Assembly (NCBI GenBank): GCA_001778095.1
Contig: MFGA01000023.1
Location: 1-46,810, forward strand
Reading direction: 5' to 3'
DNA from: Candidatus Falkowbacteria bacterium RIFOXYA2_FULL_38_12
GTDB taxonomy: Bacteria; Patescibacteriota; Patescibacteriia; XYB2-FULL-38-15
DNA: 46,810 nt
Shown here: positions 1-46,810 of the stretch, one piece after another
How the letters are laid out: every line of letters begins with the position of its first letter
Numbering within the stretch: position 1 is the stretch's first letter
The notes under the pieces: generated by a model
The model's database searches: none
Told to the model about the DNA's origin: nothing
What the model saw: the letters and a program-made list of their open reading frames with translations, nothing else
Program-made: the position numbers and the translations under genes

Positions 1-134
1 GTATTGCGAAATTTTCGCTTTACTTAGCCACATAACTCCATTGTATCATAGAGTTATCTGGTCTAGAGCCTATATATATATGCTTTAATTGGGTCAACAA
101 ATCTCCTTCTGGAGATAAACAAACGAGGAATAAA

Positions 135-500
135 ATGCCAAATTGGAGAGAAGAGGCCTCGGAAGAGGCAAAACGGGAGACATTAGGTGCGGTACGGTGG
201 AGCCAAGAGGTAGACACCTACCTCTGGTACGAGATCGGCGACGTCAGCCGACTGACCAAGGACGAAATCGGCGACATCGTCGCCGAGAACTTCGTGAGCA
301 AGGTCGGCTTCGGAGATGTCGAGCTTCACAGGAGTGCCCAGCTCCCCGGTGGGCCGACGCTCCTGCGGTTGCGTGGCACGCTCCGCCTCCGCCCGTCGCT
401 GACGCTCCGCGGTCGCTACTGCCCGCTCTACCAGGTGGGACATGGCAGTGACGCCGATTGCGTCAACTTCCATGACCTGTGGGGTAGTACACCCACCTAA
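135..500 (+). CDS. hypothetical protein (GC-rich ORF; may instead be a structured RNA locus)
   Basis: ORF with RBS-like GAGG 8 nt upstream of ATG (acgaggaataaaATG) and GC-ending codons in its first half; the second half looks low-complexity and other frames are also open. Confidence 0.3.
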   Translation: MPNWREEASEEAKRETLGAVRWSQEVDTYLWYEIGDVSRLTKDEIGDIVAENFVSKVGFGDVELHRSAQLPGGPTLLRLRGTLRLRPSLTLRGRYCPLYQVGHGSDADCVNFHDLWGSTPT

Positions 501-533
501 CTGACCCCTCCCTAACAACACCAAAACAGCGAA

Positions 534-569
534 GACCCGTCGACTAAACATCAGGCGGGTCATTTTTTT
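534..569 (+). terminator. Rho-independent terminator
   Basis: GACCCGTC...GGCGGGTC stem followed by A then T7. Confidence 0.6.
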
Positions 570-1158
570 ATTCCAAAATCAACTCCCCTTTTCCGCAAAC
601 TTTTCCCAGTCCGGCGGCATTGGCTTCGTCGGTGTCAATGTGCGCTGATTTTTTGAAGTTTGGTTTGACGCGAACAACAATATTTTCAAAAACTAATCCT
701 CTCTCACCAATAACTTTTATTTTCACTAAATCATTATTCTTTAAATTTAATTCGTCCGCTTCCTTGGGATTCAGATGAAGATGCCTTTTGGCAATAATTA
801 CCCCTTCTTTTAATTCAATTTCCCCTACCGGTCCCGCGATTTTCGCCCCGGCTGATCCGGCGACATCTCCGGAAAGGCGAAGAGGCACGTCAATGCCGAC
901 AAAAAAACAATCCGAGTAAGATAATTCCACTTGCGTTTTTTCGCGAATTGGACCAACTACTCTTAATTTCTCTATTGTATTTTTTGGGCCGATTAAAGTC
1001 ACCGTTTCTTCCGAGGCAAACTCGCCTTCTTGAGAAAGGTCTTTTTTTATTTTTAGTTCATATCCCGAACCAAAAAGTTTGTCTAAATCTTCGCGACATA
1101 AGTGGATATGGCGGGCGGAGATTTCTATTGGGATTTTAGTAGTCATATTTTTATTCAA
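568..1158 (-). CDS. pduL: PduL-type phosphate acyltransferase
   Basis: IPIEISARHIHLCREDL and IIAKRHLHLNPKEADELNL motifs typical of PduL. Confidence 0.85.
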   Translation of the reverse strand: MNKNMTTKIPIEISARHIHLCREDLDKLFGSGYELKIKKDLSQEGEFASEETVTLIGPKNTIEKLRVVGPIREKTQVELSYSDCFFVGIDVPLRLSGDVAGSAGAKIAGPVGEIELKEGVIIAKRHLHLNPKEADELNLKNNDLVKIKVIGERGLVFENIVVRVKPNFKKSAHIDTDEANAAGLGKVCGKGELILE

Positions 1159-1159
1159 T

Positions 1160-1253
1160 TTCCCCTCCCTTGAGGGGAGGGGTTAGGGGAGGGTGAAAAT
1201 CTTTGTCTACTACCCCACCCCCTCCTTGCCTCCCCCCCCTCAAGGGGGAAGAA
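1160..1253. repeat. C/G-rich long inverted repeat, family A copy 1
   Basis: tcccctcccttgaggggaggggttaggggagggtga ... ccaccccctccttgcctcccccccctcaaggggga; near-identical left arm at 41517. Confidence 0.85.
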
Positions 1254-1262
1254 CGCTAAAAT

Positions 1263-2270
1263 TTAATTCATCAATTTCTCCGCCTCGCTCCTCGTCAAAA
1301 GCGGATTTTGCGCGCCAATCCCGGAGACATTATGGGCGCTATTTATTGCTCCAAGCTTTAAGGCTTTATCTATATCGTTATAGATAATATTGCCCGCCAA
1401 AAAACTGGCGCAAAAAGAATCTCCCGCCCCAGTCGTGTCGCGGATAATTTTTTCCTGATCAAAAGCCTCTATATGATAAAGATTTTCTTTTTCCCACGCC
1501 CAAGCGCCATTACCGCCATCAGTTATTACAATCATTTTAGGACAGTATTTACCCAAAACACCAAACAAATTTTTTACTTCATTTAGCCATTTCGGACTCA
1601 TTCCGCCATTTTTTTCTTCAGTCATGACAAGTTCAATCGCTTCGTCTTTATTCAAAAAAAGGATATCTGTTTTGGCTAAATATTTTTTTAAATTTTTTAA
1701 ACCCGCTCTAATTTGCGCCGATCCCAGATTCCAAGCAAAACTATTTTGCGGTTTGAGATAATCTATAATTTTATCGCTTGTCACTTGCCAGTTTTTTTCG
1801 GAAACAGAAGCTAAGTAAATCCAATCGAAATTTAATTTTTCAAATGACTTATTCAACAAAAAATTATTATTGGCTCCCCGCTCTAAAAATGCAATATGGT
1901 CATCGGTCGCACTCGGGGCGATAATAAATGAAATTCCGGTTTTTTCTTTTTTTCCAACCTGAACAAAATCTGTATTCACCTTATTCTTTTTTAAATTATT
2001 AACTACTTGCCGTCCATTATCATCATCTCCGACTCGAACGGCAACACTGGCTGATATTCCCAGTCGCGATAAAGCCACGGCAACGTTAGCCGCTCCACCA
2101 CCAAAACCAAAATTAGTTTCTTCGGAGGTTATTTTTGCCCCATTTTCAAAGCCGATTAATTTTTGCCGGATAGGATCAAACGGATTACTGACCATTTTGC
2201 CTTCGCCAACGGCAAAAGTAATATCAATAGTTGCGCCACCGAGAACCAATACCTTGTTATTTTTCTTCAT
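1263..2270 (-). CDS. PfkB-family carbohydrate kinase
   Basis: N-terminal GGATIDITF, GGGAANVAVALSRLG and C-terminal DTTGAGDSFCASF motifs. Confidence 0.9.
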   Translation of the reverse strand: MKKNNKVLVLGGATIDITFAVGEGKMVSNPFDPIRQKLIGFENGAKITSEETNFGFGGGAANVAVALSRLGISASVAVRVGDDDNGRQVVNNLKKNKVNTDFVQVGKKEKTGISFIIAPSATDDHIAFLERGANNNFLLNKSFEKLNFDWIYLASVSEKNWQVTSDKIIDYLKPQNSFAWNLGSAQIRAGLKNLKKYLAKTDILFLNKDEAIELVMTEEKNGGMSPKWLNEVKNLFGVLGKYCPKMIVITDGGNGAWAWEKENLYHIEAFDQEKIIRDTTGAGDSFCASFLAGNIIYNDIDKALKLGAINSAHNVSGIGAQNPLLTRSEAEKLMN

Positions 2271-2284
2271 AACTCTTTGACCTA

Positions 2285-2581
2285 TTACCTTTTTATTTTT
2301 TTCAATTGAGCCACCAATTTATCTTTAGCGAGATCAACAGCTTCAACTATGGTGTGGTCATCCTCGCTTACGAGCAATGTCTCTTTGGGCAATTTTAATT
2401 CCATAGAAACCTTATAAGCGCTTTTGGTGGCAAATCTTTCGGCTTTAATCTTCAAAAATATTTCATTCTCCCCGTATTTCCCGGAAAATCTATTTATTTG
2501 CTCAATTTTTTCACCGATATAATCTTCAAATATTTTCTTTTCGGTCTGAGAGAAATTCTTAAAGAAAAATGATGTTTTCAT
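2285..2581 (-). CDS. short HPF/RaiA (S30AE)-like ribosome-associated protein
   Basis: Length and pattern KTSFFFKNFSQTEK...AVDLAKDKLVAQLKK resemble S30AE. Confidence 0.6.
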   Translation of the reverse strand: MKTSFFFKNFSQTEKKIFEDYIGEKIEQINRFSGKYGENEIFLKIKAERFATKSAYKVSMELKLPKETLLVSEDDHTIVEAVDLAKDKLVAQLKKIKR

Positions 2582-2664
2582 AACTTTTGTTTTATTAGAC
2601 CTATTAATTAGACTGCTAATTTCTATATTATATCACTAGAAACCTTTATTATCCATAGTTTATT

Positions 2665-3225
2665 TTAGCGAAAATTAACGGGAATGGTAAGAAAATCGTC
2701 ATGTTCGGGTAAACCGGAAGGATTATCCTTTTCAAGAATTAAATCACCGGTTTGCGCATTTTCGCTGTCAAAATCCAGCTCCACGCTAAACGGAACAAAC
2801 TCTTCGGTCATCCACTCGCCTTCCGCCGTGGCTATTCCGGAAGATAGCAATTTCCCCTCTCTACCGATTAATTTAATTGGAAAAGATGCTTCAAAAAACC
2901 AGTATCCGCGAGCCCGTCCGGTTATTTTGAGAGGACTGCTGATTACGGCGTTTGGCCTTGGGGAATCAACAACAATCAAATCTGTTTTCTCCAGCTCATT
3001 GCCGATATATTCGACAAAAACTTTTCCCGAAGAATCTCGGCATTGCCTCGGATAAATTTCCATAACAATATTGTTGGCCGCAACGCATTCTTCGAAGGTT
3101 TCGATACTCGCCTTTTCTTCATTGCCTCCTCTTAAAAAATCAATTCCTCCCAGTTTAAAAAGCAAGAATAATCCTACTCCAATCAAGGCCAAAAAAAGAA
3201 CTACCAATAAAAGATTTTTTTTCAT
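2665..3225 (-). CDS. membrane-anchored Gmad2 immunoglobulin-like domain protein
   Basis: N-terminal TM segment; IVVDSPRPNAVISSPLKITGRARGYWFFEASFPIKL...GEWMTEEFVPFSVELDF is Gmad2-like. Confidence 0.75.
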   Translation of the reverse strand: MKKNLLLVVLFLALIGVGLFLLFKLGGIDFLRGGNEEKASIETFEECVAANNIVMEIYPRQCRDSSGKVFVEYIGNELEKTDLIVVDSPRPNAVISSPLKITGRARGYWFFEASFPIKLIGREGKLLSSGIATAEGEWMTEEFVPFSVELDFDSENAQTGDLILEKDNPSGLPEHDDFLTIPVNFR

Positions 3226-3240
3226 ATTATTTGATTAAAT

Positions 3241-3371
3241 TCTAAATTCGAAATCCTAAACTCTAAACAAATTAAAAATACTAATTTTCAAAATTTCAAA
3301 CAATTGTTTTGAACATTGGAATTTTGGTCATTAGATATTGTTTAGGATTTAGTGCTTAGGATTTAGGATTT
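3241..3371. repeat. AT-rich foldback intergenic repeat
   Basis: tctaaattcgaaatcctaaact ... caaacaattgttttgaac ... ttaggatttagtgcttaggattta, dyad centred on CAATTG. Confidence 0.65.
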
Positions 3372-3587
3372 TATTATTTCTATAACCTTTTGCCTCGAAG
3401 TATATCCTGAAACAATCCTGACCGAAGCGCGCGGAACGTTAAAAAAACCAGCGACAGCTTTTATTATTGCTTCATTGGCCAATCCTTTTATTGGCGGCTC
3501 TTTAACTGAAACCGTATAATGGCTTTCATCCATCTTTTCAATTTTTTCTTCTCTGGCGCTTGGTTTTGCTTGGACAAATATTTTCAT
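3363..3587 (-). CDS. DUF167/YggU family protein
   Basis: MKIFVQAKPSAREEKIE...VKEPPIKGLANEAIIKAVAGFFNVPRASVRIVSGYTSRQKVIEI. Confidence 0.85.
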   Translation of the reverse strand: MKIFVQAKPSAREEKIEKMDESHYTVSVKEPPIKGLANEAIIKAVAGFFNVPRASVRIVSGYTSRQKVIEIIKS

Positions 3588-3588
3588 T

Positions 3589-4293
3589 TTAGTTTAAAAT
3601 CAAATGCGAAGCTATGATGGCTGCCGTTTCCGCTCGAAGAATTAGACTTCCCATGCTTATTATTTTAAAGTTATTTTCTTTGGCAAAAATTATTTCCGAT
3701 TCATCCCATCCTCCTTCCGGACCAATCATGATGCCTATTAATTGTTTGGTTTTTTTCGGACCGAAAACATCGTAAAAATTATTTCCTCGCGGATCAAAAA
3801 TAACATTAAGATCATTGCTCGCCGCCTGCAAGACAGCTTTTTTAAATTCTTTCGGTTCGCCGAGAATCGGAACTATTCCTCTTCCTGATTGTTCTGCGGC
3901 TTCATGAATTATTTTTTCCAAACGATTTCGCTTGAAAGAAAACTTTACTGTTCTTTTGGTAATAAGGGGAACTATCGCGGCAATGCCTATTTCCGTGGCC
4001 TTTTCCGCCACAATTTCAAAATTTTCTTTTTTTAAAACCGCGCAATACAAGGTCGCTCTTGTCTCCGGCTCATTCTTATTCTTATTTTTTTCCAAAATTT
4101 TTACTTCCAGTTTATTTTTTTCAAATTTATTTATCAAAGCCAGCGCCTCATTTTCCTTGCCGTCTCCCAAAATAATTTTATCGCCCGCGCCCAGACGCAA
4201 AACATTTTTTATCTGATTAAAAATTTCTTTATCGGAAATGACAAAGGAATCATCACTAAAATCAAAATTTCTAATAAAACGATGTAATCTCAT
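3589..4293 (-). CDS. rsmE: 16S rRNA (uracil1498-N3)-methyltransferase
   Basis: MRLHRFI start, EKATEIG, IGPEGGWDESEI, LGSLILRAETAAI-type motif. Confidence 0.9.
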   Translation of the reverse strand: MRLHRFIRNFDFSDDSFVISDKEIFNQIKNVLRLGAGDKIILGDGKENEALALINKFEKNKLEVKILEKNKNKNEPETRATLYCAVLKKENFEIVAEKATEIGIAAIVPLITKRTVKFSFKRNRLEKIIHEAAEQSGRGIVPILGEPKEFKKAVLQAASNDLNVIFDPRGNNFYDVFGPKKTKQLIGIMIGPEGGWDESEIIFAKENNFKIISMGSLILRAETAAIIASHLILN

Positions 4294-4295
4294 TT

Positions 4296-5318
4296 TTACT
4301 TTGCGCTAAAAATATTTCTTCCGGCCAGTTGGCCACAGGCTCCTTTAATACCCCTTCCGAAGCGCTGTCTTTCCGTTACGGTTATTCCCGCCTTTGTTAA
4401 ATAATCTTTAAACTTTTTAACTTGTTCTGTTGTTGATGGCCTAAACACGCCGGTGGGATTATAGGAAATAAGATTGACAAAGAATAATTGATTGTCCATT
4501 TTATTAAATAATTCAACCAGCTCTCGCGCGTCTTTCAATGAATCGTTTATTTTATCAATCATCAAATATTCAAACATCACTCTTCTGTTGGTTGCCTCAA
4601 TGTATCTGTCAACCGATTCCATAATATTCTTTAAATAATTCTTTTTATTGGCGGGGATTATTTCCGAACGCAGGCGATCGTTTGGCGCGTGCAAGGAAAT
4701 GGCTAGATTTATTTGCAACGGCTCTTTTATTATTTTTTTGATGCCCTCAATAATGCCAACCGTGGAAATGGAAATGTGCCTGGCGCCGATATTTAATCCG
4801 TCGTTACTGTTTATAATATAAACCGCGCCAATAACATTATCGTAATTTAAAAAAGGTTCACCCATCCCCATAAAAACAACGCCGTCAACTCTTTCATTTT
4901 CTTTTTTTAAGAATCTGGCTACCAAGAGGACTTGACTGACTATCTCCATAGCTTCAAGATTTCTTTTAAAACCGATTTTCCCCGTGGCGCAAAAAAGGCA
5001 TCCGACCGGACAACCGACAGCCGAAGAAACGCAAACCGTATTTCTACCGTCAGCGTGACGCATCAACACTGTTTCCGTTTCCAAACCATCATCCAAAGTA
5101 ACAAGAAATCTTGTAACCATTTCTTCTTTCGCGTCAAAAATCTCCGACTTTATAAAAAGCGGATATTCTTTATTAAGCTGTTCTCGAAGATTGATCGACA
5201 AGCTTGTCGCTTCATTCCAATCTCCGATTAGATGCTTAAAAAGCGCCTCTTTAACTTGTTTTAATTTAAAAGGCGGTTCGTCTTTCAATATTTTCTCCAG
5301 TGTTTTTAGGCTTAGCAT
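4296..5318 (-). CDS. rlmN: 23S rRNA (adenine2503-C2)-methyltransferase, radical SAM
   Basis: CPVGCLFCATGKIGFKRNL, VVFMGMGEPFLNYDNV, LAISLHAPNDRLRSEIIPAN, GACGQLAG. Confidence 0.95.
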   Translation of the reverse strand: MLSLKTLEKILKDEPPFKLKQVKEALFKHLIGDWNEATSLSINLREQLNKEYPLFIKSEIFDAKEEMVTRFLVTLDDGLETETVLMRHADGRNTVCVSSAVGCPVGCLFCATGKIGFKRNLEAMEIVSQVLLVARFLKKENERVDGVVFMGMGEPFLNYDNVIGAVYIINSNDGLNIGARHISISTVGIIEGIKKIIKEPLQINLAISLHAPNDRLRSEIIPANKKNYLKNIMESVDRYIEATNRRVMFEYLMIDKINDSLKDARELVELFNKMDNQLFFVNLISYNPTGVFRPSTTEQVKKFKDYLTKAGITVTERQRFGRGIKGACGQLAGRNIFSAK

Positions 5319-5319
5319 T

Positions 5320-5922
5320 TTATGGTTGAAGAATATCCTCTGTTCTTCCGTTTATAGAAATTATAACTTCATTAACTTCGGAAAATTGTTTTATCGTTTC
5401 TCTAATTTGCGAACTTATAGCGGCAACACGACAAGATCCACCGACTTGAAATTCAAGAGTTTCATTGAAATCAATTTTTGCCACGCCGTCCTTAATCTCA
5501 AAGCTTTGAATTTTTACTCCATTTGGAATACTTGTTATAAAACCGTTCTCCTTTTCTTCGTCAGTTGGTCCGAGCAATAAAGCTTCCACCGCATCTTTGA
5601 TTAAGTTTTCTGTCTTTAAAATTTTTCTTTCCGTTGAAAAGGTTTTATTGCAATCCATAACTTGCGGATCAAGTTTTGTGTTGGTAAAAAATAGTTTGAT
5701 CGTAGCTAAATCTTCTGAATTACTGTCTGGCGGGAGCTGTTCACATTTTTTGTTCGGGGGTCCGGCAGACGGCGTGCCATGCTTTATCCATTCTCCGTTC
5801 TGGCAAATCCAATCATCCTCATTGCCAAACAAGCGGATAAAACCGAAAACTACAATCAGTGTGAAAATAACTACGGCAAAAAATTTTAAAATTGTTTTTA
5901 GCATAATTGATTTATTTTTCAT
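5320..5922 (-). CDS. GerMN domain protein (lipo/membrane protein)
   Basis: N-terminal TM; IKLFFTNTK...ALLLGPTDEEK...IPNGVKIQSFEIKDGVAKIDFNETL. Confidence 0.8.
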   Translation of the reverse strand: MKNKSIMLKTILKFFAVVIFTLIVVFGFIRLFGNEDDWICQNGEWIKHGTPSAGPPNKKCEQLPPDSNSEDLATIKLFFTNTKLDPQVMDCNKTFSTERKILKTENLIKDAVEALLLGPTDEEKENGFITSIPNGVKIQSFEIKDGVAKIDFNETLEFQVGGSCRVAAISSQIRETIKQFSEVNEVIISINGRTEDILQP

Positions 5923-6682
5923 TTTCTTTAACCGATTTTATGTAAGCGCAATAATCGCAATTGAGACCAGCCGAAGGAATTTTTGCTTCGGATAAACACT
6001 TATGGGCCTCTAAAATTTTTCCCTCTACCCAACTATCATCGCCCTTGTAAGGAATCAAGGATATATCAAATTCCAGTTTCGCGTCAAAAGCCTCTCTGTC
6101 TGTCTGCCCGTTGCAATAAACAAAGTAGCCCGTGTTGGAAACCTTAAGATTGTTATTTCTTAAAAGCCATTGATATATTTCCATCTGTCTCTTGTAACCA
6201 CCCTGCCAATCTTTATTCAAAGAGTCTATTTTTTCCGCCTTGCTCGTCGCTTTGTAGTCAACAACGATATACTCCCCTTTCTTATTCTGCCAAAGATCGT
6301 CAATCGCGCCAAAAATCAATAAATTGGTTGCTTTGTGAAGATATTGCACTCCGGTAAAATTATACCTCCATTCGGCAAGCTTTTCGTGGCCAATCGGACG
6401 AGCATCAATCCCGTATTTCTCGATTAAGGGGTGTTTTTCATTCTTAGCTCGATGAATATCAAATTCTTTCTTTAAAAGGGCGTCAACCGCAGAATTTAGA
6501 GAAAAGGGGTACCCTGGAGGCCTAGCTACTCCCAGCTTCCGGTCTAAATAGAAGCATCTGGGGCAATCTACAAATAGCTCTATCTTTGACCTGCTTAGTT
6601 TGAAGGGTTCCTTTGCTTTTGGGTCAAAAAGCCCTTTTGTTCTTTTTGAGCTATAATATTGAAACATAATCAAAAATGCCAC
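5912..6682 (-). CDS. PD-(D/E)XK nuclease superfamily (RecB/Cas4-like) protein
   Basis: LSRSKIELFVDCPRCFYLDRKLGV; IVVDYKATSK nuclease motif; C-terminal NCDYCAYIK cysteines. Confidence 0.8.
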   Translation of the reverse strand: MAFLIMFQYYSSKRTKGLFDPKAKEPFKLSRSKIELFVDCPRCFYLDRKLGVARPPGYPFSLNSAVDALLKKEFDIHRAKNEKHPLIEKYGIDARPIGHEKLAEWRYNFTGVQYLHKATNLLIFGAIDDLWQNKKGEYIVVDYKATSKAEKIDSLNKDWQGGYKRQMEIYQWLLRNNNLKVSNTGYFVYCNGQTDREAFDAKLEFDISLIPYKGDDSWVEGKILEAHKCLSEAKIPSAGLNCDYCAYIKSVKENEK

Positions 6683-6736
6683 TACTACTTATACTGTAAT
6701 AATGGCATTTTTTAGGAATATTTGCAAAAAATTACT

Positions 6737-7036
6737 TTATTTTTTGCTCTGCTCTTTTTTCTTAACAATCTTTCTTACAACGATATAAACGACAAAAGCT
6801 AAAATCAAAAAATGCAACAGCTCCCCGAGAAACGCGCCCCAGCGGAGACTTATGGGGCCAAGTTGAAGCACTGCTTCTTGCCAAGCGATTCCCGATAATA
6901 GCGGATTGAGCAAGGGCATTACTATATCATCAACCAATGACTTAGCTAAACTATTGGAAGCCGCGCCCATCACAAAGGCAATGGCAATTCCAACTACATT
7001 ATATTCTTTAATAAACGCTAAAAAATCTTTGAGCAT
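6737..7036 (-). CDS. mscL: large-conductance mechanosensitive channel
   Basis: FLAFIKEYNVVGIAIAFVMGAASNSLAKSLVDDIVMPLL...LLHFLILAFVVYIVVR. Confidence 0.9.
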   Translation of the reverse strand: MLKDFLAFIKEYNVVGIAIAFVMGAASNSLAKSLVDDIVMPLLNPLLSGIAWQEAVLQLGPISLRWGAFLGELLHFLILAFVVYIVVRKIVKKKEQSKK

Positions 7037-7068
7037 AGTATTTGCTTTTGAGATTATACAATCTTTAA

Positions 7069-8058
7069 TTATTCTCTACCCTTATTTCTTCTTTTTCTAA
7101 AAAACCTAACAGCTGCAATAATAACCAAAACAACCAACGCAATCGGCAAACAAATAAAGGCTAGCCAAATTAGAATATTCACAAATCCTTGAAACATTCT
7201 CACCATTGCCGAAAAAGCTATTTTAATCGTATCCAGCGGTCTCCATTCGGAGGTAGGTATTCTAATAGTCGGCTCTTCGGATAAAGTAATTTCTATTGTT
7301 GCCAAATCGGTCAAGTTGGACAGATATTTAATTCTTCCTTCAATCCCCTCAATCTGTCCTCTGATGTTAAATAAATATTCATTAACTTTCAAAATATCCT
7401 CTATCTTCTTCGCGGTTTTCAAAATTTCCTGATATTGTCCTTCTTCTATTCGTAAATTTTTCAGTCGGGCTTCCATGTCAACAAATTCTTCGGTCACGTC
7501 AACTCCCGACAAGCTTTCGGATTGGACAACCTCTGCCATTTTTTTAAGCTCATTTATACTTTTTTCAAAATCTTTTACCGGAACGCGAATCGTAACTGTT
7601 CCATATTGCGTTTCGTCGTCTCGTGTTCTTATGTCAGAGCTGGAAATAAAACCTTTTTTATCGCCAAGCATCAAAGATATTTGATCAATGGTTTCACTAA
7701 TTTTTTTAACAACCAAATTCAATCTGGCCGATTTTATTACTCTCTGTTCTTCTATGGAATTTTGACCTGAAGAAACTGCCGTTTGTCCTTCTGCGGCAAG
7801 CATAAACGCGGCTTCTTGCCTTTCTCCTACAAAACTTTCGCTGGGAGCAGGGGCATGAGCTGCCATATCATAAGCCTTAGGAGAAACTACTTCTTGTTCG
7901 TAACCTCTAGAAAATCCCGACAATCCCGCCGCTTGTTGTTCCTCAAAATAGTTTGCGCCGATCACGCCGGCAATAATCAAAGTAATAATTGGTAAAATAA
8001 TTAGGACTCCAACAACTATTCCCGAAATCAAAATAATTTTTTTGGTTTTTGGTGTCAT
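7069..8058 (-). CDS. DUF4349 domain membrane protein
   Basis: RVIKSARLNLVVKKISETIDQI...YGTVTIRVPVKDFEKSINELKK...DVTEEFVDMEARLKNLRIEEGQYQEIL; TM at both ends. Confidence 0.85.
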   Translation of the reverse strand: MTPKTKKIILISGIVVGVLIILPIITLIIAGVIGANYFEEQQAAGLSGFSRGYEQEVVSPKAYDMAAHAPAPSESFVGERQEAAFMLAAEGQTAVSSGQNSIEEQRVIKSARLNLVVKKISETIDQISLMLGDKKGFISSSDIRTRDDETQYGTVTIRVPVKDFEKSINELKKMAEVVQSESLSGVDVTEEFVDMEARLKNLRIEEGQYQEILKTAKKIEDILKVNEYLFNIRGQIEGIEGRIKYLSNLTDLATIEITLSEEPTIRIPTSEWRPLDTIKIAFSAMVRMFQGFVNILIWLAFICLPIALVVLVIIAAVRFFRKRRNKGRE

Positions 8059-8081
8059 AGTTTTAAAATTAGCTTATTAAT

Positions 8082-8597
8082 TTATATTTTATTGCTTAAA
8101 ATTATCGCCTCTTCTATAAGCTCTAGATTATCCTTTAAACCGTTGCATATTTTCAACTTATGAAAATCTTTAATATCGATCCACTCGGCGAAATCGGCAT
8201 ATTCTTTTTCTTCTTCATCAAAATTATCTTTGGATATTTCACCGCTGATTTTTTTTACTAAAAAATAAATTAACTGGCAGTTCCAATATTCATCTTTATG
8301 TGATGGCGAAAGAGTCGGACGAAAAAAATCGGTTTTAACACGAATAATTTTCATTGGCTCTATTTTAAGGCCGGTCTCTTCAAAAAATTCTCTTTGCAAC
8401 GCTTCTTCCACAGTTTCATAAATTTTTATTCCTCCACCGGGAAAATTATATCCATCCCATTGTTTTGACAACAAGACTTTATTTTCCTCAATCAATATGC
8501 CGTAGACAGACGGCCTAAACCTTAATTCATTTTCACTAACTTCATATTTATTATTGTCTCCGTCTCGACAGATTATTTTTTTTATTTTTTCTTCCAT
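8082..8597 (-). CDS. NUDIX hydrolase
   Basis: Nudix box GGGIKIYETVEEALQREFFEETGL. Confidence 0.9.
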   Translation of the reverse strand: MEEKIKKIICRDGDNNKYEVSENELRFRPSVYGILIEENKVLLSKQWDGYNFPGGGIKIYETVEEALQREFFEETGLKIEPMKIIRVKTDFFRPTLSPSHKDEYWNCQLIYFLVKKISGEISKDNFDEEEKEYADFAEWIDIKDFHKLKICNGLKDNLELIEEAIILSNKI

Positions 8598-8601
8598 AAA
8601 A

Positions 8602-9615
8602 TTATTGCTCCATTTCTAAAATATATTCACCCTTGTTTGCCGCCCTATTGGCCTCCATTCTCTTTGTAAATTCTTTTTGAGCTTTTGAAATATTTTCGCT
8701 TTTGCCCACCCAAATTTCCAAAGACGGTCCCTGCAATGCTCGGCCAAAGGAAAAACTTATTTTCCAAGGCGAAGGATTTAATTTATTAACCGCGTTTAAA
8801 TTGGTTGTTGCTTGAATTGCCGTTTGCCCTCCGGACAAAAATACAATTCCGGACACTTCCGCAGGCACGGAATTCTTAAAACATCTGATCGTTGCCGCGG
8901 CTATTTCTTCCGGATTTGCTTGTATCTGACAATCTTTTCCCGAGATAACCATGCTTGATTTTAAAATCAAACCATCCAACTGAACTTTCTTTTCGCGTAA
9001 TTCTTCAAAAACTATTTTTAAAACTTTCGTAGTTATTTCTTCGCTTTTTTCCAAATCATGATCTCCGTCCAAGAGCACTTCCGGCTCAACTATCGGCACA
9101 ATTCCCGCTTTTTGGCTCAAGTAAGCGTATTCGGCAAGAATCCGAGCATTTTCCAAAATACAATCGTCTGTCGGCAAATCTTTACCGATTTTTATTACCG
9201 CGCGCCATTTTGAAAAACGCAGTCCCAGTTCATAATATTTTTTCAAACTTTCCAAAAGGCCATCCAAACCTTCCGTAATTTTTTCTTCCGGATGAAGAGG
9301 CATGTCAATGGTCCCCTTATCAACCTTAATGCCGGGAATAATTCCTTTTTCTTTTAACAATTCAATAAACAATTTTCCCGTTGAATCTTTTTGATAAACA
9401 GTTTCGTCAAAAAGAATAACTCCGCTGATATAATTTTCTATTCCTTCTGTCGTCAAAAACAATTCTCTGTATTGTCGACGATTTTCTTCGGTTGATTCCA
9501 ACCCGATTGACTCTAATCTTTTTTTCGCTGTCGGCATACTCTCGTCCGCGGCCAATATTCCTTTGTAATCCGTGATAATTTTTTTGGCGATTGATTGTAA
9601 TGTTTCTTCATTCAT
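8602..9615 (-). CDS. class I fructose-bisphosphate aldolase
   Basis: KGILAADESMPTAKKRLESIGLESTEENRRQYRELF; FLSGGQTAIQATTNLNAVN; SFSFGRALQGPSLEIW. Confidence 0.95.
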   Translation of the reverse strand: MNEETLQSIAKKIITDYKGILAADESMPTAKKRLESIGLESTEENRRQYRELFLTTEGIENYISGVILFDETVYQKDSTGKLFIELLKEKGIIPGIKVDKGTIDMPLHPEEKITEGLDGLLESLKKYYELGLRFSKWRAVIKIGKDLPTDDCILENARILAEYAYLSQKAGIVPIVEPEVLLDGDHDLEKSEEITTKVLKIVFEELREKKVQLDGLILKSSMVISGKDCQIQANPEEIAAATIRCFKNSVPAEVSGIVFLSGGQTAIQATTNLNAVNKLNPSPWKISFSFGRALQGPSLEIWVGKSENISKAQKEFTKRMEANRAANKGEYILEMEQ

Positions 9616-9633
9616 AAAATTGCTATCTCTCCC

Positions 9634-9777
9634 TTATAATAATCTTTCTACTGCAATTTCCATATTTTGGCTGTGGCTTTACAAAAATTATTCAACAGAT
9701 ACTCTGTATATGCTTCATAATTTTTGCTTCGCCTCGCCTAAAATCTGGAAATTTCGTAACGAAAGTTATTATGCGGG
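9634..9777. mobile_element. MITE-like foldback element, copy 1 (between glpX and aldolase)
   Basis: TAATAATCTTTCTACTGCAATTTCCAT...GAAATTTCGTAACGAAAGTTATTATGC, same termini as 16298-16454 in opposite orientation; boundaries approximate. Confidence 0.65.
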
Positions 9778-9781
9778 AGGG

Positions 9782-10732
9782 CTATTTTTTAATTCCAAAT
9801 ATATCGTGATGGGCTTCTATGTAACGCAAAGTCCCCGATATCCCGCGCAAAACCATAGAATGGGTGACAATGCAATTTTTATGAAAAGCAACCCCGCCCA
9901 AAAGAGGCCCGTCAATCACTCCCGTTGCCGTAAAAGTCAGTTGCCTACCCTTTGCTAAATCGCCGGCGCGATAAATAGTTTTCGTATCAAGCCCAAACTC
10001 GGAAACTTTCGTCGCGTGCTTTTCGTTCGGGGGTTTAAATCTGCCGAGCAATTCTCCACCCATTATAGAAATCGCGGTGGCGGCCAAAACTCCTTCAGTA
10101 CTTCCCCCGATACCCATCAACATATCAATTTCATTATCATTAAAACAAGCTGAAATCGCGGCGGCCACATCTCCATCGGTAATCAACCTCACTCGCGCGT
10201 TTGCCGCTCTTATTTGGTTAATCAACTCTTCGTGTCGCGGTCTATCTAAAACAACTACCGTAATCTCTCGTGTGTCTTTTCCTAAAGCCTTGGCTGTTTT
10301 TTTAATATTATCCGCAACCGGAGCATCAAGGTCAATTACCGAAGCCGCTTCTTTACCCACGGCAATTTTTTCCATGTATGTGTCCGGGGCATTTAACATA
10401 GAATTGCGCGAACCGGCAACAATAACGGAAATTGCGTTATATCTGCCAAAAGCAACGCTATCGGTCGCCTCAAGCGGATCGACAGCCAAGTCCATCTCCG
10501 GACCATTACCCTTGCCAACTTGTTCTCCGTTATATAATTCCGGCGCTTCATCTTTTGAGCCCTCGCCGATTACGACCGTTCCCCTAAAGTCCATTTGGTT
10601 AAAACGAGAACGCATCTCATTTACAGCCGCGCCGTCGGCTTTTTTTGCTTCCCCCCGCCCAATCCATTCTGCTGCGGCGATAGCGGCCGCTTCAGTCACT
10701 CTTACGAATTCTAAAGCTAAATTTCTATCCAT
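9782..10732 (-). CDS. glpX: class II fructose-1,6-bisphosphatase
   Basis: RVTEAAAIAAAEWIGRGEAKKADGAAVNEMR, VVIGEGSKDEAPELYNGEQVG, MLMGIGGSTEGVLAA. Confidence 0.93.
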   Translation of the reverse strand: MDRNLALEFVRVTEAAAIAAAEWIGRGEAKKADGAAVNEMRSRFNQMDFRGTVVIGEGSKDEAPELYNGEQVGKGNGPEMDLAVDPLEATDSVAFGRYNAISVIVAGSRNSMLNAPDTYMEKIAVGKEAASVIDLDAPVADNIKKTAKALGKDTREITVVVLDRPRHEELINQIRAANARVRLITDGDVAAAISACFNDNEIDMLMGIGGSTEGVLAATAISIMGGELLGRFKPPNEKHATKVSEFGLDTKTIYRAGDLAKGRQLTFTATGVIDGPLLGGVAFHKNCIVTHSMVLRGISGTLRYIEAHHDIFGIKK

Positions 10733-10750
10733 AGATTTTTATCTCCAAAA

Positions 10751-11527
10751 TTAATTATCTTTTTTAAAAATATTTAATAATTTTTGATGAATAAGTCCAT
10801 TACTCGCGATAAACTTATTATTTTCGTCGTTCTCTTCTTTCTTTCCCTCAAAATCAGTTACTAGGGCGTTGGCCTCCTTGACTATCAATTTACCGGCGCA
10901 AAAATCATGCAGACTAATCTTGGAAAAAATTACCGCTTCTATTTTCCCTGAGGCCAAAAGACAACAACTGGCCGCCGGAGACCAATTATTGATCATCCTA
11001 TTTACTCCCGCTTTCCAAATTTTACTCTCAATTTTATTCGCCGAATTTATCGAAAATTTATAGTCAAAAGCGTAAACAACTGTTGATTTTTTAATATCGT
11101 TTTCTTTATTGACTGATATTTTTTTATTATTTAAAAAAGCGCCTTTTCCTTTTTCGGCGTGATAGACGTAATTCAAAATAGGCAGATAAACAACTGCGGC
11201 AATCACTTCTTTATTTTTTCTTAAAGCGATGGAAATTGAAAAATCGGGAATACCGATCACAAAATTATATGACCCATCAAGCGGATCTACCACAAAATCA
11301 TACTCTGATTCTTTTCGCAGATAACCTATTTCTTCGGAGTATATCCCAAAATCAGGAAATTCCTTTTTTAAAATTTCCAAAATCGCCGTCTCGGATCCGG
11401 TGTCTGCCTTAGTCCTAAAATCATTTAAGGATTCCTTTGTTGTAACTTTTAGGCTTTCCCCGAATAATTTCTTTGCCACTTTACCCCCTGCTTTGGCGGC
11501 TTTAATCATTTTTGTTATTTCTTGCAT
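10751..11527 (-). CDS. inositol monophosphatase family protein
   Basis: KADTGSETAILEILKKEFPDFGIYSEEIG; FVVDPLDGSYNFVIGIPDFSISIAL; ASCCLLASGKIEAVI. Confidence 0.88.
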   Translation of the reverse strand: MQEITKMIKAAKAGGKVAKKLFGESLKVTTKESLNDFRTKADTGSETAILEILKKEFPDFGIYSEEIGYLRKESEYDFVVDPLDGSYNFVIGIPDFSISIALRKNKEVIAAVVYLPILNYVYHAEKGKGAFLNNKKISVNKENDIKKSTVVYAFDYKFSINSANKIESKIWKAGVNRMINNWSPAASCCLLASGKIEAVIFSKISLHDFCAGKLIVKEANALVTDFEGKKEENDENNKFIASNGLIHQKLLNIFKKDN

Positions 11528-11589
11528 AGATTTGTTGGACGCTTAATCTTGAATAAGAATATCATTTTTCTTGATTTTATTCAATTTTT

Positions 11590-11656
11590 TTGACATTTTT
11601 CAATAATTGGAGTACATTAAAGCAATATCCTTAGAAAATTCGTCGAGCTTCTCAAG
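11590..11656 (+). promoter_or_regulatory. csp1 promoter and conserved 5' leader
   Basis: TTGACA-N17-TACATT then CCTTAGAAAATTCGTCGAGCTTCTCAAG, conserved at csp2. Confidence 0.65.
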
Positions 11657-11685
11657 AGAAATTAAAAATTAACTTTAAAATATTT

Positions 11686-11889
11686 ATGAAAGGTACTATA
11701 AAAAATATCATTTTTGATAAGCACTTTGGTTTTATTACTCCAGAGGACAATTCAAAAGATGTTTTCTTCCACGAATCAGGACTTCAAGGAGTGCAATTCA
11801 CCCAATTAAAACAAGGTGATGTGGTCACTTTTGAAGTAGAACAATCAGAAAAAGGACCTCGCGCTATAAACGTCGCTCTCGCTGTCTAA
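11686..11889 (+). CDS. cold-shock domain protein (csp1)
   Basis: MKGTIKNIIFDKHFGFITPEDNSKDVFFHESGL; CSD fold signature. Confidence 0.95.
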   Translation: MKGTIKNIIFDKHFGFITPEDNSKDVFFHESGLQGVQFTQLKQGDVVTFEVEQSEKGPRAINVALAV

Positions 11890-11899
11890 AATAAAACTA

Positions 11900-11940
11900 A
11901 AAAACACCCGGCTTTTTATAAATGAAGGGTGTTTTTTATT
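11900..11940 (+). terminator. Rho-independent terminator after csp1
   Basis: AAAACACCC...AGGGTGTTTTTT. Confidence 0.7.
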
Positions 11941-11993
11941 ACTGCAGGAATAATCAAAAACCGCGACCTTTTATGGCCACGGTTTTTAATATT

Positions 11994-12617
11994 TTATTTT
12001 TTTGCTGAAGATTTTTTAGCAACAGTTTTTGTTTTCTTTTCCTTTTTTTCTTTTTTATCTTCCTTGTCTTTTACCTCTTTTTTTGCTTCAACATTGGCGT
12101 TATCGCTTTTATCTTTTGTCTCCGATTTTTCCGCCAAAATAGCCGGGGCTAATTTTTCCAGTATTTTATCCAGTTTAGTGTTTAACACTTTGATCTGTTC
12201 TAAAATCTTTCCTTCGTCCTGACTCTTTCCCGCGCCGTCCTGTTTTCCAAAACAATTACTGCAAAATACAGGTCTATCTCCGGTTGGTCTGAAAGGTATT
12301 TGGCAAGAATTTCCACATTTGGAACACGTCGCGTCATACATCCTTTTATCTTCAAAACGAGGTCTTTCACGCCGATCATCGCTGAATCTATTCGGTCTTG
12401 GGCCGGCATTGTCTTGTTGTTTTCCAAAACAATTGCTACAAAATACCGGTCTATCTCCGGTTGGTCTGAAAGGAAGCTCGCAACTGGCGCCGCATTCACT
12501 ACAAGTAGCTTGATGCATAGCCGGTGACCTGCCGCCTCCGCCAAATCTTTTTCCTCCACCGAAGCTACGGCCAAAACCGCCACCCGATCTTTTTTCATTT
12601 CTGCCAAAATTTCCCAT
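11994..12617 (-). CDS. tandem CxxC-x17-CxxC zinc-ribbon protein with G/R-rich N-terminus and Lys-rich tail
   Basis: Two repeats (ATCSECGASCELPFRPTGDRPVFCSNCFGKQ / ATCSKCGNSCQIPFRPTGDRPVFCSNCFGKQ); GGGFGRSFGGGKRFGGGGRS; KKEKKEKKTKTVAKKSSAKK. Confidence 0.85.
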   Translation of the reverse strand: MGNFGRNEKRSGGGFGRSFGGGKRFGGGGRSPAMHQATCSECGASCELPFRPTGDRPVFCSNCFGKQQDNAGPRPNRFSDDRRERPRFEDKRMYDATCSKCGNSCQIPFRPTGDRPVFCSNCFGKQDGAGKSQDEGKILEQIKVLNTKLDKILEKLAPAILAEKSETKDKSDNANVEAKKEVKDKEDKKEKKEKKTKTVAKKSSAKK

Positions 12618-12724
12618 ATTTTATAAACCCCGCTAAAACGGGGCATTAGATTACTTAAAGTGTAATTTGCCTTATTCTAACACGTTTTAAAATAAAAATC
12701 AAGAGATGCCCCAATCGAATCATT

Positions 12725-14353
12725 TTAATCGAGAAATAGTCTTGCCAGTCGAATTTCTTCGTACGAATAATCGTCGCCTAAAATTTCTTTAACCGGCGAT
12801 AATTTTGAATCCCCAACTTGACCAAAGACCACTCTTATTTCCTCCAAACGATCTCCTTTGATAGTTGATTTCAAATAATCAAAAATGGATCTATCTTCAA
12901 GCGAGGCTATCTTTTCCAAATGCGCCATTACCGTATTTTCTTTCAACCCGCGCCTTTGGGAAATCTCAGCAATCGGTAATTTTTCCAAAACTAACAATTT
13001 TGTTTTTTCGTAAGTGGAAATGTCGGGCTCTTTTTTTTCAGCTATTTTGCTAACTAAATTTTCCTGCCTTTCAATTTTTTCTTGCGTGTCAATTTTGGCA
13101 AGCAGGGAGGCCGCTTCTCGCGACAATTCAATTAGGATTTTATCCAATTCCAAAATTTCTTCATTAACCCGCAGAGCCATTTCATTCAAGCCCATTAATT
13201 TTAAACCGGCGAGTCCTCGCACGCGAGAAAGAGCCACGTAACCCATTCCGGGAACAAAACATTTTGATAAATCCATTTCAGCGGCATCAAGGGTCATTCC
13301 CTGGCTTTTATGAATAGTAATCGCCCAAGCCAAACGCAATGGCACTTGAATAATCTCCGCGCGAACCTTTCCCTCTTCTTCAATGGTCCAGCTCTGCGGA
13401 CGGGCGGCAATGCGTTCACCTCGGAGTGTCCGCACTATGGGAAAACCTTCTTCGTTAAAATCAACAATCTTACCGAGCGTGCCGTTAACATATCGCCCCT
13501 CTTGATAATCGTTTCTGATAAACATAACCACTGCTCCAATTTTTAATTTCAGCTCAACCGGAGCTAAACAATTTTGAGAGAGTAACTCCGCGAGTCGCTG
13601 ATTGCCATGGCTCGTCATTTTATATATCAATAATTTTTCGGGTAAATGGCCAAGTTCTTTACTATTGATAGCATCAACATCAACGTTGTGCGTATATAAT
13701 CTTGTCGGTTTGATTGATCCATCAATTTCTTTATTAAATCTGTTTCGCAACGGCTCCATGACAGAGTCGTTAATTTTAGCGCTCCGAATGCCGTCCAATA
13801 AACTTGTCAATTCCGTATCGCTGTGACGAAACTGTTCATCCAAATAGCAAATTTTCAAATTCATTTTTTGCCAGATTTCCGACTTGTGAACGAAATCCGC
13901 CTCCCCGCCTCCCCGCGTAACCGGGGGCAATTGAAAAAAATCTCCGCAAAGAACCACTTGCATACCACCAAACGGCTCCAAGCTTCGTCTAAAAGCTTGG
14001 CATAATTGATTAAGTAAATCCAATCTGAACGCATGAAGCATAGAAACCTCGTCAATAATCAAAACCTTTGTCCTTTCATAGCGCTTTACCAGTCTTCTTT
14101 TACCTAAAAATTTATCATAGTCTTGAGCAGAGAGAACGTCTCTAATCCCTAACCCCGACCATGAATGAATTGTCATTCCGCCCAAATGCGTCGCGGCAAT
14201 ACCCGTTGAAGCGGTTACGGCCACTTCTATGTCATTTTCCCTCAAATGCCTTATATATTTATTTAATAAAAAAGTCTTGCCACTGCCCGCAGAACCTGTT
14301 AAATAAACGTTGTGTCCCAGTTTTAATATTTCCAAAGCTTGCTGTTGAGTCAT
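12725..14353 (-). CDS. PIF1/RecD2-like helicase with C-terminal helix-turn-helix
   Basis: Walker A GSAGSGKTFLLNKY; LIIDEVSMLHAF; LAWAITIHKSQGMTLDAAEMDL; C-terminal ISQRRGLKENTVMAHLEK. Confidence 0.9.
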   Translation of the reverse strand: MTQQQALEILKLGHNVYLTGSAGSGKTFLLNKYIRHLRENDIEVAVTASTGIAATHLGGMTIHSWSGLGIRDVLSAQDYDKFLGKRRLVKRYERTKVLIIDEVSMLHAFRLDLLNQLCQAFRRSLEPFGGMQVVLCGDFFQLPPVTRGGGEADFVHKSEIWQKMNLKICYLDEQFRHSDTELTSLLDGIRSAKINDSVMEPLRNRFNKEIDGSIKPTRLYTHNVDVDAINSKELGHLPEKLLIYKMTSHGNQRLAELLSQNCLAPVELKLKIGAVVMFIRNDYQEGRYVNGTLGKIVDFNEEGFPIVRTLRGERIAARPQSWTIEEEGKVRAEIIQVPLRLAWAITIHKSQGMTLDAAEMDLSKCFVPGMGYVALSRVRGLAGLKLMGLNEMALRVNEEILELDKILIELSREAASLLAKIDTQEKIERQENLVSKIAEKKEPDISTYEKTKLLVLEKLPIAEISQRRGLKENTVMAHLEKIASLEDRSIFDYLKSTIKGDRLEEIRVVFGQVGDSKLSPVKEILGDDYSYEEIRLARLFLD

Positions 14354-14417
14354 AGTGTTATTGAATACTTAGTATAGAATAAGTATACCAAATAACACCC
14401 AAGCCTGCTATAAAATT

Positions 14418-14521
14418 TTGACATTTTTCAATAATCAACGCATAGTAAAGGTAGTCAACCCCTTAGAAAATTAGTCGAGTTTTTTAAGCAAGAGGTTTGT
14501 CGCCCTTTATGCGACAGACCT
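14418..14521 (+). promoter_or_regulatory. csp2 promoter, conserved leader and 11-bp hairpin
   Basis: TTGACATTTTTCAATAAT as in csp1; CCTTAGAAAATTAGTCGAGTTTTTTAAG; AGGTTTGTCGC-CCTTTAT-GCGACAGACCT hairpin at 14493-14521. Confidence 0.65.
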
Positions 14522-14551
14522 AGTAATAAAAAATTAAAATTCACTGCGTAT

Positions 14552-14755
14552 ATGACAGGAACTATCAAAACTATTATTTCCGACAAGCACTTCGGTTTCA
14601 TCACACCTGCAGACGGGTCAAAGGACGTTTTCTTCCATGAAAGCGGACTTCAAGGAATCCAATTCTCCGACCTAAAACAGGGTGATACGGTCAGCTTTGA
14701 GGTAGAGCAATCCGAAAAAGGACCTCGCGCCATCAACGTTGCCATCGCCGCCTAA
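14552..14755 (+). CDS. cold-shock domain protein (csp2, paralog of csp1)
   Basis: MTGTIKTIISDKHFGFITPADGSKDVFFHESGL; highly similar to 11686-11889. Confidence 0.95.
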   Translation: MTGTIKTIISDKHFGFITPADGSKDVFFHESGLQGIQFSDLKQGDTVSFEVEQSEKGPRAINVAIAA

Positions 14756-14834
14756 ACTGTTTTTGCGGAAAATAAAATACCCCGTGTTATTTCTAACGCG
14801 GGGTATTTTTTATTATTAATACAAAATCTCAACC

Positions 14835-16304
14835 TTAAAATTTTCCCAGATCAAGCTCATTATTAAATTTAATCTCTTTTACAAAATCAGGCATATGACT
14901 GACTAAAATGATTGCGCCGTCGTAGTTATTTATAGCCTTGGCAATAACCGGAATATGACGAAAATTGATATGATTTGTCGGCTCATCCAAAACTAAAAGT
15001 CCCGGTTTCATTAATACCAATCTGGCAAAAGACAATAATCCTTTTTGACCTTCTGACAAATGAGATATCTTGAGACCCATTAATTCACCGGTAATCAAAA
15101 GATTGGCGGCTACGGAACGCATTTGCTGAATATCGCCCCCCTCTATGATCGCGCTCTTTAAAGAATCAAAAACAGTTTGATCATAATCCAGTGTCGCGAA
15201 GTCTTGGCTATAATAACCCACCCTTGTATCTTTCAATATGACTGCCCCTTCACCGGAATTATTTATCAAAGAGCGTAATAGCGTGCTCTTGCCAATGCCA
15301 TTTGGTCCGGAAATCAAAAGTCTGTCTTTTTGTCTTAATAAAATATCCACTTCTTTTATTACCGGCTCGTGATTTTTTATTATCTTTACCGATTTAAGAG
15401 TTACCACATTGCCGATAATTCCTTGTGAGGGAATATTAAAATCTTTAATGGTTTTATCTTCTCTTCTAACGTCCACTTTGTTTTCTTCCAATTCCTTAAT
15501 TTCTTCTCTCAATTTACTCGCCAGTCTGCGCATCTTTCCTCCTTTGTTGGCAAAAAAGTTTACCTTTTCCTTGTTGTCCAAAATCTCTTTTTCCAATTGA
15601 GCATTTTTTTTAATTTCCCTTTCTATTCTGCTGTTTATTTCTTCCACTACCGAATAATAATCGCCAACGTAAGTTTCTATTTTCTTGGTAAAAATATCAA
15701 GATAAATAACTCCTTCGGTAAAACAATTTAAAAAATCGGCATCGTGGGAAATAACTATTACCGTTTTATCATACATGACTAAAAATTCTATGAGATGATC
15801 AATGCCGGTCTTATCCAAATTATTAGTCGGCTCATCCAAAAGTAAAATGTCGGGATTTTGAATAAGAGCATAGGCTAATAAAATTCGCGCCTGCTGGCCA
15901 CCGGACAAATCTCTAACCTTTCTATCGATGGGAACATCAAGATCAACCGCATTCATCACCTTGCTTATCTGGCTTTTGATATTGCCCGGAACATTACCGT
16001 TAAAAGATTTGGCGAAATAATTTTCAACCGTTAAATCCAAATCTTGTTTATCAACCATTTGCGATGCTGTGGCGATAGTCGCGCTGTCAGTAATAAAAAC
16101 ATTGCCTTTTGTCGGCTTTAACTCCCCTTTTATCAATTTAAATATTGTGCTTTTCCCGGCGCCGTTTTGTCCCATTAGGGTTATTTTCGAGCTTTTACGC
16201 ACGCAAAAACCCACTTCATCAAGAACTGGTTTTTTCTCCTCATATTCAAATGTCAGATTATCAAATCTTAGGATTACTTCTTCTGCCATAGTATTTAGAC
16301 CCAC
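14835..16304 (-). CDS. ABC-F family ATPase (true start probably MAEEV at 16289)
   Basis: Two ABC domains: GQNGAGKST/LSGGQQARILLAYAL/LLLDEPTNNLD and GPNGIGKST/LSEGQKGLLSFARL/LVLDEPTNH. Confidence 0.92.
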   Translation of the reverse strand: MGLNTMAEEVILRFDNLTFEYEEKKPVLDEVGFCVRKSSKITLMGQNGAGKSTIFKLIKGELKPTKGNVFITDSATIATASQMVDKQDLDLTVENYFAKSFNGNVPGNIKSQISKVMNAVDLDVPIDRKVRDLSGGQQARILLAYALIQNPDILLLDEPTNNLDKTGIDHLIEFLVMYDKTVIVISHDADFLNCFTEGVIYLDIFTKKIETYVGDYYSVVEEINSRIEREIKKNAQLEKEILDNKEKVNFFANKGGKMRRLASKLREEIKELEENKVDVRREDKTIKDFNIPSQGIIGNVVTLKSVKIIKNHEPVIKEVDILLRQKDRLLISGPNGIGKSTLLRSLINNSGEGAVILKDTRVGYYSQDFATLDYDQTVFDSLKSAIIEGGDIQQMRSVAANLLITGELMGLKISHLSEGQKGLLSFARLVLMKPGLLVLDEPTNHINFRHIPVIAKAINNYDGAIILVSHMPDFVKEIKFNNELDLGKF

Positions 16305-16454
16305 TGCATAATAACTTTCGTTACGAAATTTTCAAATTTTGAGGAAATTTTGGCATAAATTTTTGAGGCAATATGGTTATATTGGCAAAAAAATTTAGGG
16401 CAAAATTTACCAAAAGATGGAAATTGCAGTAGAAAGGTTATTACGCAGTAGGTC
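16298..16454. mobile_element. MITE-like foldback element, copy 2, with 9-bp direct repeats
   Basis: TIRs GACCCACTGCATAATAACTTTC / GACCTACTGCGTAATAACCTTTC; flanked by perfect TAGTATTTA at 16289-16297 and 16455-16463. Confidence 0.8.
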
Positions 16455-16616
16455 TAGTATTTATTCTATATTAATAACAAACCTCCGGAAGAGGTTCGTT
16501 GTTAGAAATTAATAATCTCATGTTTTTGACCTGCTGTCAATATTTGTTTGAATATAATCTAACTGCGCTAAAAATTAATTAAAGCGCTATTTCTTTTCCG
16601 TCTTGCAAATGTATCG

Positions 16617-17231
16617 CTATAATATCTCATTTAAAGGTTTTATGTTAGGAAATTTGCTCAACCATTCCGTGATAAGTTGACGCAAAGTATTCTTCGAGAT
16701 AGGATCAACTATTTTTTCAATCTTTGATAATAATTTTTCCTTAATAAGAATTAAATCACTCTCATGGTAGGCATCAACATATTTTTTGTAATGAGTAAGC
16801 TCAATATAGTCCGCCAATTTCGCTATTATGCTTTCGTCCGATTGAGTGTCAAATATTTCATTGGCAAGTTTCTGAAAATAATCTTTCTGGCTGCCAAAAA
16901 AACTTGATAAATATTTATGATTCTCCGCTTCAAAGGCTTTTGCGCACTCTCGGGCTTTTGGGTTTACTTTAGCGTAAGGCATTGCTATGTCGCCACCAAA
17001 CAATTCTCCTAAATCATGAATTATACAAAACTCTAAAACCTTTTGAATATTTATTTTAGCCCCCTTTTCTTGGACGCAAAGAGCCAATTGCCAACCTATA
17101 AATGAGACTAAATAATGATGTTCAGCTAGATTACTTAGCTCGTTTTGCTTGATACCCGAAAGTACATATCCATACTGCGGCATAGAGCGGGTATGTTCAA
17201 TCAGATTAAATAAATTTATTAGTTGTTTCAT
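16617..17231 (-). CDS. HD-domain phosphohydrolase (YfbR-like)
   Basis: AEHHYLVSFIGWQLAL...VLEFCIIHDLGELFGGDIAMPY...ANEIFDTQSDESIIAKLADYIEL. Confidence 0.8.
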   Translation of the reverse strand: MKQLINLFNLIEHTRSMPQYGYVLSGIKQNELSNLAEHHYLVSFIGWQLALCVQEKGAKINIQKVLEFCIIHDLGELFGGDIAMPYAKVNPKARECAKAFEAENHKYLSSFFGSQKDYFQKLANEIFDTQSDESIIAKLADYIELTHYKKYVDAYHESDLILIKEKLLSKIEKIVDPISKNTLRQLITEWLSKFPNIKPLNEIL

Positions 17232-17244
17232 ATTTTATCAAGAT

Positions 17245-17946
17245 TTAACCTAAATAATGTTTACGAAGTTTCTCTGGAAATTTCTCAATCGCGTAACGGA
17301 GCATTGTTCTCGGCATCTCACGATAATGCTTATCTAAAAATTCTGTTTCTTTTTTTATCCCGTACTTTTTGCCCACTTCGCGGAGCATCCAACCGACTGC
17401 CTTATGAATGAGATCGTGCTTGTCATGTAGCAAAATTTCCGCAATCTCAAGCGCTATCTCCGGCTTTCCTTCTCTGATAAAAGTAAAAGTCGCGAGCATT
17501 GCCACGCGTCGATCCCAAAGCAAGCGCGAGCGGGCGAGCTTGAATAGAATTGACGGATCCTTATTAAGTAAATATTTTCCGACAATATCCGGGGCGCTTG
17601 AATCCACAAGATCCCAATTATTTATCCATTTTATATTGGAAATGTATATTCTGTATATTTCTTCTTGCTCCGTCAATCCTCCTTTTTTAAATTGGCTGAC
17701 CATAACAAAAAGAGCGGTCAATCTAAATTCATGTTCTCTGGACTGAAGCAGATCAATTATATCAGATAAAGATAAATCTCTATATTTTTTTGCCACTTCT
17801 CTCTGCCTTGGAACCGTTACGCCAATAAAAACATCCCCCTCACCATACTCCCCTTTTGCGGTTTTAAAAAATCGCGCCGACCCCTTCGCCTTTTCCGGCG
17901 AACCAAGCGAGCGTAATTCTTTTTTTAGTTGATTGAGGGTGGGCAT
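17245..17946 (-). CDS. DNA alkylation repair (AlkD-like HEAT repeat) protein
   Basis: FFKTAKGEYGEGDVFIGVTVPRQREVAKKY...NNWDLVDSSAPDIVGKYLL...HKAVGWMLREVGK. Confidence 0.9.
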   Translation of the reverse strand: MPTLNQLKKELRSLGSPEKAKGSARFFKTAKGEYGEGDVFIGVTVPRQREVAKKYRDLSLSDIIDLLQSREHEFRLTALFVMVSQFKKGGLTEQEEIYRIYISNIKWINNWDLVDSSAPDIVGKYLLNKDPSILFKLARSRLLWDRRVAMLATFTFIREGKPEIALEIAEILLHDKHDLIHKAVGWMLREVGKKYGIKKETEFLDKHYREMPRTMLRYAIEKFPEKLRKHYLG

Positions 17947-17967
17947 AAAGTGGAATCAAAATTAACT

Positions 17968-18453
17968 TTATCTATTATTTTTTCTAATTCTCGGAATAAT
18001 CATTGGCACCTTACGTGCGTATTCCGAATACTGTTGCCCAAATTTATCTATCAATACTTTTTCTTCTAGCTTCATCCAAGCAAACCAAATTATCGTTGAA
18101 TAAATAACGGCTACAAAAACTCTCAAATTGGGAAAAGCAATGAATACTCCCCAAGCTAAAATCACGTCAGCCATATAAATAGGATGTCTGACAATACTAT
18201 AAACCCCGACATCTATTATTTTATTTATTTTTTCTGCGCTCTTGATAACCTGTTTATGAATATAAACCGCTGAAATAAAAAAATAAAGCCAAAATAAAAA
18301 CGCTATTATCAAAATTAATTTGTTAAAAATTCCCGATATAAATAGTCCATCGTCGCCGACAAAAACAAAAATAACAATCGCTCCGACAATTATTATAAGC
18401 CACATTATTATGGGATTAACTATTTTTTTCATTTTTTTAAACTTTTTTATCAA
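17968..18453 (-). CDS. isoprenylcysteine carboxyl methyltransferase/PEMT-like membrane protein
   Basis: VGVYSIVRHPIYMADVILAWGVFIAFPN; multiple TM. Confidence 0.8.
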   Translation of the reverse strand: MIKKFKKMKKIVNPIIMWLIIIVGAIVIFVFVGDDGLFISGIFNKLILIIAFLFWLYFFISAVYIHKQVIKSAEKINKIIDVGVYSIVRHPIYMADVILAWGVFIAFPNLRVFVAVIYSTIIWFAWMKLEEKVLIDKFGQQYSEYARKVPMIIPRIRKNNR

Positions 18454-18964
18454 TACTAGCGCCCCCCGTCACAATCTGCTCCGCTTTCTTTAAAAATTCC
18501 AAATCTCTTTCCCGTATGAAGGAAAATGGTCCGTCGCAATTATTGGGTTTATCGTTTTTAATTCTTACAATAGCATCCTTGAGGGGAACCCATACTATCT
18601 TAATACCTCTGCCTAGCTCTTCTTCTGTAAAATTAGGTTTACCCTTGGATACAATCCTTCCATAATAACAATATGATACTTGCTTCAAATTAACTCTTGA
18701 TTTAAATTCAATAATTTTACCAACCTCACCTATAACTTCAATTTTACTGCCGACCTCCTCGAGACATTCTCTTTTTAGAGCATCTATCTTGTCTTCCCCT
18801 TCGTCTATACCGCCCCCGGGAAGTTTATGATAATTATATTTTGAAACAAATAATAACGGGACTAAACTATTCTCATCAAAAAGAACGGCTCTTGACGCAT
18901 CTCTGGTTTTCCACGTTGTATCGTCGGAATAATTTTTATCCTTTATCTCTTTTAAGAGTTCCAT
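18437..18964 (-). CDS. NUDIX hydrolase
   Basis: Nudix box GGGIDEGEDKIDALKRECLEEVGSKI. Confidence 0.88.
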   Translation of the reverse strand: MELLKEIKDKNYSDDTTWKTRDASRAVLFDENSLVPLLFVSKYNYHKLPGGGIDEGEDKIDALKRECLEEVGSKIEVIGEVGKIIEFKSRVNLKQVSYCYYGRIVSKGKPNFTEEELGRGIKIVWVPLKDAIVRIKNDKPNNCDGPFSFIRERDLEFLKKAEQIVTGGASIDKKV

Positions 18965-19015
18965 ACTTCTTAGATTGGTTTTACCTAATTATGCATAATT
19001 TTTGCGGATCAAATG

Positions 19016-19429
19016 TTACTTATCATATTTTTCATTTTTTTCCCATATTCCGCTATATGGACCAAGTTTTAGCAGTTTTGTTGCTTCAGCTTTGAGCTCT
19101 TTGGCAATACCAACGGGGTCATAAATTATTTTGCCATAGGTCCAAAAATGCAAAGCAGGTGGCTTACCTTCCATTCGATTTATATCAAAGTAGCGACGTA
19201 TTACCTCGGGAGGATTGCAAAATAACTCTATTCTACAACCAAAACGCATGCGATATTTCTCTGCCCAGTTGGCATCACCCTTTGTTACAACCCTAATATC
19301 AAGATCACTTTCGTCGGTGGGTTTTCCATAAACATAAGATCCTGTAAGCAAAATGGCTTGGACTCTTTCATCTTGTTTTATTTCTTCCAAAATAGCATCA
19401 ATCTGATTATCTGTTAACATATGCCCCAT
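19016..19429 (-). CDS. nucleotidyltransferase-domain protein
   Basis: VQAILLTGSYVYGKPTDESDLDIRVV. Confidence 0.8.
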   Translation of the reverse strand: MGHMLTDNQIDAILEEIKQDERVQAILLTGSYVYGKPTDESDLDIRVVTKGDANWAEKYRMRFGCRIELFCNPPEVIRRYFDINRMEGKPPALHFWTYGKIIYDPVGIAKELKAEATKLLKLGPYSGIWEKNEKYDK

Positions 19430-19599
19430 TATTTATTTTTACATATTGAGAATTGTTGGCAACAAATTTTGCAGATTCTAATATTTTATTCATAATGCCT
19501 TAATACTGAAAGATAAACTAAGCATATCTTATCAAAAAATATCATAAACCTCAATATGACTTAAAAAAGAGGCGGATAACAAGACTTTGATATTTGCCA

Positions 19600-19640
19600 G
19601 AAAAAAAATAACCCTTCGGGCGGGGTTATTTTTAATTTAC
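19600..19640. terminator. Rho-independent terminator
   Basis: AAAAATAACCCTTCGGGCGGGGTTATTTTTAA. Confidence 0.6.
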
Positions 19641-19687
19641 ATAATCTCTTACTAAAATTTCGAGATAAAAAATATTCTCAACTCTTT

Positions 19688-21007
19688 TTATATGAAAAAC
19701 AACCAGATTGAACTGGCGACCACAATAAATATTGCCGCCACTAAAAATTTAAGGGCAAATTTGCGATCTCCTTGCATAAAAGAATAGACTGCCTTACTTG
19801 ATAAATTGGTGGCATTAACCAGTAAAAAAGTGACAAAGGCAAATTTAAAAGTAATCGCCTGACCGGCCATTTCCGCCAAGTTGACTAAGATCGCATCAAT
19901 GCCGGCGAAGGAAGCAATAACCGAGCTAATTATAAAACCGGATTGCCCGAATAAGATTAAACAAATTTTTGTCACAATTTTAATAACAATCAATATGATG
20001 CCGGCAAACTTCAAGGCTGGCATTAAAGAGAATATTTTGCCGGTCGTTGCCTCCTGGCCTTTCTCTTGTTTATCCGGTTCTTTTTTCCTCAAAAAAATCA
20101 TGGCAAGCAAGCCCGCAGTGAAAATCATTATCAAAATACTGGGCGCGATAGAAACAAGCCATTTTGGATTAAGCGGACCGACTAACAAAAATATTTGCAA
20201 AAAACTGGCCAAGTTGGCTAAAATTGCCGCTCCAACCAAATGATTAACAAAACTGGTTTTCTTACTCTTTTGCGCCAAAGATTGAGTGGCAGAAGTGGAA
20301 GATATAAAGCCGGCCATAAAACTGGTTAACGCAAAACCTTTTTTGTTCCCCACAATCCGACCTAGAATATATCCAAAAACATCAATGCCGGTAATCAACG
20401 CCACTACCATCCAAATTTTTCTGGGGTTTATTAAGTCTAAAGTATTAAATTGACCCAAATCTACATTCAATCCTTGTAAAATTTCCGGTAAGATGGGCAA
20501 ATCTTTTAATTTATAGGCGACATCCGGCAAGAAAGGCAAAACGACCAACGCGATGATGGCGTAGCTGATGAATGATTGTAATTCTTGTCTGGAAACACCG
20601 ACTACGATTTGCTTGGTCTTGGACTTCAGAGACAAAATAAGCATTAATATAACAAAAATGACAACTATAATCTGCAAAGGTACGGTATCCAATATTAATA
20701 ATAAACCGATCAAAAAAGTGATTACGACCGACAACTCACTGGTTATGCCAAAATCGTGAACAGTGGAAGATCCGACAATATAATAAGAAATCAACAAAAC
20801 TAGAAATCCACCAACAACTAAAAGCGCCAAAGAGGAAAGATTATGCGTAAAAAATATTCCGGCCAAAGCACCCATCAAGGCAATTAAAGAATAAGTCCGC
20901 ATGCCGCCTATCGCTCCGGCGCCCTGTTTGCTCCCCTCCCGCTCCAAACCAATAGTCGCGCCAAAAATAATTGAGAGTATTAATTTTACAAGCAATCCTG
21001 AAAACAT
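19688..21007 (-). CDS. MgtC/SapB + DUF4010 family membrane protein
   Basis: SIIFGATIGLEREGSKQGAGAIGGMRTYSLIALMGALAG; C-terminal multi-TM. Confidence 0.85.
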   Translation of the reverse strand: MFSGLLVKLILSIIFGATIGLEREGSKQGAGAIGGMRTYSLIALMGALAGIFFTHNLSSLALLVVGGFLVLLISYYIVGSSTVHDFGITSELSVVITFLIGLLLILDTVPLQIIVVIFVILMLILSLKSKTKQIVVGVSRQELQSFISYAIIALVVLPFLPDVAYKLKDLPILPEILQGLNVDLGQFNTLDLINPRKIWMVVALITGIDVFGYILGRIVGNKKGFALTSFMAGFISSTSATQSLAQKSKKTSFVNHLVGAAILANLASFLQIFLLVGPLNPKWLVSIAPSILIMIFTAGLLAMIFLRKKEPDKQEKGQEATTGKIFSLMPALKFAGIILIVIKIVTKICLILFGQSGFIISSVIASFAGIDAILVNLAEMAGQAITFKFAFVTFLLVNATNLSSKAVYSFMQGDRKFALKFLVAAIFIVVASSIWLFFI

Positions 21008-21111
21008 AATTTTAAAAAATTAATTTTTTATTATACTATTTTGTTTATTTTTTTACAATAAAAATAACCCCACTCTTCGTAAAAAATGAGGTTATTTTTA
21101 ATTGTTCTTTG

Positions 21112-21606
21112 TTAAATCATTAACGCCCTTCCTCCTATTTCCATAAGCAGACCTGATAGAGCCTCTATTTCTTTTATTTTTTTATTTGGAATAATATCTT
21201 CAGCCAATACCTCCAGTCTTTCCAACGTTTCGGCCAATTTCTGCTTTCCCGCCGAAGCTGATTGCACAAAACGCACTCGAGCGTCTTTTTCAATCGGACC
21301 GCTTTTAATAAGATGAACTTTTTCCATCGGCAAAAGAAGGCGCGTTACTCCCGAAGGAGTTAGCCCGATCTTATCGGCAATATCCACCCGGCGCATCTTT
21401 TCTCCTTCTGCCTGGCTTAGATGAAATAAAATCAAAAACTCGCTGAAACTTAACCCTCCCAATCCGCGATCAAAACGACCGTTAAGAATGGTTTGCGTTT
21501 TAGACAGATTGATGAAGAATTCTATTGACTTATTTATTTTTGTCATAATTTTATTATTGATTAATACTTTACTAATCAAGTATATAGTAAATAAATTTGT
21601 TGTCAA
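21112..21606 (-). CDS. MarR-family transcriptional regulator (start probably MTKINK at 21546)
   Basis: EFLILFHLSQAEGEKMRRVDIADKIGLTPSGVTRLLLPMEKVHLIKSGPIEKDARVRFV winged HTH. Confidence 0.85.
   Translation of the reverse strand: MTTNLFTIYLISKVLINNKIMTKINKSIEFFINLSKTQTILNGRFDRGLGGLSFSEFLILFHLSQAEGEKMRRVDIADKIGLTPSGVTRLLLPMEKVHLIKSGPIEKDARVRFVQSASAGKQKLAETLERLEVLAEDIIPNKKIKEIEALSGLLMEIGGRALMI
21557..21579. promoter_or_regulatory. palindromic candidate MarR operator
   Basis: TTGATTA-N9-TAATCAA. Confidence 0.5.
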
Positions 21607-21607
21607 A

Positions 21608-21636
21608 TTGATTTACTGACGATAGCAGAGTATACT
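21608..21636 (+). promoter_or_regulatory. sigma70-type promoter for the GlsB/YeaQ gene
   Basis: TTGATT-N17-TATACT. Confidence 0.55.
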
Positions 21637-21670
21637 TGTGGCACGCAGTTAATTAATTAAACGAAATTGT

Positions 21671-21919
21671 ATGGGAATTTTTCTTTGGATCATCTTCGGC
21701 GGTCTGGTTGGTTGGGTTGCGTCTCTGATCATGAAGACCGACGGGCAACAAGGTATTGTGCTGAATGTTGTAGTTGGCGTCATTGGCGCGGTGCTGGGCG
21801 GCTGGGTCATGAGCTTGATCGGCAAAAGCGGTGTAGGCGGTTTTAATTTATATAGCTTTCTGGTAGCGCTACTCGGAGCGGTAATCCTTGTTTGGATTGT
21901 TAAGGCTATACGAAGTTAG
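21671..21919 (+). CDS. GlsB/YeaQ/YmgE family stress-response membrane protein
   Basis: [46 protein letters not shown]. Confidence 0.92.
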
Positions 21920-21944
21920 TAGTAATTTTCATTTGTCATAGAAC

Positions 21945-21977
21945 TAAAAACAGCTCTTAATTGAGCTGTTTTTTGAC
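21945..21977 (+). terminator. Rho-independent terminator
   Basis: AAAAACAGCTCTTAATTGAGCTGTTTTTT. Confidence 0.75.
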
Positions 21978-22068
21978 TTGAATATACAAAAATCGGGATC
22001 GCAACTATTACTTGAGAATGAGAGAATACTGGGGTGATAAATTAAGTGTCTTCCCCAGTGGCTACTTA

Positions 22069-23025
22069 CTATTTATACATAATTAAGTTGAACAAGTACC
22101 CTGTAAAGATTATACCCGTCCCAACAACCGAAGCAAAAATAATTATCAGCCTTGTTTTCATAACTTTCTTTAAAATCATAAATTCCGGTAAAGACAAGGC
22201 TGTGACGGCCATCATAAAAGCTAGAGTTGTACCAATAGCTACGCCCTTTTCAGTTAAAACGCTTACCAAAGGAATAACACCGGCGGCATTAGAATAAAGC
22301 GGAATACCTACAAGCACTGCCAAAGGCACGGCATACCATTTGTCTGCTCCGGCATATTTTGCCAAAAAATCTGCCGGCAAATAGCCGTGGATCCAAGCCC
22401 CTACGCCAACGCCAATTAATATATACAGCCAAACCCTTTTAACTATGTCCCAAGTATAATTTTTGGCATAATTTAATCTTTGCGACCAATTCATTTCCGG
22501 TAATTGTAAACTGTTTTTAGCTTGATTTTTCCTGACAAAATCGGCAAGCAAATGTTCTACTGGAAGTTTGCCCATAATTAAACCTGACACAATGGCGATT
22601 GTTAGACCACTGACTATATAAATACCGGCAATTTTCCAACCAAAAAGACCAAATAATAAAACTAGAGCTACCTCATTGATCATTGGTGATGACACCAAAA
22701 AAGAAAAAGTAACTCCAAGCGGTACTCCCACTTCTACAAAACCTAAAAACAACGGTACGGCCGAACAAGAACAAAATGGCGTGATAATGCCAAATAGCGC
22801 GGCTAAAATGTTTCCCACAAACTTATGCTTACGGGATAGAATATTACGAATTTTTTCAGGCGGAAGGAAGGAGCGGATAATAGAAACTGAAAAAATAATA
22901 GCAGCTAACAGCAGAAAAATTTTGATCGTGTCGTACACGAAAAAATTCACTGCTTCGGCTAGAAGTGTTTTGGGGGTGATACTCAATATTGAATAAGTTA
23001 GCCAATCGGCAAAAAATTTTATCAT
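22069..23025 (-). CDS. permease (DUF318/ArsP-like)
   Basis: FGIITPFCSCSAVPLFLGFVEVGVPLGVTFSFLVSSPMINEVALVLL; multiple TM. Confidence 0.88.
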   Translation of the reverse strand: MIKFFADWLTYSILSITPKTLLAEAVNFFVYDTIKIFLLLAAIIFSVSIIRSFLPPEKIRNILSRKHKFVGNILAALFGIITPFCSCSAVPLFLGFVEVGVPLGVTFSFLVSSPMINEVALVLLFGLFGWKIAGIYIVSGLTIAIVSGLIMGKLPVEHLLADFVRKNQAKNSLQLPEMNWSQRLNYAKNYTWDIVKRVWLYILIGVGVGAWIHGYLPADFLAKYAGADKWYAVPLAVLVGIPLYSNAAGVIPLVSVLTEKGVAIGTTLAFMMAVTALSLPEFMILKKVMKTRLIIIFASVVGTGIIFTGYLFNLIMYK

Positions 23026-23261
23026 TTTGCTAATAACTTTTTAATTTCTTCTACGCCCAAGACGCAACCATAGCTAACAACTTCTCCGTCAACCACAACC
23101 GCTGGCGTGCTCATAATGCCGTAGCTCATAATAGTCTGAATGTCGACTATTTTATCCACCGGGGCATCAATATTTAATTCTTTCAAGGCTTGTTTGACGT
23201 TTTGTTCTAGCTTCTGGCAATTAGGACAGCCTGTTCCTAAGATTTTAATGTTCATATTCAA
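23022..23261 (-). CDS. thioredoxin-like small redox-active disulfide protein
   Basis: MNMNIKILGTGCPNCQKLEQNVKQALKEL...IMSTPAVVVDGEVV. Confidence 0.9.
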   Translation of the reverse strand: MNMNIKILGTGCPNCQKLEQNVKQALKELNIDAPVDKIVDIQTIMSYGIMSTPAVVVDGEVVSYGCVLGVEEIKKLLAK

Positions 23262-23267
23262 GTTTAG

Positions 23268-24521
23268 TTATTTAAGTTTACCCCAAAGAGCGCGCAATAT
23301 CGTTTTTGCTTGATCTTTATAATACAAATAAGCAAAGGCGAATATAATTAATTGCAATAAAGTTAAAGTTAAAGGTAAAAATTGTAACGTTGGTAATATT
23401 CCGATCTCGGCAACCAATACCAATGAAATTATTACGCTCACTATCCTCCCAAGATTTAGGAATATCTCATGGTCAAATATAACTACAAATTTATCCTGCT
23501 TCTTTTCACCCAACACTGTGTCCATAACACTCAAAAACCATGGATTTAAAGCTAGCCAATAGAAAGCAAGCGATAACCCACAAAGCAATACAAAAATATA
23601 AACAGAGAGATGAGACATAAATAGTGCTAACAATAATGCTAGCAAAAAATTTACTGAAAATGATAACAATAAAATATATTTACGATCTCTGCGACTGCTA
23701 TATTTCCCATATATGTACAATAAAAGCATTGATATTAGGGAAACAACAGCGCTTATGGTGCCTAAAACATTTTCTTTTCCTAAAAAATATAGAATGAGCA
23801 AGGTAGGTAAAAAATACATAGAGCCGTCAAGAACACCCATACCCATCGCCACAATTCTAACCTGATTCCATTTTTTAGAAATAGATAACTGCCATATTTT
23901 TTTTATTGTCGGAGTCTCAAGGTTAGTTTTAAAAATTACCAAACCAGACAAAAGCATAAAGATAAAAGCTATAAATATAAGCAACAAATAAGCTCCTGTC
24001 GCCGAATAACCAAGCATTGATTCCACTGAAAAAATTATCCATCCGGACACAAAGGCAACAACCATTCCTGATATTTTATTGGCTAAAGACACTATACTAA
24101 AAAAATAATTTCTGTGTTCATCTTTTGTTTCTTGAAGGGTTAAATAATTACGACTAGACCAATAAAGTCCAGAGCCAACTCCATAAATTAAACCGTAAGT
24201 TAAATAAATAAAAAAACTGAAACTAGATAAAAATATCGCCAAAAAACCCGCTATTATTGAAATCAATAACCCTAAAATATAAGTAAATTTAATATTAATT
24301 TTTCTTAAAAGTATAGTCGCAAATAAAAAACCAAAAGGAAGGCCGATAAATAAACCTAGGTTATACCCGGCCACATTTATAAAAGAACCCGTTTGCCTCC
24401 AAATAAAAGCATTTATAAATAACGATATTATCGGGTACGCTGCGCCCCACAATGCGTAAGAAAAAAATAAGCTTTTAGTCTTATCGCTAATAACATCAAA
24501 AGATATTTTGCTTAATACCAT
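23268..24521 (-). CDS. MFS-type transporter
   Basis: About 12 hydrophobic segments; MFS-like layout. Confidence 0.7.
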   Translation of the reverse strand: MVLSKISFDVISDKTKSLFFSYALWGAAYPIISLFINAFIWRQTGSFINVAGYNLGLFIGLPFGFLFATILLRKINIKFTYILGLLISIIAGFLAIFLSSFSFFIYLTYGLIYGVGSGLYWSSRNYLTLQETKDEHRNYFFSIVSLANKISGMVVAFVSGWIIFSVESMLGYSATGAYLLLIFIAFIFMLLSGLVIFKTNLETPTIKKIWQLSISKKWNQVRIVAMGMGVLDGSMYFLPTLLILYFLGKENVLGTISAVVSLISMLLLYIYGKYSSRRDRKYILLLSFSVNFLLALLLALFMSHLSVYIFVLLCGLSLAFYWLALNPWFLSVMDTVLGEKKQDKFVVIFDHEIFLNLGRIVSVIISLVLVAEIGILPTLQFLPLTLTLLQLIIFAFAYLYYKDQAKTILRALWGKLK

Positions 24522-24674
24522 ATCTATGATTTTTATTAATTACTTAAGTATAGCATAAACCAAAAACAGCCCATATTTAGGCTGTATTAAAAGGAAAAGG
24601 CGGGACCCCTCCGGGATGCGCTTAGAACTTTTGATTAGAAAATTGTGGGAGTGGAGATGGGGAGATGAAAAGGT

Positions 24675-25238
24675 TTAGTCGGAAACAGTCTCTAATTTTG
24701 CTCGTTGAATAATCTCTTGGATAAATTCCTCTTTGGCTTTAGTATAAGAAGGCCTGTCGTTTGGATATTGCTTTGCTAATTTGATCTTAAGTTTAATGTA
24801 TTTATTTCTTGATGATTCATTGCGTCTTAGATGGTCACGAAACATAATATGATCTTTCCACCCAGAATCGCTGTTCATTTTTACAAGATTGAGATGATGG
24901 GTTCTTTTTTCTTCAGAGCCTTTGGCAAAAAAATGGCGATCTGGATACTTATGCATATAAGTATATCCAATCTTTTTAAGTGGTTCTATAAATTTATTGA
25001 TAGCCACATCATCAATTGATTCTACTGCCACATTTATATCAATAAGTGGTTTTGCTGGAACACTTGGGACAGCAGTACTGCCCACATGTTCAATTGCGAT
25101 TATGTTATCGCCAAGCTTATCAAAAAGAAGCTGTTTCTCTTTTTTGAAAAGCTTAGCCCATTCATCATAATGTTCACTTAATTTTACTGTTCCTCTTTTA
25201 AGACCGAGGATAGACATATATTTATTTCTTGCACACAT
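24675..25238 (-). CDS. GrpB family (nucleotidyltransferase-fold) protein
   Basis: AIEHVGSTAVPSVPAKPLIDINVAVE...HHLNLVKMNSDSGWKDHIMFRDHLR. Confidence 0.9.
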   Translation of the reverse strand: MCARNKYMSILGLKRGTVKLSEHYDEWAKLFKKEKQLLFDKLGDNIIAIEHVGSTAVPSVPAKPLIDINVAVESIDDVAINKFIEPLKKIGYTYMHKYPDRHFFAKGSEEKRTHHLNLVKMNSDSGWKDHIMFRDHLRRNESSRNKYIKLKIKLAKQYPNDRPSYTKAKEEFIQEIIQRAKLETVSD

Positions 25239-25325
25239 AAAAAATAAACGATCTGGAAGAATTATGATTCTTCCCTAATGACCCCTTGCCACCTCTAACG
25301 TCTTGCTCCCATCTTTGTACACTTT

Positions 25326-25787
25326 TTATAGAAACTTTTTAATTTCTTCTGTGTATTGAGCTCTTACTATTAAACCAGGATCTTCTTGTCTGACATAATG
25401 ACCACAAATATTATCTTTTTTATATCTTGGGAAAAGATGAAGAGTAAAGTGTTCCGCAGTCTTTGCTGTGCCGTCATCATGCATCCATGATACTCCATCA
25501 GCCTTAGAGGCTTGTTTTATTGCTTTTGTAATTTTTTTGGCAAGGATATACATTTTAGCTAAAACTTCATCGGGGATCTCATATGTATCAATGTAATGTT
25601 TTTTTGGCACAATTATTGCGTGATAATTATTAAGTGGTGCCCTGCTTAAAAAAGAGGTAAAGAGATTGTCTTCATAAATTACTACTTCTTTGTCGGTAAA
25701 ATTACAAAATACACAATCTTTAGAATCAACATGCTTTGGCCCATCATGTCCACTTTCGCACCAAGGACAATTTCTTTTTTCTTCCAT
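25326..25787 (-). CDS. HIT-like family protein with altered His triad
   Basis: CVFCNFTDKEVVIYEDNLFTSFLSRAPLNNYHAIIVPKKHY; triad region EHFTLHLFPRY. Confidence 0.85.
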   Translation of the reverse strand: MEEKRNCPWCESGHDGPKHVDSKDCVFCNFTDKEVVIYEDNLFTSFLSRAPLNNYHAIIVPKKHYIDTYEIPDEVLAKMYILAKKITKAIKQASKADGVSWMHDDGTAKTAEHFTLHLFPRYKKDNICGHYVRQEDPGLIVRAQYTEEIKKFL

Positions 25788-25876
25788 AAAATTTTAAATC
25801 AAGAATAATTATCTCTATCCCATTATACCAAATTACCCCAATATTTCTAATGTCTAAGCCCCCTAGATTTCAGAAC

Positions 25877-25906
25877 TAAAAAAGCTCTTGTTGGAGCTGT
25901 TTTTTA
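25877..25906 (-). terminator. terminator after dnaX-tRNA-Gln
   Basis: Minus strand: AACAGCTCCAACAAGAGCTTTTTT. Confidence 0.65.
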
Positions 25907-25921
25907 GGTTTCTATTTGAAA

Positions 25922-25992
25922 CTCGGGGACAAGGATTCGAACCTTGATTACCAGGGCCAGAACCTGGCGTCCTGCCGTTAGACGATCCCCGA
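25922..25992 (-). tRNA. tRNA-Gln (anticodon CTG)
   Basis: Minus strand TCGGGGATCGTCTAACGGCAGGACGCCAGGTTCTGGCCCTGGTAATCAAGGTTCGAATCCTTGTCCCCGAG; anticodon loop TTCTGGC, T-loop GGTTCGAATCC. Confidence 0.95.
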
Positions 25993-25998
25993 ATAATT

Positions 25999-27612
25999 TT
26001 ACTCAACAACTCTCCCGCCGAATTCTTCTAAAACCTTGTCCACTTCTATCGGCGGTGGCTCGGCTGGCTCGGGAATATCGGCAATAATGCCGGTTACTCC
26101 CAAATCACTGCCAATCGCTTCTTTTATCAAATTCTTCAAGAGCAAATTGTTTTTATTCTCATTTATTCTTTCTTTGTGAAACCTGTATTTAAAACCTATC
26201 TGCAAAATTCCATTTTCCACGATGATCGGCTGACCAACTCTTAAAATCAAGACAAGTGAAGGACTGCGATCCGCCGCCAACCTTAAGATATCATGCCACT
26301 TTTCTTTTATTTTCTCAAGGTTAAAATCTATGACCAGGGGCCCGGAATTCCTTACTTCAATTTCCTCCACTCTCGCGTTTTCTTTTTTCTCCTCCGCTTT
26401 TTGAAAAGAATCTTTTATTTTTGCCCTTTCTTCGTCAGTAATGTTTAAGCTTTTTCCAACCGGTTTTGAACTTACGGTAGAAACTTCTTGAAGCGGTTTT
26501 GAAGCGCAGACATTACCCCTGGCGATTTCTACGACAGCCATTTCAAGAGGCAATTGAGCTATGTCGGATGATCTTAGTTCTTGCTTTGTTTCAATAAATA
26601 AACCTATCCAATGAATTATTTTTTGCGCGTCAATATTTTTGGAAAATTCCAAAACTTTTTTCTCGGATTCTTCGTCCAAATCAAAAGAATATTCTTCCAA
26701 CTCCCCGCTTACGCCTAAAAGCAATATTTTTCTCAAAAATTCTATCAAATCCGAAGTGAATTGAGAAAGATCCGCTCCGGCGTTAACCAATTTGTTGATA
26801 AGTCTTATCCCCTTTTCCGCGTCTTTCATTGCCAAATATCCGACAAATTCCGAGGCTGTATTAAAATCCGACCGAGGAATGATTAGTTCAGCCTGCTCTT
26901 TGCTGATTTTATTATCTTTATCGCGCAAAACCAAAACCTGACCGAGTAGACTTTCCGCGTCGCGCACACATCCTTCAGAAGCGCGGGCAATGCTTTCCAA
27001 GATACCATCATCAACTTGGACTCGCTCTTGGCTTAAAATATATTTCAATCTCTCCACCATTTCCCTCTTTGATATTTTTTTAAAATCAAACCTCTGACAG
27101 CGAGAAATTATTGTCTGAGGAACTTTATGAGTTTCAGTCGTCGCTAAAATAAAAATCACTCGAGCCGGAGGCTCTTCAATAGTCTTCAAAAGAGCGTTAA
27201 AAGCCGAAGTGGAAAGCATGTGCACTTCGTCTATGATAAAAACTTTATATTTTCTTTTGGAAGGAGAAAATTTAGCGTTGGCGACAATATTCTCGCGAAC
27301 ATTATCCACTCCGGTGTGTGAGGCCGCGTCGATTTCCACAATATCCAAATCCCGCCCGGAAGAAATTTCCTCGCAGGAATTACATTTGCCACAAGCCTCC
27401 GCTTCTCCCGGTTTTCTATTCTCGCAATTTATCGCTTTTGCCAATAGTCTCGCGATGGTCGTTTTTCCAATACCTCTCGGCCCGCAAAAAAGATAGGCAT
27501 GAGCGATTTTATCGGTCTCAATTTCGTTTTGTATGGTAATTTTAACATGATTCTGGTTAGTGATTTCTTTCCAGGTCTGCGGTCTGTATTTTCTATATAA
27601 AGTGGTGGACAT
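25999..27612 (-). CDS. dnaX: DNA polymerase III subunit gamma/tau
   Basis: LYRKYRPQTWKEI...FCGPRGIGKTTIARLLAKAINC...CGKCNSC...VFIIDEVHMLSTSAFNALLKTIEEPP. Confidence 0.96.
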   Translation of the reverse strand: MSTTLYRKYRPQTWKEITNQNHVKITIQNEIETDKIAHAYLFCGPRGIGKTTIARLLAKAINCENRKPGEAEACGKCNSCEEISSGRDLDIVEIDAASHTGVDNVRENIVANAKFSPSKRKYKVFIIDEVHMLSTSAFNALLKTIEEPPARVIFILATTETHKVPQTIISRCQRFDFKKISKREMVERLKYILSQERVQVDDGILESIARASEGCVRDAESLLGQVLVLRDKDNKISKEQAELIIPRSDFNTASEFVGYLAMKDAEKGIRLINKLVNAGADLSQFTSDLIEFLRKILLLGVSGELEEYSFDLDEESEKKVLEFSKNIDAQKIIHWIGLFIETKQELRSSDIAQLPLEMAVVEIARGNVCASKPLQEVSTVSSKPVGKSLNITDEERAKIKDSFQKAEEKKENARVEEIEVRNSGPLVIDFNLEKIKEKWHDILRLAADRSPSLVLILRVGQPIIVENGILQIGFKYRFHKERINENKNNLLLKNLIKEAIGSDLGVTGIIADIPEPAEPPPIEVDKVLEEFGGRVVE

Positions 27613-27660
27613 AGTGGCTTGTTAATTGAGGTATCTTAGCCTATTTTAGGATTAAAGTCA

Positions 27661-27710
27661 AAACAAAAAAGATTTTCATTTTGAAAATCTTTTTTGTTAT
27701 TTTACATGGG
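27661..27710. terminator. bidirectional terminator hairpin
   Basis: AAAAAAGATTTTCATTTTGAAAATCTTTTTTG. Confidence 0.7.
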
Positions 27711-27716
27711 CTCAAT

Positions 27717-28363
27717 TTACTTGCCTTCCTCTCTTTTAAATAAAATAATATTGCTAATATTTTCGTCTTTTTTAAGATCAGCAAATAACTGAGATATACC
27801 GTCTACCCCAACCTCTTTTGCTATTCCTAAAATATATCCGTCTTCGCCTAAAGCATAATAACAACCGTATTTATCACCACTCTCCCTCCATCCTCTAAAT
27901 AAATTATTATTGAATTCTTCGCGTTCTTGCATCATTTTTTTAAGTTGTTCTGTCTTTTTTCTTTCTGCGGGTGACATATTTTCCAATGTAATTAGAGATT
28001 GCAATTCTCTTGAAGGGAAAAAACTTACTTGATCACCCTTTTTAATTTCAGTTCCCTCACCAAAAGGAATATCTAAAAGTATAGTAAGTGGAACACTGAC
28101 TTTATCTTCGCCTACACCCAATTTAACACAAAGAGAACCTTCTCTGTTCTCTTCAACGGAAAATGTTTTTTTACCATCAAAACAATAAGTAAATAATGAA
28201 TCTTTCCAGGCTTCAGAATCATCTCCAGAATAATAACTCTCAACCCCACGACCTTTTCTAAAAGCTTTCGCGGGAACATCCATGCTCCAATGCTTGAATG
28301 TTTCTCTTGGCTCCCCCCCAAGGCTTTTAACTCATCCCCTTCTCTTTTTTGTTTTTCGTTCAT
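27717..28363 (-). pseudogene. hypothetical protein, frameshifted at a G7 tract (ORFs 28112-28363 and 27717-28283 join)
   Basis: Adding one G at 28313-28319 fuses MNEKQKREGDELKALGG to EPRETFKHWSMDVPAKAFRKGRGVESYY. Confidence 0.65.
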
Positions 28364-28380
28364 AAATTTATGTTAATTTA

Positions 28381-29166
28381 TTAGTTATTCTTCTTAATAA
28401 TATTCTCCACTGCCGCCCATTTGCTCGGTGTGCTTTTGGGAATAAGAATAATCGCCTCATCGCCAACAACCGCCCTAAAATAAGTAACCGGCGAAGCCAG
28501 AATCTTCCACTTTTTTTCTCCAACCGTGACACAATATCCTCCGTCAGTTTCGCTTTGTTCTAATTTTCCAATTACCCTCGCTCTTTCAATCGGCCCGATT
28601 TGTTTAAAAAGAAATCTGCCTTTTTCATCTATCGTCAGTTTTAGGATATCACCTTCCACCAATTTTGATTTTGAAGCGTAATTCGGCGGAACAATATATT
28701 CCTTGCCGTCTTCGCCAATCATATTTTGCCCGTCAAAAACTCCTTCCAAAATTCTCTCTCCCTTGTCGCCCAAAGCAACCGCGCTCTCACTTTCCGCGCC
28801 CTCGTCTTTTTTATCGCCGTCTTCCTTAATATTTACTTCCGGAAAAACAATTTCATCTTTTTCCAAACGTTGACTATAATTTTCTCCCCTTTCCGTGATT
28901 TCTTCTCCTAAAAGATAACTAATCCGTTTTAAATTATTTTGTGTCTCCTGTATAACTTTTTTGATCAGCTCCACTTTATCCAAACTCAAAGAAACTTCAA
29001 TGTCTTTCAAATCTACCTCTTCTTTTTTTTCACTAACTTCTTCTCCTTCATAAAAAAATTTATCGTCAATGACGCTTTTTTCTTCTTTTACTTCTCCCGA
29101 GTCTTCGTTTGATAAATTTTTAGGATCGTTAAAATTGATAAAAAAATTCTGGTTTTGGTCTGACAT
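28381..29166 (-). CDS. hypothetical protein
   Basis: Acidic/coiled-coil N-terminus; C-terminal FDGQNMIGEDGKEYIVPPNYASKSKLVEGDILKLTIDEKGRFLFKQI. Confidence 0.8.
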   Translation of the reverse strand: MSDQNQNFFINFNDPKNLSNEDSGEVKEEKSVIDDKFFYEGEEVSEKKEEVDLKDIEVSLSLDKVELIKKVIQETQNNLKRISYLLGEEITERGENYSQRLEKDEIVFPEVNIKEDGDKKDEGAESESAVALGDKGERILEGVFDGQNMIGEDGKEYIVPPNYASKSKLVEGDILKLTIDEKGRFLFKQIGPIERARVIGKLEQSETDGGYCVTVGEKKWKILASPVTYFRAVVGDEAIILIPKSTPSKWAAVENIIKKNN

Positions 29167-29180
29167 ATTTTTTGTTTTTG

Positions 29181-29325
29181 TTTCATCTCGCCGTAGCCTT
29201 AGCGTCGGCGGATTTCATCTCGCCGTAGCCTTAGCGTCGGCGGATTTCATCTCGCCGTAGCCTCTTGCTTTGCTGTAGCTTTAGCGAAGGCAGGTAGCGT
29301 AGGCGGATTTCATCTCGCCGTAGCT
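29181..29325. repeat. 32-bp tandem repeat, 2 perfect units plus an interrupted third and a partial fourth
   Basis: TTTCATCTCGCCGTAGCCTTAGCGTCGGCGGA at 29181 and 29213; interrupted copy 29245-29307; partial at 29308. Confidence 0.92.
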
Positions 29326-29362
29326 CCACTTTATTTGGATATCCAATATCCAACCGCAAAAT

Positions 29363-32029
29363 CTACATCCCCTTTTCTCCATAGAGCGGTCCGGACGTTC
29401 TTTCCGGCTCACCGAGTCTTGTTCTTTCGGCGATTTCCGCTTCCACAATTCTTCGGTCACGGCCGTATTTTAATCTTGATAATTCCTTGATCGCCTCGGC
29501 TATTTCGCGATTTCCTTTTTCCGGAGGATAAACTTGCATATTAAAAGCTTTTGAGGCGGTATTGTCTATCAAGAGCTTGGTGTAAGCCGTGTATTTTTCA
29601 ATATTTAAAACATCATATTCGTTAAAGACGGGCGCGAATTCTTTGGCGATTGTCTCCGCGTCGTCAACGCCGATTCTAAAAGCAATCATGGTACCGGCAT
29701 TGCCAAAAACAGCGTCGCGAATTTCGGTTTTGTTATCTTTGACCAGTTGCCCTATATATTGATGAGCAATATTCAAACATAAGCGATATTTTCTCGCTTC
29801 CGAAAGAATAGTGGCAATACTTTCAGTAATGAAATTTTGGAACTCGTCGATATAAAGATAAAAATCATGCCTTTCTTCTTCAGGTATATCCGCTCTCCCC
29901 ATAGCGGCCATTTGCAGTTTTGAAACAATAATCAAACCTAGCAAATTACTGTTCACTTCGCCGGTCTTGCCTTTGGCCAAATTGACCAAAAGTATTTTCT
30001 TTTTATCCATTACCTCGCGAAAATCAAAACCGGAATGAGTCTGACCAATAATATTTCTCATCATTTCATTTTCCACAAAGCGACCAACCTTGGAGATTAA
30101 GTAACCAAACATTTCTGATTTATGAAAATCCGACGTTTTAGCCACTTCTTTTTCCCAGTAAGCGCGCACTATCGGATCTTTTACTTTAACGAGCCAAGCC
30201 TTTTGAAAATCGGGATCGGTGATCATGCGAGGAATTTCAGCTAGTGTTCCCGGATTTTCAATATCAGCCATCAATGTCAACATTACGTTTCTCATGGTAT
30301 GTTCAAACATCGGACCAATCATTTCCGGCGGAAAAAGTCTGTAGAAAATAGCAACCATTTCTTGAGCGGCAAAATCTTTTTGGTTTTCATCGCTAGCTTC
30401 AAGCATATTCAAACCTATCGGCCGTTCCAGATCGGACGGGTTAAATACTATAACGTCATCAGCTCTTTCTTTCGGAATACAAGCTAAAATATCATCAACC
30501 AAATCTCCGTGTGGATCAATAACCGCGACTCCCTCGCCGTTTCTGATATCCTGCTTGGCCATATTTTGCATTAAAGTTGATTTACCGACACCGGAACGGC
30601 CAATCATATAAATATGGCGACGCCGATCTTCCCGTTTTATTCTAGTAACAATTTCCTCTCCGCGAAAAATTGCTTTGCCCAAAATCAAACCCTCTTTGGG
30701 CATATTAACCGGAGGCGCGGCTTTTTTAGCCAGAAGCCACTTAATATTCGGCGTTTCCGTCCAGGGTAAAGGAAAATGAAAAATGCTGGCGATCTCTTCA
30801 GAATTTAAAACGACTTTTCTTTTCTCGCTAAAACCGCGATGGATAAAATTTTTGATCAACTGACGCAAGTGCCAACCACCCTTGGGCATGACCCTACTAA
30901 AACTGTTGCCGTATTGATAAATATTGTATTGACTAAACGCATTGGTAATGCTTTCAAGATGCATTAATGTTCTTTCTTTATCTTCCGAAGAGACAACAAC
31001 TCTTATATTCACATCTACTCCGGCTCGGCTTGCTTTTTCCTCAAGACCTTTAACAACTTCTTCATCCATGGGAGATAACCTATAGGGTTCATTTTTTACT
31101 TGCATCATTTGATCTTCCGGTTTTTTCTTGTCATTCTGTTTAAAAATAGTAGCCAATTCTTTCAAAACTCTTATTATGATATTTGCCGTCACCTCGTAGA
31201 TTGCTTCATCCATCTTTTTACCTTGTTGCATCGCTTGGGCGACTTTTATTCCCGGCTTTCGCCATTCTTTTTTAGCTGAACAAATGACAAACTGAATCGC
31301 CGCGCCTTCGTTTTTTTCCAGTTTGGAAAGAACATTAGTCAGGGCGCTCATGGGGTCTGTCTCTGTTTTTTTATAAGTTTTTATCGGAAAAAAATGAGGA
31401 CGCTTAAAAATCAAATAACCGGCTCTGACCTCTCCTTGCGGAGTAAAAATATTATAATCTTCAGTTTCTTCAATAAATGCCTCGGGGTAGTGCGCTCTGA
31501 TTTGTTGTTCAAGATAATTTTGCAGATAACGTGGCGCGACAACATAAAAAGAAATTATTCCTTTATCGGCGACTATTTCAAAGGAAATGTAATCCGTCCG
31601 TCCGGTAAGCCAGTACCAAATGCCTCTTTGGGCTTTAAGACCGCCGATGGTGGAAAAAAAAGCTTCGGCCGCGGCCACGCCCTCTTGAATAACCTGCGGA
31701 TTAATTTCTTTTTTCTCTTGGGCTTTTCCGGCTGATTCCTTAGGTAAAGTGACCTGAAGAACAACATTGCGGAAAGACGCGGCCATTTTTGTTTTTTGAT
31801 GTAAAAAAACACGCAACAAATAAATAACGAGCCAAGTCCCGGAAAAAATACCAATCAAGGTTAAAAGCAAGGATCCTTCGGGAGTCCCGGCAAAATCTCC
31901 AGCCATCTGCATTTGTTCTCTGGGAACGACTATTTGCTGATAAAAAAAGAAGCTGAAAATTATCGCCACCGCGCCGAAAGAAAATGAACTCTTTATTTTT
32001 TTCCACTTTTTGTCCTCAAGGCTTTGCAT
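29363..32029 (-). CDS. VirB4/TraG-like type IV secretion-type ATPase with N-terminal TM segments
   Basis: Walker A HIYMIGRSGVGKSTLMQNMAKQDI, VAVIDPHGDLVDDIL, Walker B FYLYIDEFQNF. Confidence 0.88.
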   Translation of the reverse strand: MQSLEDKKWKKIKSSFSFGAVAIIFSFFFYQQIVVPREQMQMAGDFAGTPEGSLLLTLIGIFSGTWLVIYLLRVFLHQKTKMAASFRNVVLQVTLPKESAGKAQEKKEINPQVIQEGVAAAEAFFSTIGGLKAQRGIWYWLTGRTDYISFEIVADKGIISFYVVAPRYLQNYLEQQIRAHYPEAFIEETEDYNIFTPQGEVRAGYLIFKRPHFFPIKTYKKTETDPMSALTNVLSKLEKNEGAAIQFVICSAKKEWRKPGIKVAQAMQQGKKMDEAIYEVTANIIIRVLKELATIFKQNDKKKPEDQMMQVKNEPYRLSPMDEEVVKGLEEKASRAGVDVNIRVVVSSEDKERTLMHLESITNAFSQYNIYQYGNSFSRVMPKGGWHLRQLIKNFIHRGFSEKRKVVLNSEEIASIFHFPLPWTETPNIKWLLAKKAAPPVNMPKEGLILGKAIFRGEEIVTRIKREDRRRHIYMIGRSGVGKSTLMQNMAKQDIRNGEGVAVIDPHGDLVDDILACIPKERADDVIVFNPSDLERPIGLNMLEASDENQKDFAAQEMVAIFYRLFPPEMIGPMFEHTMRNVMLTLMADIENPGTLAEIPRMITDPDFQKAWLVKVKDPIVRAYWEKEVAKTSDFHKSEMFGYLISKVGRFVENEMMRNIIGQTHSGFDFREVMDKKKILLVNLAKGKTGEVNSNLLGLIIVSKLQMAAMGRADIPEEERHDFYLYIDEFQNFITESIATILSEARKYRLCLNIAHQYIGQLVKDNKTEIRDAVFGNAGTMIAFRIGVDDAETIAKEFAPVFNEYDVLNIEKYTAYTKLLIDNTASKAFNMQVYPPEKGNREIAEAIKELSRLKYGRDRRIVEAEIAERTRLGEPERTSGPLYGEKGM

Positions 32030-32047
32030 AAAATAAATAAATTATAT

Positions 32048-32575
32048 CTATATTTTTTTCTCTCTTTCTACATATTCCATAATCTTGTCGGTTTTTATCT
32101 TTGCCTCTTGTTCAAGAAAAAATCTATTCACTCCGGGAATTGTCTGCAACCAAATCTTAATCAACGCCAAAATTTTTCTAGCAATCGCTTTTCCCGTTTC
32201 GATCATTTCCTCTATTTTAAGAGAAATCTCCTCCCCTTTTACTTTAAATTTTTGCTTGGCTTCTTCCGGCATTTTAAAATAAATGTCTCCCAGATCTTTT
32301 TCCAATATTTTTTCAACTTTGGTTAATGTTTCACTTTTGGAAGAACGATTAGCGCTCGGCGCGAAGGTTTGCGGAAGATTAATGGACGGCACTTCTTCTT
32401 TGTCTAAAAAATCATCATGAGTTTCCTGAATTTCTTCGGAGAAATCATCTTCTTCAAATTCTTCTTCTACTTCTTCCTCGATCTCATATTTTTTTTCCGC
32501 TTCAAGATTTTCTCTTTCTCTTAAATTTTGCGGCGCTCTTCTTTGGGGGCTGATTTTTCCTTGCACTTGCGGCAT
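32048..32575 (-). CDS. hypothetical acidic coiled-coil protein
   Basis: Long ORF adjacent to the ATPase, same strand. Confidence 0.65.
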   Translation of the reverse strand: MPQVQGKISPQRRAPQNLRERENLEAEKKYEIEEEVEEEFEEDDFSEEIQETHDDFLDKEEVPSINLPQTFAPSANRSSKSETLTKVEKILEKDLGDIYFKMPEEAKQKFKVKGEEISLKIEEMIETGKAIARKILALIKIWLQTIPGVNRFFLEQEAKIKTDKIMEYVEREKKI

Positions 32576-32705
32576 ATAAATTACTAATTAAAAACTAAAA
32601 AATAATTAATCTCTTGAATTTTAATCTTAAATCTTACTAAATTGTACCACATTAAACTAAAATGTGCTAAAATATAAATGTGCTTAATCCTGTGTATAAA
32701 TATCT

Positions 32706-33617
32706 ATGTCTTCTGATGTAAAAATTATTAAGAATAAAAATTTTTCTTGGTTTAATGTCGCGAATAATAGTGAAAAGGAGATAAAATACTTAGAAAAAGA
32801 ATTTAATTTTTATCCGTCGGATTTGGAAGACTGCTTACCTCCTCTTCAACGTCCCAAACTTATCGCTCGCCCCGATTATCTTTTTATGATTTTGCTTTTC
32901 CCTGTTTTTGACCGCGAGACAAAAACCATTCACGCCTCGGAAGTTGATTTTTTCATCACTCCTAAAACTCTTGTGACCGTCCATACCAATGAATTGGGGC
33001 AGATTGGCAATACTTTTGGCGAATATAACAACAAAACTTTAAAATGTTCCAGCCCTGCCGCCCTTCTCCACGAGATATTAAACCGCTTGCTTTCCGAGTG
33101 TTTTCCTATGCTTGTCCATATCAGTAATGACATAGATAATGTAGAAGCTCGGATAAGGGCTGATTTTGAAAAAGGAACAATTACCGAGATTCTCCGCATA
33201 AAAACAAATATCGTCAATTTCCGGCGGGCAATGCAACCGCATAAACAAGTAATCCGTTATTTTATAACCGAAGCCTCTGTTTTCTTCCCCAACAACCAGC
33301 TGAAAAAATATCTTGATGATCTTATAAACTATACTAAAGAAATTTGGGATCTCTTGGATAACTACAAAGATACTATTGACGCTCTCCACGAAACAAACGT
33401 TTCCTTGATTGATTTTAGAATAAACGAGATAATGAAAACTTTGACCATTTTCTCCGTTATTGTTTTCCCCTTAACCTTACTTGCCTCTATGTTCGGTATG
33501 AATGTTATCAAAATGCCTTTTGTGTCCCACCCTTATGGCTTTTTCATTATTCTTGGACTAATGGCAGCCGGCGCCTCCGGGATGTTGATCTTTTTTAAGA
33601 GTAAAAAATGGTTCTAA
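32706..33617 (+). CDS. corA: CorA-family magnesium/cobalt transporter
   Basis: C-terminal MFGMNVIKMPF after TM1 (GMN motif) and TM2. Confidence 0.93.
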   Translation: MSSDVKIIKNKNFSWFNVANNSEKEIKYLEKEFNFYPSDLEDCLPPLQRPKLIARPDYLFMILLFPVFDRETKTIHASEVDFFITPKTLVTVHTNELGQIGNTFGEYNNKTLKCSSPAALLHEILNRLLSECFPMLVHISNDIDNVEARIRADFEKGTITEILRIKTNIVNFRRAMQPHKQVIRYFITEASVFFPNNQLKKYLDDLINYTKEIWDLLDNYKDTIDALHETNVSLIDFRINEIMKTLTIFSVIVFPLTLLASMFGMNVIKMPFVSHPYGFFIILGLMAAGASGMLIFFKSKKWF

Positions 33618-33620
33618 AAA

Positions 33621-33650
33621 TTAAAAGTTGGCGTCAATTTCAACTTTTAA
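33621..33650. terminator. bidirectional terminator between convergent corA and cysS
   Basis: TTAAAAGTTG-GCGTCAATTT-CAACTTTTAA perfect 10-bp stem. Confidence 0.6.
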
Positions 33651-33673
33651 CCTTAAACTGCAACTTCTCACTT

Positions 33674-35116
33674 TTAAGCTTTCACCTTTAACTTTATTTT
33701 CTGCCCTTCTGCTGTATCTAAAACGTTATATCCGTCGACTTCTATTCTCTTACGAATTTCATCCGCCCTTACCCAATCTTTATTTTTTCTCGCTTCTTCT
33801 CGCTCTTCGAGAAGTTTTTTTATTTTCTCGGGGATTTCCGATAATTCTTTTATTTTATTTTTAATATCAAAACCCAAGACTTCGTCAAATTTTAAAAGAG
33901 AATCAATCCCGTTACCGGTTTTAACTATTTTCCAAACTACTGCCAGGTCTTCGGGTACTCCCAGATCATTGTCTAGCAATTTTTTAAATTCTTCTTCGGC
34001 TGGAATATCGTCTCCTTTTTTAAGATCAATTGTGGCGCTGTATAAATTATTCAAAGCGTTTTCCGCCGCCCCTACCGCTTCAAAAGAAAAATTAAGTTGC
34101 TGGCGATAATGCGCGCCAAGACAAAAATATCTGTAGGCCAAAGGATTCAAGCCCTTTTCAATCAAACTGTTTAGGGTAATAAAAGTCCCGGCCGATTTTG
34201 CCATCTTATCTTTTCCGATTACAATAAATTCGTTATGCATCCAAAAACGAGAAAAAGTCTTTCCGGTCGCAGCCTCACTTTGAGCAATTTCATTAGTATG
34301 ATGAACGGAAATATGGTCAACCCCACCGGTATGAATATCTAAAGTCTCGCCCAAATATTTCATGGCCATAGCGGAACATTCAATATGCCAGCCGGGAAAT
34401 CCATCGCCCCAAGGCGACGGCCAATACATCACGTGCCCGGCAAAACGACCCGCGCGCTTAAACCACAAAGCAAAATCAGCCTGATTTTTTTTATCTTTAT
34501 CTTCAAAAACTTCCTTGCGAACCGCTGTCTTTTTTTCTTCCAGTTTTTGTCCGGTTAATTTTCCATAATCGGGAAACTTTTTTACATCAAAATAAATTGC
34601 CTGGTCTGTTTCGTAAGCAAATCCTTTTTCCACTAAAATTTTAACTAAATCAATTTGTTCTTTGATGTGATCGCTGGCTTTAGCCCAAGTTATTTTATAA
34701 TTTTTATTTTCTGTGTATTCGAAAATATTCAGTTTTTTTAAATCATCTTGAAAAGCCACCGTATATTTTTCAGCTATTTTTTTCATTGATTCCAGAGTCA
34801 ACGGAAACCCTTCGCGAGCCAGAGCCTTCATCATCTTGTCTTCGCCGGCATCGGCATCGGAAGTCAGATGACCAATATCCGTAAGATTAATAACGTGGTC
34901 AACTTTATAACCGTTATAGAGAAGAGCGCGAATTAGAATATCGTCAAAAATATAGGCGCGAAGATTGCCGATGTGGGCATAGTTGTAAACCGTCGGCCCG
35001 CAGGTGTATATTTTGACTGTTTTGCCCTTCTGGGGCTTAAAATTTTCTATCTTTTTGGAGAGGGTATTGTAGAAATTCATATTATAGAAGTATAGCAGAA
35101 AAAAATTAAAATTCAA
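33674..35116 (-). CDS. cysS: cysteinyl-tRNA synthetase
   Basis: [60 protein letters not shown]. Confidence 0.96.
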
Positions 35117-35126
35117 ACCAGTTTTC

Positions 35127-35203
35127 TGTCATTCCCGCGAAGGCGGGAATCTACTTCAACGATAAATAATTACGAGTGGATCCCCGCCTGCGCGGGGATG
35201 ACA
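35127..35203. repeat. REPIN-like inverted pair of 8-bp-stem hairpins, family B
   Basis: TGTCATTCCCGCGAAGGCGGGAATCTAC (35127-35154) and GAGTGGATCCCCGCCTGCGCGGGGATGACA (35174-35203). Confidence 0.9.
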
Positions 35204-35310
35204 AGCGCAAAAACAAAAACGCTGGACGGAGTACGAAAATATACTAGCCCACCCAGCTTTTAATATATATAAAAAATCAAAACAAAACTTTATCCTATTA
35301 TAGCACAAAC

Positions 35311-36387
35311 CTAATCCCTCCCCAACTCCTCCAATAATTCTCTTTGCCTTCTCGAAATTCTTGTCGGCGTAATAACAATTACTTCAACAAGCTGGTCACC
35401 CAATCCACCGCCGTGAACCGTATCATTAATCCCCCTCCCTTTTAATTTAAAAATTTGCCCTGATTGTGTCCCGGCCGGAATGGCAAGCATCACCGCGCCT
35501 TCCAATGTCTTTACTTCAATTTTGTCTCCCAGCGCCGCTTGGGTAAAACTTATTTCCGCTTTCGTTAAAATATTATTGCCGTCGCGCCTAAAATCACGAT
35601 CAACCTTAACTCTAAAAGTAATAAATAAATCTCCCGGCTCGCCACCTTTTCCTCCAGCCTCGCCTTCTCCGGAAAGACGAATAGCTTCTCCATTTATAAT
35701 TCCGGCCGGTATTTTAAATTTTATTTTTTTGGAAGCGCGCGTGACTCCGGATCCTCGACATTCTCGACATTCTTTTTCCGCTTTTTTCCCTTCGCCTTGG
35801 CACTTCGGGCAAACCGTCACTGTCTCGAAACTACCAAGAAATGTTTTTTGAATGGCTCTGACTTTGCCTGACCCATTGCAATTTACGCAAATAGAAATTT
35901 TGCTTGTCGGATCATCTCCCGATCCGCCACAATTACTGCAAGCGCTTGGTTTATATAAATCTAAAATCTTTTCTTCGCCAAAAACAGATTCGCGAAAACT
36001 AATTTCCATTTCCATCTGAATATCTTTACCGCGTTTTACTTTTTTCCTTTTCTTCCCGCCACCGAAAATATCTCCAAAACCAAAAATATCTCCAATATCA
36101 TTGAAGTCAAACCCATTAAAACCATTAGCAAAACCAGATCCGTCAAAACCGGAAAAACCACCCGGGCCTCCGGCCTGATCAAAGGTGGTTCCAAATTGGT
36201 CGTACTGTTGGCGTTTTTCGGGGTTGCCCAAAACCTGATAAGCTTCATTTATTTCCTTGAATTTATCCACATTACCGCCCTGCTTGTCGGGATGATGTTT
36301 GTGAGCCAATTCGCGAAAAGCTTTTTTAACTTCATCCTGCGACGCGCCCTTGCTAACGCCTAATATTTGATAATAATCCTTTGCCAC
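35311..36387 (-). CDS. dnaJ: chaperone DnaJ
   Basis: J domain DYYQILGVSKGASQDEVKKAFRELAHKHHPDK; four CxxCxGxG-like zinc repeats. Confidence 0.97.
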   Translation of the reverse strand: MAKDYYQILGVSKGASQDEVKKAFRELAHKHHPDKQGGNVDKFKEINEAYQVLGNPEKRQQYDQFGTTFDQAGGPGGFSGFDGSGFANGFNGFDFNDIGDIFGFGDIFGGGKKRKKVKRGKDIQMEMEISFRESVFGEEKILDLYKPSACSNCGGSGDDPTSKISICVNCNGSGKVRAIQKTFLGSFETVTVCPKCQGEGKKAEKECRECRGSGVTRASKKIKFKIPAGIINGEAIRLSGEGEAGGKGGEPGDLFITFRVKVDRDFRRDGNNILTKAEISFTQAALGDKIEVKTLEGAVMLAIPAGTQSGQIFKLKGRGINDTVHGGGLGDQLVEVIVITPTRISRRQRELLEELGRD

Positions 36388-36389
36388 AT

Positions 36390-36464
36390 TAACAGAATCA
36401 TGAATTATTAATTATGATTTCGCAATCAAAATTCTTGATTCATGATTCTTGATTCATAATTCAT
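36390..36464. repeat. AT-rich foldback repeat between dnaJ and dnaK
   Basis: aatcatgaattattaattatgatt ... gattcatgattcttgattcataattcat. Confidence 0.6.
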
Positions 36465-38375
36465 TTACTTCACTTCTTCGTACTCTCCCTCAACAGTCTT
36501 GCTCTTATCGTCTTTCTTTTCTTCATCTTTTTTTTCATCATTATTCCCTGAGCCTGGCGGAGGGGTTTGCGCTTGTTGGCTCTGATACATCGCCGCGCCG
36601 ACTTTTTGTCCGACTTGTGCTAATTCATCTGCCGCTTTCTTGATCGCTTCTTTATCGTCAGTATCTTTTACTTTTTTCAAAGCTTCCATTTTTTCTTCAA
36701 TCTCTTTTTTATCTTCCGCTTTTATCTTGTCCGCCAAGTCTTTCAACATTTTTTCGGTTGTATACAAAATTGTTTCAGCAGTATTTTTAACTTCAATCAT
36801 CTCTTTTTTCTTCTCGTCGTCCGCCGCATGTATTTCCGCTTCCTGTTTCATTTTTTCTATTTCTTCTTTTGATAATCCGGTTGAGGCAGTAATTGTAATT
36901 GACTGTTCTTTCCCGGTTGCTTTATCTTTTGCTTTAACATTTAAAATTCCGTTAGCGTCAATATCAAAAGTCACTTCCACTTGCGGAACTCCGCGCGGAG
37001 CGGAAGGAATGCCGGAAAGCATAAATCGTCCCAAAGTTTTATTATCTCCCGCCATCGGACGCTCACCTTGCAAGATATGAATCTCTACAGAAGTTTGTCC
37101 GTCGGCTGCAGTAGAAAATACTTGAGTTTTTGATGTTGGAATTGTTGTATTTCTGCTTATAAGAGCAGTCATTACTCCACCTAAGGTTTCGAGACCAACA
37201 GTTAACGGAGTAACATCAAGCAACAAAATATCGCGAACCTCGCCTTGCAAGACTCCAGCCTGTACCGCCGCACCAATGGCTACGACTTCGTCTGGATTTA
37301 CAGATAGATTCGGCTTTTTGCCAAAAAACTTTTCAACAGTTTGTTGAACTAAAGGCATTCTTGTCATTCCGCCGACCATAACTACTTCTTCAATATCTTT
37401 TGCTTCCAATTTTGCGTCTGCTAAAGCTTTTTTGCACGGTTCTAGAGTTGCCTCAACAAGATCACCAATCAATTCTTCCATTTTGGCTCTAGTTAATTTC
37501 ATTACTAAATGTCTTGGCCCAGAGGAATCTGAAGTAATAAATGGCTGATTGATTTCTGTTTCCATGGCTGTAGAAAGCTCAATCTTTGCCTTCTCGGCTG
37601 CTTCCTTAATTCTTTGAAGAGCCAAAGGATCTTTCGCTAAATCAACACCTTGGTCCTTTTTAAATTCATTAATAATCCAATTAATAATTCTTTGATCAAA
37701 GTCATCGCCACCCAAATGCGTGTCGCCATTGGTTGATTTTACTTCCACCGTATCCGCGCCAATATCCAAAACGGAAATATCAAAAGTACCACCGCCCAAA
37801 TCATAGACAGCGATTTGCTGACCTTTCTTTTTATCAAATCCATAGGCCAAAGCTGCGGCAGTCGGTTCGTTGATGATTCTTTTTACTTTCAATCCGGCAA
37901 TTTCTCCGGCGTCTTTGGTTGCTTGCCTTTGCGCGTCGTCAAAATATGCCGGTACGGTAATGATCGCTTCTTCGATTTTCTCGCCAATTTTTTCTTCGGC
38001 ATCAGCTTTTAATTTCTGCAAAATCATGGCAGAAATTTCTTGAGGAGAATATTCCTTGCCACTCATCGCGATTTTCACTCCCTCGCCGACTTGTTTCATT
38101 TTGAATGGCAAAACTTTCAAATCTCTTTGCACTTCCTCGTCGCCAAACCGTCTCCCGATTAAACGTTTAATCGAGTAAAGGGTATTTTCCGGATTGGTCA
38201 CCGATTGACGTTTGGCCAATTGTCCAACCAACCTCTCGCCGTTTTTTGAAACAGCAACAATAGACGGAGTTGTTCTCGCTCCTTCTTTATTTTCCAAAAC
38301 CTTTGGCTCTCCGCCTTCAATTATCGCCATACAGGAATTGGTTGTTCCTAAGTCTATACCTAAAATTTTTGACAT
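36465..38375 (-). CDS. dnaK: chaperone DnaK
   Basis: [52 protein letters not shown]. Confidence 0.98.
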
Positions 38376-38995
38376 AGTTTTTTATGATTAGTTATTTGTA
38401 ATTTATTTTTTAACCCATCCAGGATTATCTGCAATCTCTTTAAAATTTCTTTCAAATTAGAATTCACAATTTTCTGTGTATTTGGAAACTTATTTTCATC
38501 GCTTTTAATATAATCTCTGTCATAATGAGCACAAAATCTGGGCCTTTTCTCTTCTATATATCGTATAATGTCTTCCTTCTCTATTTTCTCTATCTCACTA
38601 GCGTTATCGAACAAATTATAAAAAGATATTGTCCTTGTATCTTTATCAAACAATCCAGCAACCTTTATTATCAAATAATCTTGAATTATCCTATTATAGT
38701 GCCCAAGTCCAAGAGGATTTTCTGGTGAATCTAAGTCCATCGCCGCCCTGAGTTTTTCATTAATTTCCTTTAATTTATCAAATGCCATCTCGCAATTTTC
38801 AATATTATATTGCAAATAATTAATCTCTGGCGACATGTCAATATAATATTCCCATAATGTCATTTTACACTGTGGACATAACTTATTGCTACGCAACTTA
38901 TTTATTATCTCAATTTCTTCCCCCTCTTGATTTATACTCACATGGCCACACTGATCACACCAATATGTTTTTATATTTAACTTATTTCTTTTCAT
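38360..38995 (-). CDS. zinc-ribbon + HEPN/AbiU2-like protein (tentative)
   Basis: N-terminal CDQCGHV...CPQCKM ribbon; helical C-terminal half with RPRFCAHYD (R-x5-H). Confidence 0.5.
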
Positions 38996-39021
38996 GCAAT
39001 CATTCTTAATCTTTAATTATT

Positions 39022-39249
39022 TCAACAATTTAAATTCATGCACTCCACATGAAAGCGACTTTTTTCTCCTTTAAGGGATCTTTTGTAACAATCCTCTATA
39101 AAATTTAAACGTTCGGTGGCTCTAACATTTTCCTCATAATTATCATGCGTCTGTTTTTGCCAACGCAATAATCCTACGATAATTACAACTAACAAGGTAA
39201 AAGAAAGACTAACCCCAATAATTGCTGTCGCTTTCCATAATTTATTCAT
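39022..39249 (-). CDS. small single-TM hypothetical protein
   Basis: MNKLWKATAIIGVSLSFTLLVVIIVGLLRW TM segment. Confidence 0.55.
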   Translation of the reverse strand: MNKLWKATAIIGVSLSFTLLVVIIVGLLRWQKQTHDNYEENVRATERLNFIEDCYKRSLKGEKSRFHVECMNLNC

Positions 39250-39492
39250 AGTTTTTTATGCCTAATTATTTACAAATTCCTGTTCCGCTCCGAGATGAAG
39301 CGGAACAATTTATCTGCGAGCAATTACTTTGTTTTTAATTTACTTTTGTTTATTCTTAATCTGTTTTTAAACTTCTTATTAGCTGTTAGCTGTAAGTGTA
39401 TTATTTTTTATACATACCATTTCATGAGTAATTCTATCTTCGTTAGATCTAAAAGATTTTTCACAAAAAGAACATTGGTATAAAGACATATT

Positions 39493-39966
39493 TTATTTCT
39501 TCCCTTTCACCACCTTCACCTTAATCGCCTTATTTTTTTCTTCCGACGCTTTAGGAACAGTGATTTTTAAAACTCCATTTTCCGATTTAGCTTCCGCCTT
39601 ATCCCCTAGAACCGCGACGGGCAATGGGATAGTGCGATAAAAACTGCCGTAGCGCATTTCTTTTCTATAAAAATCTTTTTCATCAACTTCTGATTTTCTT
39701 TCGGTTTTTCCTTGCACTGTCAAAACATTATCGGTAATGGAAACATCAACATCATCGGGATCAACTCCGGCCAAAGACATTTCCGCAACAACGCCGTCTT
39801 TGGTTTGATAAACATCCACTGCCGGAATAAAGCCGGCTGTTTTATTTGGCCACTCCGAAAAATTCTCAAAAAGTTTGTCCATTTCTTCAAATGGCTCAAA
39901 CATTGGGAATGGCCTCCAACGAATAATTGCCATATTATTTTTGCCTCCCTTAAACGCCCGCGCCAA
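39493..39966 (-). CDS. Hsp20/alpha-crystallin small heat-shock protein
   Basis: PAVDVYQTKDGVVAEMSLAGVDPDDVDVSITDNVLTVQGKTERKSE...YGSFYRTIPLP...KSENGVLKITVPKA. Confidence 0.95.
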   Translation of the reverse strand: MARAFKGGKNNMAIIRWRPFPMFEPFEEMDKLFENFSEWPNKTAGFIPAVDVYQTKDGVVAEMSLAGVDPDDVDVSITDNVLTVQGKTERKSEVDEKDFYRKEMRYGSFYRTIPLPVAVLGDKAEAKSENGVLKITVPKASEEKNKAIKVKVVKGKK

Positions 39967-40038
39967 TTTTGATATTGATCGCGAACTTAATTATGGAGTA
40001 AGTTAGATTTTGGTTGTCAGTTGTTAGAAAATGGAATA

Positions 40039-40087
40039 GCAGACTTTAGTCTGCGCCTTAGTAAGATTAACGCGAACTAAAGTTCAC
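40039..40087. repeat. inverted pair of 7-bp hairpins, family C
   Basis: GCAGACT-TT-AGTCTGC (40039-40054) and GCGAACT-AA-AGTTCAC (40072-40087). Confidence 0.75.
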
Positions 40088-40105
40088 TACTCCCTTTTTT
40101 TATAA

Positions 40106-40135
40106 GAGTGGATCCCCGCCTTCGCGGGGATGACA
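40106..40135. repeat. family B hairpin repeat, left of grpE
   Basis: GAGTGGATCCCCGCCTTCGCGGGGATGACA. Confidence 0.9.
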
Positions 40136-40144
40136 AAGAACGGA

Positions 40145-40672
40145 TTACTCGCTCACTATCACCTTTGCCGCGATAACCACCCTTCCGGCCAGTTTGTACC
40201 CCCCGCCGACTTCTTCCAAGACGATATCACTCCCGACTTCTTCTCTTTTTTCTTTAGCGACCGCTTCATGAAGCTCCGGATTAAATTCTTCTCCGACTGT
40301 TTTTATTTCTTCTATATCCAAATTTTTCAAAAAACCTTCAAATTGTTTTTTTATGTTTACAATTCCCTCTGACCAACCTTCGCTTTTATCATTATTGCCT
40401 GAACCTACAGAAGGCGCCTCCTTACATGCCCTTTTCAACCCATCATAAATCGGCAAAAATTTTAAGATTATTCCCAAATTAGCAAACCTCACTAAATCTT
40501 TTTGCGCTTCTCCTGACTGATTTTTTAAATTAAGATAATCCGCTTTGGCTCTTTTCCAGCCGTTCAAATACTCTTCCGCTTCCTTTTTACATTTTTCCAT
40601 TTCCAATTTTAAATTTTCCAGTTCATCAGCCTCTTGTTGTTTGTCGTCAGTTGTTATTTTTTCTTCTGCCAT
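40145..40672 (-). CDS. grpE: GrpE nucleotide exchange factor
   Basis: Coiled-coil N-terminus, ADYLNLKNQSG...FLPIYDGLKRA...GEEFNPELHEAVAKEK. Confidence 0.93.
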   Translation of the reverse strand: MAEEKITTDDKQQEADELENLKLEMEKCKKEAEEYLNGWKRAKADYLNLKNQSGEAQKDLVRFANLGIILKFLPIYDGLKRACKEAPSVGSGNNDKSEGWSEGIVNIKKQFEGFLKNLDIEEIKTVGEEFNPELHEAVAKEKREEVGSDIVLEEVGGGYKLAGRVVIAAKVIVSE

Positions 40673-40680
40673 AATTTAAT

Positions 40681-40710
40681 TGTCATTCCCGCGAAGGCGG
40701 GAATCCACTC
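40681..40710. repeat. family B hairpin repeat, right of grpE, inverted
   Basis: TGTCATTCCCGCGAAGGCGGGAATCCACTC. Confidence 0.9.
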
Positions 40711-40725
40711 TTTTTATTTATATGT

Positions 40726-41409
40726 TTATATATCCAAAATTTCTTTCACGTATTTTACCAACCCAACATTCTTTTTATAATCCATTCGGATCGGCCCTAA
40801 AACCGCGATAACACCTTTACCTTTTTTGCATTTACTTATTATCACACTGCAATTATCACTAAAAGGATTTTTACTGCCAATTAAAACTTTTATGTCATCA
40901 CCAATATCATCAAAAATTTTATACATAACCTCATCAAGCTCATCAACAACTTCTCCGATTCTCCGCGCTAAATTTTGATCATGGAATTCCGGTTTACCGA
41001 ATAAATTGGAAAGACCGGTATAGTATATATCTTTTGCATTGAAAGCCAAAATTACTGCTTCGCCGGAAATTTCCGCCAACATCTTGGCGATTTTTTTATT
41101 CGGCATCTCCTCGGACTTTGCGCTTTTATTTAAAACTTCTTTGTCTTTTTCCGAAATTTTAACATCTTTTTCCGTATTTATTTTTTCCAAATAAAAATTA
41201 TAGCCAAGCTCGGTCGGTATCCTGCCGGCGGAAGTATGCGGCTGGGTAATATATCCTTTTTCCTCAAGAGCCGCCATTTCGTTTCTAATGGTTGCCGAAC
41301 TCAACTTAAAACTCCCCCGCCCCGCCAAAAAACCGGAAGCGACCGGCGCGGCTTTCTTAATATATTCGCCAACCAAAGAAATGAGCATTTTTTCCTGTCT
41401 TGTTTCCAT
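40726..41409 (-). CDS. hrcA: heat-inducible transcriptional repressor HrcA (short form)
   Basis: LVGEYIKKAAPVASGFLAGRGSFKLSSATIRNEMAALEEKGYITQPHTSAGRIPTELGYNFY. Confidence 0.93.
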   Translation of the reverse strand: METRQEKMLISLVGEYIKKAAPVASGFLAGRGSFKLSSATIRNEMAALEEKGYITQPHTSAGRIPTELGYNFYLEKINTEKDVKISEKDKEVLNKSAKSEEMPNKKIAKMLAEISGEAVILAFNAKDIYYTGLSNLFGKPEFHDQNLARRIGEVVDELDEVMYKIFDDIGDDIKVLIGSKNPFSDNCSVIISKCKKGKGVIAVLGPIRMDYKKNVGLVKYVKEILDI

Positions 41410-41428
41410 ATTAGCTCATTGTAAAAAA

Positions 41429-41455
41429 TTAGCAGTCGCTTGTCAAGAGTGCTAA
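41429..41455. promoter_or_regulatory. CIRCE element
   Basis: TTAGCAGTC-N9-GAGTGCTAA; one mismatch to TTAGCACTC-N9-GAGTGCTAA, directly upstream of hrcA. Confidence 0.93.
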
Positions 41456-41516
41456 TTTCATATTACTAAAAACGCGAAGGGCTGTCAAATGCCGTCCGCG
41501 CTATTTTACATTATTT

Positions 41517-41643
41517 TTCCCCTCCCTTGAGGGGAGGGGTTAGGGGAGGGTGAGAAAAATATTTAACTACTGCTCCACCCCCTCCTAGCCTTGCGCCACC
41601 GCTATAGCTTTAGCGACACGCGGCCCCCATCAAGGGGGAGGAA
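41517..41643. repeat. C/G-rich long inverted repeat, family A copy 2, with nested hairpin insertion at 41591-41623
   Basis: Same arms as 1160-1253 but interrupted by TTGCGCCACCGCTATAGCTTTAGCGACACGCGG. Confidence 0.85.
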
Positions 41644-41649
41644 CTAATA

Positions 41650-42294
41650 TTACTCATTCTTTTTAAACTGCGACGTAATCTCGCACAATAAAACATTTTC
41701 TACATGAATTCCTCTCGGATGGAAAATTCTATCCAGTTCATTTTTTATCGCCACTTCTATTTGGTTTCTCTGCAAAGAAATAATATCTTGAGTGGAATAA
41801 AGCGAAGCAATCATTCTTAAACGGCTTCTGATCGTCGGACGAATAATTTTCTCCACAAAATCCTCGCCGATATTTTGCCAAATATAGGGAATCTGATCCA
41901 CATCAAGCCGTAAAAGCATTGTCCCTTCAATTTGAATGTTTCTGTTATCTAAACTGACGGCGCCGATAGGCGTATCCCCCAGCGCTCGGACATTTTCCGC
42001 GTTAAAATCTTTGCTGATATTGTATTCAAGAGTTTGAGTGTTAAAAAGTTTGGCTCTTTGCCAAAAAGGAATTTTGAGATGAAGCCCCGGATGAAGCACC
42101 TTTTTTAAGACGCCTCTCCCTAAATCATAAACACAAGCGACATACCCCGGCGGAACAGTAATAAAAAAACCCTTCAAGACATCCTCAACAACAAAAGAAT
42201 ACATTATTTTATCCAATGAATCAGCCATATTTTCTTTTATTCTAGATAAATTATCTTCTTCTAGCTTATTCTTTTCGGCCATTCTGTCAACCAC
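41650..42294 (-). CDS. SPFH/band 7 (prohibitin-like) protein
   Basis: FFITVPPGYVACVYDLGRGVLKKVLHPGLHLKIPFWQRAKLFNTQTLEY. Confidence 0.85.
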   Translation of the reverse strand: MVDRMAEKNKLEEDNLSRIKENMADSLDKIMYSFVVEDVLKGFFITVPPGYVACVYDLGRGVLKKVLHPGLHLKIPFWQRAKLFNTQTLEYNISKDFNAENVRALGDTPIGAVSLDNRNIQIEGTMLLRLDVDQIPYIWQNIGEDFVEKIIRPTIRSRLRMIASLYSTQDIISLQRNQIEVAIKNELDRIFHPRGIHVENVLLCEITSQFKKNE

Positions 42295-43015
42295 TCTTCA
42301 CCTTCTCAATCTCAATTTTATTATCCGCGATTCTAATTTTAATTTTAATTCTTTGTCGCACAATAATAATCAGGAAAGAAAAAACCAGCGAGGTTAATAT
42401 AAAAATAGACTTTGCCATTGGCAACGTCCAAAGTATTAAAAATACAACCAACGGAAAAAATATTTGATAAAAAACATCTGATTTTGTAAGCGGACTCCCC
42501 TGACTTCTCTGATCAAAATAAATTTCCAAAAATAAAATAATGCCGACTATTCCGCTCCAGAGCAAACTTCGTACTCCCAAATCATACCCTAAAAAATTTG
42601 TATTTATAAAATCAGGCGTTCTGACCCAAGAATAAAGATCTGCCAATTTTCCGTTTATTCCGCCGACAAAAACTTGATACAAAAGAACTAAAATCAGGGC
42701 TTGTCCGGCCAAGACTAAAACCTTAGCCCACGGACTGACGCGGTGTTCGCGCATTACTTGCCTGATAATTTCATTTTTCTGAACGGGATCATTTTTAAAA
42801 TCATGTTCAATTTTCGCAATTTTTTCTCCCAATTTTTCGTAAAGAATTTTACTACGCTCGGAAACAACCGTAAAAGGCAAAAGCGCGATACGGATAATAA
42901 AAGTCAAATAAATAATAGCCAAACCGAGATGACCAAAGGCCAAGCCATTGTAAAGCAGGATTAACAAATTCAAGAGCGGAGTATATAAAAAATCGTGCCA
43001 AAGCGCTGGAAGCAT
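42287..43015 (-). CDS. yidC: YidC/Oxa1-family membrane protein insertase
   Basis: HLGLAIIYLTFIIRIALLPFTVVSERSKILYEKL...VSPWAKVLVLAGQALILVLLYQVF. Confidence 0.88.
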   Translation of the reverse strand: MLPALWHDFLYTPLLNLLILLYNGLAFGHLGLAIIYLTFIIRIALLPFTVVSERSKILYEKLGEKIAKIEHDFKNDPVQKNEIIRQVMREHRVSPWAKVLVLAGQALILVLLYQVFVGGINGKLADLYSWVRTPDFINTNFLGYDLGVRSLLWSGIVGIILFLEIYFDQRSQGSPLTKSDVFYQIFFPLVVFLILWTLPMAKSIFILTSLVFSFLIIIVRQRIKIKIRIADNKIEIEKVKSG

Positions 43016-43059
43016 AATGTAAAAACTTTTAACCTTTCACTTTTAACCTTTAACTTTTT

Positions 43060-43137
43060 TGGTACCGCTATCGGGATTTGAACCCGAGTTTCCTCCGTGA
43101 GAGGGAGGCGTCCTAGACCGGGCTAGACGATAGCGGC
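43060..43137 (-). tRNA. tRNA-Glu (anticodon CTC), CCA encoded
   Basis: Minus strand GCCGCTATCGTCTAGCCCGGTCTAGGACGCCTCCCTCTCACGGAGGAAACTCGGGTTCAAATCCCGATAGCGGTACCA. Confidence 0.95.
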
Positions 43138-43150
43138 CCGTTACCGGGTC

Positions 43151-43246
43151 GTCATCCTGAACGCAGTGAAGGATCTCGGGCGAATGCCCGCTATATTCTT
43201 TTCTAGCCCGCATACGCGGGAGATTCTTCGCTCTGCTCAGAATGAC
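43151..43246. repeat. inverted pair of GTCATyCTGA... hairpin repeats, family D
   Basis: GTCATCCTGAACGCAGTGAAGGATCTCGGGCGAATGCCCG and, inverted, GTCATTCTGAGCAGAGCGAAGAATCTCCCGCGTATGCGGG. Confidence 0.9.
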
Positions 43247-43343
43247 ACAAAACCCGTATTTATATAACAATATTATAGCCAAAATGACAAAAAATAGCAA
43301 AAGATAGCCTAAAAATAGCTTTTTTCTAGGCTATCAAAAATAT

Positions 43344-44624
43344 TTAGCTCTGCCATTCTTCTCCCTGTCGCACCAACAAATCTTTAGCCAAAAGAGGTTC
43401 AGCCATTAATTCTTTGACCACTTTTTCCATTCTTGCGCCCTGCGATCCTTTTACCAATATTAAATCACCTTGTTTTATTTTGCTTTGAGCAAAGAGACCG
43501 GCTTCCTCAGCAGTGGGAAAATTGAAGACAACTTCTTCGGGCATCCCCTCTTTTATGGCAGATCGTCCAATGTCGCGCGATCGCTCTCCAACAGTGATCA
43601 AAAAATCAATGCCATTGGCAAAAACCGCCCGGCCAACCTGACGATGACCTTCTTCACTAAAACCGCCAAGTTCAAGCATATCGCCCAAAATAGCAAACTT
43701 TTTATCATCTTGCGGTAAATTTATTGACTTCATCACGCCCAATGCGGCCTCCGCCGGTATGGGCGAAGAATTATACGAATCATCTATTATTAAAGTTTTT
43801 TTAATGCCGGGAATTAAATTCATTCTTCCTTTTGGCGCCTTATAATTTTTTAAACTTTCCGATATCTCCACTAAATTCATGTCATAGGCTACACCAACAG
43901 CTGTAGCAACCAAGGCGGCATAAATGTGTTGTCTTCCCAAAACTCCCGGGATAAAAACAGGGACAACCGAGCCGTTGTAGCTCAATTTAAATTTCATTCC
44001 TTCTATTTCAATACCGTCTCCGATAATGCTATCTTCCTGCGCTCGCACTCCCGCCTCAGAATCAAATCCATAGGTCAAAACTCTTGCCTTTGATTTTTCT
44101 CGCATCTCATAAACCTTTTCATCGTCATGATTCAAAATAGCGCACCCGCTTGAATCAAGATGACTAATAATCACTCTTTTTTCTTTAACAATTTTATCCA
44201 CGCTTTCAAAAAATTCCAGATGCGCCGGACCGATTCCGGTCGCCACGCCGATTTTACAAGGAGCCAAGTCTGTTAAATATTTAATATCTCCGGGATGATC
44301 GGCCCCCATTTCCAAAATTAAAATTTGCGGATAGTCTTTATCTTTAAATAGAATTAAACTTATTCCCTTGAAAATAACTTTTAGCCACTTAACAATTGAT
44401 CTATTCCCGGATTCCACATCCAAAATAGACAAAGGCATCCCCAGCTCATTATTATAATTTTTTATGTTTTGTCTGACTTTAAATTTAGACGACAAGACAG
44501 CAAAGACAGCTTCTTTGGCTGACGTTTTTCCCATACTGCCGGTTATTCCAATCACTTCCGGTTTATATTTTTTCAAAACTTTTTTAGCTAAAATGTAAAG
44601 TATCTTTTGCATTATCTTTTTCAT
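43344..44624 (-). CDS. murF: Mur ligase, UDP-MurNAc-tripeptide-D-Ala-D-Ala ligase type
   Basis: VIGITGSMGKTSAKEAVFAVL; LEMGADHPGDIKYL; IDDSYNSSPIPAEAAL; VKGSQGARMEKVV. Confidence 0.92.
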   Translation of the reverse strand: MKKIMQKILYILAKKVLKKYKPEVIGITGSMGKTSAKEAVFAVLSSKFKVRQNIKNYNNELGMPLSILDVESGNRSIVKWLKVIFKGISLILFKDKDYPQILILEMGADHPGDIKYLTDLAPCKIGVATGIGPAHLEFFESVDKIVKEKRVIISHLDSSGCAILNHDDEKVYEMREKSKARVLTYGFDSEAGVRAQEDSIIGDGIEIEGMKFKLSYNGSVVPVFIPGVLGRQHIYAALVATAVGVAYDMNLVEISESLKNYKAPKGRMNLIPGIKKTLIIDDSYNSSPIPAEAALGVMKSINLPQDDKKFAILGDMLELGGFSEEGHRQVGRAVFANGIDFLITVGERSRDIGRSAIKEGMPEEVVFNFPTAEEAGLFAQSKIKQGDLILVKGSQGARMEKVVKELMAEPLLAKDLLVRQGEEWQS

Positions 44625-44660
44625 AATATTTCTTTCTTAATTAATAAATTCATAAAACAA

Positions 44661-44840
44661 TAAATCCCAAATTCTAAAATCTAAATTTCAAATCAACGTC
44701 TAAAGCACCAAATCCAAAATTACAAATCCCAAATAAATTCAAAGCACCAAATTTAAATGTTCAAAACAATTGTTTTTGGATTTTGGACATTTGGTTATTG
44801 TAATTTATTTGGAGCTTATGATTTTGGATTTGTGATTTTA
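44661..44840. repeat. AT-rich foldback intergenic repeat
   Basis: Dyad around TTCAAAACAATTGTTTTTGG with aaatcccaaattctaaaat / attttggatttgtgatttt arms. Confidence 0.65.
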
Positions 44841-44885
44841 CTAACAATTTATAATTTAAATATAAATAAAGGCAACCGTGGTTTC

Positions 44886-46760
44886 TTACTTCCTATTTGG
44901 CGGAACTCTTAAATAGTTTAACACATACTGAGCGATTTCTCCAAAAAGAGGCGCGGCCGAACTTTCCGCCCAAATAACATCTCTCGGGTGATCAATTTTT
45001 GTTAACATCACAAACTTCGGATCTTCCACCGGAGCAAAACCGACGAACGAACCAATATTTATATCTGCTTCATAACCAAGTCCATCTTTTTTAGGAACTT
45101 GAGCTGTACCGGTTTTACCCGCGACATAATATCCCGGAACACCGGCTTTTTTCCCATGTCCGTTTTCCACAACGGAAACAAGCATGCCTCCCAAAAGGGT
45201 GGAAGTCCTTCCGGAAATAACCTGTCGGACAAGCTTGGGAGAAGTCTTTACAACTTCACCATTGCTTTTTCTCGCCTCATCAACAATATATGGCTTCATT
45301 AATTTTCCTCCGTTGGCAAGAGCGCCAAAAGCCGAAACCATTTGAATCGGGGTCACGGATATTCCTTGACCAAAAGAAGCGGTCGCTCCCCAAATTTCTC
45401 CTTTTTTCTCTAAAGACTTCACATTGCCACTTGCCTCATAATCAAGCTCAATTCCAGTCATTACCCCAAAACCAAAATCATTAACATATTTACGAAAAGA
45501 GTCAACTCCCATTTTATTCATAGCAAAAACCACTCCGGTGTTTAATGACGCGTCTAAAACCTGCGTCATTGTTTGTATTCCATGCGCCTTTAAGTCGGAA
45601 TTTCTGATTGTGTAGCCGTCTATTTTTAGAAACCCCTCATCATTATATGTGGTGGCGGGAGTAATTTTACCCAAATCAAGCGCCGAGGCAATGGTTATCG
45701 CTTTAAAAATTGATCCGGGCTCATATTGATAAAAAATAGCCGGATTGTTAAACGTGTTTATGTTTTCAGTTTTGGCGTAATCGTTCGGATCAAAATCGGG
45801 AACAGAGCACATTGCCCAAATTGCCCCGGTCTTGGGGTCCATAATAATTACCGACCCACTGTCGGCTCGATGCTTTTTTATCGCTTCTTGTAGCTTATTG
45901 CAAGCAAAAAATTGTATATTTCTATCTATTGTTAAAACTAAATCTGTCCCGTCTTCGGCTTTGTCCCAAGTACGGCCGGAAATCGGTATCCATCTTCCGG
46001 CAACATCTTTTTCTGATTCCATAAATCCCTGTTTGCCGGCCAAATCTTTTTCAAAAAAACCTTCAAGACCATATTGACCAATCTTCTTGTCATCTTTTGT
46101 TCCCAAAAATCCCAAAATATGACTGCCAATATTTCTTTCCGGATAAAAACGCTCACTCTCTTCGGTAAACCCAATCCCACTTGCTTTTAGCTCTCTTATT
46201 TTTGTTGACATCTCTTCACTTACTCTTTTTTTTAAAGGTTCATACGGATCGTTGGATTTACTAAGCTTGCCTAATATTTCATCCAAAACTTTTTGTCTTG
46301 CCTCTTTATATTTCGCTTCCAAAATTTCCGGAGTTTCCCCTTCCTTAATTTCAACGTCGCTCCTGGTGAAAAATATATCCGTAAGTTTTTCCGCCAATTC
46401 CGCGGGATTTTCCACTCGGTTCGGTTCTGCGTAAACTTGATAAAGAGATTGGTTGGTCGCTAAAGGATACAATTTTTTAGTTTCAGACGAATCCCCCACT
46501 TCTTGTATTAAAATTTTTCCTCTTTCCGGAATAATTGATCTGGAAATTTCGTGCTGGCCGGCGGCTAGGGCTAAATAAAAATCATGACTTAAAATTTGCA
46601 GACTAAAAAGGCGAAAAATCGCCACTCCGCCAAACAAAAAAATAACAACTGTAAGAATTATTAAACGGGTATCTTTTGGGGAATGGTCTGCGTTATAAGA
46701 ACTTCCCTTCTGCAAAAATTTTTTTGTCATAACCCAATCTCGGCGGTTAATTCTATCCAA
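44886..46760 (-). CDS. class B penicillin-binding protein (FtsI/PBP2-like transpeptidase)
   Basis: YQYEPGSIFKAITIASALD (SxxK), KTGTAQVPK (KTG), N-terminal TM. Confidence 0.93.
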   Translation of the reverse strand: MDRINRRDWVMTKKFLQKGSSYNADHSPKDTRLIILTVVIFLFGGVAIFRLFSLQILSHDFYLALAAGQHEISRSIIPERGKILIQEVGDSSETKKLYPLATNQSLYQVYAEPNRVENPAELAEKLTDIFFTRSDVEIKEGETPEILEAKYKEARQKVLDEILGKLSKSNDPYEPLKKRVSEEMSTKIRELKASGIGFTEESERFYPERNIGSHILGFLGTKDDKKIGQYGLEGFFEKDLAGKQGFMESEKDVAGRWIPISGRTWDKAEDGTDLVLTIDRNIQFFACNKLQEAIKKHRADSGSVIIMDPKTGAIWAMCSVPDFDPNDYAKTENINTFNNPAIFYQYEPGSIFKAITIASALDLGKITPATTYNDEGFLKIDGYTIRNSDLKAHGIQTMTQVLDASLNTGVVFAMNKMGVDSFRKYVNDFGFGVMTGIELDYEASGNVKSLEKKGEIWGATASFGQGISVTPIQMVSAFGALANGGKLMKPYIVDEARKSNGEVVKTSPKLVRQVISGRTSTLLGGMLVSVVENGHGKKAGVPGYYVAGKTGTAQVPKKDGLGYEADINIGSFVGFAPVEDPKFVMLTKIDHPRDVIWAESSAAPLFGEIAQYVLNYLRVPPNRK

Positions 46761-46810
46761 TTATTATCGTCCCATTTATACGCTTTAAACTTGCTGGATT
46801 TTTCCGTATC

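Follow-up and report, generated by a model that had tools for sequence, protein, structure and literature searches.

Among bacterial MITEs, ERIC and the Correia elements (CREE, NEMIS) are described types (review PMC10969869; CREE PMC2649163), and TIMEs are miniature elements derived from Tn3 (PMC4133298). The window analysed here, a stretch of 46,810 nucleotides from Candidatus Falkowbacteria bacterium RIFOXYA2_FULL_38_12, carries next to an ABC-F ATPase gene an element that is short (the size criterion applied was 50-500 bp), lacks a transposase gene and has terminal inverted repeats, as expected of a MITE. No account of such a family was found in the open-access literature searched, and within that literature it seems to be undescribed. 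We consider it well supported, at a probability of roughly 0.8, that the window copy belongs to an old, abundant and gene-less MITE family of Patescibacteria with terminal inverted repeats of the IS5 family (DDE_Tnp_4 group).

The foldback segment opens with GACCCACTGCATAATAAC at 16298 and closes at 16454 with the inverse of GACCTACTGCGTAATAACC, as seen in the sequence and in a repeat search, and copies of TAGTATTTA bracket it at 16289-16297 and 16455-16463, all exactly where the original prediction had placed them. Its boundaries of 16298 and 16454 hold for the foldback, but the ends shared by the family are A16297 and T16455, or TA..TA at 16296-16456 (Table 1). Terminal repeats, a hairpin and no gene inside 16297..16455 bear out the non-autonomous, MITE-like nature that had been proposed. 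Folded as DNA, the 157-nt strand forms one long hairpin of -39.8 kcal/mol, compared with -12.5 +/- 2.5 kcal/mol for shuffled sequences (z = -10.9; 0/200 shuffles as stable). No Rfam family scored above its gathering cut-off for the window element, the best matches being chance-like miRNA hairpins far below it.

Table 1 Features of the window copy, its neighbourhood and a second copy (positions in the window)
Feature	Position	Strand	Basis or remark
MITE copy, AGACC...GGTCT, 159 bp	16297..16455	+	Canonical orientation +; own-genome BLAST copies, R1 149.7 bits, foldback
TA..TA version of the copy, 161 bp	16296-16456	+	
Left terminal inverted repeat AGACCCACTGCATAATAAC	16297..16315	+	Type of the IS5-family elements TAGACCTGTTGCGTATTAA, TAGACCTGTCCCTTAATAA, TAGACTTGTTGCATATTAA
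Right terminal inverted repeat AGACCTACTGCGTAATAAC	16437..16455	-	Repeat and end searches
Left core motif TTTCGTTACGAAA	16316..16328	+	Almost unchanged across 30 own copies and the three end classes of other genomes
Right core motif TTTCTACTGCAA	16425..16436	-	Near-invariant
Inner stem and loop	16329..16424	+	Sequence variable, compensatory changes; 17/20 inner-helix pairs changed on both sides in own copies
Left TAGTATTTA	16289..16297	+	Contains AGTATTT (7 bp), which abuts the element end A16297
Right TAGTATTTA	16455..16463	+	Second flanking repeat
Second element copy, other core subtype	9624..9784	-	R1 126.4 bits
ABC-F ATPase gene, ATG at 16289	14835..16289	-	Pfam ABC_tran 6e-45, 2 stretches; start conserved in relatives
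ABC-F leader hairpin ACGAACCTCTTCCGGAGGTTTGT	16477..16499	-	Conserved in relatives L061, L072, L062
Promoter-like boxes TTGACA-17-GATTAT	16512..16540	-	By eye; TTGACG-17-GATTAT in L061 and L072

Similarity and end-pattern searches of the same genome (914 kb, 23 contigs, 98.6% complete) yielded the further copies that a BLAST search had been expected to reveal: about 33 elements on many contigs, together about 0.6% of the genome. A query of 175 bp gave 63 matches, and the pattern of the element ends was found at 65 ends compared with 9 for the reversed pattern. Most own copies are 160-172 bp long and fall into several inner-stem subtypes, and in addition to these elements there is a minimal palindrome of 53 bp. 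Joining the flanks of the copies revealed no clearly interrupted reading frame. At six loci (L104, L107, L111, L117, L118, L124) the element-terminal TAG is the in-frame stop of an adjoining frame that is open for at least 60 codons, and at three more (L099, L100, L120) it possibly serves a neighbouring frame in the same way; several insertions therefore lie exactly at gene ends. At L104, L108, L119 and L121 one arm or both are partly replaced or interrupted by small nested hairpins CCCCGCnnnnGCGGGG, possibly a second, smaller mobile palindrome. The same inner stem also occurs between other arms (GGGGCTGTCGCCGAATGGTC; GGGACTGTCGCCGAATGC), once in this genome (L010, C15:989-1088) and twice in genome G112 (L137, L149). 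On contig C6 a gene (L104:551-1330) lies between two element copies about 860 bp apart, and by eye its translation resembles a RodZ-like protein, with a helix-turn-helix and a membrane anchor.

The longest reading frame of the ABC-F gene starts with a GTG that lies within the element, at 16304, but relatives begin at a conserved ATG corresponding to 16289 (MAEEV/MAENV/MAEDV), the start that had originally been preferred. The left 9-mer reaches outward as far as the first base of this ATG and includes it. The relatives retain TTGAC[A/G]-17-GATTAT and the leader hairpin without the element, so that the ABC-F leader was split by the insertion and not replaced by it; the claim that the gene had lost its 5' UTR to the element does not hold, as promoter-like boxes and leader hairpin still lie upstream. 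The element is seated between this conserved putative promoter with its leader hairpin and the ATG, and with an insertion at this place the ABC-F mRNA would carry a 159-nt hairpin immediately 5' of the start codon, with a likely effect on translation or mRNA processing. Base changes in relatives across 16477-16540 preserve the pairing of the leader hairpin, a possible ABC-F attenuator.

Leader attenuators often control ABC-F genes, and an RNA hairpin of high stability just ahead of the ATG could be read in the same way, the element itself being a cis-regulatory leader (an attenuator or riboswitch-like RNA) of this gene. We regard that as very improbable: the same element occurs in about 33 unrelated places, orthologous ABC-F genes, searched for the segment as an ordinary 5' UTR, keep their leaders without it, and the Rfam comparison gave no family above cut-off.

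The perfect 9-mer had been interpreted as a target duplication. The repeat itself is present, but it is peculiar to the window copy, the only one among 28 own copies examined with a 9-bp flanking match. In 25 of the 28 the TA dinucleotide is the only direct repeat at the ends, and in one the repeat is 5 bp; TA was partly a search criterion, so that its frequency does not count as independent evidence, but the lack of 9-bp repeats in the other copies does. Since the other copies lack it, 9 bp is not the duplication of the family. For random pairs of TA flanks the chance of a 9-bp match is about 6e-5 per copy, or about 0.002 over 28 copies, and the match in the window is probably not pure chance.

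We grouped about 130 elements from this and other genomes according to end type and scored the agreement between their two flanks against that of shuffled flanks. Class T (AGACC...GGTCT), to which the window copy belongs, has a 3-bp repeat outside A...T in 8/30 own copies (expected 2.9), always AAT or ATT, and a 3-bp ANT repeat in 13/33 copies from other genomes (expected 3.9). Class G (GGG...CCC), the 5-bp class with ends GGGTCTGTCGCCGAAT, shows 5-bp repeats in 11/41 (expected 0.5), and in class R (GAGACCTCTGCAAAA and the like) 4/19 have 4-bp repeats (expected 0.2). For class T, a 3-bp ANT duplication is indicated both by these flank counts and by related insertion sequences, and an ANT target also accounts for the TA found on both sides of the elements. 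It weighs against a MITE of IS5 type that the ANT repeat is preserved in only about a third of the copies and that both the window copy and one partner insertion sequence (L267, AAT/ACT) are without it. At the window copy the flanking triplets are TTT (left) and AGT (right), and on either side an AGTATTT abuts the family end.

It is improbable that the element is a DDE transposon with a true target duplication of 9 bp (or of 7 bp, AGTATTT). The 9-mer is perfect and rare by chance, and a single TAGTATTTA would put the leader 17 nt from the ATG, close to the 16 and 18 nt of L061 and L072; this spacing would make a long duplication a slightly better explanation of the window copy than an older tandem repeat. 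Had the repeat pre-existed in tandem at the ABC-F leader, the empty site would read TAGTATTTAGTATTTA or similar. On the other side stand the TA-only ends of 25/28 copies and the single 5-bp case, the ANT enrichment of the class and the ATT/ATT flanks of two partner insertion sequences. As to the empty sites that had been anticipated, one was found for another copy: of two sister genomes in the same genus, one has the site filled (G002:C10:14660-14819) and the other empty (G001:C78), beside a pseudouridine-synthase-like gene (named by eye). The flanks match at 81% and 85%, and the pair leaves the exact duplication unread. For the window copy the comparison covered family-level relatives, whose spacer is not alignable, and at the L072 element L061 and L072 could not be usefully aligned.

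The preferred reading, a MITE with IS5-family ends, draws on insertion sequences in related genomes. One of 1023 bp (L257/L261) has the ends TAGACCTGTTGCGTATTAA and a 299-aa transposase that matches DDE_Tnp_4 (2.7e-28) and, below its cut-off, the NCBIfam IS5 model; its relatives have the ends TAGACCTGTCCCTTAATAA (L267) and TAGACTTGTTGCATATTAA (L263). These IS5-family elements (L261, L267, L263; 1.02-1.04 kb) share the 18-19-bp end type of the window copy, and two of them (L261, L263) are flanked by ATT/ATT. Arm variants of the small elements, e.g. TAGACTTGTTGCATAATAA and TAGCCTTGTCCCCTAATAA, track these ends. We take the DDE_Tnp_4-group partner to belong to the ISL2-like subgroup of IS5. An IS1182-family element (L253; IS1182 model 351.6 bits) has the ends GAGACCTCTGAAAAAGTC, like class R. 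The full-length insertion sequences with matching inverted repeats that had been predicted thus occur in related genomes but not in that of the window, where no autonomous insertion sequence with matching ends, no relative of the L257 transposase and no DDE_3 or DDE_Tnp_1 transposase was found, so that there is no resident mobiliser.

The element is presumably mobile, and would be moved in trans by an IS5-type transposase, of which the present assembly has none: the enzyme would attach to the two ends, cut the element out or copy it, and place it in A/T-rich targets (ANT, appearing as TA on either flank), chiefly in intergenic positions. An IS630/Tc1-mariner origin with TA as the duplication was considered and rejected, DDE_3 being absent from the own genome and ANT enriched over TA alone. 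The core motif was not seen at the ends of elements with DDE_Tnp_1 transposases. For class G no mover was found, and a Tn3 origin was rejected, Tn3 transposase being absent from 18 family-carrying genomes.

Within their different ends, classes T, G and R contain the same core, made up of TTTCGTNRCGAAA and, on the opposite side, TTTCTRCTGCAA, and their median lengths are 158-162. A single core accompanies three end types, whose duplications measure 3, 5 and about 4 bp. The two arms of an element are 94% identical (foreign copies), compared with 53-67% between elements of a class. In own copies 34/53 consensus pairs have changed on both sides (shuffles 23.9 +/- 1.9), and the binding of a transposase to the ends cannot explain the covariation of the inner helix (Table 1).

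The arms also differ between strands. On the canonical strand G.U pairs outnumber A.C 70 to 21 overall (p 2.5e-7 if independent) and 47 to 11 in foreign copies, both mutational directions feed the excess (A>G 30, C>T 31), and strand-neutral pairing of own copies gives 82 to 33. Because the foreign copies were collected with a strand-aware model and copies share ancestry, the counts are not fully independent and the p-values are weakened. Host transcription was rejected as the cause, as the G.U:A.C ratio does not flip with the direction of the neighbouring gene (same 8:5, opposite 13:3). The fold of one strand, single-stranded, seems to be constrained and selected during the spread of the element. 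The hairpin is paired along nearly its whole length and its asymmetric core is invariant; the tolerance of G.U on one strand hints that this strand may have a role in the life cycle while single-stranded, be it as RNA or as DNA.

An IS5 transposase by itself leaves the covarying inner stem and the strand-biased wobble unexplained, and one may go further and see a structured mobile element with canonical-strand RNA or single-stranded DNA as substrate or product, DDE transposases being only a recent or secondary mover. The G.U excess in both mutational directions and under strand-neutral pairing, its independence of gene direction and the covarying inner stem speak for this; the close match of the outer ends to the inverted repeats of insertion sequences, the class-specific repeat lengths, as in ordinary DDE transposition, and the partly dependent counts speak against it, and we think it rather unlikely.

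The family is not confined to one genome. Covariance model R1, trained on 30 own copies, found it in 70/381 genomes of the taxonomic class, almost always at full length, and in 39/287 genomes across the phylum, copies per genome being lower bounds. Related elements of about 187-197 bp with the ends TTAGAGCCTGTTCAAAATCTCATGTCG and a partly different core occur in other classes of the phylum (L325-L333, L336). Carriage by phages was rejected, as none of 15 exact-motif matches on viral contigs (pattern scan) fits the covariance model. Patescibacteria genomes are tiny, yet this one holds about 33 gene-less copies, and roughly 14-18% of the genomes sampled have the family.

More tentatively, the whole could be a phylum-wide mobile hairpin whose core and one-strand fold (RNA or single-stranded DNA) are selected and which has used at least three transposase systems through concerted change of its arms, the 3-, 5- and about 4-bp elements being homologous; we hold this possible but doubtful. 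The joining of one core to different ends and duplication lengths would mean that an element living off transposases is able to switch from one of them to another, with foldback arms that change together as a possible route, and the strand-biased tolerance of G.U is a testable sign of a single-stranded working form in these MITEs. One core with several end types and a one-strand fold is more than a routine MITE.

By description, and not by sequence, the family resembles ERIC and the Correia elements, which are likewise gene-less imperfect palindromes of 100-170 bp that number tens or more in a genome, lie between genes, frequently within transcribed leaders or trailers, and form stable RNA folds. 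Unlike them, it combines one core with several kinds of ends, is spread over many families of a phylum and has partner insertion sequences with matching ends. Class G recalls TIMEs in its GGG...CCC ends and 5-bp direct repeats, but only ends and repeat length are alike, the 18 genomes mentioned being without the Tn3 transposase. The resemblance of IS1182-family ends (GAGACCTCTGAAAAAGTC) to the GAGACCTCTGCAAAAC class concerns other members of the family and not the window copy. With the DDE_Tnp_4 group of the IS5 family the window copy has in common the 18-19-bp inverted repeats, and its class the probable A/T-flanked 3-bp duplication; unlike those insertion sequences the element encodes nothing, and the inverted repeats are common to both while the interior is not.
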